From Gemmatimonadota bacterium (lineage in GTDB: Bacteria > Gemmatimonadota > Gemmatimonadetes > Longimicrobiales > Gaopeijiaceae), in contig JAPPGI010000201.1 in assembly GCA_028874985.1 (NCBI GenBank), forward strand, positions 1 to 56,607: DNA of 56,607 nucleotides. Reading direction: 5' to 3'. The translations under genes were made by a program, and so were the position numbers. Shown here piece after piece: positions 1 through 56,607 of the stretch. Position 1 is the stretch's first letter. Each line of letters starts with the position of its first letter. The notes beneath the pieces are model-generated. The model had not been told where the DNA came from. It made no database searches and worked only from the letters and a program-made list of their open reading frames with translations.

Positions 1-70
1 CGCCGTAAACACCGGGGCGGCCGACCGTCCGAACGAAGGCGGCGGTGAGCGTCCTGGGTCGCTTCGTCAT
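1..70 (-). CDS. Tyrosine-recombinase integrase, N-terminal fragment (runs off the left edge)
   Basis: Reading leftward from an ATG at 70, the first 23 codons give MTKRPRTLTAAFVRTVGRPG followed by VYG. From memory this matches the start of the Arm DNA-binding (DUF4102-type) domain of many tyrosine-recombinase integrases, where a Leu-Thr-Ala-x-Phe stretch is followed by an Arg-Pro-Gly-x-Tyr-Gly turn. A good Shine-Dalgarno, GGAAGGA at 83-77, lies 6 bases before the ATG. The catalytic domain is outside the window, so activity cannot be judged. It lies head-to-head with a gene that has lost its own 5' end, which suggests it marks one edge of an integrated element. The call rests on a short match and is moderately sure. 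Confidence 0.6.
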   Translation of the reverse strand, partial: MTKRPRTLTAAFVRTVGRPGVYG

Positions 71-251
71 GCGGGTTCCTTCCGTGGTTGTGTATCACAT
101 GACAAATCACTCTACAAGGAAGAATACACGGGATGTCGGCGGACGGCAAGGGACGATGCGACTCGGATGTGTTCTTGGAAGTATCTGTCTAATAACGTGT
201 TATGGATGACATGATGTACTCTTTTGGACTGCACGGGACATATGCTATCTA
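71..251. other. Low-GC junction between integrase and truncated protease gene
   Basis: This stretch holds no coding region I can support. From about 85 to 250 it is visibly richer in A and T than the rest of the window. It separates the integrase start (70) from the point near 252 where leucine-rich-repeat coding sequence begins abruptly. That is what one expects at an attachment site or recombination scar. I found no tRNA gene and no direct repeat with the right-hand integrase region, so the exact site is unknown. Confidence 0.4.
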
Positions 252-335
252 GTTCCGCCCGAACTCGGGAATCTCGCCTCCCTTGAAAGTCTCGTCCTGT
301 CCGGAAACGAGCTGTCGGGGAACATTCCGCCGACG

Positions 336-2756
336 TTGGGCGACCTGTCGAACCTCGTGCGCCTCAGTCTGTACGGCAACAACCTGTCAGGAACGATTCC
401 TGCCGAACTCGGCAACCTGTCCAGCGTGGTCGATTTCTGGCTCAGCGAGAACCAGCTGTCCGGTTTCCTGCCGGCCGAGCTGGGAAAGCTGTCCGCCGTC
501 GAGGATTTCGGAGTCCAGAACAACCGCCTCAGCGGCCGCATCCCTCCGGAGTTCGGCCGGATGTCGTCGCTGGTCAAGTTGGCGCTCCACAACAACAACC
601 TGTCCGGCACCCTCCCTCCCGAACTCGGCGAGCTGGGCAACCTGAGCGACCTGCGAGTGTACGGCAATCCCGATCTCGAGGGACTTCTGCCGAGGAGCTT
701 CATGAACCTCGGACTCACCTATCTCGACATCGGCAGCACGGACGTGTGTCCGCAACTGGACGACATCTTCCAGGAGTGGCTGCGCCACGTCCCGAGGGCG
801 TACGGCCTGATCTGCCCCACGACCCTGGTCGAACGGTTCGCGCTGTCCGAACTCCATGCCGCCACCAGCGGGGACTTCTGGTCCGACAACAGCGGCTGGA
901 ACAGCGACGCACCGGTCGGCGACTGGTACGGGGTGACCGTGGGAGACTCGCTGGTGGTGCGGCTCGATCTCCCCGACAACGGGCTGGAGGGACCGCTGCC
1001 TCCCGAAATCGCCAACCTGAGAGAGCTGGAGACGTTCGACCTCTCCGACAACCTGCTGAGTGCGGGGTTTCCCGACGCGGTCGTCACCATGGACGCGCTG
1101 GACACGATCAGGCTCGGCGGCAACGAGGACATGGAGGGCCCGTTTCCCTTCGGCATGATCGACATGGAGGAGCTCCGGGCGCTGCAGTACGCGGAGACCG
1201 GCCTGTGCGCCTCTCCGTCGGGGACCTTCCAGGAATGGATCGACGGGCTCGACGTCGCCGATGGCTCAACTTGCCGGAGGGCGGACTCGGTCAGGCTGTC
1301 GCTGCCGATCGTCTACCTCACGCAGGCCATCCAGAGGCCGAAGGGCGACCTCCCGCTCCTCTCGAACCGGGCGGCGCTGCTCCGTGTCTTCCTGGTCGGC
1401 GACAAGGACAACGCCTTCTTCGAACCGGAGGTCTTCGCGACCTTCACACGCGACGGCGGGGAGGTCCACCGCGCGGTGATGGCGAGCGAGCAGGACCGCA
1501 TCCCCACCCTCGCGGACGAAGGCAGCCTCGTCAGGTCCTACAACGCCCTGATCCCCGCCAGGCATATCGTGGAGGGCACCGAGCTGGTCGTGGTGGCCGA
1601 CAGCGCCGGGATCATACCGCGCGCCGCGGGCAGCCGGACGCGCTTCCCCGAGACGGGCTCCGCCTCGCTCGACGTGATCGACGTGCCGCCCATGGAGCTG
1701 ACCGTGGTACCCGTCCTGGAGGCCGAGGACCCCGACTCGGGGGTGTTCGACTGGACCGACGGCATCGACGAAGACAGCCGGCAGGTGAGCCAGCTGAGAA
1801 ACTCGTTCCCGTTCTCGGAGTTCAGCGCCACGGACCGGGAGGCGTACGTCACCTCGCTCGACCTCACCGAAAGTAGCGGCCAGTGGAACCTGGTCCTGGA
1901 GCTCGAGCGGGTGCGCAGGGACGAGGAGGCCACGGGGTACTGGTACGGAGCCGCACTCAGCAGGAACGGGTACGTGCGCGGGGTTGCGCGGCTCAACGGA
2001 TGGGTGAGCATGGGCAAGCCGGAGGACGCGGAGCTGGCACACGAAGTGGGGCACAACCTCGATCTGCGCCACGCACCGTGCGGCGGCGCGGGCGGTGTGG
2101 ACCCCGACTTCCCATATCCGACCGGGATGATCGGGATGTGGGGGTACGACTCCCGCGAAGGTCACGTCCTGTCCCCGCGGCGCACCCCCGACGTCATGGG
2201 GTACTGCTACCGCGGGGAGCGGACATCCTGGCTGAGCGACTACTATTTCGAGAAGGTGATCGAGGCGCGGGAGGAGAAGGAGGGCGGGGAGAAGCGAATG
2301 GGCGGCGCGGGACCCGGGGGGCGGATGCTCGTGCTGTGGGGCGGGGTGGTGGACGGCGAGCCGCGGATCGAGCCGGTGCACCGGATGTACACGTCCCCGA
2401 TGCTTCCGGACGAGGCCGGGCCCTACACTCTGGAGGGGATCGCCGGCGGCGGAGGCATCGAGTTCTCCCTGTCGTTCACGCCGGGCGAGGACGTGTACGG
2501 CAACAAGTACTTCCTGTTCGCCATCCCCATCGAGGAGGACTGGCAGGACACGCTCGACCGGATCACCCTGACGGGTCCCGAGGGTGCGGTGACGGTGGAT
2601 TCCGGTGACCGCCGCGCGATCACGGTGGTGACCGATCCGGCAACGGGACGCATCCTGCGGGACTGGGACCGGGCGCTGCCGGGCGCGCTGGGCGACGCGG
2701 ACGGGCTGGAGGTGGTGACTACGACGGGAATCCTGGAGGCGGTGCGGCTGCGCTGA
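336..2756 (+). CDS. Leucine-rich-repeat protein with C-terminal metzincin-type zinc metalloprotease domain, 5'-truncated
   Basis: Residues 1-300 (from the TTG at 336) are leucine-rich repeats of the LxxNxLSGxIPxELGxL type. A middle beta-rich region follows, then a protease domain with the zinc motif HEVGHNLDLRH at about residues 569-579 and a downstream VMGYC Met-turn near 621. HExxHxxxxxH plus a Met-turn defines metzincins; it most resembles M66/pappalysin-like secreted bacterial proteases. The last ~130 residues match the C-terminus of the protein at 36127-37944. The frame is open back to 210 and LRR sequence is already present at 252, but there is no ATG, GTG or TTG before 336 and no signal peptide. 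The gene therefore seems to have lost its 5' end at the integrase junction and may be a pseudogene. A secreted product would need the missing signal. Confidence 0.72.
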   Translation: MGDLSNLVRLSLYGNNLSGTIPAELGNLSSVVDFWLSENQLSGFLPAELGKLSAVEDFGVQNNRLSGRIPPEFGRMSSLVKLALHNNNLSGTLPPELGELGNLSDLRVYGNPDLEGLLPRSFMNLGLTYLDIGSTDVCPQLDDIFQEWLRHVPRAYGLICPTTLVERFALSELHAATSGDFWSDNSGWNSDAPVGDWYGVTVGDSLVVRLDLPDNGLEGPLPPEIANLRELETFDLSDNLLSAGFPDAVVTMDALDTIRLGGNEDMEGPFPFGMIDMEELRALQYAETGLCASPSGTFQEWIDGLDVADGSTCRRADSVRLSLPIVYLTQAIQRPKGDLPLLSNRAALLRVFLVGDKDNAFFEPEVFATFTRDGGEVHRAVMASEQDRIPTLADEGSLVRSYNALIPARHIVEGTELVVVADSAGIIPRAAGSRTRFPETGSASLDVIDVPPMELTVVPVLEAEDPDSGVFDWTDGIDEDSRQVSQLRNSFPFSEFSATDREAYVTSLDLTESSGQWNLVLELERVRRDEEATGYWYGAALSRNGYVRGVARLNGWVSMGKPEDAELAHEVGHNLDLRHAPCGGAGGVDPDFPYPTGMIGMWGYDSREGHVLSPRRTPDVMGYCYRGERTSWLSDYYFEKVIEAREEKEGGEKRMGGAGPGGRMLVLWGGVVDGEPRIEPVHRMYTSPMLPDEAGPYTLEGIAGGGGIEFSLSFTPGEDVYGNKYFLFAIPIEEDWQDTLDRITLTGPEGAVTVDSGDRRAITVVTDPATGRILRDWDRALPGALGDADGLEVVTTTGILEAVRLR

Positions 2757-2783
2757 TCACGGCGGATCGTGGACTCGGCCTCG

Positions 2784-5675
<2,892 letters not shown>

Positions 5676-5679
5676 GGGT

Positions 5680-8600
5680 TCAGTACCCCCACTCGCGGAA
5701 GATCTGGAGGCCCCAGATGCGCGCCAGCTCCAGGGACAGGTCGCCGAGTCCCCGGTACCGCTGCCTCGTGCACCGGCCCTCCAGGAAGCCTTCCAGCGTC
5801 ACGTCCCCGGGCATCTCCACCTCGACCCGCACCCCCCCGCTGCCCACCGGCAGAGTGGGGTCGGCGCAGAAGCCGCGCTGGTAGACACCGGTGAGGAAGA
5901 CTCTCTCCCAAACGTACCAGCCCAGCTCCACCTGCAGCGACGACGCCCCGAAGGCCGCGTTGGCCTGGCTCTGGTCCGCCTGCGAAACGGACAGGTGGTC
6001 GAGGTCCAGTTCCTGGGCCAGGAGGTAGCCCACCTGATTCACGAACTGACCCACAAGCAGATCCCGCCCCGCGCCGACCGATGCCGCCCCGCCCTCGCCG
6101 ATCAGCGCCGAAGTGGGACGGCCGAAGAGGATGTAGCCGTACAGGTCGGCCTCCGAGATCGCGTACTCCGAATCGCTGGAGAGGGAGAGATGGGGGGTCA
6201 GGAGCGTGCCCGAGATGTCGGCCGTGATGACCAGCGGCTCACCTTCGCGCGTGCGCAGGCGGTTCTCGGCGGACACCGAGATGCCGGGATTGAAGCCGGG
6301 CGTGCCCACGAACCGAAAGGACCCGTCGGTCATGCGGAAGGTTCGCGGACCCAGGCTGTAGTTGCCCCGCACGACCTCGACATCCCCCTGCACGATCAGC
6401 TCGCCCCTCTGGCGGTCGAAGGTGACCGTCAGATCGCCCTCGGTCTCCACATTCATCTCGCGGGATCTGAGCCAGTTGCCCGGACCCACGTGAAGGTCCA
6501 CCAGAACACGCAGGTTCTGCAGGAACGGGTTGGGAGCCCGCAGCGCCGCCCCCACCTCGCCTCCTCCGTCGCCCGACCCGATCTGAACGGTTGCCGCGCT
6601 GAACAGCGCCGGGTCGTAGAAGTCGATCCTTTCGGCGGCGCGCTGGAACTCCTCGAGGAACACCGTTCCGTCGTTCACCTCCACCCGTCCTTCGACAAGC
6701 GGGTAGTTGAACGACCCGGTCAGCGTGATCGAGTCGCCGGACACGGCCACCACCATGTCGGGGCGGTCCACCACCTCGAATTCGCGCGGCCAGAAGGCCA
6801 GGTCCAGGGGCAGGATCTCGGCCTGGCCGATGTCAGCCGTTCCCTTCACCTGCATGGTCCCCGCTCCGGACCTGGCCGTGCCCTCGAGGGCAATGATCCC
6901 TTCAGGACCGACCCAGGCGTCGACATACACGGAAGAGAGCCGGATGCCGAGGGCTTCCAGGTATCCGGAGGCGTTCTCCAGACGCAGGTTCCCTTCAGCC
7001 TGCGGAGCTGATCTTGTCCCGGCTATCGTGACAACCCCGGAGACGGTGCCGCCGACCTCATCGAGATCGGTGAGAGCAGGCAGGACCATGGCGGCCGGGA
7101 AGGCGTCGGCCACGACTTCGATGCGGCGGGGCTCGTCGGGAATCCGATCCTCCACCCCTGTGAGCCGGAGATCCATTGGAACCGCGCCGTCAAAACGCAA
7201 CGAGCGCCGGTCACCGGACCATGTCTCGACCCGGCTGGCCAGGATGCCGTCGGCGTAGTCACCCGTAGCGACCATGCTGTCGAAGCGGAGCGTCGGGTTC
7301 ACGGCCCCGTCCACGCGCAGCAAACCCTGCCACACGGGGTTCGCGGCCGTCCCGGACCCGGACAGGGCCGCAGAAACCACCCCGGTCAGCGGTTCGTCGA
7401 GCTGCAGCACCCGGGCCACCATGGCGAGATCGAGGTCGGCCAGCCGCAGTTCGAAGTCGGAATCGCCCTGGCCACGCGCCAGGCGCCCGTCCGCGAACAG
7501 GCGCAAGCCCGCGGTGCCGGGCCGGATCAGGCCGAAGTCGTTGACGACCACCGAATCGGCGTCCCACTCCAAGCTGGCGGGCCCCTGCAGGTTCCAGCGT
7601 CGGTCCGGGAAGACCAGAGTGAGGCGGTCCAGATCGATCCGGCCCCCGCCGTCGTCCAGGCTCACCACGGCCTGCGCTTCGTAGGTCTCGCGCGGCGACC
7701 GTCTCACCACTGCGCGCAGCCGACCCCCCTCACCCAGCTCGAACCGGCCGTCGAGGCGTCCGGACCGGAACTCCCGGCCCGAGACCACCACCGAATCGCC
7801 GTCCATTTCTCCTTCCAGCACGATCCCCGCCGGGGACGCGGCCGCCGTGTCCGCGCCCACCAGGCTCAGGCCGGTCGCCGCAGCGCGGACATTCACCGCC
7901 CCGGCCGCGCTAAGACCGTACTCCAGGTCCCCAAGGGCGACGACCGCCTCCGCCCAGAGGTCGCGCAGGCCGCCCTCCAGGCGGATCTTGCCGTCGACGG
8001 TGCCGTCGAAGCGGACCTCGTCCACCGTCGGGAAGGTGTCGGGATCCGCGCCGGCGAACTCCAAGCGCTCCCGGTCGATGGGTGACAGCTCGTCCCACGC
8101 GACCAGGTTGCCGCTCATGAAAACGGGGCGCAGCGACCGGATCGACGGTGACGACACGGACAGGTTGACCCCGCTGCCGGTCACTCCGGAGGCCACCCCC
8201 AGAGTTCCTCTCCGTCCTTCCACCACGATCCCTCCCGCCTCGGTGTGAAGGCTCGTGAGGTGCATGAGCCCGTCGTCATCCACCCACACGCTCACCGCGG
8301 CGGTGTCCACGCGGAGCGGACCGACGCGCGAGGCTCCGGCGGCAAGGGCCAGGGCGCCGCGTACGGACTCGAGGTCCAGACCTCGTCCGCTCACGTGTGC
8401 CCGCCCCGAGACAACCGTGGAGTCGGGCAGCCCGCCGAGCAGTTGTGCGAGCTGGAAGTCCTCGCCCCAGACGGTCAGCTGATACCCTGCCGCCAGGTCG
8501 CGCCCGTTGATCCGGCCGTTCGCCGACAGCGGGCCCGCGGGCGTTTCCAGTTCCGCGGCGAAGCCGAGTTGTTCGAGGGAGCCGTTCACGGACAACGAGC

Positions 8601-10176
8601 CGCTGATCGAGCCGCTCATCGGGAAGTCGGGCCAGCGCCGGCGGATCGTCGACAGGGACAGGGGGCTCAAGGTGGCGTCGACCTCGATCACGGAGATCGC
8701 CGTATCGCCGTACACGGTCCCCGCCACCATGAGCGTGTTGCCGGGTCCCGGGCCCAGGAAGTGGTTCGCCGCGATCCGTACGGCCATGCCGGTGCCGAGT
8801 TCGCCGTCGGCCCGAAGGACGAGGTCACCTTCCCCACCCCACGGGACACCGGGGGCGAAGAACTCCAGAAGAGTGTAGTCGAGTTCGGCGAACTCGATCT
8901 CCATTCCCTCGAACGAACGGACCCCCAACACCGTCCCCCCGCCGGTCGCGCGGGCCCGGACCGTCCGGGAGGTGCCGTCGAACAGAGTCAGGCCGCCCGA
9001 TACCCGAAGGCGTCCCGGTGCGCCTTCGAGGCGGATGTCGCCCGACACGGCTCCGGCGAAGGGCGGAGTTTCCGGCAGCCAGCGCTCGATCTCCGCCGTG
9101 GCCAACATCCGCGGACCGACACGCAGACCGCGGAAGCTCACCCGGTCGGTGATGGAGACGCCGCCGGAGAGGGCGAGGCTCCCCGAACTCACGTCCACCT
9201 CGGCCTTCGCAACGTCGACGTGTACATCGTCGCCCTTGATGGCGACGCGCACGCCGCCGCGGGCGACGCCGGAATCGAGCCGCTCGTCCAGCCAGACCAG
9301 GTCCGCCAGCGAGAGCCGGCTCACGTCGAGGTCGAAGACGGCGAGCCACGGGTCGTCGCTCATGTGGACCCGCATGCGGCCGCTCCCTTCGGACCCGGGC
9401 AGGCGGAAGCGCTCCGCCCGCACCACGATGTGGTCCGCGCCCACTTCGACCTCGCCCCGCAGGCCGGACAGATCCAGCCGGCCGGCCGGTCCCATCGGAT
9501 ACGACAAGGCCACGTCGTTCATCTCGGCCGCCAGATCGACTTCGCGGCTCGGTCCGATGTCGACCCGCGCGAAGTCCGCTTCGACGCCCTCCACCCGTTC
9601 CTCGGCACCTCCGGTGTCACGCATGATCACGGTGCCGTCGTGAACGCTGGCGCCGCGGATCCGGAACAGGGGCGAATCGGCCTCATCCGGCGGCCGGACC
9701 GCAGTGTCCCCGGGCGCCTCCATCCCCGTCCCCTTGAGGAGTCCGGCGAGCGTCACCGGGTGGCCGGGTTCGGGCTCGAGGTGTACCACGGGGGACCAGA
9801 CGTTCAGGTCGGCGATTGCCGGGGGCCCCCCGAAGAGCTGCGCAACCGAGTAGCGGGCCCGCATCGAGTCGGCCACCAGAACGGGGCGGCCGAGGCTGTC
9901 GCTGAGTTCGACATCGTACAGGGTGGCGCCGGCCAGGAGGCCGCCCGGGCCCATCGACCCGACCCGGAGCGTGCCGTTCAGCGAAGGACGCAGCCGCTCC
10001 AGCGCCAACGCGAGGGAGAACTCGCGTCCCGCGGTCGTGTGACTGATCACCATGGCGGCCGCGACGCCCATCGCCACGAGCCCGCCGGCCGCGACGACGG
10101 TGCACTTCAGAAGCGTGAGCAGCCGCCCGCGGGGCGCGGCAGCATCGCCGCCGGAGTGCTTCGAGGACTTGCACAC
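5680..10176 (-). CDS. tamB: TamB-like translocation/assembly module protein (DUF490)
   Basis: This 1498-residue protein has one hydrophobic segment near residues 20-42 that would anchor it in the inner membrane. A very long periplasmic region of beta-strand repeats follows, and the C-terminal ~350 residues match the TamB/DUF490 domain (conserved stretches around [19 protein letters not shown] and [15 protein letters not shown]). In proteobacteria TamB works with the Omp85 protein TamA in outer-membrane protein and phospholipid transport. Here an Omp85 gene ends three bases upstream, so the pair is intact. The start is a GTG at 10176. Its length is somewhat above the roughly 1260 residues of E. 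coli TamB, consistent with a long periplasm-spanning groove. The pair is probably co-translated. Confidence 0.9.
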
Positions 10177-10179
10177 GGG

Positions 10180-12468
10180 TCAAAACGCCTGGCCGATGGA
10201 GAAGTGGAGCTGGAAGCGCCGCAGCGAGAATCCGGCGTCGTCGCCGAAGAGGACCGGCGGGTCCAGCAGCGCGAGGTCATCGGAGACGACCCAGTCGAGG
10301 AACTCCCCGGAGCCGTCCCCGCCCCCAGCGTATATCCGGTCCGACTCGGAGTCCCTTGCGGGATCGAAGGGGCGGATCTGCGAAGTCACCACCGGCAGCG
10401 GCTCCCGGCCGCGGAACGAGTACGCGACATCCAGGCGGATGGGACCGAACAGGGTGTTGTAGCGGACGCCCACGCCCGGCGCCAGCTCGAGGTTGTCGAG
10501 CGAGATACTCCGGGGCCACACCTGGCCGACATCCACGAAGGCCGCCCCACCCCAAATGCCGCCGGTCGGCTGGAAGCGAAGTTCGGCGCTCGCCTCGACG
10601 GTGGCCAGGCCGCCAACCGGCCTCACCTGGAAGAGGTCGGATCCGGCCAGCGGCGCGGCGTCGCAGGTGAGGTCGCGAACCGTGGCCGGCAGACAGGCGG
10701 GCTCCCCCGAGGCACCGCGTCGTCTGAGCAACTCCTCGACGGCGATCGACAGACTGCGCGGGCCCAGCGTACTCTGCGCGAAGCCGCGGACGCTGTTCGC
10801 TCCTCCGCCGTAGAAGCGTTTCTCCGATGGTACGATCTCCGAGGCCCCACCCTCCGTCGTCGACAGTTCGCCTACGAAACCTCCGGGACTGAGGCTGCCC
10901 GCCCGGATGCGGACCGCGAGCACCGTGTGGCGGTCGATCTCCCGGTAGAAGCTGGCGTCAGCGAGGGTCCGCACGTAGGAGTAGTCGGACCCCGTGACCA
11001 CATCCGCCCACTCCAGGTCCACAAGGGCACGGAATCCGCGGGTCGGGTTGAAGAGGTCGTCGGTCACGTCCCGGTTGATGGACAGGCCCGCGGGGGCCAC
11101 CCACCTCGTTCCGGAGAGCACTTCGATGTCGTCGGGAGTGCAGGCGAGAAAGGTCGCGCAGAGGGTGACCTCGGCGGCGTCCAGCCGGTTGAGCTGAGGA
11201 CGGAACCGCAAGTTGGTAAACGAGTTGCCGCCCAGAGCACGGCTCAGGCCCAACTCCAGCCCGCGGGCGTCACGCACGAAGATGTTCTTGAGCGACTGGC
11301 GCTCGGCGAAGAGTCCGATCGAGAGGCTGGTCCGGCGGGACACGAACGCGGGTTGGTTGAAGTCCACGCGGGCGAGCCAGTTGACGCGTCCGTAGTCACC
11401 GGTCCCCGCCTGGGCACACAGGAACGTGGACTGAAGCGAGGAGGCCAGGAGGTTCGAGACCCGCGCCTGCGCCCGGAGAATCCGCCCGCCGCCAAAGAAG
11501 TTCCGGCTCGTCCAGCGCCCCTCGAAGTTGATGCACTCGGCGCTGTTGAACCCCCCTTCGGCGCGCACCCGGCGCAGATCCCCCTCCACGACCGCCACGC
11601 GGATCGGAATGACCGAATCCGTCTCGATGCGCGCGGTGTCCCGCTGCACCACCGCCCGTGCCACGATGTCGAGCTCGTACAGATTGCGCTGCGCTTCGCG
11701 AAGCAGGCGCTCGCTGTAGAGCTGGCCCTCGCGGAAGGGAAGACGCTCCACAATGACGCCCCTGTCGAGCAGCTCGTTGTCGGTCACCCTTACAGGCCCG
11801 AAGGTGCCGCGGGGCCCGAGCTCCACCCGGTAGCTCACGAAGGCCGTGTCACTCCCCGTGGCCCGGCGGAAGCCCTCGAAGACCTCGGCCGAAGCGTACC
11901 CCGCGTTGCGCAGCCGCAGCGTCAGCGTATCGGTGGTTTCCAGGAGAAGCAGCGGGCTCAGCGGATCCCCCACCCCGAACGGAAGCGCGTCCTCCAGTTC
12001 CAGTTCCGGTGGTACGGGGTCTCCCTCCAGGGTGACCGCCCCCACCCAATAGGGGAGTCCTTCGCGGATCCGAAAGGTCACGGCCGCGGTTCCGTTGTCG
12101 CGGGGCTCCACCTCCGGTTCGACCTCGGCCGTGCGGAAGCCGTGGGCCTGGTACAGGATGCGCAGGTTCTGCGCGTCGACGGCCAGGGTGCGCCGGCTCA
12201 GGTAGGCGCGATCCCGCCCCCAGTCGATACCGAGTGCGCAGGTGACGGCCAGGAGGCGGGGACATTTCGATGCGTGCGTAAGGACCGCCCGCCGCAGCTC
12301 CGCGTCGGAGAAGGTCCGGTTGCCCGCGAACGCCACGGAGACGATCTCCTCGCGGACGGTCTGGGCCGCAAGGTCGGCGGTCGTGAGAATCCCGCACAGG
12401 ACAACCGCCAACGCGACGGCCGGGACCACCGCTTGCTCGCGTCTGTACCGGTTGTGCGCCGTCTTCAC
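10180..12468 (-). CDS. tamA: Omp85/BamA-superfamily outer-membrane protein, TamA-like
   Basis: The protein has a signal peptide ending near TTADLAAQ, then POTRA domains over about the first 300 residues, starting with VREEIVSVAFAGNRTFSDAE. A C-terminal Omp85 (surface-antigen) beta-barrel ends in Phe (SIGQAF), the signature of an outer-membrane barrel. I chose the GTG at 12468 because it gives a normal signal peptide beginning MKTAHNRYRREQ. The frame is open to a TTG at 12546, but that start would overlap the preceding gene. Being directly followed by tamB argues for TamA rather than BamA. BamA itself is expected elsewhere in the genome. Function in outer-membrane protein insertion is inferred from family and neighbour. 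Confidence 0.86.
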   Translation of the reverse strand: MKTAHNRYRREQAVVPAVALAVVLCGILTTADLAAQTVREEIVSVAFAGNRTFSDAELRRAVLTHASKCPRLLAVTCALGIDWGRDRAYLSRRTLAVDAQNLRILYQAHGFRTAEVEPEVEPRDNGTAAVTFRIREGLPYWVGAVTLEGDPVPPELELEDALPFGVGDPLSPLLLLETTDTLTLRLRNAGYASAEVFEGFRRATGSDTAFVSYRVELGPRGTFGPVRVTDNELLDRGVIVERLPFREGQLYSERLLREAQRNLYELDIVARAVVQRDTARIETDSVIPIRVAVVEGDLRRVRAEGGFNSAECINFEGRWTSRNFFGGGRILRAQARVSNLLASSLQSTFLCAQAGTGDYGRVNWLARVDFNQPAFVSRRTSLSIGLFAERQSLKNIFVRDARGLELGLSRALGGNSFTNLRFRPQLNRLDAAEVTLCATFLACTPDDIEVLSGTRWVAPAGLSINRDVTDDLFNPTRGFRALVDLEWADVVTGSDYSYVRTLADASFYREIDRHTVLAVRIRAGSLSPGGFVGELSTTEGGASEIVPSEKRFYGGGANSVRGFAQSTLGPRSLSIAVEELLRRRGASGEPACLPATVRDLTCDAAPLAGSDLFQVRPVGGLATVEASAELRFQPTGGIWGGAAFVDVGQVWPRSISLDNLELAPGVGVRYNTLFGPIRLDVAYSFRGREPLPVVTSQIRPFDPARDSESDRIYAGGGDGSGEFLDWVVSDDLALLDPPVLFGDDAGFSLRRFQLHFSIGQAF

Positions 12469-12512
12469 CGCCAGGATAATCCCCTGATCCACCGATCCGC
12501 GCCAGGAAACCG

Positions 12513-13406
12513 CTACGGGGACGCCTCGGGGTATCGGCGCCCCCAACCCGGCAGAAAGTCCCCGGCGTCCCGCGAATATAGGTACACCTCGACATCGATG
12601 CCCGATTCCCCCACGCGAACGAGGTTGAAGGAGTTCTTCCCCAGCTCCCTCCCCCGGCCGCGGTCCGACGTGGCGGTCCCGGCCATCAGGATGGGGACGC
12701 CGGCCGCCGTGTCCGGGGATTCCACCGGGCCGCTCGAGGCCAGGTGCGTGCGGTGGATATGCCCGGAGAGCACCAGGTCCACGCCCCAGCGCGGCAGCCT
12801 TCGCAGGACGCGGTGGGCGCCGCGCAGCGGCGGGCCGTACACGCCGTCCGCGGGTTCCACCAGATTGTGATGAACGACCAGGATTCGCAGGGCGCCGGCG
12901 GGGGCCGCGGCGAAGGCCCTGTCCGCAAACGCGAACTGGCCGGCGCCGATGCGGCCGTTCACGATGGCCCGGCGAGGCGCGCAGGAATTGAGGGTCACGA
13001 AGCGGGCACCGCCGTGTGTCGCCCCCTCCTCCAGATCGATCACCGTGTCCAGCGCGCGGTCCATATGGCCGCGGTAGTTGCCGAATGGGATCACGAACCG
13101 CTCCCAGACGCGATAGAGGGGAACATCGTGGTTCCCCACCGTCACGATCAGCGGGTACGGTGCCAGAGCGTCCAGGAACACCCGCGCGGCCCGGAACTCC
13201 GCCGCCTTGGCCCGCATGGTGAGATCGCCCGAGACGACCACGGCGTCCGGGCGCTCACGATGCACGAAGCGCACCAGGGCCCCCGAGAGTTCGGGAAGGT
13301 GCGGCTTTCCGAAGTGAACGTCCGATGCGTGAAGGATGGTCACCTGGCAACGGGGTGCCCGGAAGCCCGCGGAAGAGAGGCTCCCGACATTTCCGTGAAA
13401 CGACAC
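12513..13406 (-). CDS. Calcineurin-like metallophosphoesterase
   Basis: The five conserved blocks of the metallophosphoesterase fold are present: ASDVHFG (DxH), SGDLT (GD), VGNHDVP (GNHD), LVVHHN and SGHIHRTHL (GHxH). These residues bind two metal ions. The protein is 297 residues from the GTG at 13406. A later GTG at 13343, starting VTILHASDVHFG, sits where family members normally begin and could be the true start. There is no signal peptide, so it is probably cytoplasmic. The substrate cannot be told from sequence; cAMP phosphodiesterases, UDP-diacylglucosamine hydrolases and nucleases share the fold. It lies between lgt and the tam genes, so an envelope-lipid role is possible but unproven. 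Confidence 0.85.
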   Translation of the reverse strand: MSFHGNVGSLSSAGFRAPRCQVTILHASDVHFGKPHLPELSGALVRFVHRERPDAVVVSGDLTMRAKAAEFRAARVFLDALAPYPLIVTVGNHDVPLYRVWERFVIPFGNYRGHMDRALDTVIDLEEGATHGGARFVTLNSCAPRRAIVNGRIGAGQFAFADRAFAAAPAGALRILVVHHNLVEPADGVYGPPLRGAHRVLRRLPRWGVDLVLSGHIHRTHLASSGPVESPDTAAGVPILMAGTATSDRGRGRELGKNSFNLVRVGESGIDVEVYLYSRDAGDFLPGWGRRYPEASP

Positions 13407-13482
13407 CGGTCGACGCGGCGCGTTTCAGCCCTGCGGGATGGCCGCCCGCGGCCATGGGGGATTCGAGCCACCATGCCGGGTT

Positions 13483-14325
13483 TCACCGCCGGTCGCCCGC
13501 CAGGCGCAGCCTGGTCATCCACGCGACGCCCACCGCGGCCAGGATCACCGAGATCACCTGGGCCAGGGTGAGGAAGCCGAAGAAGCGGTCATCCTTCGCG
13601 CGGAAGAACTCCACCAGGAAACGCTCGGCACTGGCGAGCACCAGCCACAGCGCGAACAGCCAACCCGGACGGTGGCGGTGCAGGCGCAGCGACCAGAGCA
13701 CGACGAAGATGACGGTGGAGAGCCCCGTCTCGTACAGTTGCGTGGGGTGCACCGGAAGGACCTCGCCGTACTTCTCGATCAGCGCCGGATCGACGTCGAT
13801 CCCGAAATTCGCCGCTATGGACGTCGCGGTGCTGGGCGGCTTGCCGTCCGGAAAGGCGATTCCCACCCATGAGTCCGTCGGGCGTCCGTAGTCGTCGCCC
13901 ACGAGGAAGCACCCGACGCGTCCCACCGCGTAGGCAACGGCCAGCCCCGGCGCCGCGGCGTCGACGGTCCTGCCCATGGGAAGGCCGGTCGTGTGGATGC
14001 GGCGCAGCACCAGGGCCCCGGCCAGAAGGAAGCCACCGTACCACACCATCCCGCCCCGCGAGAAGATCATCCCGAGCGGATCGGCGGCCAGGCGGGGATA
14101 GTTGAGGAGCACGTAGTAGACCCTGGCACCCACGATGCCGCCGATCACCGCCCAGAAGAGAAGGTCCCACGCCTTGTCGGCATCGTGGCCCTGGCGCACC
14201 ATCCCGCACTTGAGGACGTAACCTCCCGTGAGAAACGCCGCGAGCATCATCACGCCGAAGGAGGTGATGGGGGCGCCTCCCAGCACGGGAAGCCACTCCG
14301 GAAGTTGGAAGAGATTCGGGTACAC
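13483..14325 (-). CDS. lgt: Prolipoprotein diacylglyceryl transferase (Lgt)
   Basis: Lgt transfers a diacylglyceryl group from phosphatidylglycerol to the lipobox cysteine of prolipoproteins in the inner membrane. The 280-residue protein is strongly hydrophobic with about seven membrane segments. It carries Lgt hallmarks: the GGMVWYGGFLLAG segment, the AYAVGRVGCFLVGDDYGRPT signature with its Gly-Arg-x-Gly-Cys core, and HPTQLYET near the C-terminal third. The start is a GTG at 14325 with a Shine-Dalgarno GGAGG placed right after the tsaD stop. At least three probable lipoproteins are encoded in this same window, so its substrates are at hand. Confidence 0.95.
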   Translation of the reverse strand: MYPNLFQLPEWLPVLGGAPITSFGVMMLAAFLTGGYVLKCGMVRQGHDADKAWDLLFWAVIGGIVGARVYYVLLNYPRLAADPLGMIFSRGGMVWYGGFLLAGALVLRRIHTTGLPMGRTVDAAAPGLAVAYAVGRVGCFLVGDDYGRPTDSWVGIAFPDGKPPSTATSIAANFGIDVDPALIEKYGEVLPVHPTQLYETGLSTVIFVVLWSLRLHRHRPGWLFALWLVLASAERFLVEFFRAKDDRFFGFLTLAQVISVILAAVGVAWMTRLRLAGDRR

Positions 14326-14340
14326 GGCGGTCTGGCCTCC

Positions 14341-15540
14341 TCAGCTGGGGGTTGTGGTGACAGGCCGGGGACGGCGTGAATCGTCGCACGAGCCGGGGCT
14401 CCAAGGAAGCACCCCGGGGATCGGGGCACGGGCGGTAGCCTCCACGAGCCCGCCGAAGTCCCCGGCCCGAAGGCGGAACCGCCCCGCCCGGGCGATCATG
14501 GCACCGTTGTCCATCGACAGCCGGGGAGATCCCGCGAACACGCGTCCCTCCGGCGAGATCCCGTCGCGGATTCGCGCCGTGAGGGCCCGGTTGGCGGCCA
14601 CCCCGCCGCTCACCAGCACCCGGTTGCATCCCGTGGCCGCGACCGCGGCGAGTGTCTTGCCGGCGAGGACGTCGACCACGGCCTCCTGGAACGAGGCGGC
14701 AAGGTGGGGGCGCTCCGCGGCCACGCGGGTCTCCCCCGCGGCGGACCCGGACCCCTCGGCGGCCACCCCCGCCGGAACCGGGCCCGGCGACTCTTCGCGC
14801 CCGAGGTCGGCCACCGCGCGGGCGACCGCCGTCTTGAGTCCCGAGAAGGAGAAGTCGAAGGCGCCCGCATTGCCGCCGCGGCCTCTCCGGGGACGCCCCT
14901 CTCCGCTTTTCGTGCGCGTGGTTCCCCTGGACAGCAGTGGCCGCGGGAACGCGTATCTGCGCGGGTCTCCCGACGCCGCGGCGGCTTCGATCGCCGGCCC
15001 GCCGGGATATGGCAGTCCCAGCATCCTCGCCACCTTGTCGAACGCTTCGCCCGCGGCATCGTCCCGCGTCTCGCCCAGGAGGAAGTAGCGACCCCACCGG
15101 GGAACCCACAGCAGCAGGGTATGCCCCCCCGACACGAGGAGCGCGACGAAGGGCGGCACGGCGTCGGGATCCTCCAGCAGGGGACCGAAGAGGTGGCCCT
15201 CCATGTGGTGGACCGGGACCAGCGGGATGCCGAGTGCGCAGGCCGCCGCCCGCGCCCAGGTCACGCCGACGAGCAGCGCGCCGATCAGCCCCGGACCCAC
15301 CGCCACCGCGATGGCGGCGAGGTCTCGCCTCCGGACGCCCGCCTCCCGCAGCGCCGCCCGGACGACGGGCTCGATGCGTCTGAGGTGGTCGCGGGCGGCC
15401 AGTTCCGGGATCACGCCACCGTACACCCGATGCACGTCCTGGGAGTGGATCACGAGACCCAGGATCGATCCACGCTCGTCGAGGACCGCCGCCGAGGTCT
15501 CGTCGCAGGTCGTCTCGATGCCGAGGATCAACCCGTTCAC
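14341..15540 (-). CDS. tsaD: tRNA N6-adenosine threonylcarbamoyltransferase TsaD
   Basis: TsaD transfers the threonylcarbamoyl group onto A37 of tRNAs that read ANN codons (t6A synthesis). The sequence begins NGLILGIETTCDETSAA, has the metal-binding VHHMEGHLF motif (HxxxH), the SGGHT nucleotide-binding loop and DNGAMIA near the C-terminus. Starting at the GTG at 15540 gives 399 residues; the frame is open well upstream but that stretch is a shadow of the next gene. The start codon overlaps the stop of the YbbR gene as GTGA (15540-15537), implying coupled translation. A poorly conserved Gly/Arg-rich insertion lies around residues 190-260, near KSGEGRPRRGRGGNAG, and may lengthen a surface loop. 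Confidence 0.95.
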   Translation of the reverse strand: MNGLILGIETTCDETSAAVLDERGSILGLVIHSQDVHRVYGGVIPELAARDHLRRIEPVVRAALREAGVRRRDLAAIAVAVGPGLIGALLVGVTWARAAACALGIPLVPVHHMEGHLFGPLLEDPDAVPPFVALLVSGGHTLLLWVPRWGRYFLLGETRDDAAGEAFDKVARMLGLPYPGGPAIEAAAASGDPRRYAFPRPLLSRGTTRTKSGEGRPRRGRGGNAGAFDFSFSGLKTAVARAVADLGREESPGPVPAGVAAEGSGSAAGETRVAAERPHLAASFQEAVVDVLAGKTLAAVAATGCNRVLVSGGVAANRALTARIRDGISPEGRVFAGSPRLSMDNGAMIARAGRFRLRAGDFGGLVEATARAPIPGVLPWSPGSCDDSRRPRPVTTTPS

Positions 15541-16496
15541 GGGACTTCGCCTGCGCGTACGGTAACCGAGTCCACCTCGACCGTCCCCACCACCCGCGCC
15601 GGGAGCCCGCCCAGCACCAACGGCACGCGAGCCAGGCCCTCCTGCGCCACCACCACCCGCACCGCCGCCGCTTCCGCCCCTATCCAAACACGGATTCCCG
15701 CAGTGTCCACCCGGTTCAGGACCTCCTCCGCTCCAAACAGCGTGACACCCACCCGGGCGGGATCCGGCTCCAGAGTCCCGTCCCCACCCCGGAACTCCAC
15801 GGGGAGCGGCGCGAGGACCCGGCTGCGCCTGGTCGCAACCTCCACGGCAAGCGTGGCCGTCGTCGGGTTCACCACGAGTCCGCCGAGCCCGGTGGTGTCG
15901 AGCGGTACCTCGAACCTTCCCGGGCCGGTGACGCGGCTCAGATCGAAGGGTTCCAGGAATACGGTCTCCAGTGCATCCACCTGCGACGCCGGGCCCCGCA
16001 CGCGGGTGAAGAGAAGGTTGGCGCGGGGTTCGCTCACCATGGCCAGCGAGTCCGGCAACTCACCCGTCAAACGTACCGAGACCGGTATCTCCTCCTCCTG
16101 GTTGCGCTCGAAGAGCAGGCGGACCGTGCTGGGCTGGAAGTTCTCGATGTCGACGCTGCTCCTGTCGATGTTCGTCACCCAGTCGTGGAGGAGGGTCAGC
16201 ACCGTATCCTCCTTCGCGACGGTGTCCACCCTTATGACGATGGCGGGACGGGACATCGCCACCCGGAGGATGTCGCCCACGGGGCCGGTCACGCTCATCT
16301 GCACGGAAGCCGGAGAGGGCGGCTGCCGCAGGAACCAGTCCCGGTGCACATGCTCCACGCGCACTTCGACGCCGGGGATGCTGAGGCGGTCGATACGGTC
16401 GTCGGTGAGTCGCATCGTCACCCAGAGCAGCACCGCCAGCGCCAGAGCGGTGATCTTGAGGCGCCAGTTGCGCACGAGGACACCCGGGAAGGACAT
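15537..16496 (-). CDS. YbbR-domain protein (CdaR-like)
   Basis: A short cytoplasmic N-terminus and one membrane helix (LKITALALAVLLWVTM, about residues 13-28) are followed by roughly 280 extracytoplasmic residues that look like tandem YbbR repeats, with recurrent V-x-V-x-G-P boundaries. In Firmicutes the YbbR protein CdaR regulates the membrane diadenylate cyclase CdaA, and the two genes are adjacent. No cyclase gene is next to this one; it lies between a thioredoxin-like gene and tsaD. The product is 319 residues from the ATG at 16496. I am fairly sure of the family and unsure of the partner. Confidence 0.8.
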   Translation of the reverse strand: MSFPGVLVRNWRLKITALALAVLLWVTMRLTDDRIDRLSIPGVEVRVEHVHRDWFLRQPPSPASVQMSVTGPVGDILRVAMSRPAIVIRVDTVAKEDTVLTLLHDWVTNIDRSSVDIENFQPSTVRLLFERNQEEEIPVSVRLTGELPDSLAMVSEPRANLLFTRVRGPASQVDALETVFLEPFDLSRVTGPGRFEVPLDTTGLGGLVVNPTTATLAVEVATRRSRVLAPLPVEFRGGDGTLEPDPARVGVTLFGAEEVLNRVDTAGIRVWIGAEAAAVRVVVAQEGLARVPLVLGGLPARVVGTVEVDSVTVRAGEVP

Positions 16497-16498
16497 CG

Positions 16499-17062
16499 CT
16501 ATCCCGCTTCCGCCAGCCGCCGAACCAGATCGACGTTCGTCTTCGAGTCCCAGTCCGTCGGGCCCGCCACCTTCTTGTAGATGATCCCGTCACGGCCGAT
16601 GAGGAAGGACTCCGGAACGCCGGAGGTGCGATAGGTCCGCTGGATGCCGCCCGAGGAGTCGAGCAGGATCGGGAAGGTCAGTCCCAGTTCGCGCGCAAAG
16701 GCCACGGGGTCACCGCCCGGATTCCCCCGGGCGTCCCGGCGCTCGCGTGGTGCGTCGATGCTGATCGCGGCGATCTCGAAGTCGTCGCGCCCGAACCGGT
16801 CGTAGAGCCGCTGCATGGACGGCATCTCCTCACGACACGGAGCGCACCAGGTGGCCCACACGTTCAGCAGGACGACCCTGCCGCGGTAGCTGTCCAGGGT
16901 CACGGGCTCGCCGTCGGGGAGCGTGACGGCGAAGTCCGGTGCCGGAGAGCCGGAGACCACGGGCCGGATACCCTGCCGGGACAACCAGGCCAGAGCCAGG
17001 ACCCCGGCCCCGAAGAGCGCCGTGAGGGCGCGGACCCTGGCCGCACCGCGGGCGCCGATCAC
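16499..17062 (-). CDS. TlpA/ResA-like membrane-anchored thiol-disulfide oxidoreductase
   Basis: A single N-terminal hydrophobic segment (ALTALFGAGVLALAWLS) anchors the protein, and the remaining ~150 residues form a periplasmic thioredoxin fold with the active site WATWCAPCREEM (CxxC). Such proteins reduce apocytochrome c or other periplasmic disulfides. I chose the GTG at 17062 because a GGGAGG Shine-Dalgarno lies about 8 bases upstream and the signal anchor then starts directly. A TTG at 17152 overlapping the preceding stop is possible but adds an unlikely tail. No cytochrome-maturation genes are in the window, so the substrate is unknown. Confidence 0.87.
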   Translation of the reverse strand: MIGARGAARVRALTALFGAGVLALAWLSRQGIRPVVSGSPAPDFAVTLPDGEPVTLDSYRGRVVLLNVWATWCAPCREEMPSMQRLYDRFGRDDFEIAAISIDAPRERRDARGNPGGDPVAFARELGLTFPILLDSSGGIQRTYRTSGVPESFLIGRDGIIYKKVAGPTDWDSKTNVDLVRRLAEAG

Positions 17063-17148
17063 GCGGACACCCTCCCGTGACGCCGTCGCCACACCCACGG
17101 GCGGCCCCGGTCGACCCGTTTCGTGCCTCGTCGCCGGGACATCGCCCC

Positions 17149-18150
17149 TCAATCCCAGCCGCGCGGCCCGTGATCCGGCCCCGGTGCGGAGGAGGCCGTG
17201 CCGATCGGGTCAAAGCGGAACCTGAACACGTCCTCCCCGACGATGAGCCGCACCGCGGTACCGCTTCGGACACCGGTGTAGGGTGCGGGATGTTGGCCGA
17301 AGACGCGGTTCACGTTCAGGATACTGTACCTTCTTTCAACCGTCGTCAGCACCAGCCCCAGGGTGCTCAGCAGAGACCGGGCCGCGTCCTCGCCGAAGCC
17401 CGACAGCTCCGGCATGGGAAAGGTGGGCGGTCCGAGGCTGACCACCAATCGCACATTGCCGGGCATCGTGACCCGGGTTCCCGGTGACGGGTCGATCGTC
17501 ACGAGCCGGCCCGCCGGCATATCCGACTCGATCGTGTCCACCTGCACGACGAAACCTCCGGCCTCCAGCGCCGCGGCCGCGCGCAACCCGCGGAGGCGGG
17601 TGACATCCGGAACGGAGCGGATCTCCGGCCCCAGGGACATCGTCAGGCGAATCTCCGCTCCCGGCAGAGCGGTGCGCCCCGGCAGCGGACTCTGGCCGAT
17701 CACCAACCCCGCCGGCGCGCGCGGATGCCGGACCGAGTCGACCCGTCCCGCTGCGAGGCCCGAGTCCGCCAGCAGCACCAACGCCTGCTCGACGGCCATG
17801 CCCCGCAGGTTCGGAACCCCCTGCAGGCCCGGAGGCGGCGCGGGAGAAGGGAAGACGAAGACGGTGGACACGAGGTATCCGGTCCCGAGCCCCGCGCCGA
17901 CAAACCCCAGCGCGCGCAGAAGCGTCGCCCCCCGGGGCAGCCGGCCTCGTCCGGGCGACCCCCGGGATCGCCCGGGTCTCCAGTCCGGTTTCCCGCCTGA
18001 CTTCGAGACCGGCCTCCATCGCCGTCTCCTGCGACGGCCTCCACCGATCCTCCAGGCGGGAATCCCCTCCCGAACCGCCTTGTCCGGCGGTCGCTTGCCC
18101 CTCCTGCCCCTTGACCTCCGCCGGCGGATCGAGCCGCCCAGTTCCGGCAT
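17149..18150 (-). CDS. Orphan PASTA-domain membrane protein
   Basis: The first ~75 residues are cytoplasmic and extremely Arg-rich (for example GGGRRRRRRW). One membrane helix at about 80-98 follows, then three PASTA repeats of about 65-70 residues each (starting VPNLRGMAVEQA, VPDVTRLRGLRA and MPELSGFGEDAA). PASTA repeats bind muropeptides or beta-lactams in Ser/Thr kinases and penicillin-binding proteins. There is no kinase or transpeptidase domain here. The gene follows rsmB with no gap (the ATG at 18150 abuts the rsmB stop at 18151). The basic tail could bind nucleic acid or acidic lipid; that is speculation. A role in sensing peptidoglycan is the natural guess from the domains. Confidence 0.82.
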   Translation of the reverse strand: MPELGGSIRRRRSRGRRGKRPPDKAVREGIPAWRIGGGRRRRRRWRPVSKSGGKPDWRPGRSRGSPGRGRLPRGATLLRALGFVGAGLGTGYLVSTVFVFPSPAPPPGLQGVPNLRGMAVEQALVLLADSGLAAGRVDSVRHPRAPAGLVIGQSPLPGRTALPGAEIRLTMSLGPEIRSVPDVTRLRGLRAAAALEAGGFVVQVDTIESDMPAGRLVTIDPSPGTRVTMPGNVRLVVSLGPPTFPMPELSGFGEDAARSLLSTLGLVLTTVERRYSILNVNRVFGQHPAPYTGVRSGTAVRLIVGEDVFRFRFDPIGTASSAPGPDHGPRGWD

Positions 18151-19467
18151 CTAGTCCACCCTTCTCAGACGGGCCGCGAAGGCGCCGTCGAAGCCGCTCT
18201 CATGGGGCAGCACCGCCAGGCAGCCCCTCTCGTCCAGACAGGGCTTCGCCCCGGCGCCGGGCTCGACGCGGAAACCCGGATGACGTGCGAGAAAGCTCTC
18301 CACCTGACACCAATTCTCTTCCGGTTCGAGGGTACATGTAGCGTATACAAGGAGCCCGCCGCGCGGAACCGCGGAGGCGGCGCCATCGAGGAGCGCACTC
18401 TGCACCCGCACGAGCGTGCGGATGGTCTCCGGGGTCAGACGCCAACGGCCGTCCGGGTGCCGCCTGAACGTTCCCGTGCCGCTGCACGGCGAGTCGACAA
18501 GCACGGTATCCGCTTCGCGAACGGGTGGAAACCGGGCGTCGGCCACCACCGGCCAGAGGCGTGCCCGCTCCAGTCCGTGGGCCTTCAGTCCGCGCCAGCC
18601 CTCCGCGACCCGCGCAAGGCGGCGCTGGGAGAGGTCGCCGGCCACAACGCCCCCGGCGGTCTCGCTCAGAGCCAGGGCCTTGCCTCCCGGAGCGGCACAG
18701 AGATCCGCCACCAGGGAGCCCGGTTCGGGCGCACAGTACCGGACCACCAGCGACGCCGCGGGATCCTGGATCGTCCCAGGCACGAGTTCCAGCGCCGCTG
18801 CGGGATTGGTGCCCGGGCGAAGGCGGATCCACCGGTCGCCGCGGGCGCAACTCTGGGGCGCGGCGGCGCCGAGGCCCGCGGCCGCGAGCACGGTCGCCGC
18901 ATCCCGCGCATCGGCCCCGATCGGCCACAGGAAGATCTCCGGCTCCCGGTTGTTCGCCTCGACCAGCGCCCGGGCGCCCCCGGGTCCGAAGGCCCGGACC
19001 CACCGCCGCACCAGCCAGCCCGGATGCGATCCCCAGGTCGTCAGATAGCCCTCCGGATCCGTCTCCGGGTCCGGAAACACGTCCGGGCCCCGGGGTGCCC
19101 GCGCCAACCTGCGCAGCACTGCATTGACCAGGCCCGCGGCCGCGCGGCCGCCGGTCGCCCTTACCTGCCGGACGGACTCGGAAACGGCGGCATAGTCGGG
19201 CACGCCCCCCATTTCCGTGATCTGGAAGGCGCCCATCCGGAGTGCGGTACGGACCGGTGGATCGAGCTCGCGGAGCCGGCGATTGCTGAACCGCGACAGG
19301 AGGTGGTCGATCCTGCCCCGCAGCCGCACGGTTCCGTAGGCGAGCGTGCGGATCCACGCCCGCTCCGGAGAAGCGGCCGCTCCGGACTCCTCCCAGGCTA
19401 CGTCGAGACGGCGGCCGGACTCCACTTCCGCCAGTATGGAGGCGGCCAGGATCCGGCCCGGCGTCAA
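18151..19467 (-). CDS. rsmB: 16S rRNA m5C967 methyltransferase RsmB
   Basis: RsmB methylates C967 of 16S rRNA. An N-terminal NusB-like helical domain (about residues 1-130) precedes a Rossmann methyltransferase domain with SAM motif VADLCAAPGGKALAL, the VDSPCSGTGTFRRHPD motif IV and the VYATCTLEPEENW motif VI that carries the catalytic cysteine. Starting at the TTG at 19467 gives 438 residues, close to the 429 of E. coli. This TTG overlaps the thiG stop as TTGA, has GGAG about 6 bases before it, and gives the expected N-terminus LTPGRILAASILAEV. The frame is open much further upstream, but that part is the shadow of thiG. Confidence 0.94.
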   Translation of the reverse strand: MTPGRILAASILAEVESGRRLDVAWEESGAAASPERAWIRTLAYGTVRLRGRIDHLLSRFSNRRLRELDPPVRTALRMGAFQITEMGGVPDYAAVSESVRQVRATGGRAAAGLVNAVLRRLARAPRGPDVFPDPETDPEGYLTTWGSHPGWLVRRWVRAFGPGGARALVEANNREPEIFLWPIGADARDAATVLAAAGLGAAAPQSCARGDRWIRLRPGTNPAAALELVPGTIQDPAASLVVRYCAPEPGSLVADLCAAPGGKALALSETAGGVVAGDLSQRRLARVAEGWRGLKAHGLERARLWPVVADARFPPVREADTVLVDSPCSGTGTFRRHPDGRWRLTPETIRTLVRVQSALLDGAASAVPRGGLLVYATCTLEPEENWCQVESFLARHPGFRVEPGAGAKPCLDERGCLAVLPHESGFDGAFAARLRRVD

Positions 19468-20261
19468 ACCGGCTCCACCATCCCGGTAAGAGGCGAGGAG
19501 GGGACGGCGATCTCCCGCGCCTGCATCCGTCCGGCCAGGTAGGCGTCGCGGCCCGCCTGCACGGCGAGTTTCATCGCGCGCGCCATCCCCACCGGGTCCT
19601 CGGCGGCCGCGATCGCCGTGTTCATGAGCACGCCGTCCACCCCCTGTTCCATCGTGATGCAGGCATCCGAAGCCGTCCCCACCCCGGCGTCGACTATCAC
19701 GGGCACCGTCAAACGGCGCTTGATCTCGCGGATGTAGTAGGGATTCACCACGCCCAAGCCGCTCCCGATCGGGCTGGCAAGAGGCATCACCGCGACACAT
19801 CCCGCGTCCTCCAGGCGGAGAGCCGTGATCAGGTCGTCGTTGGTGTAGGCCATGACCTTGAAGCCGTCCGCCACCAGTTCGACCGCGGCCTCCAGGGTGG
19901 CGGCGTTGTCGGGGAGCAGGGTCGGCTCGTCGCCGATCACCTCGAGCTTGACCCAGTCGTTGAGCCCCGCCGCGCGCCCCAGGCGGGCGTAGCGCAGCGC
20001 GTCGGCGGTCGTGTAGCAGCCCGCCGTATTGGGCAGAAGGAAGAACTCGTCCGGGTCGAGGTGGTGCAGGATGCCCTCCTCCCTGCTGCGGTCCAGGTCG
20101 ACCCGGCGCACCGCCACCGTCACCGTCTCCGCACCGCTGGCCCGGATGGCGGCGACCATCTCCCGGTTGGTGCGGTACTTCCCGGTCCCCACGATGAGCC
20201 GTGAGGTGAACGTCCTGTCTCCGATCACGAATCCCCGGTCCTGCCGCCCGTCTGTATTCAC
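19464..20261 (-). CDS. thiG: Thiazole synthase ThiG
   Basis: ThiG condenses 1-deoxy-xylulose-5-phosphate, dehydroglycine and ThiS-thiocarboxylate into the thiazole phosphate of thiamine. The 265-residue TIM barrel shows SRLIVGTGKYRTNREM, the VKLEVIGDEPTLLPD segment with the Schiff-base lysine, the PLASPIGSGLG phosphate loop and VDAGVGTASDA. The start is a GTG at 20261 that abuts the thiS stop, so ThiS and ThiG are made together. The downstream rsmB start overlaps its stop. No thiC, thiH or thiO is nearby, so the rest of the pathway must be encoded elsewhere. Confidence 0.97.
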   Translation of the reverse strand: MNTDGRQDRGFVIGDRTFTSRLIVGTGKYRTNREMVAAIRASGAETVTVAVRRVDLDRSREEGILHHLDPDEFFLLPNTAGCYTTADALRYARLGRAAGLNDWVKLEVIGDEPTLLPDNAATLEAAVELVADGFKVMAYTNDDLITALRLEDAGCVAVMPLASPIGSGLGVVNPYYIREIKRRLTVPVIVDAGVGTASDACITMEQGVDGVLMNTAIAAAEDPVGMARAMKLAVQAGRDAYLAGRMQAREIAVPSSPLTGMVEPV

Positions 20262-20528
20262 CTATCCTCCTCCCACGAAGTGCACGACTTCGAGCCTGTC
20301 GCCCTCCTCGACCGGCGTGGCCCCAACGGCCGCGCGGGCGAGGATCTCACGGTTGCGCTCCACGACCACCATGCCGGGCTCCAGCTCCAGCTTCCGCAGG
20401 AGTCCCGCAACGCTGAGCCCGGCGTCGACCGAGCGGCATTCGCCGTTCAGGACGATCGACACGTTGGCGGGCGGTACTCCGGTCCCGCCCACGGGAGCGG
20501 GCTCCCCCGCGCCTCTGTGAATCGTCAT
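20262..20528 (-). CDS. thiS: Sulfur-carrier protein ThiS
   Basis: This 88-residue protein has a ubiquitin-like ThiS fold over its last ~66 residues (VSIVLNGECRSVDAGLSVAG onward) and ends in Gly-Gly-Gly; the C-terminal glycine would be adenylated and converted to a thiocarboxylate. The first ~20 residues (rich in Gly, Pro and Ala) are extra compared with typical 65-residue ThiS. An internal GTG just before SIVLNGE could be the real start. It lies between thiE (3-base gap) and thiG (no gap), as expected for the thiazole branch. Confidence 0.93.
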   Translation of the reverse strand: MTIHRGAGEPAPVGGTGVPPANVSIVLNGECRSVDAGLSVAGLLRKLELEPGMVVVERNREILARAAVGATPVEEGDRLEVVHFVGGG

Positions 20529-20531
20529 GGT

Positions 20532-21194
20532 TCAAACCTCCGAATAAAGCACTTCAAGGTAGCGTGTAACGGCCCGCGGCGGGTGGTCGTCGCCCCAAAC
20601 GCCGCTCTTGACCACCACCCCGTGCGCCCCCAGCGCCAGCAGCCCGGGAACCGACGCTAGCCCGATTCCGCCGATGGCGAGGACGGGCACCCCGGCGACG
20701 GCGGCGGCGGCACCCACCGCCCCCGGTCCGATGGGCCTCCCCCCCGGATGCGACGCGGTGGCGTACACGGAACCGAGCACCAGCCAATCGACTTCGCTCC
20801 CCGCAAGCGCTTCGGCCTGCTCGGGGGAGTGGATCGACCTGCCCAGGAAAGGTCTGCCGGGGGTGCGCACGGCTTCGAGGACGACCCGCGCCTCCGCCGG
20901 GCCCATCGAGTCCTCGCGCAACTGCACGCCCCCCGCCCCAACCCCGATAGCCACATCCAGACGGTCGTTCACGACCAGCAGCGTCCCGCTTTTCCGAGCC
21001 TCCCCGGCGAACCGCAACGCGACCGCGAAGAGCCGGGCCGCCGGCGTACTCCGGGCGCGCAGGTGCAACGCGAGCCGGTCCCCCCCCACCTCCGCAATCC
21101 CCCCCAGGCGTGCGGCCAAGCCGGGCTCGGCCAGGAATTCATCCCCCACGATGACGTGCAGCCGGGGCGGACCGGGGACCGGTATCGCAACCAT
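20532..21194 (-). CDS. thiE: Thiamine-phosphate synthase ThiE / TenI family
   Basis: The ~220-residue TIM-barrel protein carries family landmarks: VVNDRLDVAIGVGAGGVQL, the GRSIHSPEQA segment, the GSVYATASHPG phosphate/thiazole loop and a final AIGGIG. ThiE joins HMP-pyrophosphate with thiazole phosphate; TenI is an aromatase of the same fold. The usual GVHLGQ-D is GVQLRED here, so the metal-binding aspartate is kept but the His is Gln, and the exact activity cannot be fixed by eye. I chose the ATG at 21194, five bases after the fmt stop; an upstream TTG (21230) would overlap fmt. Clustering with thiS and thiG supports a thiamine role. Confidence 0.82.
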   Translation of the reverse strand: MVAIPVPGPPRLHVIVGDEFLAEPGLAARLGGIAEVGGDRLALHLRARSTPAARLFAVALRFAGEARKSGTLLVVNDRLDVAIGVGAGGVQLREDSMGPAEARVVLEAVRTPGRPFLGRSIHSPEQAEALAGSEVDWLVLGSVYATASHPGGRPIGPGAVGAAAAVAGVPVLAIGGIGLASVPGLLALGAHGVVVKSGVWGDDHPPRAVTRYLEVLYSEV

Positions 21195-21198
21195 CCGG

Positions 21199-22143
21199 CT
21201 ACTCGAAGCGGTCGCCGGGGCCGGCGGCACGGCCGGCCACCCACGCCGCCGCCGGCATGCGCCGTTTTCCGGCCGGCTGCACCTCCCCGACCCGGATCCC
21301 GTCCCTTCCCGCCGCCACCACGAGCCCCCGGCGCGGGTCGGCGGTAACGATCAGTCCCGGATCGGCCCCACGGTGTTCGCGGGCCGCCCATGCCGCCAAC
21401 TCCGGCCTGAAGAGCTTCACGGGCCGACCGTTCAGGGCGCTCCAAGCGCCCGGCACATCGTCCATTCCCCGTATCAGGCAGGCAACTTCGCGCGCGTCCC
21501 GCGTCCAGTCGATGCGCGCCCGGGCCCGGTCCACCTTGGGGGCGAAGGTGGCCGCCGCGTGGTCCTGTTCCACCTCGGCGACGGGACCCTCCTGGAGCCG
21601 CGCCAGGGTCTCGGCCAGCACCCTGGCGCCCAGTTCGGCAAGGCGGCGCCCCACGAGCGCGGCCGTGTCGGTGTCACCGATGGGAACGGTCTCCCGGGCG
21701 AGGACCGGCCCGGCGTCCATGGCCTCCACCATGCGCATGACCGTCACTCCCGTAACCGTGTGGCCGCGTGCGATGGCCCAGTTGATGGGCGCCGCGCCGC
21801 GCAGCGCGGGCAGGAGCGACGCGTGCACGTTCAGCGAGCCCAACCGGGGAGCGTCCAGCAGCGGGCGCGGCAGGATGTGGCCGTAGGCAACCACCGTGGA
21901 AATATCGGGAGCGATCGCGCGGACGGTCTCCACGAACGACGGGTCGCGCGGCCTCTCGGGAGTGAGCACCCGGTAGCCGTGCTCCTCGGCCAGGCGGCGG
22001 ACGGGCGAGGATGCCCGTCTCCTGCCGCGTCCCCGAGGACGGTCGGGACGCGTGATGACAGCGGCAACCTCGTGGCCGGAGCGCGCGATTGCCCGAAGCG
22101 AGGGCAACGCGAACTGCGGCGTGCCCCAGAAGAGGACGCGCAC
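21199..22143 (-). CDS. fmt: Methionyl-tRNA formyltransferase
   Basis: Fmt formylates initiator Met-tRNA. The N-terminus MRVLFWGTPQFALPSL is typical, and the catalytic segment NVHASLLPALRGAAPINWAI holds the conserved Asn, His and SLLP loop, followed by MDAGPVL with the third catalytic residue, Asp. The C-terminal OB-like domain covers about residues 205-314. Length is normal (314). It follows def by 47 bases, the usual def-fmt pairing of formylation and deformylation. Confidence 0.97.
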   Translation of the reverse strand: MRVLFWGTPQFALPSLRAIARSGHEVAAVITRPDRPRGRGRRRASSPVRRLAEEHGYRVLTPERPRDPSFVETVRAIAPDISTVVAYGHILPRPLLDAPRLGSLNVHASLLPALRGAAPINWAIARGHTVTGVTVMRMVEAMDAGPVLARETVPIGDTDTAALVGRRLAELGARVLAETLARLQEGPVAEVEQDHAAATFAPKVDRARARIDWTRDAREVACLIRGMDDVPGAWSALNGRPVKLFRPELAAWAAREHRGADPGLIVTADPRRGLVVAAGRDGIRVGEVQPAGKRRMPAAAWVAGRAAGPGDRFE

Positions 22144-22190
22144 GGTCTAGCGGTCCGTGGATAACGCCGTCCGAGCGCGTGCCCGCCGAC

Positions 22191-22703
22191 TCACTTCCCG
22201 CCCCTCCTGCTCTTCCGCCATTTCCTCAGGAGCATGTTGCGCTTCAGCGGCGACAACCGGTCGATGAACAGGATTCCGTCAAGGTGGTCGACCTCGTGCT
22301 GCAGCGCCCGCGCCAGGAGGCCCTCCGCCTCGATGCGTACGGGTTCGCCGTCCGGCGAGAGTCCCTCCACGGTCACCCGGACCGGGCGGGTCACCGTCTC
22401 CTCCAGCCCGGGGATGCTGAGGCACCCCTCGGTCGCCTTGTCGGTGGTCCGGCCCGCCTCGACGATGACCGGATTGACCAGCGCGTGCACGTGCCGCTTC
22501 TCTTCCTCTTCCGGAACGTCCACGATCAGCACGCGCCGCGATACCCCGACCTGAGGCGCCGCCAGACCGATCCCGCCTGCGTCGTACATCGTGTCGAACA
22601 TGTCCCCGATGAGCCGGCGCGTCTCGTCCGTCACGTCTTCCACCGGCACGGCCGGCTCCCGCAGCACCCTGGCCCCGAGGATCCGGATTTCGCGAAGCGC
22701 CAC
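22191..22703 (-). CDS. def: Peptide deformylase
   Basis: Def removes the N-formyl group from nascent proteins. All three motifs are present in the 170-residue protein: GIGLAAPQVG, EGCLSIPG (metal-binding Cys) and HEVDHLDG (HExxH with two metal His and the catalytic Glu). The start is a GTG at 22703. It has a normal length for a type I/II bacterial enzyme and lies between yajC and fmt. Confidence 0.97.
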   Translation of the reverse strand: MALREIRILGARVLREPAVPVEDVTDETRRLIGDMFDTMYDAGGIGLAAPQVGVSRRVLIVDVPEEEEKRHVHALVNPVIVEAGRTTDKATEGCLSIPGLEETVTRPVRVTVEGLSPDGEPVRIEAEGLLARALQHEVDHLDGILFIDRLSPLKRNMLLRKWRKSRRGGK

Positions 22704-22746
22704 CGTGGGTCAGAAACCGGCGGCGGGGACGGCGCTCACGGGCTGC

Positions 22747-23085
22747 CTACTCCGTCTCGATCTTGCGGGCGATGTGTCCCCGGTCGACCACAATCCGCGT
22801 GTTCTCCCCCGTCTTGATCGTGAGCGCCTGCTCGGTCGCGTGGACGATCACTCCCAGGATGCCCCCGTTCGTCATGACCTGGTCGCCGCGCGACAGTTTG
22901 CCGAGCATCTCCTGGTGACGCTGCCTCTCCTTGCGCTGGGGCCGGATGAGGATGAAGTAGAAGATCGCGAAGATCATCACCAGCTGGAAGAGCAGGACGG
23001 CCATCGGGTTCGCGCCTTCCCGGGGCATGAGCGGGGGAGGCGGCGGGGATGCCAGGATGGCGGCAAGATTGGTGGAGAGTGACAC
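22747..23085 (-). CDS. yajC: Preprotein translocase subunit YajC
   Basis: YajC is a small single-span accessory protein of the SecDF translocon. One membrane helix (MAVLLFQLVMIFAIFYFILI) is followed by the typical RPQRKERQRHQEML and the GDQVMTNGGILGVI core. I chose the GTG at 23085, which gives 112 residues with AGGAA about 9 bases upstream; the open frame extends to 23193 but runs into tgt. The proline-rich stretch before the helix is unusual but compatible. The tgt-yajC order is a common one in Gram-negative bacteria; secD and secF are not in the window. Confidence 0.94.
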   Translation of the reverse strand: MSLSTNLAAILASPPPPPLMPREGANPMAVLLFQLVMIFAIFYFILIRPQRKERQRHQEMLGKLSRGDQVMTNGGILGVIVHATEQALTIKTGENTRIVVDRGHIARKIETE

Positions 23086-23113
23086 GGGTCTGCGTTCCTG
23101 GGTGTCTGTGGGA

Positions 23114-25341
<2,228 letters not shown>

Positions 25342-25359
25342 GGGCTCTCGGGGCTTCGC

Positions 25360-26406
25360 TCAGTGGAAGAGGCTCGGGTGGCCGCCGCCGGATCCGCTCT
25401 CGTCGTCGGGCGCGGGACGGCCGAGACGCTCGTACGCCTTGCCGGTGGCGATCCGCCCACGCGGACCGCGCATCATGAGGCCCTGCTGAATGAGGAAGGG
25501 TTCGTACACCTCCTCGATGGTGCCGGCGTCCTCGCCCAGCGCGACCGCGAGCGAATTCAGCCCGACCGGCCCCCCCTCGAACTTCTCGACGATAGTCGCG
25601 AGGATCCGCGTGTCCATCGCGTCGAGCCCGTACTCGTCCACCTTCAGCAGCTCGAGCGCGGCGCGCACCACGTCGACCTCGAGCACGCCCTCGGCGCGCA
25701 CCTCGGCGAAATCGCGCACCCGCCGCAGCAGCCGGTTCGCCACCCGGGGCGTTCCCCGAGCCCGGGCCGCCAGCTCACGCGCCCCCGCCGCGGTGGCCTC
25801 GACGCCAAGCAACTTCGCGCTCCGCCCGATGATCACCGCCAGGTCGCGCGCCGGGTAGAAGTCGAGCCGTTCGGTGATTCCGAAGCGGGCCCGCATGGGC
25901 GCGGTGAGCAGCCCGAAGCGGGTCGTGGCGCCCACCAGGGTGAAGGGTTCGACCGCCATCGTCATGGTCTGGGCGCGCGGTCCGTCCGAGAGTCGCACCT
26001 CCACGCGAAAGTCCTCCATGGCCGGGTACAGGAACTCCTCGATCACCGGACGCAGGCGGTGGATCTCGTCGATGAAGAGGATATCGCCCTGCTGCAGGTT
26101 GGTGAGCGCGCCCACCAGGTCGGCCGGCTTCTCGAGCACGGGTCCGGAGGTCGTCGTGAAGCCCACCCCCATCTCCCGCGCCAGTAGCATGGCCAGCGTG
26201 GTCTTGCCCAGCCCCGGGGGACCGTGGAAGAGGATGTGGTCCAGGGGCTCGCGCCGTGCCGTGGCAGCCTCTATCGCGATACGCAGGTTCTCCTTCAGCC
26301 GCTCCTGGCCTATGAAGTCGGACAGTCGCCGGGGCCGCAACGACCTCTCGTGACCACCCTCGTCCGGCAACACCTCCGGGGTCGTGATCTCGGTGCGTCT
26401 CGCCAT
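25360..26406 (-). CDS. ruvB: Holliday junction branch-migration ATPase RuvB
   Basis: RuvB is the hexameric AAA+ motor that drives Holliday-junction branch migration. Visible are [12 protein letters not shown], Walker [13 protein letters not shown], Walker [10 protein letters not shown], the sensor GATTRFG and the C-terminal winged helix near [16 protein letters not shown]. Length (348) is normal. The ATG at 26406 lies 8 bases behind ruvA, completing a ruvC-ruvA-ruvB set. Confidence 0.98.
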
Positions 26407-26414
26407 GGTCGCTG

Positions 26415-27011
26415 CTACCGCCCCGAACCCCGCCGCGCGAGCACGGCACGGACGATTTCCTCCGAGGACTCGGCGCCGTTCTCGCGGGACGCCTCCCGCA
26501 CGGCGGCGTCAGCCTCGGCAAAGGAATACCCCAGGCCCGTCAGCGCGGCCACCGCGTCGGCCGCCAGTTTTGCCCCGGGCCCGGCCCGGCTGTCGGCCGC
26601 GGCGATGTCCTCCACCTTGTCCGACAGGTCCAGGATCACCCTTTCGGCGGTCTTCTTCCCCAGCCCGCTCACCTGCATCAGCGCGCGCGCGTCCTTCTCG
26701 GCGATCGCGCGGGCCAGCCGCCCCGCGTGGTAGGCGCTCAGCATGGCCAGCGCCAGCCGCGGACCCACCTTGTGGACACCCAGCAGGCGGTGGAAGAGTG
26801 TCCGTTCGTGCTCCTCGAGGAAGCCGTACAGGTGGGGCTTCTCGTCCTGCACCACGTACGCCGTGAGCAGTTCCAGGTCGGTCCCCGGCGCGGGGAGGCG
26901 ACGAAAGATCGAGAGGGGGACGTGCACCTCGTACACGAGTCCCGCGGCGGTCTCCAGCTCGACCCGGTCGGTGTCGAGGCTCAGCACGCGGCCCCTGATG
27001 CGGCTGATCAC
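26415..27011 (-). CDS. ruvA: Holliday junction DNA-binding protein RuvA
   Basis: RuvA binds four-way junctions and docks RuvB. The 198-residue protein starts [20 protein letters not shown] (OB fold, domain I), has helix-hairpin-helix motifs ([13 protein letters not shown] and [12 protein letters not shown], domain II) and the C-terminal RuvB-binding domain III ([16 protein letters not shown]). The GTG at 27011 overlaps the ruvC stop as GTGA. The longer open frame upstream is shadow sequence within ruvC. Confidence 0.97.
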
Positions 27012-27547
27012 GACGCCACCAGAGGTGAGGGCGCCGGCTTCGGAAGCGGGCCCGTGAAGGCATGGCAGAGGGCGGCCGCGACCCCGTCGGCCGCGTCGCT
27101 CGGCGCGGGATCGGTACGCAGACGGAGATGGCGGCGCACCATGTACGCGACCTGGTCCTTCGTGGCCGACCCGGTGCCCACAACCGCCCGCTTGATGGCG
27201 CGGGGCGCGTATTCGGCCACCGCCACCCCGCACCGCGCCGCCGCCACGATGATCGCCCCCCGTGCCTGTCCGAGTGTCAGCGCGCTCCGCACGTTCTTGC
27301 CGTAGAACGCGCTCTCCAGCGACAGCACCGCGGGCGAGAACCGCTCGATCAGCGCGGCCACCTCCTCGTGAATCTCGAGCAGGCGGTCGGCGAGGTCGGC
27401 CCCGGGCGAGGTCCGGATCACCCCGCACTCGATCAGCCCGGCGCGGCGGCGGGAGTCGACCTCCACCACCCCGAAACCGGTGGCCGCGGTGCCGGGATCG
27501 ATCCCGAGCAGCACGCAACCGCCACCGTCGCCGGGCCACGCCGTCAC
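27008..27547 (-). CDS. ruvC: Holliday junction resolvase RuvC
   Basis: RuvC cuts Holliday junctions. The RNase-H-like catalytic residues are in place: Asp in LLGIDPGTAATGFG, Glu in LSLESAFYGKNV and a final Asp in PSDAADGVAAALCH. Starting at the GTG at 27547 gives 179 residues (E. coli 173). That codon overlaps the yebC stop as GTGA. The order yebC-ruvC-ruvA-ruvB is widely conserved. Confidence 0.97.
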   Translation of the reverse strand: MTAWPGDGGGCVLLGIDPGTAATGFGVVEVDSRRRAGLIECGVIRTSPGADLADRLLEIHEEVAALIERFSPAVLSLESAFYGKNVRSALTLGQARGAIIVAAARCGVAVAEYAPRAIKRAVVGTGSATKDQVAYMVRRHLRLRTDPAPSDAADGVAAALCHAFTGPLPKPAPSPLVAS

Positions 27548-28290
27548 GGACCCCGCGCCAGTACCGACTCGTCGAGGTCGGCGTTGGAGTGCACCTGCTG
27601 CACGTCGTCGTGATCGTCCAGAAGGTGAAGCAGCCTGAGGAGTCGCTCCCCCTCGCGTCCCCCCACCGCGACCTCGTTCTTCGCCACCATCGCGAGTTCC
27701 GCCGAGGTCACGGGCAGCCCCACCGCCGCCAGCGCCTGCCGCACCTCGTGCAGGTCGGCCGGCCCGGTGGTCACCACGAACTCCCCGTTCTCGCTGCCCA
27801 TGTCGTCGGCGCCGGCCTCCACCGCGGCTTCGAAGACCGCGTCCTCGTCCACGTCCGCCGCGTCTACGGTAATGATCCCCCTGCGGTCGAACTGCCACGC
27901 CACCGACCCGGCCGTGCCCAGGTTGCCCCCGTTCTTGTCCAGGATGTGGCGGACCTCGGCCACCGTCCGCTTCTGGTTGTCGGTCAGCGTCCGGATGTAC
28001 AGTGCCACCCCGCCCGGCCCGTACCCCTCGTACACGATCTCCTCGTAGGTGACGCCCTCCAGCTCGCCGGTCCCGCGCTTGATGGCCCGGTCGATGTTCT
28101 CCTGGGGCATGTTCCCGGCCTTGGCGGTGTCCACCGCGAGCCGGAGCCGGGAGTTGAAGTCGGGGTCTCCCCCACCCTCCCTGGCCGCCACCGTGAGCTC
28201 CCGGATGAGCTTGGTGAACATCTGGCCGCGCTTCTGGTCGTCAACCGCCTTCTTGCGCTTGATCTTCGACCACTTGCTGTGTCCCGCCAT
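27544..28290 (-). CDS. yebC: YebC/PmpR family protein (TACO1-like)
   Basis: The N-terminus MAGHSKWSKIKRKKAVDDQK and the GNMPQENIDRAIKRGTGE and YEGYGPGGVALYI blocks identify the YebC family, known as transcriptional regulators and, more recently, as translation factors for difficult peptide stretches. The 248 residues from the ATG at 28290 match the usual length. It is the first gene of the 25.5-kb minus-strand block, and a possible promoter lies just upstream. The open frame continues far upstream, antisense to the next gene, and is not coding. Confidence 0.97.
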   Translation of the reverse strand: MAGHSKWSKIKRKKAVDDQKRGQMFTKLIRELTVAAREGGGDPDFNSRLRLAVDTAKAGNMPQENIDRAIKRGTGELEGVTYEEIVYEGYGPGGVALYIRTLTDNQKRTVAEVRHILDKNGGNLGTAGSVAWQFDRRGIITVDAADVDEDAVFEAAVEAGADDMGSENGEFVVTTGPADLHEVRQALAAVGLPVTSAELAMVAKNEVAVGGREGERLLRLLHLLDDHDDVQQVHSNADLDESVLARGP

Positions 28291-28306
28291 GGCTACCGGT
28301 CCGTGG

Positions 28307-28335
28307 ATTGTAACGTTTGCATTGCACTCTGAATC
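28307..28335 (-). promoter_or_regulatory. Possible sigma70-type promoter for yebC and the 22-gene block
   Basis: On the minus strand TACAAT (28312-28307) fits a -10 box, with a weak TTCAGA-like -35 about 15 bases further up, and a leader of roughly 10 bases to the yebC ATG. The region 28291-28527 is the only sizeable upstream gap of the block. The short spacer and short leader make this tentative. Confidence 0.35.
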
Positions 28336-28527
28336 GGGCCGAGCGAAACGACCGGCACGGAACCTTCCAATATAGCCCGTCCGCAACTCACGCCGGGCCG
28401 AACCCCGCAACCGTGTCACGTTCTCCAGTCCGGAAAGATATTGTAACTTGCGGTGTCCCGAGGTCCGACCGCGGCCGGCCCCACGGGGCGCCCCCGCCGC
28501 ACTCCGATTCGCAGGACTCCGAATCCG

Positions 28528-29940
28528 ATGACGATATCCCGCCGTCTTCGCCCCATCCGGATCTTCGCCGGGCGGTTGCCGGCCGGAGCGGCTCTGCCGG
28601 CCCTCTTCCTGCTGTCCGCACCGCACCTGTCTCTGCACGCCCAGGATCCGGACACCCCGACCGGGACCGTCGCCGGTCTCGTCTACGACAGCACGGCGAA
28701 CGTTCCCCTGTCCGACGCCAGGGTTGCGGTGATGGGAACATCGGCGATGACCGACTCGGACGAAGAGGGACGGTTCCGGATCGAGGACGTCCCTGTAGGC
28801 GAACACACCGTGATGTTCTTCCACCCCCGCCTGGGCACGCTCGGGGTAGGGGGTGGCAACCGCACCGTCGTCGTGACCGCCGGATCGGTCACCGAAGTCC
28901 ACCTCGCGATCCCGTCCCGTGAGACGATCCTGGGTGTCTGGTGCTCGGTGGAAGCGGGGACGGGAGACACGTCGGTCGGCGGGATCGTCACCGACGCGAT
29001 CACCGGCGTGCCCCTGCCGGGGGCGAAGGTGACGGCGTTCGCCCGGCGCGGGGGGCTGTTGCAATGGAGGAGCAGGGTGGCGGAGGTGCGGAGCGGAAAC
29101 TCGGGAGAATTCCGGCTCTGCAACCTCGACGGCTCGCTCGACCTCTCGGTCACCGCCTTCTTCGGCACCAGCGGGACCGGCCACCACGAGATCACCCGGA
29201 CCGGCGCCCAGACCCTGGACATCGCCATCAGGATTGCGGATCCGGTCAGCATCACCGGCACCGTGACGGACTACGCCACCGGCGCTCCGCTCCGGAGTGC
29301 CAGGGTCCGGCTGCTGGGCACCGGCCACGACATGCTGACCGACTCCGCCGGCGGGTTCGCCTTTGCGGAGGTCCCCCCCGGGATACAGGTCATCCGGACC
29401 GAACGGCTGGGCTACGCCTCGCGCACCGACTCGCTGACGGCGTTCAGCAGGGAAGCCCTGGGGCTGGAAATCCCGCTCGCGACCGAGGCCATCGTGATGG
29501 AGCCCCTCGTGGTCACCGGCAGGAGGGACGATCCCGTCTACACCACGCGCGGCACGCGCTTCTCGGGCCTGACCGAGGCGCAGGTGGACTCGGTGCTCCC
29601 CCGGGTCGCCGACCTGGCCTCGCTGGTGCGCGCCTCGCGGATGCCGGGCCTCTCGGTCAGGAGCGTGTGGGTGCCCGACGCCTTCGGCCAACTGCGGGAG
29701 GGCCTGTGCATCGAGATTCAGCGCCGCCGCGGCGGGGGCAGGCCCAACGCTTGCAACATGGTCGCCGTGCGCCTCAACGACGGACCCGTGCCCGATCCGA
29801 TGTTCTTCCTCAGGGAGCTCAATCCCACCGATGTCCGCTGGTACCAGATCATCACGCCGATCGAGGCCGGCTTCCTGTACGGCGACCAGGGCGCGAACGG
29901 GGTGCTGCTGCTGTATACGCAGCGGGGGGGTCGGCGATAG
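28528..29940 (+). CDS. Carboxypeptidase-regulatory-like protein with TonB-plug-like C-terminus and no barrel
   Basis: An N-terminal signal peptide (about residues 1-38, hydrophobic AALPALFLLSAPHLSLHA) is followed by three Ig-like carboxypeptidase-regulatory repeats (near 46-130, 160-245 and 255-330; each with GxVxDxxTGxPLxxAxVxxxG and later DSxGxF). About 130 residues then resemble a TonB-receptor plug, ending YGDQGANGVLLLYTQRGG, close to the YGxxGANGVIxI block of SusC-like plugs. The protein stops there at 470 residues, so the beta-barrel is absent. I chose the ATG at 28528; an earlier start gives a non-signal tail. It is convergent with the TonB-receptor operon. It may be periplasmic or surface-associated; function is unknown. 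Confidence 0.78.
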   Translation: MTISRRLRPIRIFAGRLPAGAALPALFLLSAPHLSLHAQDPDTPTGTVAGLVYDSTANVPLSDARVAVMGTSAMTDSDEEGRFRIEDVPVGEHTVMFFHPRLGTLGVGGGNRTVVVTAGSVTEVHLAIPSRETILGVWCSVEAGTGDTSVGGIVTDAITGVPLPGAKVTAFARRGGLLQWRSRVAEVRSGNSGEFRLCNLDGSLDLSVTAFFGTSGTGHHEITRTGAQTLDIAIRIADPVSITGTVTDYATGAPLRSARVRLLGTGHDMLTDSAGGFAFAEVPPGIQVIRTERLGYASRTDSLTAFSREALGLEIPLATEAIVMEPLVVTGRRDDPVYTTRGTRFSGLTEAQVDSVLPRVADLASLVRASRMPGLSVRSVWVPDAFGQLREGLCIEIQRRRGGGRPNACNMVAVRLNDGPVPDPMFFLRELNPTDVRWYQIITPIEAGFLYGDQGANGVLLLYTQRGGRR

Positions 29941-29985
29941 TGGTGCGCGAACCTGTCGCCGCGCTGGTGGCGGGCGCTGCCGGGA

Positions 29986-30783
29986 CTACTTCGTGGAAAC
30001 AAGGAGACTCCGCACCCGCATCGAGCCGACGAACCCGAACCCGTTCTCGATGTTCTGGACCGGGGGGACCGAGAAGCGCGACCCTCCCGTTCCCGAGGTA
30101 AGATACGCGTGGTGTTCCTTGCTGACCGCGGCCACGTCGAGGATGAGCGGAACAACCGGGTTGTCAAGGGCGGAATCGGGGACCATCATCGTTACCGATG
30201 TGTCGTCCACTTCGGCGTACCATGCCTTCGGGTCCTTGTTGTATGGAGGACGTCGCTTCCGCAGAGAAACGAAGTAGCGGTGAGCCGCTACGCTCCCTGT
30301 CCACGACGCGTCCAGCCTGGCGGAGGCACCGGTGCGGGTGAGCACCGCCGTCTCCACGTCGAAATCGCCCACCGCGAGAGTGTGTCCCCTCGCCGTGCGG
30401 TAGCCCTCCGCCATCACTTCCACCATGTAGGCGGCGCCCGGGTCGAGTGGGGCGCCCGGATCCAGACAAAGGGAGACGTGATTGGAGGGTCGAAGCGAGA
30501 TGTACCCATTACATTCGCCTGGCTCGGTGGCCGTGGCGACGAGGGTCCAGGAGACACTCCCGGAATGCGCGTCGCCCCTGTACATGTTGACGGTCGCCTG
30601 CGGCGGTTCGGCGGCTTCGTACACGGGCCAGATCACCACGCGGTGCTCCGCCCAGTCGGGATTCAGCGGCACCATCACGACCAGGCGGTCGTCCTCCACC
30701 TCGGGATAGAGGACGCCGCAGGCCGAGAGCGATGCCGTAGCGGCCGCAACCAGGGCGCACAGGGAGACGGGTCGGCGTCGCAT
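29986..30783 (-). CDS. Outer-membrane lipoprotein, DUF4249-like
   Basis: The ATG at 30783 gives MRRRPVSLCALVAAATASLS followed by the lipobox Leu-Ser-Ala-Cys, so the mature protein should be lipid-anchored at Cys24. The ~240-residue mature part is beta-rich with two apparent Ig-like halves and ends with NIENGFGFVGSM, reminiscent of the NIEGGLGVFG ending of DUF4249 lipoproteins. It starts four bases after the TonB receptor. DUF4249 lipoproteins in Bacteroidota are commonly encoded beside TonB receptors and thought to act as surface lids or ligand binders. The family call is tentative; the lipoprotein call is firm. The open frame upstream of 30783 is shadow. Confidence 0.75.
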   Translation of the reverse strand: MRRRPVSLCALVAAATASLSACGVLYPEVEDDRLVVMVPLNPDWAEHRVVIWPVYEAAEPPQATVNMYRGDAHSGSVSWTLVATATEPGECNGYISLRPSNHVSLCLDPGAPLDPGAAYMVEVMAEGYRTARGHTLAVGDFDVETAVLTRTGASARLDASWTGSVAAHRYFVSLRKRRPPYNKDPKAWYAEVDDTSVTMMVPDSALDNPVVPLILDVAAVSKEHHAYLTSGTGGSRFSVPPVQNIENGFGFVGSMRVRSLLVSTK

Positions 30784-30787
30784 TGGC

Positions 30788-33106
30788 TCAGAAGCGGAAA
30801 TCCACTCCCACGAATGGAAACATGGGAATCTGGCCCCTGGCAAGCCGATCGACGGACCAGTTGGCCGAGCGGCGGTTGGGGTTGTAGGTGCGAGGCCTGT
30901 ATCCGTATGGATTGGTCCGCCCCGTGACGTTGGGGACGGAAAGGTACGGTTCGATCTTCCACGACCCCCAGCGAAACGCGTGTCGCACCGAGAGGTCGAC
31001 ACGCGCGTAGTAGGGAAGTCGGCCCTGTACACTCGAGAGGACGGTAAACATGCTTCCGTGGGGGTCCAGCCCTGGCGGTACGTCCTCGTGACCGCTTGCG
31101 TCGTACCGCACTCCCGGGTACCTCCCCAACGGAACCCAAAACGGGGTACCGGTTGCCACGGTGCTTCGGAAAGAGGCGCTCCACCCGCGCCACCCTGACA
31201 CCGTCACGACCGCGTCCACCTCGTGTCTCCGGTCCCACGCCGGGAGATAGCCGGCGCCTTCGGTATCGGTAAAGCGCACCCGCGCCCACTGGTAGGAGAT
31301 CCAGCCGCGCACGCGGCCGGCATGCCGCTGCACCCTCGCCTCCCACCCGCCGGCCTCGCCGTCGTGGAAGGCCATGTCCGAGACCAGCCGCGACGACCTG
31401 GGACGCCAGAACGGGATGGCGCGGAAACGCCGCGCCCACCCACCGACCGACCCCGTCCAGCGCTCGCCCCTCCACGCGTCCAAGGCCACGCTCGCCCCGT
31501 CCGCCACCGACACCGGCCTTCCGCGCTCATGCACGAACCACATCGGCGCACCGGGCACCAGATACCGGTCGTCGTGGAGCACCGAGAGGAACTGGTGGGT
31601 CCGGTCCACGCTTGCGCTCACCGCCAGCGGGCCGACAAGGAAGCGCGCGGCCAGACGGGGCTCGAACAGTCTCCGCGAGGCGCTTCGCTCGACGCTTGCC
31701 CGGAAGCCGGGCGCCAGCCTGAGCGCGCCGAACCACTTCTCGAACTCGCCGTAGAGGGACAGGTGCGCATAGGAACCCGATGCGTCTCCCTCCACGTACG
31801 CGCCCCGACCCGAGCCGTACAACGACACCGGACCTCCCTCGAGCGCCACGCCCACTCTCGCCCCCGTCCGCTCACCCCGCAGCGTGATTCCGGCACGCAA
31901 GCCACGCGCGGAGATCGTGTTTCTCGCCAGCGGTGGTGGCGATCCCGCCCCCGTGCCCAGGCTTCCCTCGTACCGGCTCACATACGCCGCCACTTCACTG
32001 GACACCCGGTTTCCGCGGACCCATGTCCAGGCCAACGAGGACACCAGGTTCGACCACCGGGAATCGAGCCGGTCCCCACCACCGCCCGCCCCCCAGCCGA
32101 ACTCGTCGTCGGAGGCCAGCATGGCAAAGCCCACACGGTGTTCCTGGCCAGGGTATATCCGCAGGCCCAGATTCAGATCGTAGAACGAGTAGGGAGCGCC
32201 GACCGGCACGAAGTCCACCGTTGCCCGCCGTCCGGCCGCCAGCCACCGGGCACCGCCCCACGGCAGCGACCCGTCCGCCGCCGCGCGCACCCCCAGAAAA
32301 CTCAACCCCCCGCCGGCTCGCACACCCGGGGCGCCCCCCGTCCGCTGCCGCCCCGACACGACCCCGGACAGCGAGCCCCCGTAGCGCGCCGGAATCGACC
32401 CCTTGTACAGCTCCACGGTCTCGACCGCGTCGGAGTTGAACACCCCGAACATTCCGAACAGGTGGTAGGGGCCGAACACGGGCGCCCCCTCCCACCGCAC
32501 GCCCACCTGGTCCGAATTGCCCCCGCGCACGTACATCCCGGCCATGTAGTCGTTCACGCCCGTCACACCCGCGAGACTTCGCAGGCTGCGAAACACGTCC
32601 GCCTCGACCACGGCCGGCACCGTCTTCACCTCCGACGACGTCATGCCCACCGCCCCGACAGCCACGTCGCGGCTGAACATTATCCGCGCCAGTTCGCGGG
32701 AGCTGGAGCCCGCCCGGTCCACCGCCACGGTCAGAGCCGGAAGCCCGACCGGGGCCCGCTCCAGCAACAGGTCCACGGCCTCCCGAACCCCCGTGACGAC
32801 CAACCCCGTGTCTGCCAACCTGTACCCCAGCCGGTCCGCGAGCACCGGCACCGGCACACCGGGGTCAACCGGTACGCCCTCCACGAGGCCCAGGCTGTCC
32901 GTCACCCGTGTAACGCCGCTTTCCGGGAACGATACCATCACCCCGGAGAGCGGCGCACCCGACGCCGCGTCCAGGACGCGCACCGCCCACACCACCGCCG
33001 AGCGGTCCTGCGCGACGCCCAGCGCGGGCGCAAGCCACAGTCCGGTCCAGGTCACCAGAAAAACGGCCCGCGCCCCGCCCGGGGGTCTGGTCCGGGTTCC
33101 CTTCAT
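30788..33106 (-). CDS. TonB-dependent outer-membrane receptor with N-terminal carboxypeptidase-like domain
   Basis: A signal peptide (LVTWTGLWLAPALGVAQ) precedes a carboxypeptidase-regulatory-like domain (about 35-115). A plug domain (about 125-235, with SLAGVTGVNDYMAGMYVRGG and the SIPARYGGSLSGVVSG end block) and a 22-strand-type barrel ending in Phe (VGVDFRF) follow. Such receptors import large or scarce ligands using TonB-ExbBD energy. At 772 residues it is mid-sized. It overlaps the upstream small lipoprotein as ATGA (33106-33103) and is followed four bases later by a DUF4249-like lipoprotein, so the three form one operon. The ligand cannot be deduced. Confidence 0.92.
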   Translation of the reverse strand: MKGTRTRPPGGARAVFLVTWTGLWLAPALGVAQDRSAVVWAVRVLDAASGAPLSGVMVSFPESGVTRVTDSLGLVEGVPVDPGVPVPVLADRLGYRLADTGLVVTGVREAVDLLLERAPVGLPALTVAVDRAGSSSRELARIMFSRDVAVGAVGMTSSEVKTVPAVVEADVFRSLRSLAGVTGVNDYMAGMYVRGGNSDQVGVRWEGAPVFGPYHLFGMFGVFNSDAVETVELYKGSIPARYGGSLSGVVSGRQRTGGAPGVRAGGGLSFLGVRAAADGSLPWGGARWLAAGRRATVDFVPVGAPYSFYDLNLGLRIYPGQEHRVGFAMLASDDEFGWGAGGGGDRLDSRWSNLVSSLAWTWVRGNRVSSEVAAYVSRYEGSLGTGAGSPPPLARNTISARGLRAGITLRGERTGARVGVALEGGPVSLYGSGRGAYVEGDASGSYAHLSLYGEFEKWFGALRLAPGFRASVERSASRRLFEPRLAARFLVGPLAVSASVDRTHQFLSVLHDDRYLVPGAPMWFVHERGRPVSVADGASVALDAWRGERWTGSVGGWARRFRAIPFWRPRSSRLVSDMAFHDGEAGGWEARVQRHAGRVRGWISYQWARVRFTDTEGAGYLPAWDRRHEVDAVVTVSGWRGWSASFRSTVATGTPFWVPLGRYPGVRYDASGHEDVPPGLDPHGSMFTVLSSVQGRLPYYARVDLSVRHAFRWGSWKIEPYLSVPNVTGRTNPYGYRPRTYNPNRRSANWSVDRLARGQIPMFPFVGVDFRF

Positions 33107-33492
33107 CCGGATTCTCCGTGGCCCTGTGTCTCGTCGTCATCATCCTCTTCCTCCACCAGGCTGTGATCGACTCGCGGCGACGCTCGCATCGCCTTGAGGA
33201 CATCCAGACGCACATCGGCGGAGTTCATGGCGTACGCGATCGCTCGGGCGACCTCGGACAACCGCTCCTCCGCGGCGGTCGCCTCCACGGGTTCGGCCGG
33301 CGGATTCATGGTTGCGTCGCTGCATCCCCAGACCGTTGCCAGGCTGACAGAAACGAGAAGCGCGCAGACCTTTCGGAGAGCCGCCGGCCTGAGTTTCGCC
33401 GATCTGGACCGATGGATCGTGTCGCTGAGGGTGGAGTACTCGGTGGGCGTGGTTTGCTCCTTTCGTTGGATTGCGGTGAGGCTCCAGGTCAT
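33103..33492 (-). CDS. Small putative lipoprotein with acidic C-terminus
   Basis: A hydrophobic segment ending VSLATVWGC suggests a lipoprotein signal. The mature part has a short helical segment (EVARAIAYAMNSADVRLDVL) and a very acidic tail (EEEDDDDE). The only ATG in frame is at 33492, which leaves about 40 residues before the hydrophobic segment. A near-perfect Shine-Dalgarno, AAAGGAG (33463-33457), points instead at an in-frame ACG at 33450. The stop overlaps the TonB-receptor start as ATGA. I do not recognise the family; similar helical segments occur in other secreted proteins of GC-rich diderms, as far as I recall. Function unknown. Confidence 0.6.
   Translation of the reverse strand: MTWSLTAIQRKEQTTPTEYSTLSDTIHRSRSAKLRPAALRKVCALLVSVSLATVWGCSDATMNPPAEPVEATAAEERLSEVARAIAYAMNSADVRLDVLKAMRASPRVDHSLVEEEDDDDETQGHGESG
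33457..33463 (-). promoter_or_regulatory. Strong Shine-Dalgarno facing an ACG codon
   Basis: AAAGGAG is followed after 6 bases by ACG (33450-33448), in frame with the small lipoprotein gene. No ATG, GTG or TTG lies at a suitable distance. Either initiation uses ACG, or an ATG was lost, or the site is coincidental and the ATG at 33492 is used. Confidence 0.35.
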
Positions 33493-33604
33493 CTGGTCGG
33501 ATGCCTCATCTCATCTGTGCCATGGCAGTCGCAGGGATTCCCACAACCGCCGAGCACAGCCATCACCCTTTCACGATGCAATCGCCTGGAGGACGGCCGG
33601 TAGA

Positions 33605-33663
33605 GGGAAAACCCGGCAATTCGTGAGGGGAAAACCCCTCCTTGCTGCGCGGGGAAATTCCCC
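33605..33663. repeat. Three consecutive short inverted repeats between the EF-G-like gene and the lipoprotein operon
   Basis: Three G-run/C-run hairpins follow one another at about 20-base spacing: GGG-AAAA-CCC (33605-33614), GAGGGG-AAAA-CCCCTC (33625-33640) and GGGGAA-A-TTCCCC (33651-33663). They lie in the 192-base gap 33493-33684, 22 to 80 bases beyond the stop of the EF-G-like gene. No T-run follows them on the minus strand, so they are not a standard intrinsic terminator. They may be a processed 3' end, a protein-binding array or part of the leader of the receptor operon. Nothing else is recognisable in the gap. Confidence 0.55.
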
Positions 33664-33684
33664 TCACCGGCATGCTGGCCCCCC

Positions 33685-35775
33685 TCACCCCTCCCGCTCG
33701 GCCGCCTCCGCCACGATCTTCTCCACCCGCATCGGCGGAACCAGGTCATATCCCAGCATCTTCCTCCTGTGAAACCCCCGCCCCTGCGTGATCGACCGCA
33801 GCACCGACGCGTACTTGTACAGCTCCGCCTCGGCCACCTGCGCCATGATCGCGGTCTTCCCCCCCAGCGGCTCCATCCCCAGCACCCGCGCCGAGCGGCC
33901 GTTCAGGTCGCCCATGACATCGCCCACGTACTCGTCCGGCACCGTCACCGTCACCTCGATGATCGGTTCCAGCAGCGCCGGCTTCGCCTTCTCGGCCACG
34001 TTCCTGAACGCGTACGACCCGGCCACCTTGAAGGCGATGTCCGACGAGTCCACCGAGTGGTATGAGCCGTCGTAGCACTCGGCCTCGAAGTCGACCACCG
34101 GATAGCCCGCGACCACCCCCTTCGTGGCCGCCTCCTGGATGCCGCGGTCCACCGACGGAACGTACTTGGTCGGGATCACCCCGCCCTTGATCGAGCTGAC
34201 GAACTCGTAGCCCTCGCCCCGGTCGCGCGGCCGCAGCCGCACCCAGCAGTCCCCGAACTGGCCCCTGCCGCCCGTCTGCTTCTTGAAGCGACCCTGTCCC
34301 TCGGCCTCGGCCGTGATCGTCTCGCGATAGGCGATCCGGGGCGGCTCGGTCTCCACCGTAACCCCATACTTCCTCTTCATCCTCTCGAACTGCACGTCCA
34401 GGTGCAGCTCTCCCAGACCACGCGCGATCGTCTGGCGGATTTCGGGGTTGAACCCGGCGACGAAGGTCGGGTCCTCGTCGTTGAGCTTTGCCAGCGCCTC
34501 GCCCAGCTTGTCCTCGTCGGCACGCGCGACCCCGCGCACCGCGATCGAGATGTCCGGCTGCGGGAAGGTCACGCCCTCCAGCGTCACGGGGTTGGCCGGC
34601 GCGCTCAGGGTGTCGTTGGTCCGGGTGGACTTGAGCTTCGCGACGACCCCGATGTCGCCGGCGTGCAGCGCCTCCACTTCGACGCGTTCCTTCCCCTGCG
34701 GGATGGCCAGGTGATTGATCCGTTCACCCGCTTCGCGCCCGGCGTTCCGCAGCTCGGTCCCGTTCGCCACCATCCCCGAGAAGACCCGGAAGAGCGACAG
34801 CTCGCCGACATGCGGTTCCGCGCTCGTCTTGAAGACCAGGGCGCTCACGCTCTCGTCGTCGGCGGCGCGCAGGTCCACGGCGGACCCGTCGTCGCCGATG
34901 GCCTCCACCCCGCCCCCCCGCCCCGGGTGCGGCGCCAGCGCAACCAGCAGCTCCGCGAACTCGCGCACCCCGAAGGACTGCTCCGCCGCACCGCAGAAGA
35001 CGGGCACGACCTCACCCTCCGCAACCGCCCCGGCCAGCGCCGCGAACTGCTCCCCGACCGAGATCGCCTCTCCCTCGAGGTAGCGGTCGAGAAGCTCCTC
35101 GTCGGTGGTGGCGAGCGTCTCCATCAGCTCCGTCTGCCAGGTCTCCACGTCGTCCGCGACCTCGTCCGGCACATCGGCTTCCCCGTATTCCCCGGCCATG
35201 GCGCCGCCCTTGTAGACGTGAGCCCGGCCGGTGAACAGGTCGACCACGCCCCGGAAGCCCGCCGCCGCCCCGATCGGGATCTGCACGGGGATCGCGCCCG
35301 GGGCCAGGCCGTCCCTCAGCTCGGCCAGCACCTTGCCGAAGTTGGCGTGCATCTTGTCCATCATCGACACGAAGATCATGCGGGGAAGCGCGCGTTCCTC
35401 GCAGAGCTGCCACACCATCTCCGTGCCCACCTCCACCCCCGAAGCGGCGCCCACCGTCACGACCGCCGCGTCGGCCACGCGCACGGCCGCGGCGGCCTCC
35501 CCCGCGAAGTCCATGTAACCGGGCGTGTCGAGGAAGTTGATCTTGGTCCCGGCATCGATGGCGTGGGCGACCGTCAGCTGCATGGACATCCCGTGGCCCG
35601 TCTCTTCGGGGGTCGTCATCGTGAGCGCCGTGCCCGCGTTCACGTTCCCCTTCCGTCTGGAGGTCCCCGCAGCGAAGCACACCGCGTCGATGAGTGTCGT
35701 CTTCCCCGATCCCCCGTGTCCGAGGACCACCACGTTGCGGATGTTCTCCGTTCTGAAAGACCTGGCCACGGCCAT
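33685..35775 (-). CDS. fusA: Elongation factor G-like GTPase (EF-G-II type)
   Basis: The 696-residue protein has all EF-G domains: the G domain with P-loop GHGGSGKTTL and FLDTPGYMDF, domain II, III (SIAVRGVARADEDKLGEAL), IV (KQTGGRGQFGDCWVRL) and V (PIIEVTVTVPDEYVGDV). EF-G moves tRNAs and mRNA after peptide-bond formation and splits ribosomes with RRF. The G4 guanine-specificity motif, normally NKMD, reads SMMD here (VSMMDKMHANF), and switch I is divergent (PEETGHGMSM rather than a RGITI type). It is not next to rpsL, rpsG or tuf. It is thus probably a second EF-G paralogue, specialised in an unknown way. The ATG at 35775 has a perfect AGGAGGT about 4 bases upstream. Confidence 0.9.
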   Translation of the reverse strand: MAVARSFRTENIRNVVVLGHGGSGKTTLIDAVCFAAGTSRRKGNVNAGTALTMTTPEETGHGMSMQLTVAHAIDAGTKINFLDTPGYMDFAGEAAAAVRVADAAVVTVGAASGVEVGTEMVWQLCEERALPRMIFVSMMDKMHANFGKVLAELRDGLAPGAIPVQIPIGAAAGFRGVVDLFTGRAHVYKGGAMAGEYGEADVPDEVADDVETWQTELMETLATTDEELLDRYLEGEAISVGEQFAALAGAVAEGEVVPVFCGAAEQSFGVREFAELLVALAPHPGRGGGVEAIGDDGSAVDLRAADDESVSALVFKTSAEPHVGELSLFRVFSGMVANGTELRNAGREAGERINHLAIPQGKERVEVEALHAGDIGVVAKLKSTRTNDTLSAPANPVTLEGVTFPQPDISIAVRGVARADEDKLGEALAKLNDEDPTFVAGFNPEIRQTIARGLGELHLDVQFERMKRKYGVTVETEPPRIAYRETITAEAEGQGRFKKQTGGRGQFGDCWVRLRPRDRGEGYEFVSSIKGGVIPTKYVPSVDRGIQEAATKGVVAGYPVVDFEAECYDGSYHSVDSSDIAFKVAGSYAFRNVAEKAKPALLEPIIEVTVTVPDEYVGDVMGDLNGRSARVLGMEPLGGKTAIMAQVAEAELYKYASVLRSITQGRGFHRRKMLGYDLVPPMRVEKIVAEAAEREG

Positions 35776-35807
35776 GCCACCTCCTTGCTTGCGGTTCGCG
35801 AGATGCC

Positions 35808-35821
35808 CGTTCGGCCGAACG
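35808..35821. repeat. 14-bp perfect palindrome in the leader of the EF-G-like gene
   Basis: CGTTCGGCCGAACG is a perfect palindrome lying 33-46 bases before the start codon and downstream of the predicted transcription start. It could be a dimeric repressor operator or a short hairpin affecting translation. No protein can be named. Confidence 0.5.
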
Positions 35822-35892
35822 AGAGTACGGCGGCGGCGGCGCTGCGTCGAGGCTGTCGCGCCCGCCCCCGGGGAATGGGCAACGGGACGGGG

Positions 35893-35922
35893 ATTCTAGA
35901 AACGCCGCGACGGGCTGGTCAA
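35893..35922 (-). promoter_or_regulatory. fusA: Sigma70-type promoter of the EF-G-like gene
   Basis: On the minus strand TTGACC (35922-35917) and TAGAAT (35898-35893) are separated by 18 bases; each matches the sigma70 consensus at five of six positions. Transcription would start near 35886, giving a leader of about 110 bases. This is the best consensus promoter I see in the window. Confidence 0.65.
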
Positions 35923-35924
35923 GG

Positions 35925-35946
35925 TGATGGCCGGTTGATGGCCGGT
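35925..35946. repeat. Two perfect tandem copies of an 11-bp unit
   Basis: TGATGGCCGGT is repeated twice without spacer immediately upstream of the -35 box of the EF-G-like gene. This is a plausible activator site. It is also within the 351-base region 35776-36126 that separates the divergent EF-G-like and metalloprotease genes; apart from this repeat, the promoter and the palindrome I see nothing else there. Confidence 0.5.
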
Positions 35947-36126
35947 GCTTGCAGGGGTGTCGATTTGCCCGTAGCATTGCAGGATGAGCGGGTCGGGTGG
36001 TGACCCGGCCCAGAGCGGGCGGCTCCGGTGGTGCGAATGAGGCGGATCGCGCCTCTCACCGGGTCGGGCCGGAAGTACCGGCCCCGTGACTGCCGGCTCG
36101 ACATCTTCAGGGGAGGGATGAGGAAA

Positions 36127-37944
36127 ATGAGGAAGCCCGCGGGCAGCAAGACACTCCCGATCACACTTTTGGCCGGTGCCGTGCTCCTTTGGTCCTGCGC
36201 CGATCTGCGCCCCGAAGCCGACCGAATTCCGACCCGGCTGGCAATTGTTCCCGATACCGGCCTCCTGACGGCGGGAACACCGACGAAGCTGAAGCTCGTC
36301 GTCGAGGACCAGCACGGCGAACCACTTCCGGTTCCCGGCTGGTCGCCTGTGCGATGGGGTGTGTTTCGGCCGGCGACCGGCGGCCATGTCGCGAAGATCA
36401 ACCAGGACGGAATGCTGACCGGGTTGCGCGGCGGCAGGACGACCGTCACGGCTCGCGTGAGCGGGCTGGAGGCGGAAGCGCGCTTTCGGGTGAATCCCGA
36501 ACGCTTGCGTCTGACTGCGTCGGCCATCTATCTGACCCAGGGGGCGCAGAATCGCCATGGCTCCGTTCGGCTGATCGCGGGCCGACCGGGGCTCCTCCGG
36601 ATCTTCGTCGTCGCAAACGAGATGAACTGGGGATTTGAGCCCCCCGCGGTTCAGGTCACGCTGCTACAGGGTAACGACGTGGTACTGGAGCGGCTCCTCC
36701 CGGGGAAGCCCGGGTCGATTCCAACCGGTTTCGACGAGTCGGACTTGCGTCTGTCCTTCAACGTAGAGGTTCCCGGGTCGGTCATTCAGCCCGGCCTCCG
36801 CATGGTGGTCGAGCTCGATCCGGAGGGCGTCGTGCCACTGGCCCCGGGAAGCCGGACCAGGTATCCGGAGACGGGCTCCACCGAACTTGTCGTCGTCAGA
36901 CCGCCGTTGTTCCGGCAGGTTTTCGTTCCGACCCTTTTCGGCCAATCGTCCGACCCGGCGGTCTTCGCCTGGCTGGACGGAATAGGTCCCGACAGCGACC
37001 AGATGCGCTACGCCAGGAATCTGTTGCCCGTATCGGAGATGGAGGTGGAGGTTCGCGATACCTTCCGACTGGGAAGCCTTTCGCTTTATGGCTGGCTCAA
37101 TGCGATTAGGGTGCTGCACGTCCTGGAGGGGCGGCGGGGCTACTACTACGGTGCGACCGGGCAGTTTGGTGGCGGGGTCGCCAACTTCGCGAGGCCGTGG
37201 AGCGTGGGTGCGGCCGACGCATGGGTCTACACCCATGAAACCGGACACAACATGAACCTCTATCACGCCAACTGCGGCGGCGCGGTGGGGCAGCACCCGA
37301 AATACCCGTACCCTGGAGGATCCATAGGTGTCTGGGGCTATGACGTCGAGCGCAAGAGGCTGTACGATCCGGCGGCGGCGAAGGACGTCATGAGTTACTG
37401 TCGAGGCCTCGCCTGGACGGGTGACTTCCAGTTCGATCTCGCGACCACCCATCGGCTCAGCGGAGATGGCGGGGTCGATCTGGAGGGGGGATCCGGCCCG
37501 GGCCGGGGGGAAGAGATGCTCGTGGTGTGGGGTTCGGTCCGGGACGGCGAGTTGACGCTGGATCCCGCCTTTGTGGTGGAAGGGCCGGTGGAGCTGCCGG
37601 AGGCGGACGGTCCCTACCGGGTCGAGGGGATCGGCGCGGATGGGGAGACCCGATTCTCCCTCTCGTTCTCGCCCACGCCGCTGGAGCACGGCGGAGGGAG
37701 CTTCGTCTACTTCGTTCCCTATGATGCCGAGTGGGCCTCCGCCCTCGATCGGATGGTACTGACCGGACCGGAGGGAGCATACACCATGACGCGCGACGGC
37801 GAGCCCGAGATGGCCGTGCTGACGGACCGCTCCACCGGACTGATCCAGGCCATCTTCCAGGACTGGGACGGGGGGCCGATCCCCGGCGAGGAGACCGCCG
37901 AGGTGACGACGACCAGGGGGATCCCGGCAGCCCGGTTGCGGTAG
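36127..37944 (+). CDS. Secreted lipoprotein metzincin-type zinc metalloprotease with N-terminal Ig-like domain
   Basis: The ATG at 36127 (GGAGG about 10 bases upstream) gives MRKPAGSKTLPITLLAGAVL and then LWSC, a lipoprotein signal; an ATG at 36118 is an alternative but too close to the ribosome-binding site. A bacterial Ig-like (Big_2-type) domain follows at about 30-125 (ending DGMLTGLRGGRTTVTARV). The catalytic domain carries HETGHNMNLYH (about residues 370-380) and the Met-turn VMSYC near 422. The middle and C-terminal parts align by eye with the LRR-protease at 336-2756, including the GGSIGVWGYD and LDRMVLTGPEGA blocks. They are paralogues with different N-terminal modules. The likely role is degrading an extracellular protein or glycoprotein; the substrate is unknown. 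Confidence 0.82.
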   Translation: MRKPAGSKTLPITLLAGAVLLWSCADLRPEADRIPTRLAIVPDTGLLTAGTPTKLKLVVEDQHGEPLPVPGWSPVRWGVFRPATGGHVAKINQDGMLTGLRGGRTTVTARVSGLEAEARFRVNPERLRLTASAIYLTQGAQNRHGSVRLIAGRPGLLRIFVVANEMNWGFEPPAVQVTLLQGNDVVLERLLPGKPGSIPTGFDESDLRLSFNVEVPGSVIQPGLRMVVELDPEGVVPLAPGSRTRYPETGSTELVVVRPPLFRQVFVPTLFGQSSDPAVFAWLDGIGPDSDQMRYARNLLPVSEMEVEVRDTFRLGSLSLYGWLNAIRVLHVLEGRRGYYYGATGQFGGGVANFARPWSVGAADAWVYTHETGHNMNLYHANCGGAVGQHPKYPYPGGSIGVWGYDVERKRLYDPAAAKDVMSYCRGLAWTGDFQFDLATTHRLSGDGGVDLEGGSGPGRGEEMLVVWGSVRDGELTLDPAFVVEGPVELPEADGPYRVEGIGADGETRFSLSFSPTPLEHGGGSFVYFVPYDAEWASALDRMVLTGPEGAYTMTRDGEPEMAVLTDRSTGLIQAIFQDWDGGPIPGEETAEVTTTRGIPAARLR

Positions 37945-37973
37945 CGGGGCGACCGGGCGGGCGGCGGCTCCCG

Positions 37974-38939
37974 TCAGTTCAGCCGGGTCTGCTTCGAAAC
38001 CCGGTCCAACAGCGCCCGTTCCTCCGCCGTGAGGGAGTTGATCCCTTCCGCCGAGATCTTGTCGAGCACCTCGTCGACCCTGTCGAGTTCCCGGTGCGCC
38101 CGCCTCTCGGCCATGTGCTCGTTCAGGACCTTCATGAACGCCGCCTCGTCGGGGTCTTCCACGGCCCGCGGCGCCCGCCGGCCGGGTTCGCGGACCCTCC
38201 ACGAACCCGCGCCCGAAGGTCTCCGGCGGACCAGCCCGCGCCACCCACCCCACCTCCTTCGCGCCGCCCGCTTCCGTACGCCGGCACCGCCCGCCCCCGG
38301 ACCCCATCCGCTCATTGTCGCCCCCGCGCTCCCGTACGCCGGCAGCCAACCGCTCCGCACCAGCAGGAAACCCGCCACCGCCCCACCCAGATGGGCCAGG
38401 TGGGCCACACCGTCCCGGGTCGGGCCGATCGCGCTCACGAAGCTCATGGCCACCAGGAAGATGACGAGCCACTTCACGCGCACCGGTACCATCGCCCAGA
38501 TGTACACGGTCTGGTTCGGCCACGCCATCGCGAAGGCGAGCATGATCCCGTAGCACGCCGCCGACGCGCCCACGATCACCGCGTCGGAGAATGCGAAGCT
38601 GAGCAGAACCCCTCCCAGCCCGCAGATCATGTAGAACTTGATGAAGCGGTCGGAGCCCCAGCGCGCCTCCAGCGGGGGCCCGAAGAAGAAGATGAAGAGC
38701 AGGTTCATCAGCAGGTGCCACAGACCCGCGTGCATGAACATGTACGTGACCATGGCCCAGGGCTGAACCACCACCCGGGCAGGCGAGAAGGCGAAGAGAT
38801 CGAACATCCGCCCCGGACCCACTGCGACTGTGATCAGGAAGACCGCCGCGTTCGCAATGAGCAGGATCCTGACCCACGGCGTCACGCTCAGCCGCGGCGC
38901 CCCCCCGCCGTAAGCCGGAGACTCGTTGACATATCTCAT
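37974..38939 (-). CDS. Rhomboid-family intramembrane serine protease
   Basis: Six or so hydrophobic segments lie between residues 20 and 215. The family marks are WRHLLMN-like GLWHLLMNLLFIFFFGPPLE, the serine motif VGASAACYGIML and the histidine in VAHLAHLGGAVAGF, so the Ser-His dyad is kept. The C-terminal ~100 residues are cytoplasmic, Arg-rich and end in a helical SLTAEERALLDRVSKQ segment seen in many bacterial rhomboids. The ATG at 38939 has a strong GGAGGAGAACG before it. It would cut membrane proteins inside the bilayer. It has its own gap upstream and is convergent with the metalloprotease gene (29 bases). Confidence 0.93.
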   Translation of the reverse strand: MRYVNESPAYGGGAPRLSVTPWVRILLIANAAVFLITVAVGPGRMFDLFAFSPARVVVQPWAMVTYMFMHAGLWHLLMNLLFIFFFGPPLEARWGSDRFIKFYMICGLGGVLLSFAFSDAVIVGASAACYGIMLAFAMAWPNQTVYIWAMVPVRVKWLVIFLVAMSFVSAIGPTRDGVAHLAHLGGAVAGFLLVRSGWLPAYGSAGATMSGWGPGAGGAGVRKRAARRRWGGWRGLVRRRPSGAGSWRVREPGRRAPRAVEDPDEAAFMKVLNEHMAERRAHRELDRVDEVLDKISAEGINSLTAEERALLDRVSKQTRLN

Positions 38940-38980
38940 CGTTCTCCTCCCTTCTGAGGTACGCGTCCACCCCCTCCTAC

Positions 38981-38986
38981 TTTATA
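38981..38986 (-). promoter_or_regulatory. Possible -10 box for the rhomboid gene
   Basis: TATAAA on the minus strand lies about 42 bases before the rhomboid start codon. No good -35 is seen at 16-18 bases, so this is weak. Confidence 0.3.
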
Positions 38987-39120
38987 CTGACGACTCCCGG
39001 CCACGAAACGTGCAAAGCACGGGACCCGTCCGACTCGTCCCGCAACCCGCCGACCGGCTCCGCAGCCCCTTCCCATCGCCGTGCCGCCCCCGGTTCATTC
39101 CACCATACTCCACATCGGGC

Positions 39121-40200
39121 TCACCGGTTCCGGGAACGGGAACGCGCTTGATTCCGCGCTCCGGCCCGCACCCCCAGCCGGCTGATCCGGTCGCACAGCT
39201 CCGGGAACTCCAACCCGGCCGCGCGCCCGGCTTTCGGCAGCAGGCTGTTCCCCGTCAGACCGGGAAGCGTGTTGGCCTCCAGGCACCAGGCCTTCCCCTT
39301 CCCGTCCACCATGAAATCCACCCGCGAGAAGTGCTCCATGCGCAGCAGGCCGTGCACCCGCAGCGCCTCGGCCTTCAGCGCCTCCGCAAGCGCGTCCGGG
39401 ATCCGTGCGGGCGCGGTCTCCACCGCCATGCCCGCCTCATACTTGCAGCGGAAATCGAAGAGTTCATGCTCGGGCTCGATCTCCACCACCGGCAGGGCCT
39501 CTCCGCCCAGAATCCCGACGGTGAGCTCTCGCCCCCTGACGTACGCCTCGTACATGACCACATCCCCCCCGCCCCCCGCCACCACCGTCGCCTCGTCCAC
39601 CTCCCGCGCGGAACGGGCCAGTGCCAGGCGGACCGAGGAGCCACCCGACACCGGCTTCACGATCACGGGAAGACCCAGGCGCTCCACCACCTCGCCACCG
39701 GCCGCCGCACCCGCGATCCAGGCCGGGGTCGCCACCCCCTCGTCCCTCAGAAGCCGCTTCGTCAGGTCCTTGTCCATGGCCAGCGCGCACGCCACCGGGC
39801 CGCTGCCCGAATACGGGATCCCCGCGACCTCCAGCAGCGTCTGCACGGTCCCGTCCTCGCCGGCCCCCCCGTGGAGCGCCACGAAGACGACGTCCGCCTC
39901 CGCCAAACCGGGCTCCGAGCGGATGACTTCGGCTTCCGGCAACACGTTCGCCGGAACTGCCCGGGCCAGCGGCGCCTCGGCCCGGCCGATCCCAGACGCC
40001 CGTATCCGCCGCTCCAGGGCGGCCGGCATCACTCCCGCCGCGGCGTCGATGCTGGTCACCAGGTGTCCCGCGGCGCGCAGCGCGGCCGCCACCTCGCACC
40101 CGCTGGCCAGCGACACGCCCCGCTCCTCGGAACTACCCCCCATGAGCACGGCGACATGGAGCCGGTCCCGGCACCGGTCCTCCGCCGGGACCACCGTCAA
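39121..40200 (-). CDS. ddl: D-alanine--D-alanine ligase
   Basis: Ddl makes the D-Ala-D-Ala dipeptide for peptidoglycan. The ATP-grasp enzyme shows HVAVLMGGSSEERGVSLASG, LHGGAGEDGTVQTLLEVAGI, the PYSGSGPVACALAMDK substrate loop, the VKPVSGGSSV ATP loop and EANTLPGLTGNS. From the TTG at 40200 it is 359 residues. That TTG overlaps the stop of the upstream beta-synthase as TTGA. It is followed by a few non-conserved Arg-rich residues at the C-terminus. The start is uncertain because a GTG inside HVAVLM could also serve, but overlap starts are common here. Confidence 0.93.
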   Translation of the reverse strand: MTVVPAEDRCRDRLHVAVLMGGSSEERGVSLASGCEVAAALRAAGHLVTSIDAAAGVMPAALERRIRASGIGRAEAPLARAVPANVLPEAEVIRSEPGLAEADVVFVALHGGAGEDGTVQTLLEVAGIPYSGSGPVACALAMDKDLTKRLLRDEGVATPAWIAGAAAGGEVVERLGLPVIVKPVSGGSSVRLALARSAREVDEATVVAGGGGDVVMYEAYVRGRELTVGILGGEALPVVEIEPEHELFDFRCKYEAGMAVETAPARIPDALAEALKAEALRVHGLLRMEHFSRVDFMVDGKGKAWCLEANTLPGLTGNSLLPKAGRAAGLEFPELCDRISRLGVRAGARNQARSRSRNR

Positions 40201-41609
40201 GGCGCGGCCGCCAGCGAACGGACCAGGTCGTGGCGGGTCAGGATGCCGTCCAGCACGCCGTTCGCCCGGATGAGCACCGCGTGCGCGCTCCCGCTCAGGA
40301 GCCGCGTGGCCGCCTCGGCGTCGGCCTGTTCGTCCAGTACCGGGTACGGGCCCTCCATGACCGATTCCACGTCCTGCTCCAGCACCTCCGGATCGGCCAG
40401 CACCGCACTCATCAGTCGGCGCTCGGCCACGCTCCCGACGCACTCTCCGTCAACCACCACCGGAAGCTGTGAAACGTGATGGGTCGACAGCGTCGAGATC
40501 GCCATCCGCACCGGCGTCGAGGGCGTCACCGTGAGTAGGCCGGGAAGCGGTTCGAGCTTGGCCGCCACCACCTCGGCCACCGTCGTCCGCCGCCCCGCCA
40601 GGAACCCGTTGTTGCGCATCCACTCGTCGTCGTACTGCTTGGTCAGGTAGCGCTCCCCCCAGTCGCACAGGAGTGCCACCACAAACGCGTCAGGATCGTC
40701 CAAGCGGCGCGCCTCGTCCAACGCGGCGCGCACGATCAGGCCCGTGGATCCGCCCACGAAGAGTCCCTCCTCGCGAACCAGGCGGCGGGACATGGCGAAG
40801 GCATCGCCATCGGTCACCGTCACGTACCCGTCGATGTACTCGATGTCCAGCGCGCCCGGAATCTTGTCGTTCCCCAGACCTTCTACCTTGTACGGTTCGC
40901 CGGCACCCACCGTGCCCGTATGGAAGTACCCGGCAATGACCGACCCCACCGGATCGACCCCCACCACCCGCACCTCCGGGTTCATCTCCTTCAGATACCT
41001 CCCCACCCCGGAGATCGTCCCCCCCGTGCCCGCGCCCGCGAAGAAGTGCGTGACCGCTCCGCCGCTCTGTTCCCACAGCTCGGGTCCGGTCGTGCGGTAG
41101 TGCGCCTCGGGGTTGGAGCGGTTGTAGAACTGGTCGGCGAGAAACCCGCCGGGCGTGGCCTCGGCGATCGCGCCCGCCCGGTTGACATAGTGGTCCGGGT
41201 GGTCGGGCGGCACGGCGGTGGGGGTGATCACCACCTCCGCCCCGAAGGCGCGCAGCAGCTTGACCTTCTCGCGGCTCATCTTGTCCGGCATCGTGAAGAC
41301 GCAGCGGTAGCCGCGCGACGCGGCGGCCATCGCGAGGGCCAGCCCGGTGTTGCCGCTCGTGCCTTCGACGATGGTACCGCCCGGCTTGAGAAGGCCCGCA
41401 CTCTCGGCGGCTTCGATCATGGCCAGACCGATCCGGTCCTTCACCGACCCTCCGGGGTTCATGAATTCGGCCTTGCCGTACACGGGGGTCCGGATCCCCC
41501 GGGCCACGCGGTTCAGCCGGATGAGCGGCGTCCACCCCACCAGGTCGAGTACGTCCTCGTACGGTTCGCCGTGGCGGGGTGCCGGTCCGGCCCCGGATCC
41601 GCCGGTCAC
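40197..41609 (-). CDS. cbs: Cystathionine beta-synthase (PLP enzyme with C-terminal CBS domains)
   Basis: A fold-type II PLP domain (about residues 20-340) has the PLP lysine in NPGGSVKDR, the EGTSGNTGLALAM loop and GAGTGGTISGVGRYL. A tandem CBS-domain pair fills residues 345-470 (MAISTLSTHHVSQLPVVVDG and RANGVLDGILTRHDL). The CBS pair separates it from plain cysteine synthase and points to cystathionine beta-synthase of transsulfuration, with possible ligand control. A cystathionine gamma-lyase is not nearby. The GTG at 41609 overlaps the upstream stop as GTGA. Confidence 0.92.
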   Translation of the reverse strand: MTGGSGAGPAPRHGEPYEDVLDLVGWTPLIRLNRVARGIRTPVYGKAEFMNPGGSVKDRIGLAMIEAAESAGLLKPGGTIVEGTSGNTGLALAMAAASRGYRCVFTMPDKMSREKVKLLRAFGAEVVITPTAVPPDHPDHYVNRAGAIAEATPGGFLADQFYNRSNPEAHYRTTGPELWEQSGGAVTHFFAGAGTGGTISGVGRYLKEMNPEVRVVGVDPVGSVIAGYFHTGTVGAGEPYKVEGLGNDKIPGALDIEYIDGYVTVTDGDAFAMSRRLVREEGLFVGGSTGLIVRAALDEARRLDDPDAFVVALLCDWGERYLTKQYDDEWMRNNGFLAGRRTTVAEVVAAKLEPLPGLLTVTPSTPVRMAISTLSTHHVSQLPVVVDGECVGSVAERRLMSAVLADPEVLEQDVESVMEGPYPVLDEQADAEAATRLLSGSAHAVLIRANGVLDGILTRHDLVRSLAAAP

Positions 41610-42109
41610 CCGCACAACCCCGGCGCAGCGTGAGCGTCGCCTCCGGGCAGCCCTGCGGAGTTCTCGCTCTCCGGAAACTGCGGCCGGACCGCCTCCGCGG
41701 GCTGTTCCCCCTTCGAAAAGTACACGGGGACCCGCGCCCATACGCGCACCGGCTCTCCCTCCCTGGTCGCCGGCTCGAACTCCATGGCGAGAGATCCCCT
41801 CACCGCCGCCGAGTCGAGTGCGGAGTGGCCGCTGCTCTTCACCACCATCACGCTGTCGACGCCGCCCGACTCGTTCACCAGCACCCGAACCAGCGTGTTA
41901 CCCTCGACATCCTGGTCCCAGAGCTCAAGCGGGTACTCGACCGGGCTTTCGGTGAACAGGGGCGTAGGCTTCTCGATGTTCTGGTCGCTGCCGCACGCCG
42001 GGGCCAGCATGGCCGCAACCGTGACGGCGACACATGCGATCCTGCGCGACGCGCTCTGACGGGTGCGGATCGCCGCACGCCCCCACCGGATATTCGTGAA
42101 ATCCTTCAC
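41606..42109 (-). CDS. TonB C-terminal-domain protein with lipoprotein-like signal
   Basis: The 167-residue protein has a hydrophobic segment (IACVAVTVAAMLAPAC) ending in a cysteine that may be lipidated, although Ala-Pro-Ala-Cys is not a perfect lipobox. About 80 residues matching the TonB_C fold follow: LELWDQDVEGNTLVRVLV, VVKSSGHSALDSAAVRG and FEPATREGEPVRVWARVPV. Real TonB keeps an uncleaved N-terminal helix and a long Pro-rich linker; both are absent. It is therefore unlikely to be the energy transducer and may be an outer-membrane-facing accessory. The start (GTG 42109) overlaps the mutS stop; its stop overlaps cbs. Confidence 0.8.
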   Translation of the reverse strand: MKDFTNIRWGRAAIRTRQSASRRIACVAVTVAAMLAPACGSDQNIEKPTPLFTESPVEYPLELWDQDVEGNTLVRVLVNESGGVDSVMVVKSSGHSALDSAAVRGSLAMEFEPATREGEPVRVWARVPVYFSKGEQPAEAVRPQFPESENSAGLPGGDAHAAPGLCG

Positions 42110-44718
42110 AAGCCCTCCGCTGCCCGCGTCCTGAGGGAATGCAGCACGTTCAACGCGTCCAGCGGCGTCATGCGATCCGGCTCCAGAGCCAGGAGCCGGT
42201 CCACCACCGGATGCCTGTTTTCGAATAGCGACAGCTGGTCGGGGCCGGTCGCGTTACCTGCCGCCCCGGCTCCCCTCCGGCCAAGACCACCGCCTCTCCC
42301 TGAATGTGTTCCCTCCAACTCGGCCAGAAGTTCCAGAGCTCGTGCGATCAGCGCGGGCGGAAAACCCGCCAGGCGCGCCACCTGGATCCCGTAGGACCGG
42401 TCCGCTCCTCCCTCCTCCAGCCGCCGCAGGAACACTATCTCCTCGCCCGCCTCCCGTACCGCCACGTTCAGGTTCCTCACTCCGGGCAGCCGGTCTCCGA
42501 GCTGGGTGAGTTCGTGATAGTGCGTGGCGAAGATCGCCTTGGCGCCGACATTGTCGTGCAGGTGTTCGGTGACGGCCCACGCGATCGACACCCCGTCGTA
42601 GGTCGAGGTGCCGCGCCCGATTTCATCCAGCAGCACGAGGCTCCGGTCGCTGGCACCGTGGACGATCGCCGCCGTCTCGTTCATCTCCACCATGAAGGTC
42701 GACTGCCCGCGGACCAGGCTGTCCGACGCACCCACGCGGGTGAAGACGCGGTCGCAGACCCCGAGCCGGGCACTCCTTGCGGGAACGAACGACCCGATCT
42801 GGGCCATGAGCTGGATCAGGCCGACCTGCCTGAGCACCGTGCTCTTGCCGGCCATGTTCGGTCCGGTCAGGATCACGATCCGCCCGTCCTCGTCCAGTTC
42901 GAGGTCGTTGGGAATGAAGTCCTCGCGCGGCAGCATCGTCTCGACGACCGGGTGCCGGCCCGCCACGATCCGGAGGTCGAATCCCGTGGTGACCTCCGGG
43001 CGGACGTAGCCGCGAACCTCCGCGACCTCGGCCAGCGTGGCCAGCACGTCCAGCGCCGCCACCCGGCGGCTGGTCTCCTGGATGCGGGAAACCGCAAGGG
43101 CGAGTTCGGCCCGCACCCGCAGGAAGAGCGTCTGCTCGAGGCGCGCGATGCGGTCTTCGGCGTCGAAGACCTTCTCTTCCCATTCCTTGAGTTCCATGGT
43201 GAAGTACCGTTCCGCGTTGGCCAGCGTCTGCTTGCGGATGAAGTCCTCCGGGACCCGGGAGAGGTTGGCCCGGGTCACCTCCAGGTAGTAGCCGAAGACC
43301 TTGTTGAATCCGACCTTGAGGGAGGGTATGCCCGTGCGTTCCCTCTCCCTGGCCTGCAGTCGGACGATGAAATCCCGGGCCCCGTCCCGCAGTCCCCGCA
43401 GCCGGTCGAGTTCCTCGCTGAAGCCCTCCCGGATCACGTCGCCCTCGGCCAGCGCCGCCGGCGCATCCTCGGCGATGGCTTCGGCGATCCGCGCCTCCAC
43501 GTCCTCCATTGTGTCCAGTTCCGCGGCCAGGGCGGACAGTCTACCGCTCTCCAGCCCCCGGCCTGCGCCGGCCACCGCCGGCAGCTCCCGGATCGACCGC
43601 CCCAGCGCGACCACCTCGCGGGGGCTGGCGCGGCCGGATCCGACCTTGGTGCCCAGGCGGTCCAGATCGCGAATGCGCCCGAGGGCCGTGCGCAGGCCGG
43701 CCCGCTCGTCCGGTGACTCCAGGAGCTCCGCGACCCCCGCCTGGCGGCTCCAGATCTCGCCGGATTCCAGCTGGGGATTGAGCAGCCAGGCGCGCAGGAG
43801 GCGCGCGCCCATGGGCGTGGTCGTGGCGTCCAGCACCGACAGCAGGGACGCGTCCCCGTCGTAGGGGCGCAGGGGCTCGACCAGCTCCAGGTTTCGGCGC
43901 GTCATGGAGTCCAGCGTCATCACCGACTCGGGCCGCTGGATTCGGGGAGGGCGCACATGCTCCGCCGAGCCGGGCCGGATCTCCTCCGCGTAGGCGACCA
44001 GCGCTCCGGCCGCGCGGACCAGCAGTTCGTCGCGGGCCTCGAAGCCGAAGCCGTCGAGCGACTGCACCCGGTACAGCCTCTCCAGCTCGTCGCGGGCGAT
44101 TCCGGGGTCGAAGAGCCAGTCCGGCCGGATGCTGTGCACGGCCTCGGTCTCTTCGGGGACCAGGTTCTTCGCGGATTCCGGCAGGAGCAGTTCGCGGGGT
44201 TCCAGCCGCTCGAGTTCGTCCGCCGCCCCGGAAGGGCCGGCCTCCAGGACCAGGAGTTCACCGGTGGAGACATCCAGGGCGGCGAGCCCCAGCGACCCGT
44301 CACCGGGGACCAGCGCCACGAGGAAGTTGTTTCGTTCCGCCTCCAGAAGCGCATCCGACACCACCGTGCCGGGGGTCACCGTATCGACGACCTCCCGGCG
44401 CACGATCCCCTTGGCTTCGGCGGGATCCTCGGTCTGGTCGCAGATCGCGACCTTCCTGCCGAGCCTGACGAGCTTCACCAGGTAGTCCTCCAGGGCCTTG
44501 GCCGGGATTCCGGCCAGCGGCACGCTGGCAGCGGCGCCGTTGTTGCGGGAGGTGAGGGTCAGGTCTAGGAGCCGCGCACCCTCCTCGGCATCCTCGCAGA
44601 ACAGCTCGTAGAAGTCCCCCACGCGGAAGAAGACGAGGGCGTCGCGGTGGCGGGACTTCACCTCCCGCCACTGTCGCATGAGCGGGGTGTCGGTGCTGCG
44701 GGTGGAAGGAGTCGCCAA
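42106..44718 (-). CDS. mutS: DNA mismatch repair protein MutS
   Basis: MutS recognises mismatches and starts repair with MutL. The mismatch-wedge motif is seen in FFRVGDFYELF (Phe-x-Glu), the ATPase has Walker A LTGPNMAGKSTVL, and the LLDEIGRGTSTYDG signature contains Walker B. Connector, lever and clamp domains fill residues 120-560. I chose the TTG at 44718, giving about 870 residues with a short tail before TPLMRQWREVKSRH; a TTG at 44802 and an ATG at 44679 are alternatives, and no clear Shine-Dalgarno decides. mutL is not in the window. Confidence 0.97.
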   Translation of the reverse strand: MATPSTRSTDTPLMRQWREVKSRHRDALVFFRVGDFYELFCEDAEEGARLLDLTLTSRNNGAAASVPLAGIPAKALEDYLVKLVRLGRKVAICDQTEDPAEAKGIVRREVVDTVTPGTVVSDALLEAERNNFLVALVPGDGSLGLAALDVSTGELLVLEAGPSGAADELERLEPRELLLPESAKNLVPEETEAVHSIRPDWLFDPGIARDELERLYRVQSLDGFGFEARDELLVRAAGALVAYAEEIRPGSAEHVRPPRIQRPESVMTLDSMTRRNLELVEPLRPYDGDASLLSVLDATTTPMGARLLRAWLLNPQLESGEIWSRQAGVAELLESPDERAGLRTALGRIRDLDRLGTKVGSGRASPREVVALGRSIRELPAVAGAGRGLESGRLSALAAELDTMEDVEARIAEAIAEDAPAALAEGDVIREGFSEELDRLRGLRDGARDFIVRLQARERERTGIPSLKVGFNKVFGYYLEVTRANLSRVPEDFIRKQTLANAERYFTMELKEWEEKVFDAEDRIARLEQTLFLRVRAELALAVSRIQETSRRVAALDVLATLAEVAEVRGYVRPEVTTGFDLRIVAGRHPVVETMLPREDFIPNDLELDEDGRIVILTGPNMAGKSTVLRQVGLIQLMAQIGSFVPARSARLGVCDRVFTRVGASDSLVRGQSTFMVEMNETAAIVHGASDRSLVLLDEIGRGTSTYDGVSIAWAVTEHLHDNVGAKAIFATHYHELTQLGDRLPGVRNLNVAVREAGEEIVFLRRLEEGGADRSYGIQVARLAGFPPALIARALELLAELEGTHSGRGGGLGRRGAGAAGNATGPDQLSLFENRHPVVDRLLALEPDRMTPLDALNVLHSLRTRAAEGL

Positions 44719-44809
44719 GGCTGTCCGCGGGCTTGGTCGCGCCGACAGTCCGGTCCGTCCGGCGGCGCTCTGAGTGCCGGATGTACGATACCGCCGGGGC
44801 AACCCGGGA

Positions 44810-47113
44810 TCAACCGGGTCGAAAGGTCCGCAGCCGATTCGCGTTGGCCACCACCGTGACCGAACTGAAGGCCATCGCCGCCCCGGCGATCATCGGCGAG
44901 AGGAGCAGGCCCAGAGACGGGTAGAGGGCGCCGGCCGCCACCGGAATGCCGACCACGTTGTAGGCGAAAGCCCCCACCAGGTTCTGGACGATGTTGCGGT
45001 GGGCGGCCCGCGAGATCTCCAGCAGGGTCTCGACGCCGCGGAGCGAGTCGCCGAGAAGCGCCACGTCCCCGGTCTGCCGGGCCACATCGGTACCGCCTCC
45101 CATCGCGACGCCGACATCGGCCGTCGCGAGGGCGGGTGCGTCGTTGATTCCGTCTCCGACCATCGCCACCACCCGTCCCAGCCCCCGCAGCGCCTCGATC
45201 TCGCGAGCCTTTCCGGCGGGGGACACCCGCGCCGACACGCGCCCGATGCCCGCCTGCCCGGCGATCCGGGCGGCCGCGGCCTCTTCGTCCCCCGTGAGCA
45301 TCATCACCTCGACGCCGCGCCGCCGGAGCCTCCCCACCACCTCCCGCGCCCCCGGGCGCAACGCGTCCGCCACACCGAACACACCCGCCGCCACCCCGTC
45401 CACGACCACCACCACCGGTGTCGCCCCCTCCGCGGCGGCCCGTTCGAGGTGCTCCGCCAGCGAGCGGGCATCCACGCCGGCGGCGGTCACGAACGAGGGC
45501 GACCCCACGAGCACGCGCCGCCCGGCCGCGCTCCCGGACGCCCCCCTCCCGGGATGCGCGGCAAAGTTCGCGACCTCCGGCCACGCCACCCCCCGCTCCC
45601 CCACGTACTGCACGATCGCACGCGCCGCCGGGTGCTCCGACGCCGCCTCCACGCTCGCCGCCGCCTGCAGGAACGCGGTTTCGGCGAAGTCGGCGGACGC
45701 TCCCGCGAAGGCGACCTGCGGCCTGCCCACCGTCAGCGTCCCGGTCTTGTCCAGCACGACCGTGTCCACCCGGCGCGCCCGTTGCAGCGCGGTCCCGTCA
45801 CGGATCAGCACCCCATGCGCGGCCGCCTTGCCGATCGCGATCATCACCGAGATGGGCGTGGCCAGTCCCAGCGCGCACGGGCAGGCGATCACCAGCACCG
45901 CCACCGCGGTCACGACGGCGAGGTTCATCCGCGGCTCCGGCCCTGCCAGCAGCCAGAAACAGAAGGTCAGCAACGCGACCAGAACCACGGCCGGCACGAA
46001 ATGGCCGGCCACCACGTCGACGGTTCTCTGGATCGGGGGCTTGGTTCCCTGGGCGCGCCGCACCATCTCGACGATGCGCGCGAGCACCGTTTCCGAACCG
46101 ACCCGCGTGGTCTCTACGGTGAGCGCGCCGGTGCCGTTGACCGTACCGCCCACCACCGCGTCACCGGGCGACTTTGCGACCGGCAGGCTCTCGCCGGTGA
46201 GCATCGACTCGTCCACCTCGCTCTCCCCCCGCCGGACCCGCCCGTCCAGGGGGATGCGCGCACCGGGGCGCACCAGCAACAGATCCCCCCGGGCGACCTC
46301 GGCCACCGGCACCGTCTCGATCCCGTCTCCGGTCGCCCGGTCGGCGGTTTCGGGAGTCAGGTCGAAGAGGGCCCGCAGCGCCCGCACGGTGCGTTCCCTC
46401 GCGCGGGTCTCGACCACCTGGCCCAGAACCACCAGGGTGATCACGACCGCTACCGCCTCGTAGAAGGGCCGGGCGCTCCCCTCGGGAAAGAGTCCGGGCG
46501 CCGTCACCGCGGCCGTCGAGTACAGCCAGGCCGCCCCCGTTCCAAGCGCGACCAGCGTGTTCATGTCGGCCGCGCCCCGCCTGGCCGCGGCCCAGCCACC
46601 CTCGAAGAACCCCCGCCCCGTATGCAGGAGGATCGGCATCGTGAGCACGCCCGACACCCACCAGAGCACACGGCGCGTCTCCTCCGCGAGCATCGGCAAT
46701 CCCGGGACCATCTCCCAGTGGCCGATCAGCACGACCGGGAGTCCGCACGCCACCCCCAACCGGAATCGCCTCATCAGCACGGCCCGCTCCTCGTCCCGGG
46801 CCTCGTCCCGTTCGCGGAGGCCATCCGGAGCCGTCCCGGCGCCGGCCAGCACTTCGGCTCCGTAGCCGACCGCCTCGACGGCGCCCACCAGCGCACCCGG
46901 ATCCGGCCCCTGCGGTGCGAGCCGCACCCTGGCCAGCTCCTCCACGAGGCTCACACTGGCCCCGGTCACGCCTTCGGTGCCGCCCAGCGCCTTCTCGATG
47001 GACCTCACGCACGCGGCGCAGTGCATGCCCCGGATGCCGAGCGTCACCTCCGTGGCGGCTCCGCCAGGGGTTCCGGCCGCCTCTCCCCGACCCCCGGCGG
47101 CCGTGTCGTTCAC
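44810..47113 (-). CDS. copA: Copper-translocating P1B-type ATPase (CopA-like)
   Basis: One N-terminal heavy-metal-associated domain ([18 protein letters not shown], about residues 27-90) is followed by eight membrane helices. The CPC metal-transport motif ([16 protein letters not shown]), phosphorylation motif [12 protein letters not shown], the SEHP motif and [16 protein letters not shown] are all present. CPC with a CxxC HMA domain indicates export of Cu(I) or Ag(I) from the cytoplasm. The GTG at 47113 overlaps the holA stop as GTGA and gives 767 residues. No copper chaperone or CueR-like regulator is adjacent. Confidence 0.94.
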
Positions 47114-47943
47114 CCGGATCGTCTCCGGCCCCGCACCATCAGCGCCAACAGCCACTCCTCCATGAGGACTTCGCCGGGGATCGCGCTGGCCTTGAGGAGT
47201 TGGTCCAACCGGCGCAGACCCCGGACCGCTTCCGCCAGTTCGGCCCGGCTCCAGCGCCGCGCCTGCCCCACGATCCGCCGTGCGAGGAAACGCTGGTAGG
47301 GCGGCAGCACCGCCTGTACGCCGCGCACACCGCCCTCGATGGCAACCCCGATGCGGAGCAGTTGGGTGGAGAGCCCGATAACCAGCCCGACAGCCGACTC
47401 TCCCTGCTCACGCAGGACGGGGAGAGTCCGGACCGCGTCCCTGATCCTCCGGTTGCCCACCAGGTCGAACCAGGCCCAGCGGTCCTGGCGGGGCAGGCGC
47501 AGTCCACCCCTCCGCACGGCCTCCACATCCACGACGGCCCCTTCGCCCACCATTTCGGCAAGCTTGCGCACCTCCTGGGTTAGCATCCCCAGCTCCGTCC
47601 CCGCCGCTCCGGCCAGCGCCCGCGCGGCTTCGATCTCCACCGTAACCCCGAGTTCCTCCCGGGCCCACGACACCAGCCACCCGGGCGCCTCGTCCGTGGA
47701 GACGGGTTTGAACTCGATCGCCGTGGCAACCCCGGCGAGGTCCTTGTAGAACCTGGCCCGGGATCTGGGCGGAACGGTGGCCTGCAGGATGAGGACCAGC
47801 CCCGGAGGCGGACGGCGGGCGGCGTCCAGGACGATCCGGCGCGCCTTGGGGCTTCCCGCCAGCGCTTCCGCCTCCTTCACGTGCACGACACGCCAGGTAG
47901 CCATCATGGGTGGCGTGGCGATCACCGACGCCAACCGCTCCAC
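47110..47943 (-). CDS. holA: DNA polymerase III subunit delta (HolA), true N-terminus lies further upstream
   Basis: HolA opens the sliding clamp within the clamp loader. The sequence from 47943 contains the AAA+ region ([24 protein letters not shown]) and the C-terminal collar domain ([20 protein letters not shown]). The frame continues without stop to about 48099 and that part is coding: it reads FFLHGGDEYRKSAAAAELL, which is the conserved delta N-terminus. However no ATG, GTG or TTG occurs between the anti-sigma stop (48096-48098) and the GTG at 47943. A GTA at 48099 overlapping that stop, or an ATC at 48090, are candidate rare starts; a 7-base C-run at 48069-48075 is a possible error site but no frame change supplies a start. 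Confidence 0.8.
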
Positions 47944-48095
47944 GGTCGTGGCGGAAGCCTCGATGCGATCGACGTTGAAATCAGCCGTTGCCGGATCGGC
48001 GTAGCGTTCCAGAAGCTCCGCGGCCGCGGCCGACTTGCGGTATTCGTCACCGCCGTGGAGGAAGAAGACCCCCCCGTCCCGGGCGGCGATCGGCG

Positions 48096-48665
48096 CTACT
48101 CCGGTTCCGGGTCCGCCTCGGATTCCTGGCCGCCGCCCGGTTCCGTCTCGAAGAGCATGGACCGGAAGATCTCCCCCAGATCACTCTGCCCGAACTCGCG
48201 CGTGCCGGTTTCGGACGGAGAAATGGCGGGGACGACCGGCGCAGGCGGAGCTCCGGCCACCACCGGCGGCATGCTCACTTCGGGCGTATGCCGGGAGAGG
48301 AAGGGACTCCAGGCGACCGCGGCCAGAAGCAGGACCACCAGCGCGGCCGCCGCCAGGGTCACTCCCGAACCGGCGGTGCCAAGGGCCAGGGACTCTCTCT
48401 CGAAAGCGGTGGCCAGGCGTCGCATGTCGCCCACGCTCAAACGGCGGCGGGGCGCACACTGCGGAGTCGTGCGGAGCACGTCGACGCCCTTGCGGATCAC
48501 GCGGTCGTAGCGCCTGCAGGGACTACACTCCGCGATATGGCCGATGAACCGTGAACGGCCCTGGTCGTCAAGGCGGCCATCGCGATAGTCCGAATACCGG
48601 TCGAGGAAAGCTCGACAGTCTCCCGCAGGGTCCTGATATGAGATCTTGTTCTTCGCCATACCCAT
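48096..48665 (-). CDS. Zinc-finger anti-sigma factor
   Basis: The N-terminal cytoplasmic part holds a zf-HC2-type zinc site (an early Cys in GDCRAFLDRYSDY, then GHIAECSPCRRY giving HxxxCxxC). One membrane helix follows (VTLAAAALVVLLLAAVAW, about residues 110-127), with an extracytoplasmic tail of ~65 residues rich in Pro and acidic residues. This is the architecture of an anti-sigma factor that holds an ECF sigma at the membrane and releases it on envelope stress or redox change. The ECF sigma gene lies upstream, but 231 bases away. Start is ATG 48665 or, six bases on, ATG 48659. Confidence 0.82.
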   Translation of the reverse strand: MGMAKNKISYQDPAGDCRAFLDRYSDYRDGRLDDQGRSRFIGHIAECSPCRRYDRVIRKGVDVLRTTPQCAPRRRLSVGDMRRLATAFERESLALGTAGSGVTLAAAALVVLLLAAVAWSPFLSRHTPEVSMPPVVAGAPPAPVVPAISPSETGTREFGQSDLGEIFRSMLFETEPGGGQESEADPEPE

Positions 48666-48732
48666 AGCTCTACAGGTCCGAAACCGAGTTCGCCGACACC
48701 CGGCCACCGCCGGCCGGAACCGCGTCGCGGGT

Positions 48733-48761
48733 GCCCGTCCCCACCACGTGGGGACACGGGC
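48733..48761. repeat. Bulged hairpin between the ECF sigma and anti-sigma genes
   Basis: GCCCGTCCCCAC (48733-48744) can pair with GTGGGG plus ACGGGC (48748-48753 and 48756-48761) over 12 base pairs with a 2-base bulge and a CAC loop. It sits in the 231-base spacer 48666-48896. No T-run follows on the minus strand. It could partly stop transcription or slow RNA decay. The remaining spacer shows a weak TATACA-like box near 48800 and nothing else. Confidence 0.5.
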
Positions 48762-48896
48762 CGGTTCATCGAATGAAGCTAGCACCGGTGCGGAGGGATG
48801 TATACAGGTACAGCAAACCGGCAACCCGGGTTCCATCGCGGCGGCGTCGGCCAGCGGTCAAACCCGGCCGCGCGCCCCGCCCGAGGATGTGGAGAA

Positions 48897-49553
48897 TCAG
48901 TCGATCATCGGCGCGATGATGCGGGCGAAGGCATTGCGGGCTCGGTTCAAGCGGCTCTTCACGGTGCCCAGGTTGCAGCCCGTGATCTCGGCGATCTCCT
49001 CGTAGCTCTTGCCGTGCAGTTCGCGGAGAACGAAGACGGTCCGGTGGTGTTCGGGAAGCTGTTCGACGGCTTCGTTCACCTTCTCGCGCAGGAACCGTCT
49101 CCGGTAGAGGTCGTCGGGGCGCGTCTTCGGATCCTCCCACTCCAGAGGCCGAAAGTCCGCATCCCAGTTCTTCATGATCGTCTGGAAGAGCACGAGCGGG
49201 TTCCGCGAGCGGTTCCGCAGTTCGTTCTTGGCCAGATTCCCGGCGATCGTGTAGATCCAGGTGGAGAACTTCCTCGTCTGGTCGAACCGGTGCAGATGCC
49301 GGTAGACGCGAACGAAGGTCTCCTGAACCAGGTCCTCCGCCTGCTCCCGGTCCCCCACCGTGCGCGCGATGAAGTTCTGGAGGCGCTTGTCGTAGCGGTT
49401 GACGATCTCCGCGAAGGCCCTGTCGTCTCCTTCGAGGAATCGCTGTACGACCTCGCTGTCGCTCAAGGCCGCGATCCTCCGCCTGGCCTGTTTGGCCGTG
49501 TATCCCCCCCCGGCACCTCCACCACTTGCTTTGAGAAGCTTGCCGCGGGACAT
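48897..49553 (-). CDS. ECF-type RNA polymerase sigma factor
   Basis: The 218-residue protein has region 2 (RAFAEIVNRYDKRLQNFIAR, then EDLVQETFVRVYRHL for core and -10 binding) and region 4 (EQLPEHHRTVFVLREL and YEEIAEITGCNLGTVKSRL as helix-turn-helix), with no region 1 or 3. That is the two-domain layout of group-4 (ECF) sigma factors, RpoE/SigW-like. A Gly-rich N-terminal extension of about 30 residues is unusual. The ATG at 49553 follows GGAG after 6-7 bases. It is partnered with the membrane anti-sigma downstream. Its regulon is not shown by the sequence. Confidence 0.93.
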   Translation of the reverse strand: MSRGKLLKASGGGAGGGYTAKQARRRIAALSDSEVVQRFLEGDDRAFAEIVNRYDKRLQNFIARTVGDREQAEDLVQETFVRVYRHLHRFDQTRKFSTWIYTIAGNLAKNELRNRSRNPLVLFQTIMKNWDADFRPLEWEDPKTRPDDLYRRRFLREKVNEAVEQLPEHHRTVFVLRELHGKSYEEIAEITGCNLGTVKSRLNRARNAFARIIAPMID

Positions 49554-49583
49554 CGTTGTCTCCCTCGCCCTGTGGGCGCCTGC

Positions 49584-49606
49584 GGGATCCGTTCAGGCCG
49601 GATCCC
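49584..49606. repeat. Inverted repeat in the leader of the ECF sigma gene
   Basis: GGGATCC (49584-49590) and GGATCCC (49600-49606) form a perfect 7-bp inverted repeat with a 9-base spacer, 31-53 bases before the sigma start. It may be an operator or an RNA hairpin. About 84 bases before the start, TGGCACGCTTTATGCG (49652-49637, minus) resembles a sigma54 -24/-12 element, but with only partial -12 identity. The rest of 49554-49743 shows nothing more. Confidence 0.4.
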
Positions 49607-49743
49607 TGGGTCTAGGTCTTCGTGTGGCGGGGAATACGCATAAAGCGTGCCATTGCGGAAAGGGCATGGGAGCCGGGGTGAGCCCCAGCGCTCCGTCCTC
49701 TACGGGGGACACCGGGTTTTCGTCTGGGAGACAGCGAAACAGG

Positions 49744-50292
49744 TCAACGAAAGCCTGCGAAGAAGAAGAGCGCCACCAGGGACTTGGCGTCGGTGATCTC
49801 ACCGCGGCGCGCCAGCTCCAGCGCTCGAGAGAGAGGCATGCGCCGGGTCTGCAGGAACTCGTCCTCGTCCGTGCGCGCCACTCCCGCTCCGAGGTCGGAG
49901 GCGACGTACAGTCGGATCTGCTCGTTGGTGAAGCCCGGTGTGGTGTGGATGGTCGTCAGTCCGACCAGCTTCCCCGCAACGAGGCCCGCCTCCTCCTCCA
50001 GTTCGCGCCGCGCGCACTCCTCCCAGCTCTCGCCGGGTTCGATGATACCGGCCGGGACCTCCCACATCACGCCACCGGCCGCGTAACGGTACTGCCGAAG
50101 CAGCAGCACCTCCGGATCCGGGTCGTCCACGGAACCGAATACCGGCAGCACCGCCGCGGCCCCCCTGTGACGCACCAGTTCCAGCTCCCCCGACGTTCCG
50201 TCGGGAAAGCGAACCGTGTCCACACTGAGGTGAACGACCCGTCCATCGTGGACGACGGTCGAACCGAGAAGCGCGCGCCTGTCCTCGCTCAC
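49744..50292 (-). CDS. NUDIX hydrolase, ADP-ribose pyrophosphatase-like
   Basis: The NUDIX box reads GIIEPGESWEECARRELEEE followed by AG, matching Gx5Ex7REUxEExGU. The surrounding VHLSVDTVRFPDGTSG and LRQYRYAAGGVMWEVPAG stretches are typical of ADP-sugar pyrophosphatases (NudF/ADPRase group). It would hydrolyse ADP-ribose or related dinucleotide sugars in the cytoplasm. It is 182 residues from the GTG at 50292 and starts 10 bases after an M16 peptidase gene. The substrate within the group is not certain. Confidence 0.9.
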   Translation of the reverse strand: MSEDRRALLGSTVVHDGRVVHLSVDTVRFPDGTSGELELVRHRGAAAVLPVFGSVDDPDPEVLLLRQYRYAAGGVMWEVPAGIIEPGESWEECARRELEEEAGLVAGKLVGLTTIHTTPGFTNEQIRLYVASDLGAGVARTDEDEFLQTRRMPLSRALELARRGEITDAKSLVALFFFAGFR

Positions 50293-50302
50293 GGCGGCCG
50301 CC

Positions 50303-51679
50303 TCATGCCTTCTCCTCGTGTACGGTCACCGGGCCGAGTCCCAGTCCCTCCAGTTGGGGTGCCACGGCGTCGGCATCGCCCACGATCACCGTGCAGAGCT
50401 CGTCCGGCCGAATGTGTCTGCGCGCCGCCTCCGCCGCCTCGGCAGCGGTCACTTCCCTGACCCGGTCGCGGTAGCCGCGGTAGTGGTCCTCCGGCAGGCC
50501 GAAGACGATCATCCTGGCGATCCGCGACGCGATCTGTCCCGTCGTCTGCAGCCGCAGCGGGAATACGCCCGCCATGTAGCTGGTTGCGGACTCGACCTCC
50601 TCGCCGGCCGGACCCGCTTCCACGACGGCTTCGATCTCGCGGACGATCTCCTTGACCGCCGCCCCCGTCACATCGTTCGCCACGGCGGTGGAAACGGCGA
50701 ACGGGCCCGGCCCCCGGCGTGGCGCGAACGAGGAACGCACACCGTAGGTGAACCCGTGGCGTTCGCGCAGGCCGAGGTTCAGCCGGGAGGAGAAGGTTCC
50801 CCCCAGCACCAGATTCAGCACGATGAGCGGAAAGTAGTCCCCGACACCGCGGGACACCCCCATGTGCCCGACCCGGATCCGGGACTGAACCGATCCGGGC
50901 CGGTGGACCACGTGGGCCGAGCGGCTGCGCAGCCGGGGCGCCGCTTCGGGTTCGGGCACGGGATTCACCTCGCGATGCCAATCGCCCCAGTGCGCCTCGG
51001 CCAGGGTCAGTGCTTCGCCGCTGTCCAGGTCTCCCACAATGACGAGGGCCGCCTCAAGCGGCCCGTAGCGGGCCTCCACGAAGCCGCGCGCGTCACCGGC
51101 TTCGGTGCTCCCGATCGAGGACTCGGTGCCGCCCAGGGGGCGCGCGTAGGTGCCGCCGTCCGCGTATGCGAGGCGGGCGTGCCAATCGGCGGCCAGGGAT
51201 GCGGGGTCCATCCGGCGTTGGGCCGCCGCGGCCAGGCGCTGGGCCCGGCAGCGATCGAACTCGGCCTCCTCGAAGGCCGGCGAGCGCACCATGCCGGCCA
51301 CCAGGGGCATGGCTTCGGGAAGGTGTTCGGCCAGGCACGACACGGCAACGGTGGTGGAGTCCCACCCCGTCATCGCCCCGTAGCTCGCACCGATACCCTC
51401 CAGCGCCATCGCGAGCTCACGGCTGGAGAGCCGCGTCGTCCCCCCTTCCAGGCCGTCCCCGGCCAATACCGCCAGGCCGCCGCGGCCGACGGGAGCCGCG
51501 GTCTCGCCCGCGCGGAGCACCACCATGGCCGTGACCACCGGGAGCCCGATCGCCGACACCAGGCGCACCGCCATCCCGTTGCTCAGGCGTTCCTCGGCGA
51601 CGGCCGGAAACTCGTACGGGCGGATCGGGCCCGGAGGTGGAGCCGCCCGGCGGTCGTCCCCGCGCATGGGCCCGGTCAC
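50303..51679 (-). CDS. M16-family peptidase-like protein lacking the zinc motif
   Basis: The 458-residue protein has the two-domain M16 (pitrilysin/insulinase) fold: an N-terminal half starting VRLVSAIGLPVVTAMVVLRA and a C-terminal half with LGGTFSSRLNLGLRERHGFTYGVRSS-type sequence. At the position of HxxEH it reads GRGGLAVLAGDGLEGG, so no zinc ligands exist. Such inactive M16 proteins form heterodimers with an active partner, as in mitochondrial MPP alpha/beta. The active partner is immediately upstream and its stop overlaps this GTG start (51679) as GTGA. It has no signal peptide in this reading, so the pair may be cytoplasmic or exported by another route. Confidence 0.88.
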   Translation of the reverse strand: MTGPMRGDDRRAAPPPGPIRPYEFPAVAEERLSNGMAVRLVSAIGLPVVTAMVVLRAGETAAPVGRGGLAVLAGDGLEGGTTRLSSRELAMALEGIGASYGAMTGWDSTTVAVSCLAEHLPEAMPLVAGMVRSPAFEEAEFDRCRAQRLAAAAQRRMDPASLAADWHARLAYADGGTYARPLGGTESSIGSTEAGDARGFVEARYGPLEAALVIVGDLDSGEALTLAEAHWGDWHREVNPVPEPEAAPRLRSRSAHVVHRPGSVQSRIRVGHMGVSRGVGDYFPLIVLNLVLGGTFSSRLNLGLRERHGFTYGVRSSFAPRRGPGPFAVSTAVANDVTGAAVKEIVREIEAVVEAGPAGEEVESATSYMAGVFPLRLQTTGQIASRIARMIVFGLPEDHYRGYRDRVREVTAAEAAEAARRHIRPDELCTVIVGDADAVAPQLEGLGLGPVTVHEEKA

Positions 51680-52938
51680 GGCGGTCCCGCCGGCAGATAC
51701 CGCACCACCGCCCGGTTCCCGCCGTGCAGGTATCCCCGCGCCCACTCCCGCACCTGCTCCACCGTCACGCTCCGCAGACGCCTCAGATCGTCGTTGAGGC
51801 GCCGCGCATCTCCGAAGTGGGTCGCGTACATCGACAGGAGGTCCGCGCGCCACTCCAACCGCTGCAGTGCCCTGAGGTTGCGAGTCTCGGCACCGACGAC
51901 AGCGCGTTCGATCTCGTCGCCCGTGAGGTCGCCGGCCGCATCGAGTGCCTCCACCAGGGCCCCTTCCAACCGGTCGATGGGGGTATCGGGGAAGCCAGTG
52001 GCGACGGCCAGGAAGAACGCGGCGCCGGTGGTCAGCGGAACGAGATGGCAGGTGGCCGACTTGGCGGCCCGCTGCCGCACGAGACGGTCGTAGAGGCGCG
52101 ACGAGCGTCCCGTGCCGAGGCAGTGGGAAACGACCTCGCCGGGATAGAACGCATCGGTCGTGAACGGAGGCACCCGGGCGGCCGCGTACACCCTGGGCAG
52201 GGGAACCGCCGCGTGGACGTCGCCGCGCAGCGTCTCGCCGGTGGTGAACGGGATGCGGGCCGTGCCGGGGACCGGGGGCGGGTCGGGGCCGGGGGGAATG
52301 GCCCCGAAGTACCGTTCGACGCGGTCGAGCGCGTGGCCCGGGTCGCAGTCGCCGCATACGGTGATGACGGCGTTGTTGGGCAGGTAGTAGGCGGCGAAGA
52401 AGGCGTGGATGTCGTCCAGGGTGGCCGCGGCGATATCCTCCATCGAACCGATCACTGTGTGGTGGTAGGGGTGGCTCGCCGGAAAGAGGAGGGACTGGAT
52501 GCGCTCGTCCCAGTCGCCGTACGGCTGGTTGTCGTAGCGCTCGCGGCGTTCGTTCATCACCACCTGGCGCTGGTTTTCGAGCTTCTCGGCGGTCATCGCC
52601 GGCAGCATCCATCCCATCCGGTCCGACTCCAGCCAGAGCGCAAGGTCGAGGTGGTGGGACGGCAGCGTCTCGTAGTAGTTGGTGCGGTCGAACCAGGTGG
52701 TGGCGTTGGCGGTGCCCCCCACCCGCTCGATGTGGTGGAAGTGGCCGTTTCGCGGAACGTTGGCCGAGCCCTGGAACATCATGTGCTCGAAGATGTGGGC
52801 GAACCCCGTCCTGCCCGGGGCCTCGTTGCGGGAACCGACACGGTACCAGAGGTTGACCCCCACGACAGGGGTCGTCGCGTCCGGTGCCAGAACCACCCTG
52901 AGACCGTTGTCGAGCACGTGCTCCTGGACTGTGATCAT
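51676..52938 (-). CDS. M16-family zinc peptidase (active subunit)
   Basis: The inverted zinc motif HIFEH (in FAHIFEHMMFQG, His48, Glu51, His52) is present, with the distal Glu in VVMNERRERYDN. The N-terminus MITVQEHVLDNGLRVVLAPD is normal for M16 peptidases. It is 420 residues from the ATG at 52938, which has GGAGAA directly upstream; the frame is open to 53064 but that extension looks non-coding. It starts a two-gene set with the inactive partner, like bacterial processing-peptidase homologues that clear peptides. There is no clear signal peptide. Confidence 0.92.
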   Translation of the reverse strand: MITVQEHVLDNGLRVVLAPDATTPVVGVNLWYRVGSRNEAPGRTGFAHIFEHMMFQGSANVPRNGHFHHIERVGGTANATTWFDRTNYYETLPSHHLDLALWLESDRMGWMLPAMTAEKLENQRQVVMNERRERYDNQPYGDWDERIQSLLFPASHPYHHTVIGSMEDIAAATLDDIHAFFAAYYLPNNAVITVCGDCDPGHALDRVERYFGAIPPGPDPPPVPGTARIPFTTGETLRGDVHAAVPLPRVYAAARVPPFTTDAFYPGEVVSHCLGTGRSSRLYDRLVRQRAAKSATCHLVPLTTGAAFFLAVATGFPDTPIDRLEGALVEALDAAGDLTGDEIERAVVGAETRNLRALQRLEWRADLLSMYATHFGDARRLNDDLRRLRSVTVEQVREWARGYLHGGNRAVVRYLPAGPP

Positions 52939-53040
52939 TTCTCCGCGGCCATTCCTCCGTATCCCAGGCTGCACCATCTTTGCTGCGACAACAGTCTCGC
53001 GAACCGCGGGACGGCACAAGTCACCCCTGCGGATTCCCGA

Positions 53041-53047
53041 AGGAGGT
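53041..53047 (+). promoter_or_regulatory. Shine-Dalgarno fixing the start of the aminotransferase
   Basis: A perfect AGGAGGT lies 6 bases before the GTG at 53054, which decides this start over the several upstream candidates in the open frame. Confidence 0.8.
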
Positions 53048-53053
53048 ATCCAC

Positions 53054-54175
53054 GTGGGATTCATCCCCTTTCAGATGGAGCGGTGGCAGTCGACCTACGA
53101 ACATCGCGTCCGGTACAACCTGTCCGAGAGCGGTGTCCACCCCCTCACGGTGGGGGAGCTCCTCTCCCTCGCCGGCGGGTCGGCGGACCTCTCGTCGGTA
53201 CGGCTCGGGTACAGTCAGTCCAACGGCACGGACGAGTTGCGGTCGCTGATCGCGTCGCTGCACCCCGGTGCCTCGGACCGCTCGGTGGTCGTGACCATCG
53301 GCGGGGCCGAAGCGAATTTCGTGGCCTTCTGGGAACTGGGGGACAGCCACAGGCCCGCGGCGGTCATGTTGCCCAACTACATGCAGGTGCCGGGCCTCAT
53401 CCGGAACTCGGCCGGCGGGTTCGTCCCCTTCCGCCTCCGGGAAGAGAGCGGGTGGCGCCCCGATCTGGACGAACTGGCGTCGGCCCTTGCGGCCGGGGCG
53501 GGGTTCATCCTGGTGACCAACCCCAACAATCCCACCGGCATGGCCCTCACCGCAGCCGAGATGGACGAGATCGTCTCGCTCGCCGACCGGCACGGTGCCT
53601 GGATCCTCGCGGACGAGGTGTACCGGGGAGCCGAGGTGGGCGACGATCCCACTCCGAGCTTCTGGGGACGGTACGACAAGGTCCTGGTGACCAACTCCCT
53701 CTCCAAGGCGTACGGACTACCCGGTGTGAGGCTCGGCTGGGTGGTGGGGCCGGAGGGGATGGCCGAGCGCCTGTGGGCCCGCACCGACTACACGACCATC
53801 GCTCCGGCGTCAGTGTCCGACGCGCTCGCGACCATCGCGCTCTCGCCCGCGGCAAGGCCGAGGATCCTCGCGCGGACCCGGCGCATCATCCGCCGCAACC
53901 TCGACGTCCTGGCGGAGTGGGTGGAATCCCGCAACGGCGTCTTCAGCTTCACCGCCCCCGACGCCGGCGCAATCTGCATGGTACGGTATCACGCTCCCAT
54001 CGCCTCGCTCGAACTGGCCGAACGGTTGCGCCGGGACCACAGTCTGCTCGTGGTCCCGGGTGCCCACTTCGGCGTCGAGGGCACCATGCGCATAGGCTTC
54101 GGTCCGCCCGAGGATGAACTGGTGCAGGCGCTCCAGCGGCTGGGATCGGTCTTCGCGACGGCGGGAGCCGCGTGA
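53054..54175 (+). CDS. PLP-dependent aminotransferase, class I/II
   Basis: The fold-type I enzyme shows VTNPNNPTGMAL, the PLP-binding ILADEVYRGAEV, the Schiff-base lysine in TNSLSKAYGLPGVRLGW and the substrate arginine in GTMRIGFGPP. The N-terminus (GFIPFQMERWQSTYEHRV) resembles aminotransferases that start with an MERW-like motif and often act on amino acids in secondary pathways, but the specificity cannot be read. From the GTG at 53054 it is 373 residues. It is transcribed alone, divergent from the M16 genes with a 115-base gap, and convergent with the SRAP gene (7 bases). Confidence 0.9.
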   Translation: MGFIPFQMERWQSTYEHRVRYNLSESGVHPLTVGELLSLAGGSADLSSVRLGYSQSNGTDELRSLIASLHPGASDRSVVVTIGGAEANFVAFWELGDSHRPAAVMLPNYMQVPGLIRNSAGGFVPFRLREESGWRPDLDELASALAAGAGFILVTNPNNPTGMALTAAEMDEIVSLADRHGAWILADEVYRGAEVGDDPTPSFWGRYDKVLVTNSLSKAYGLPGVRLGWVVGPEGMAERLWARTDYTTIAPASVSDALATIALSPAARPRILARTRRIIRRNLDVLAEWVESRNGVFSFTAPDAGAICMVRYHAPIASLELAERLRRDHSLLVVPGAHFGVEGTMRIGFGPPEDELVQALQRLGSVFATAGAA

Positions 54176-54182
54176 TGCTCGT

Positions 54183-54863
54183 TCAGAGGTCGGGTTCCAC
54201 AGCCTCGATGCAGGCCGGTTCGTCGTAGCCCGCGCGGTTCACGGCCCGCGACACCGGACGCAGCCGCAGCTCCGGGGAGCCGGTGTCGGACAGCATGCAG
54301 TGAAGCGTCTCCGGGGCGGTCCCCCGCGCCAGCCAATCGGTCCAGAGGATTCCGGGGAGGATCACGGGCACCCGGTCGTGCAGCCGGCGGATCGGGCCGG
54401 GCGCGTCCCGGGTCAGGACCGAGAAGGTAGCGAGCGGCGCCTCCCCGTCACGCCTCCAAGGCGCCCAGATCCCGGCCATCGCGAAGAGGGCGCGGCCGGG
54501 CCGGTGGATCCAGTAGGGTTGCCTGCCGTCCGCACGCTCTTCCCACTCGTAGAACCCGTCGGCGGGCACCAGACAGCGGCGGGCGAGGAAGGACTCCCGG
54601 AATGCGCCCCGCGTGGCGACCGTCTCCGACCGCGCGTTGATCATCCGGGCCCCCGTCCGCGGGTCTCCGGCCCAGCGCGGGATGAGACCCCACCGCATGG
54701 GCCCGGCACGCCGTCCTTCCGGAGCAGCTATCACGACGGGCGCGTCTTCGGTGGGCGCGATGTTGTACCGCGGCTCGTAGCCGGCCAGGGCCGGCGAAGC
54801 CTCGGCCGCGAACGCTTCGACCACCTCGCCGAGTTCGGCCGTCAGCGTAAAGCGCCCGCACAC
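54183..54863 (-). CDS. SOS response-associated peptidase (SRAP/YedK/HMCES family)
   Basis: The protein begins Met-Cys-Gly-Arg-Phe; after Met removal Cys2 forms a thiazolidine crosslink with abasic sites in single-stranded DNA and shields them. The other family residues are visible: RYNIAPT (Asn), PADGFYEWEE (Glu) and LHDRVPVIL (His). Length is 226, as usual. The gene lies beside an integrase, and SRAP genes are often carried by mobile elements, but its codon style does not differ from its neighbours. Confidence 0.96.
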   Translation of the reverse strand: MCGRFTLTAELGEVVEAFAAEASPALAGYEPRYNIAPTEDAPVVIAAPEGRRAGPMRWGLIPRWAGDPRTGARMINARSETVATRGAFRESFLARRCLVPADGFYEWEERADGRQPYWIHRPGRALFAMAGIWAPWRRDGEAPLATFSVLTRDAPGPIRRLHDRVPVILPGILWTDWLARGTAPETLHCMLSDTGSPELRLRPVSRAVNRAGYDEPACIEAVEPDL

Positions 54864-55016
54864 GGGCTAGCAGCCGGCGAACGGAGTCGCCCGAGCACCG
54901 AGAGCGGTGAGGCGCCGGGCCGACATGTGGTTGAAGTTTCGCATCTTGTTGCGGTGAGTGTGGTTGCATGTTCGACAGCCCGATTTCCCGCTGAATGATT
55001 CCCGCCGGTCTCGATT
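54864..55016. other. Gap between SRAP gene and integrase, possible attachment-site region
   Basis: This 153-base stretch has no supported gene. It lies at the 3' end of the integrase gene, where chromosomal integration sites of such elements are often found. No tRNA or matching direct repeat was seen. Its middle (about 54930-54970) is lower in GC than its surroundings. Confidence 0.3.
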
Positions 55017-56177
55017 TCAGCCGCGAGTCCGGCGGCGGTCTTCCAGAGCCTTCCGAAGCTGTCCCTCGTCGGCTCTCTGATAGCACCGAAGCACCGTCTT
55101 GGCCGTCTTCCAGCCGCCGAGTTGGCAGAGCACCTTCAACGGCTGGTCCATCAGGTCGGAGGCGAACTTGCGCCGCAGCGAGTGCCAGCCCCTGCCGGGC
55201 TTCGGCTCCAGTCCCGCGAGCCGCTCGGCCCTGTCCCACCACCCCTGCGCCAACGCGGCACCCATGCAGGCCGACGGATTCCGGGGCGCGGGCATGATCG
55301 GGGCATCCCCAGCAGCGGGATTCCAACTCCGCGCCTCCTTCAAGGAATCCAAGGCCTCGTCCGTGACGGGCGTGACGTGCTCGTAGCCGGTCTTGTCGTG
55401 CTCGGCGCGCCAGACGATGGTTCCGCCCTCGAAGTCGATGTCGCGCCACCGAAGCTGCCGGATGGCACCGATCCGGTGGCCGGTTTCGTGCGCGAGCACG
55501 AGCGCGACATGGAACCGCCAGTCCACCCGGAGTGACACCTCCAGAAGCGCCTGGTACTCCTCCTCGCCAAGCACCACCCGGTTCGGGTTCTTCTCCGTGG
55601 GCGTCCTGAGCCCTCTGAGCGGATTCCGGTCGAGCAGCAACCGGCCCCGCTCGTCGCGGGACTTCGCCGCCCAGTTGAGGACGGCGATCAGGAACTTCAG
55701 GTCGTATTCGACCGTCCGGTCCGCCACCGGCCTGCCACTCGGTCCTATCCTTCCCGCGCGGCGCTCCCGGATGAAGCGGTCCCAGTCCCTCTGAGACAGG
55801 GTCGCCGGGTCGCGGGACCGTCCGAAGAGGTCGAGGAACATCCGCATCGACGTTCGGTCGTGCTGCCGCGTGTGAGCGCCCTTGGCGGGCGTCACCTCCT
55901 GACCGTAGATGTCAAAGAGCCGCTCCAGAGTGAGCGGCTCGGGCTTGGCTTCCGCCCCGCCCCCGATCTCGGGTCCGGCGAACCCGGCGGCGAATTCGTC
56001 CGCCTGCCGTTTCGCGCGCCGCCAGTCACGGTGCTTGAGGGACCGGGTGAGCCTGCGCCCGTTCTCTCGCCACTCGATCTGGAACATGCCGGTCTTCGGG
56101 TCCGGGAAGATCCTGACCCGGTTCCGGCCCCATTCTCCGGCGCCGTACGAGCGCCGACTTCGTTTCGTGCGTGCCAT
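55017..56177 (-). CDS. Tyrosine recombinase / phage-type integrase
   Basis: A basic N-terminal Arm-type domain (about 1-75) and a SAM-like core-binding domain (about 85-195; PATLSQRDWDRFIRER) precede the catalytic domain. That domain carries Arg in ETGHRIGAIRQLRW, the hairpin Lys in AEHDKTGYEHV, HSLRRKFAS (HxxR) and Tyr in KTVLRCYQRAD. So the R-K-H-R-Y set is complete and the enzyme should be active. It has a GAGGAA Shine-Dalgarno 6-7 bases before the ATG at 56177. The 386 residues do not resemble the left-edge integrase at the N-terminus. The element it belongs to probably continues rightward beyond the window. Confidence 0.93.
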   Translation of the reverse strand: MARTKRSRRSYGAGEWGRNRVRIFPDPKTGMFQIEWRENGRRLTRSLKHRDWRRAKRQADEFAAGFAGPEIGGGAEAKPEPLTLERLFDIYGQEVTPAKGAHTRQHDRTSMRMFLDLFGRSRDPATLSQRDWDRFIRERRAGRIGPSGRPVADRTVEYDLKFLIAVLNWAAKSRDERGRLLLDRNPLRGLRTPTEKNPNRVVLGEEEYQALLEVSLRVDWRFHVALVLAHETGHRIGAIRQLRWRDIDFEGGTIVWRAEHDKTGYEHVTPVTDEALDSLKEARSWNPAAGDAPIMPAPRNPSACMGAALAQGWWDRAERLAGLEPKPGRGWHSLRRKFASDLMDQPLKVLCQLGGWKTAKTVLRCYQRADEGQLRKALEDRRRTRG

Positions 56178-56607
56178 CGTTCGATTCCTCTCGATTGATG
56201 GACTGCACGATCTGCGCGAAAGAAAGGTCGCGCGACCGGGGGTGTTCCGCTAGTCTTCGGCTGACCGTCTTTGGCACGGTCGGCCGTCCGGGGGAGGGCG
56301 AGGGATCAGGCTTGCGGGGCAGCCGCCACGGGGGCGCTGGTTCTCCGGTCTGTAGGGGAGCCATCTCCATGGACGCGGAGCGCCGGAGCCGGATCACCTG
56401 ATGGCGCACGCGGGCCGCGCGGCGACCGCCAGCCGTTCCGCCGTCGAGAGCGTGCCTCGACCCGGTTTCCGCAGCTCGATCCGCCGCGAGGATGTCGAGT
56501 TCCTCGGCCGGAAGCCCGAAACCGGGGGTACCCCCCCACCCCTCCGGGGGTCGAGTTCGTGCGTTACAGGCGATCCCACGGCCTCGGATTCCACGAAACG
56601 GCCGCCA
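56178..56607. other. Right-edge region without a supported gene
   Basis: These 430 bases upstream of the integrase should hold its promoter and possibly an excisionase. I see only short open frames of GC-rich composition without family marks, and C- and G-runs at 56530-56552. No gene is called. Confidence 0.4.

Follow-up and report, generated by a model that had tools for sequence, protein, structure and literature searches.

A probable ATC start codon in holA of a Gemmatimonadota bacterium and apparent rare holA starts elsewhere in the Longimicrobiales

The closest described counterpart of the locus reported here is infC, which starts at AUU, AUC or AUA, and whose start codon in E. coli is reportedly autoregulatory through IF3. 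AUC initiates poorly in E. coli, and the coupling of neighbouring genes through overlapping start and stop codons is known in the forms ATGA and GTGA. As for rare starts of annotated bacterial genes, CUG is put at about 0.024% of bacterial starts in excerpts of two sources (PMC11497404, PMC9845219) and its expression in E. coli at 0.86% of that of AUG in the first of them; an excerpt of PMC6397469 names AUC among the rare known bacterial starts, and a published reconstruction based on triplets of related genomes, 36 in all, gives only two changes from AUG to CUG, one from GUG to CUG, one from UUG to CUG and two switches to AUU (PMC5622118). The holA gene described below resembles each of these systems. 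As in infC, a putative AUH start follows a Shine-Dalgarno motif, and infC of the same genome carries ATC. With the rare CUG starts holA shares a near-cognate start; unlike them, the rare codon turns up repeatedly in a single orthologous gene, and seven species of one clade have CTG in the same position. As in coupling by start/stop overlap, the proposed start stands at the upstream stop, as CTGA in the genus g6 and as TAG-5 nt-ATC at this locus, although the start codon would not be ATG, GTG or TTG and the coupling would be a predicted one.

Rare start codons as such are known; what stands out here is their apparent recurrence in one replication gene. Among the titles and abstract openings of the literature searched, none dealt with rare holA starts; an arXiv survey by Gvozdjak and Samanta from 2020 reportedly covers genes preferring non-AUG starts and may list holA. 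Weak initiation at CUG or AUC is awkward for a replication gene, and one that repeatedly adopts ATC or CTG offers a natural test of the tolerance for weak starts. Gene finders by default accept only ATG, GTG and TTG, and therefore holA would be truncated or missed in such genomes.

The window, by which we mean the whole stretch of DNA analysed, comprises 56,607 nt of contig JAPPGI010000201.1 (assembly GCA_028874985.1). On its minus strand the genes follow one another in the order ECF sigma factor (48897-49553; Sigma70_r2, Sigma70_r4_2), zf-HC2 anti-sigma-like protein (48096-48659; MAKNKIS...DPEPE, 187 aa; PF13490), holA and heavy-metal P-type ATPase. Read from the ATC proposed below, holA would occupy 47110-48090 of the minus strand and encode a DNA polymerase III delta subunit of 326 aa, plus stop. 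The equivalog model TIGR01128 matches with 145 bits against a cut-off of 80, over positions 1-316 of its 316 and from the Val before the conserved core onwards, whereas the Pfam gathering scores are missed (PF06144, DNA_pol3_delta, 20.5 bits vs. 21; PF21694, DNA_pol3_delta_C, 21.8 vs. 27). Protein identity is 65-85% to 12 congener or near-genus sequences of the alignment and 39-53% to the remaining 18. Modelled by AlphaFold, the ATC product reaches a mean pLDDT of 92.5, with its first strand at residues 7-13, and the best Foldseek match is the B. subtilis delta subunit YqeN (3zh9; E 2.2e-16), followed by clamp-loader chains; given a query-normalised TM-score of 0.51 and an rmsd of 9.2 against 3zh9, the domain arrangement differs. 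The assignment to the delta subunit is decided by the whole-length equivalog model and the fold, despite the Pfam scores below cut-off.

A first-pass annotation of this DNA had claimed that holA reads through its conserved N-terminus without ATG, GTG or TTG, and we confirm the absence of an ordinary start before the conserved domain. The frame is open on the minus strand from 48180, next to a bounding upstream stop at 48181, down to TGA at 47112-47110, and its core motif FFLHGGDEYRK starts at 48066. Ordinary start codons are lacking from 48180 down to a GTG at 47941-47943, which is residue 80 of the open frame; in the ATC product it would be residue 50 and thus lie too deep within the domain. 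CTG is likewise absent upstream of the core, although a CTG does occur within it, and in the part of the holA frame that lies upstream of the anti-sigma TAG there is only an ATC at -19 (in codons relative to the core), with AGGA directly against it. In a comparison of the starts of window genes with three relatives, read by eye, holA was the one gene found whose first ordinary start falls inside the conserved domain while that of the relatives lies before it; the frames 14344-16059 and 36004-37941 have no start in common with relative G021, yet have ordinary starts before the conserved stretch. A scan for promoters and terminators found nothing.

A homopolymer indel was considered as the cause of the missing start and ruled out. 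The run of seven C, which had earlier been said not to rescue a start, is G7 on the coding strand (GACGGGGGGGTC) and encodes D-G-G-V; its length equals that in relatives, and no indel is implied, because the encoded length is the same and the residues are nearly the same.

The surroundings of holA were compared in a congener set of 23 genomes of the genus, the named relatives being Gemmatimonadota/Longimicrobiales metagenome assemblies. holA was detected in 22 of the 23, the congener G018 giving no match with the window protein and only a weak one with the family model. Two further assemblies, G058 and G099, likewise gave no holA match with the window protein, though all three are otherwise fairly complete. 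An anti-sigma homologue, 40-58% identical, lies upstream of holA in 20 of 21 congeners with holA, and none was found at this place in G010 (L020). In 19 of 21 congeners the core is preceded by an ordinary start at a distance of 14, 15 or 17 codons; G022 (L010) has a GTG at -8, with the anti-sigma TGA just upstream, 2 nt before the GTG, and G008 (L019) has GTG at -23 and -27 and CTG at -14. The nearest relative, the sister L002, has ATG at -15, so the ATC is not common to both. From the anti-sigma stop to the core there are 32 nt here and 29 in G022, compared to 50-197 in the other 19 congeners measured. The junction is 26 nt shorter than in G021, and the stretch holding the start of the relatives is missing, the holA frame being homologous to theirs back to about -11. 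Ordinary starts in relatives, which the first-pass annotation had named as the observation that would tell against it, do exist, but the part of the junction in which they lie is absent from this genome; several further species of the order lack them as well.

On these grounds we regard it as probable that holA is functional, that its ordinary start was lost as the junction with the anti-sigma gene shrank, and that translation most likely begins at the ATC at 48088-48090. The product would be (f)Met-AARDGGVFFLHGGDEYRK..., 326 residues in length. Start signals would be provided by a putative Shine-Dalgarno motif, GGAG (48099-48102, minus strand), 8 nt before the ATC, and by the ribosome that has just terminated at the anti-sigma TAG (48096-48098) 5 nt upstream, that is, by termination-reinitiation. 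The codon would be read by the initiator tRNA, coupling to anti-sigma termination may help holA initiation, and the level of delta would be low but sufficient. The ATC at -8 occupies the exact codon of the GTG of G022, both N-termini having the form x-A-A-x-D-G-G-V. The two genomes fall into different clades of the tree, and for this reason the shared codon position looks like convergence rather than inheritance. An ATC at -8 is seen in this genome only, the near-cognate codon not being conserved among relatives, and it counts against the ATC model that L010, its closest analogue, has no Shine-Dalgarno motif by scan and belongs to another clade. Of 20000 shuffles of the stretch, 307 gave an ATC, ATT or ATA in frame and preceded by a motif of this kind, and an in-frame ATH so placed also occurs in 5 of 113 holA loci having an ordinary start. 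RNA folding of the start region was unremarkable (z 0.67).

Use of ATC by this organism was assessed on infC as a positive control. In 49 of 50 infC loci of the order ATC (42), ATA (5) or ATT (2) is found 4-8 codons ahead of the RVN motif; L213, one of three infC matches in G077, is the exception. infC thus differs from holA, in which ATC is scattered. The control is imperfect, because at 21 of the 50 loci an ordinary codon also lies in frame at a distance of 2-30 codons upstream of the motif, the remaining 29 having none. In the genome studied here, infC reads AAGGAG-AATCTCAAG-ATC-GCA, its GGAG being at 9 nt; here too a GTG is found 33 codons upstream of the ATC, and another 7 codons downstream. 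Since infC carries ATC at the start place in this genome, the same ribosomes probably initiate at ATC elsewhere. The negative control, ruvB, has an ordinary start in all 25 loci in which the motif was found, 5 of 30 loci having been dropped for want of it. Several genomes of the order contain two or more infC-type matches (loci L213-L262).

The strongest competitor of the ATC start is that an ordinary start is real and was lost in assembly, about 26 nt of the junction having been collapsed or wrongly joined. The assembly consists of 230 contigs (completeness 95.41%, contamination 1.19%), the relatives named here are themselves metagenome assemblies, and both the short stop-to-core distance, otherwise seen only in L010, and the ATG of the sister would fit such a loss. 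We nevertheless consider it unlikely, as both genes read cleanly to the junction, the anti-sigma protein ending in ...ADPEPE near the ...DPD/DPN of relatives and holA being in frame with theirs to about -11. Among the conserved frames of the window, two alone (52679-54172 and 210-2753) aligned in several pieces; moreover, the junction of G022 is similarly short and other species also lack ordinary starts.

Translation might also begin, by reinitiation, at the GTA at 48097-48099 that overlaps the anti-sigma TAG. Both this codon and the ATC had been pointed out earlier as extremely rare starts; both are present, and we share that judgement of their rarity. Comparable overlaps, GTGA and CTGA, are seen in genus g6, and one paper, to go by its title, reportedly concerns a GUA initiation codon in recJ. 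We hold a GTA start to be very unlikely all the same: it has no Shine-Dalgarno match of at least 4 bases at 3-12 nt, an ordinary start at -11 is found in none of the congeners, and the excerpt of PMC6397469 does not list GUA with the rare natural starts. The earlier reading stands as far as a coding N-terminus without an ordinary start is concerned, and is refined in that ATC is better placed than GTA.

That the conserved N-terminus is coding, also claimed before, is borne out by dN/dS upstream of the first ordinary start. Over the 41 codons from the start of the core to that GTG, dN/dS is 0.11-0.19 in comparison with the five nearest relatives and 0.26-0.43 with three that are more distant, and by this measure the holA N-terminus is under purifying selection. 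On the holA branch leading to this genome there are 24 synonymous vs. 12 nonsynonymous changes, of which 4 and 2, respectively, fall in the 41 codons; this branch-count test is weak, because the counts are small and the sister branch L002, whose holA has ATG, shows 13 synonymous vs. 20 nonsynonymous changes.

These results bear on the proposal that holA is dying or truncated, with the GTG at 47941-47943 alone in use or the gene not made at all. That GTG is the first ordinary start, and congener G018, with its missing match to the window protein and weak match to the family model, might be taken as a parallel. The delta subunit is, however, essential in studied bacteria, the holA protein has one match in its own genome, and the codons before the GTG are under purifying selection. 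According to the AlphaFold model, the GTG product would lose the strand 7-13, which the ATC product keeps, together with helices 16-30 and 33-39 and the strand 40-44, and we see scarcely any probability in this proposal. Least credible of all, delta as an anti-sigma fusion made by -1 ribosomal frameshifting before the TAG can be dismissed: the open holA frame does extend into the anti-sigma gene for 28 codons, but no slippery heptamer was seen by eye before the TAG, and the relative frame of the two genes varies among congeners (0, 1, 2), so there is no conserved shift.

The wider occurrence of rare holA starts was surveyed in 122 distinct holA loci of the order, with one assembly per species; 5 of 22 additional loci entered the survey and 17 were omitted as apparent duplicates, judged by eye. 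Nine of the 122 loci lack an ATG, GTG or TTG in the interval 4-30 codons ahead of the core. A contig end accounts for one, and the other eight belong to this genome (ATC), G042 (ATC) and six species of genus g6 (CTG). In G042 (L088) the sequence ATC ATC stands after GGAGG, at 3 and 6 nt, with an in-frame stop at -24 and the N-terminus I-I-R-Y-E-A-L. In the six g6 loci (L028, L121, L131, L133, L134 and L138) CTG is found at -17, the usual start place, fused to the upstream TGA as CTGA; in L028 this TGA ends the anti-sigma gene. Three CTG species have an in-frame stop at -19, so that no start can lie upstream of it. Within the same genus, G095 and G094, which bring the CTG species to eight, have the same CTGA together with a GTG at -11, G089 has CTGA at -15 together with a TTG at -8, and four species have GTGA at -17 instead of CTGA. 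The CTGA loci of holA number nine in all, the six listed above plus L124, L127 and L132.

Seven CTG species come out as a single clade of the tree (100/100), G090 and G089 are each joined to GTG species, and G042 is placed in another family; 4 of the 122 loci were omitted from it (L023, at a contig end; L153, with ambiguous residues; its relative L164; and one more by the length/X filter). These placements suggest no fewer than three separate origins of rare holA starts, and assembly errors could hardly account for a CTG clade that is consistent across seven species. The scan detected no Shine-Dalgarno motif before the nine g6 CTG codons, nor before the ordinary holA starts of L003, L004, L006, L010, L122, L125 and L130. 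Lacking such a motif, the g6 cases would differ in the detail of their mechanism from the ATC here, and we infer that their CTG starts may depend on coupling to the upstream stop.

Outside the order, an ordinary holA start is present in 39 of 39 loci examined (19 + 20), in one of them as ATG at -32. These loci come from a sample of 39 of 86 genomes, 11 of 30 loci of one set having fallen inside the order and not being used. A farther-reaching proposal is that holA in Longimicrobiales is, like infC, under a start-codon throttle, in which CTG or ATC repeatedly replaces the ordinary start, delta is kept scarce and its translation is sensitive to IF3. We consider this quite improbable; if it were true, replication capacity would be tied to the translation machinery.

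At its 3' end, the holA stop overlaps a GTG (GTGA, 47110-47113) that is in frame with the heavy-metal ATPase gene downstream; this overlap suggests that translation is coupled along the genes of this strand. Elsewhere in the window, the conserved plus-strand frame 52679-54172 aligns in two pieces with both relatives, possibly as a result of an indel or a low-complexity gap, and the frame 210-2753 aligns in six pieces with G006 and in one with G021, at 33-34% identity.
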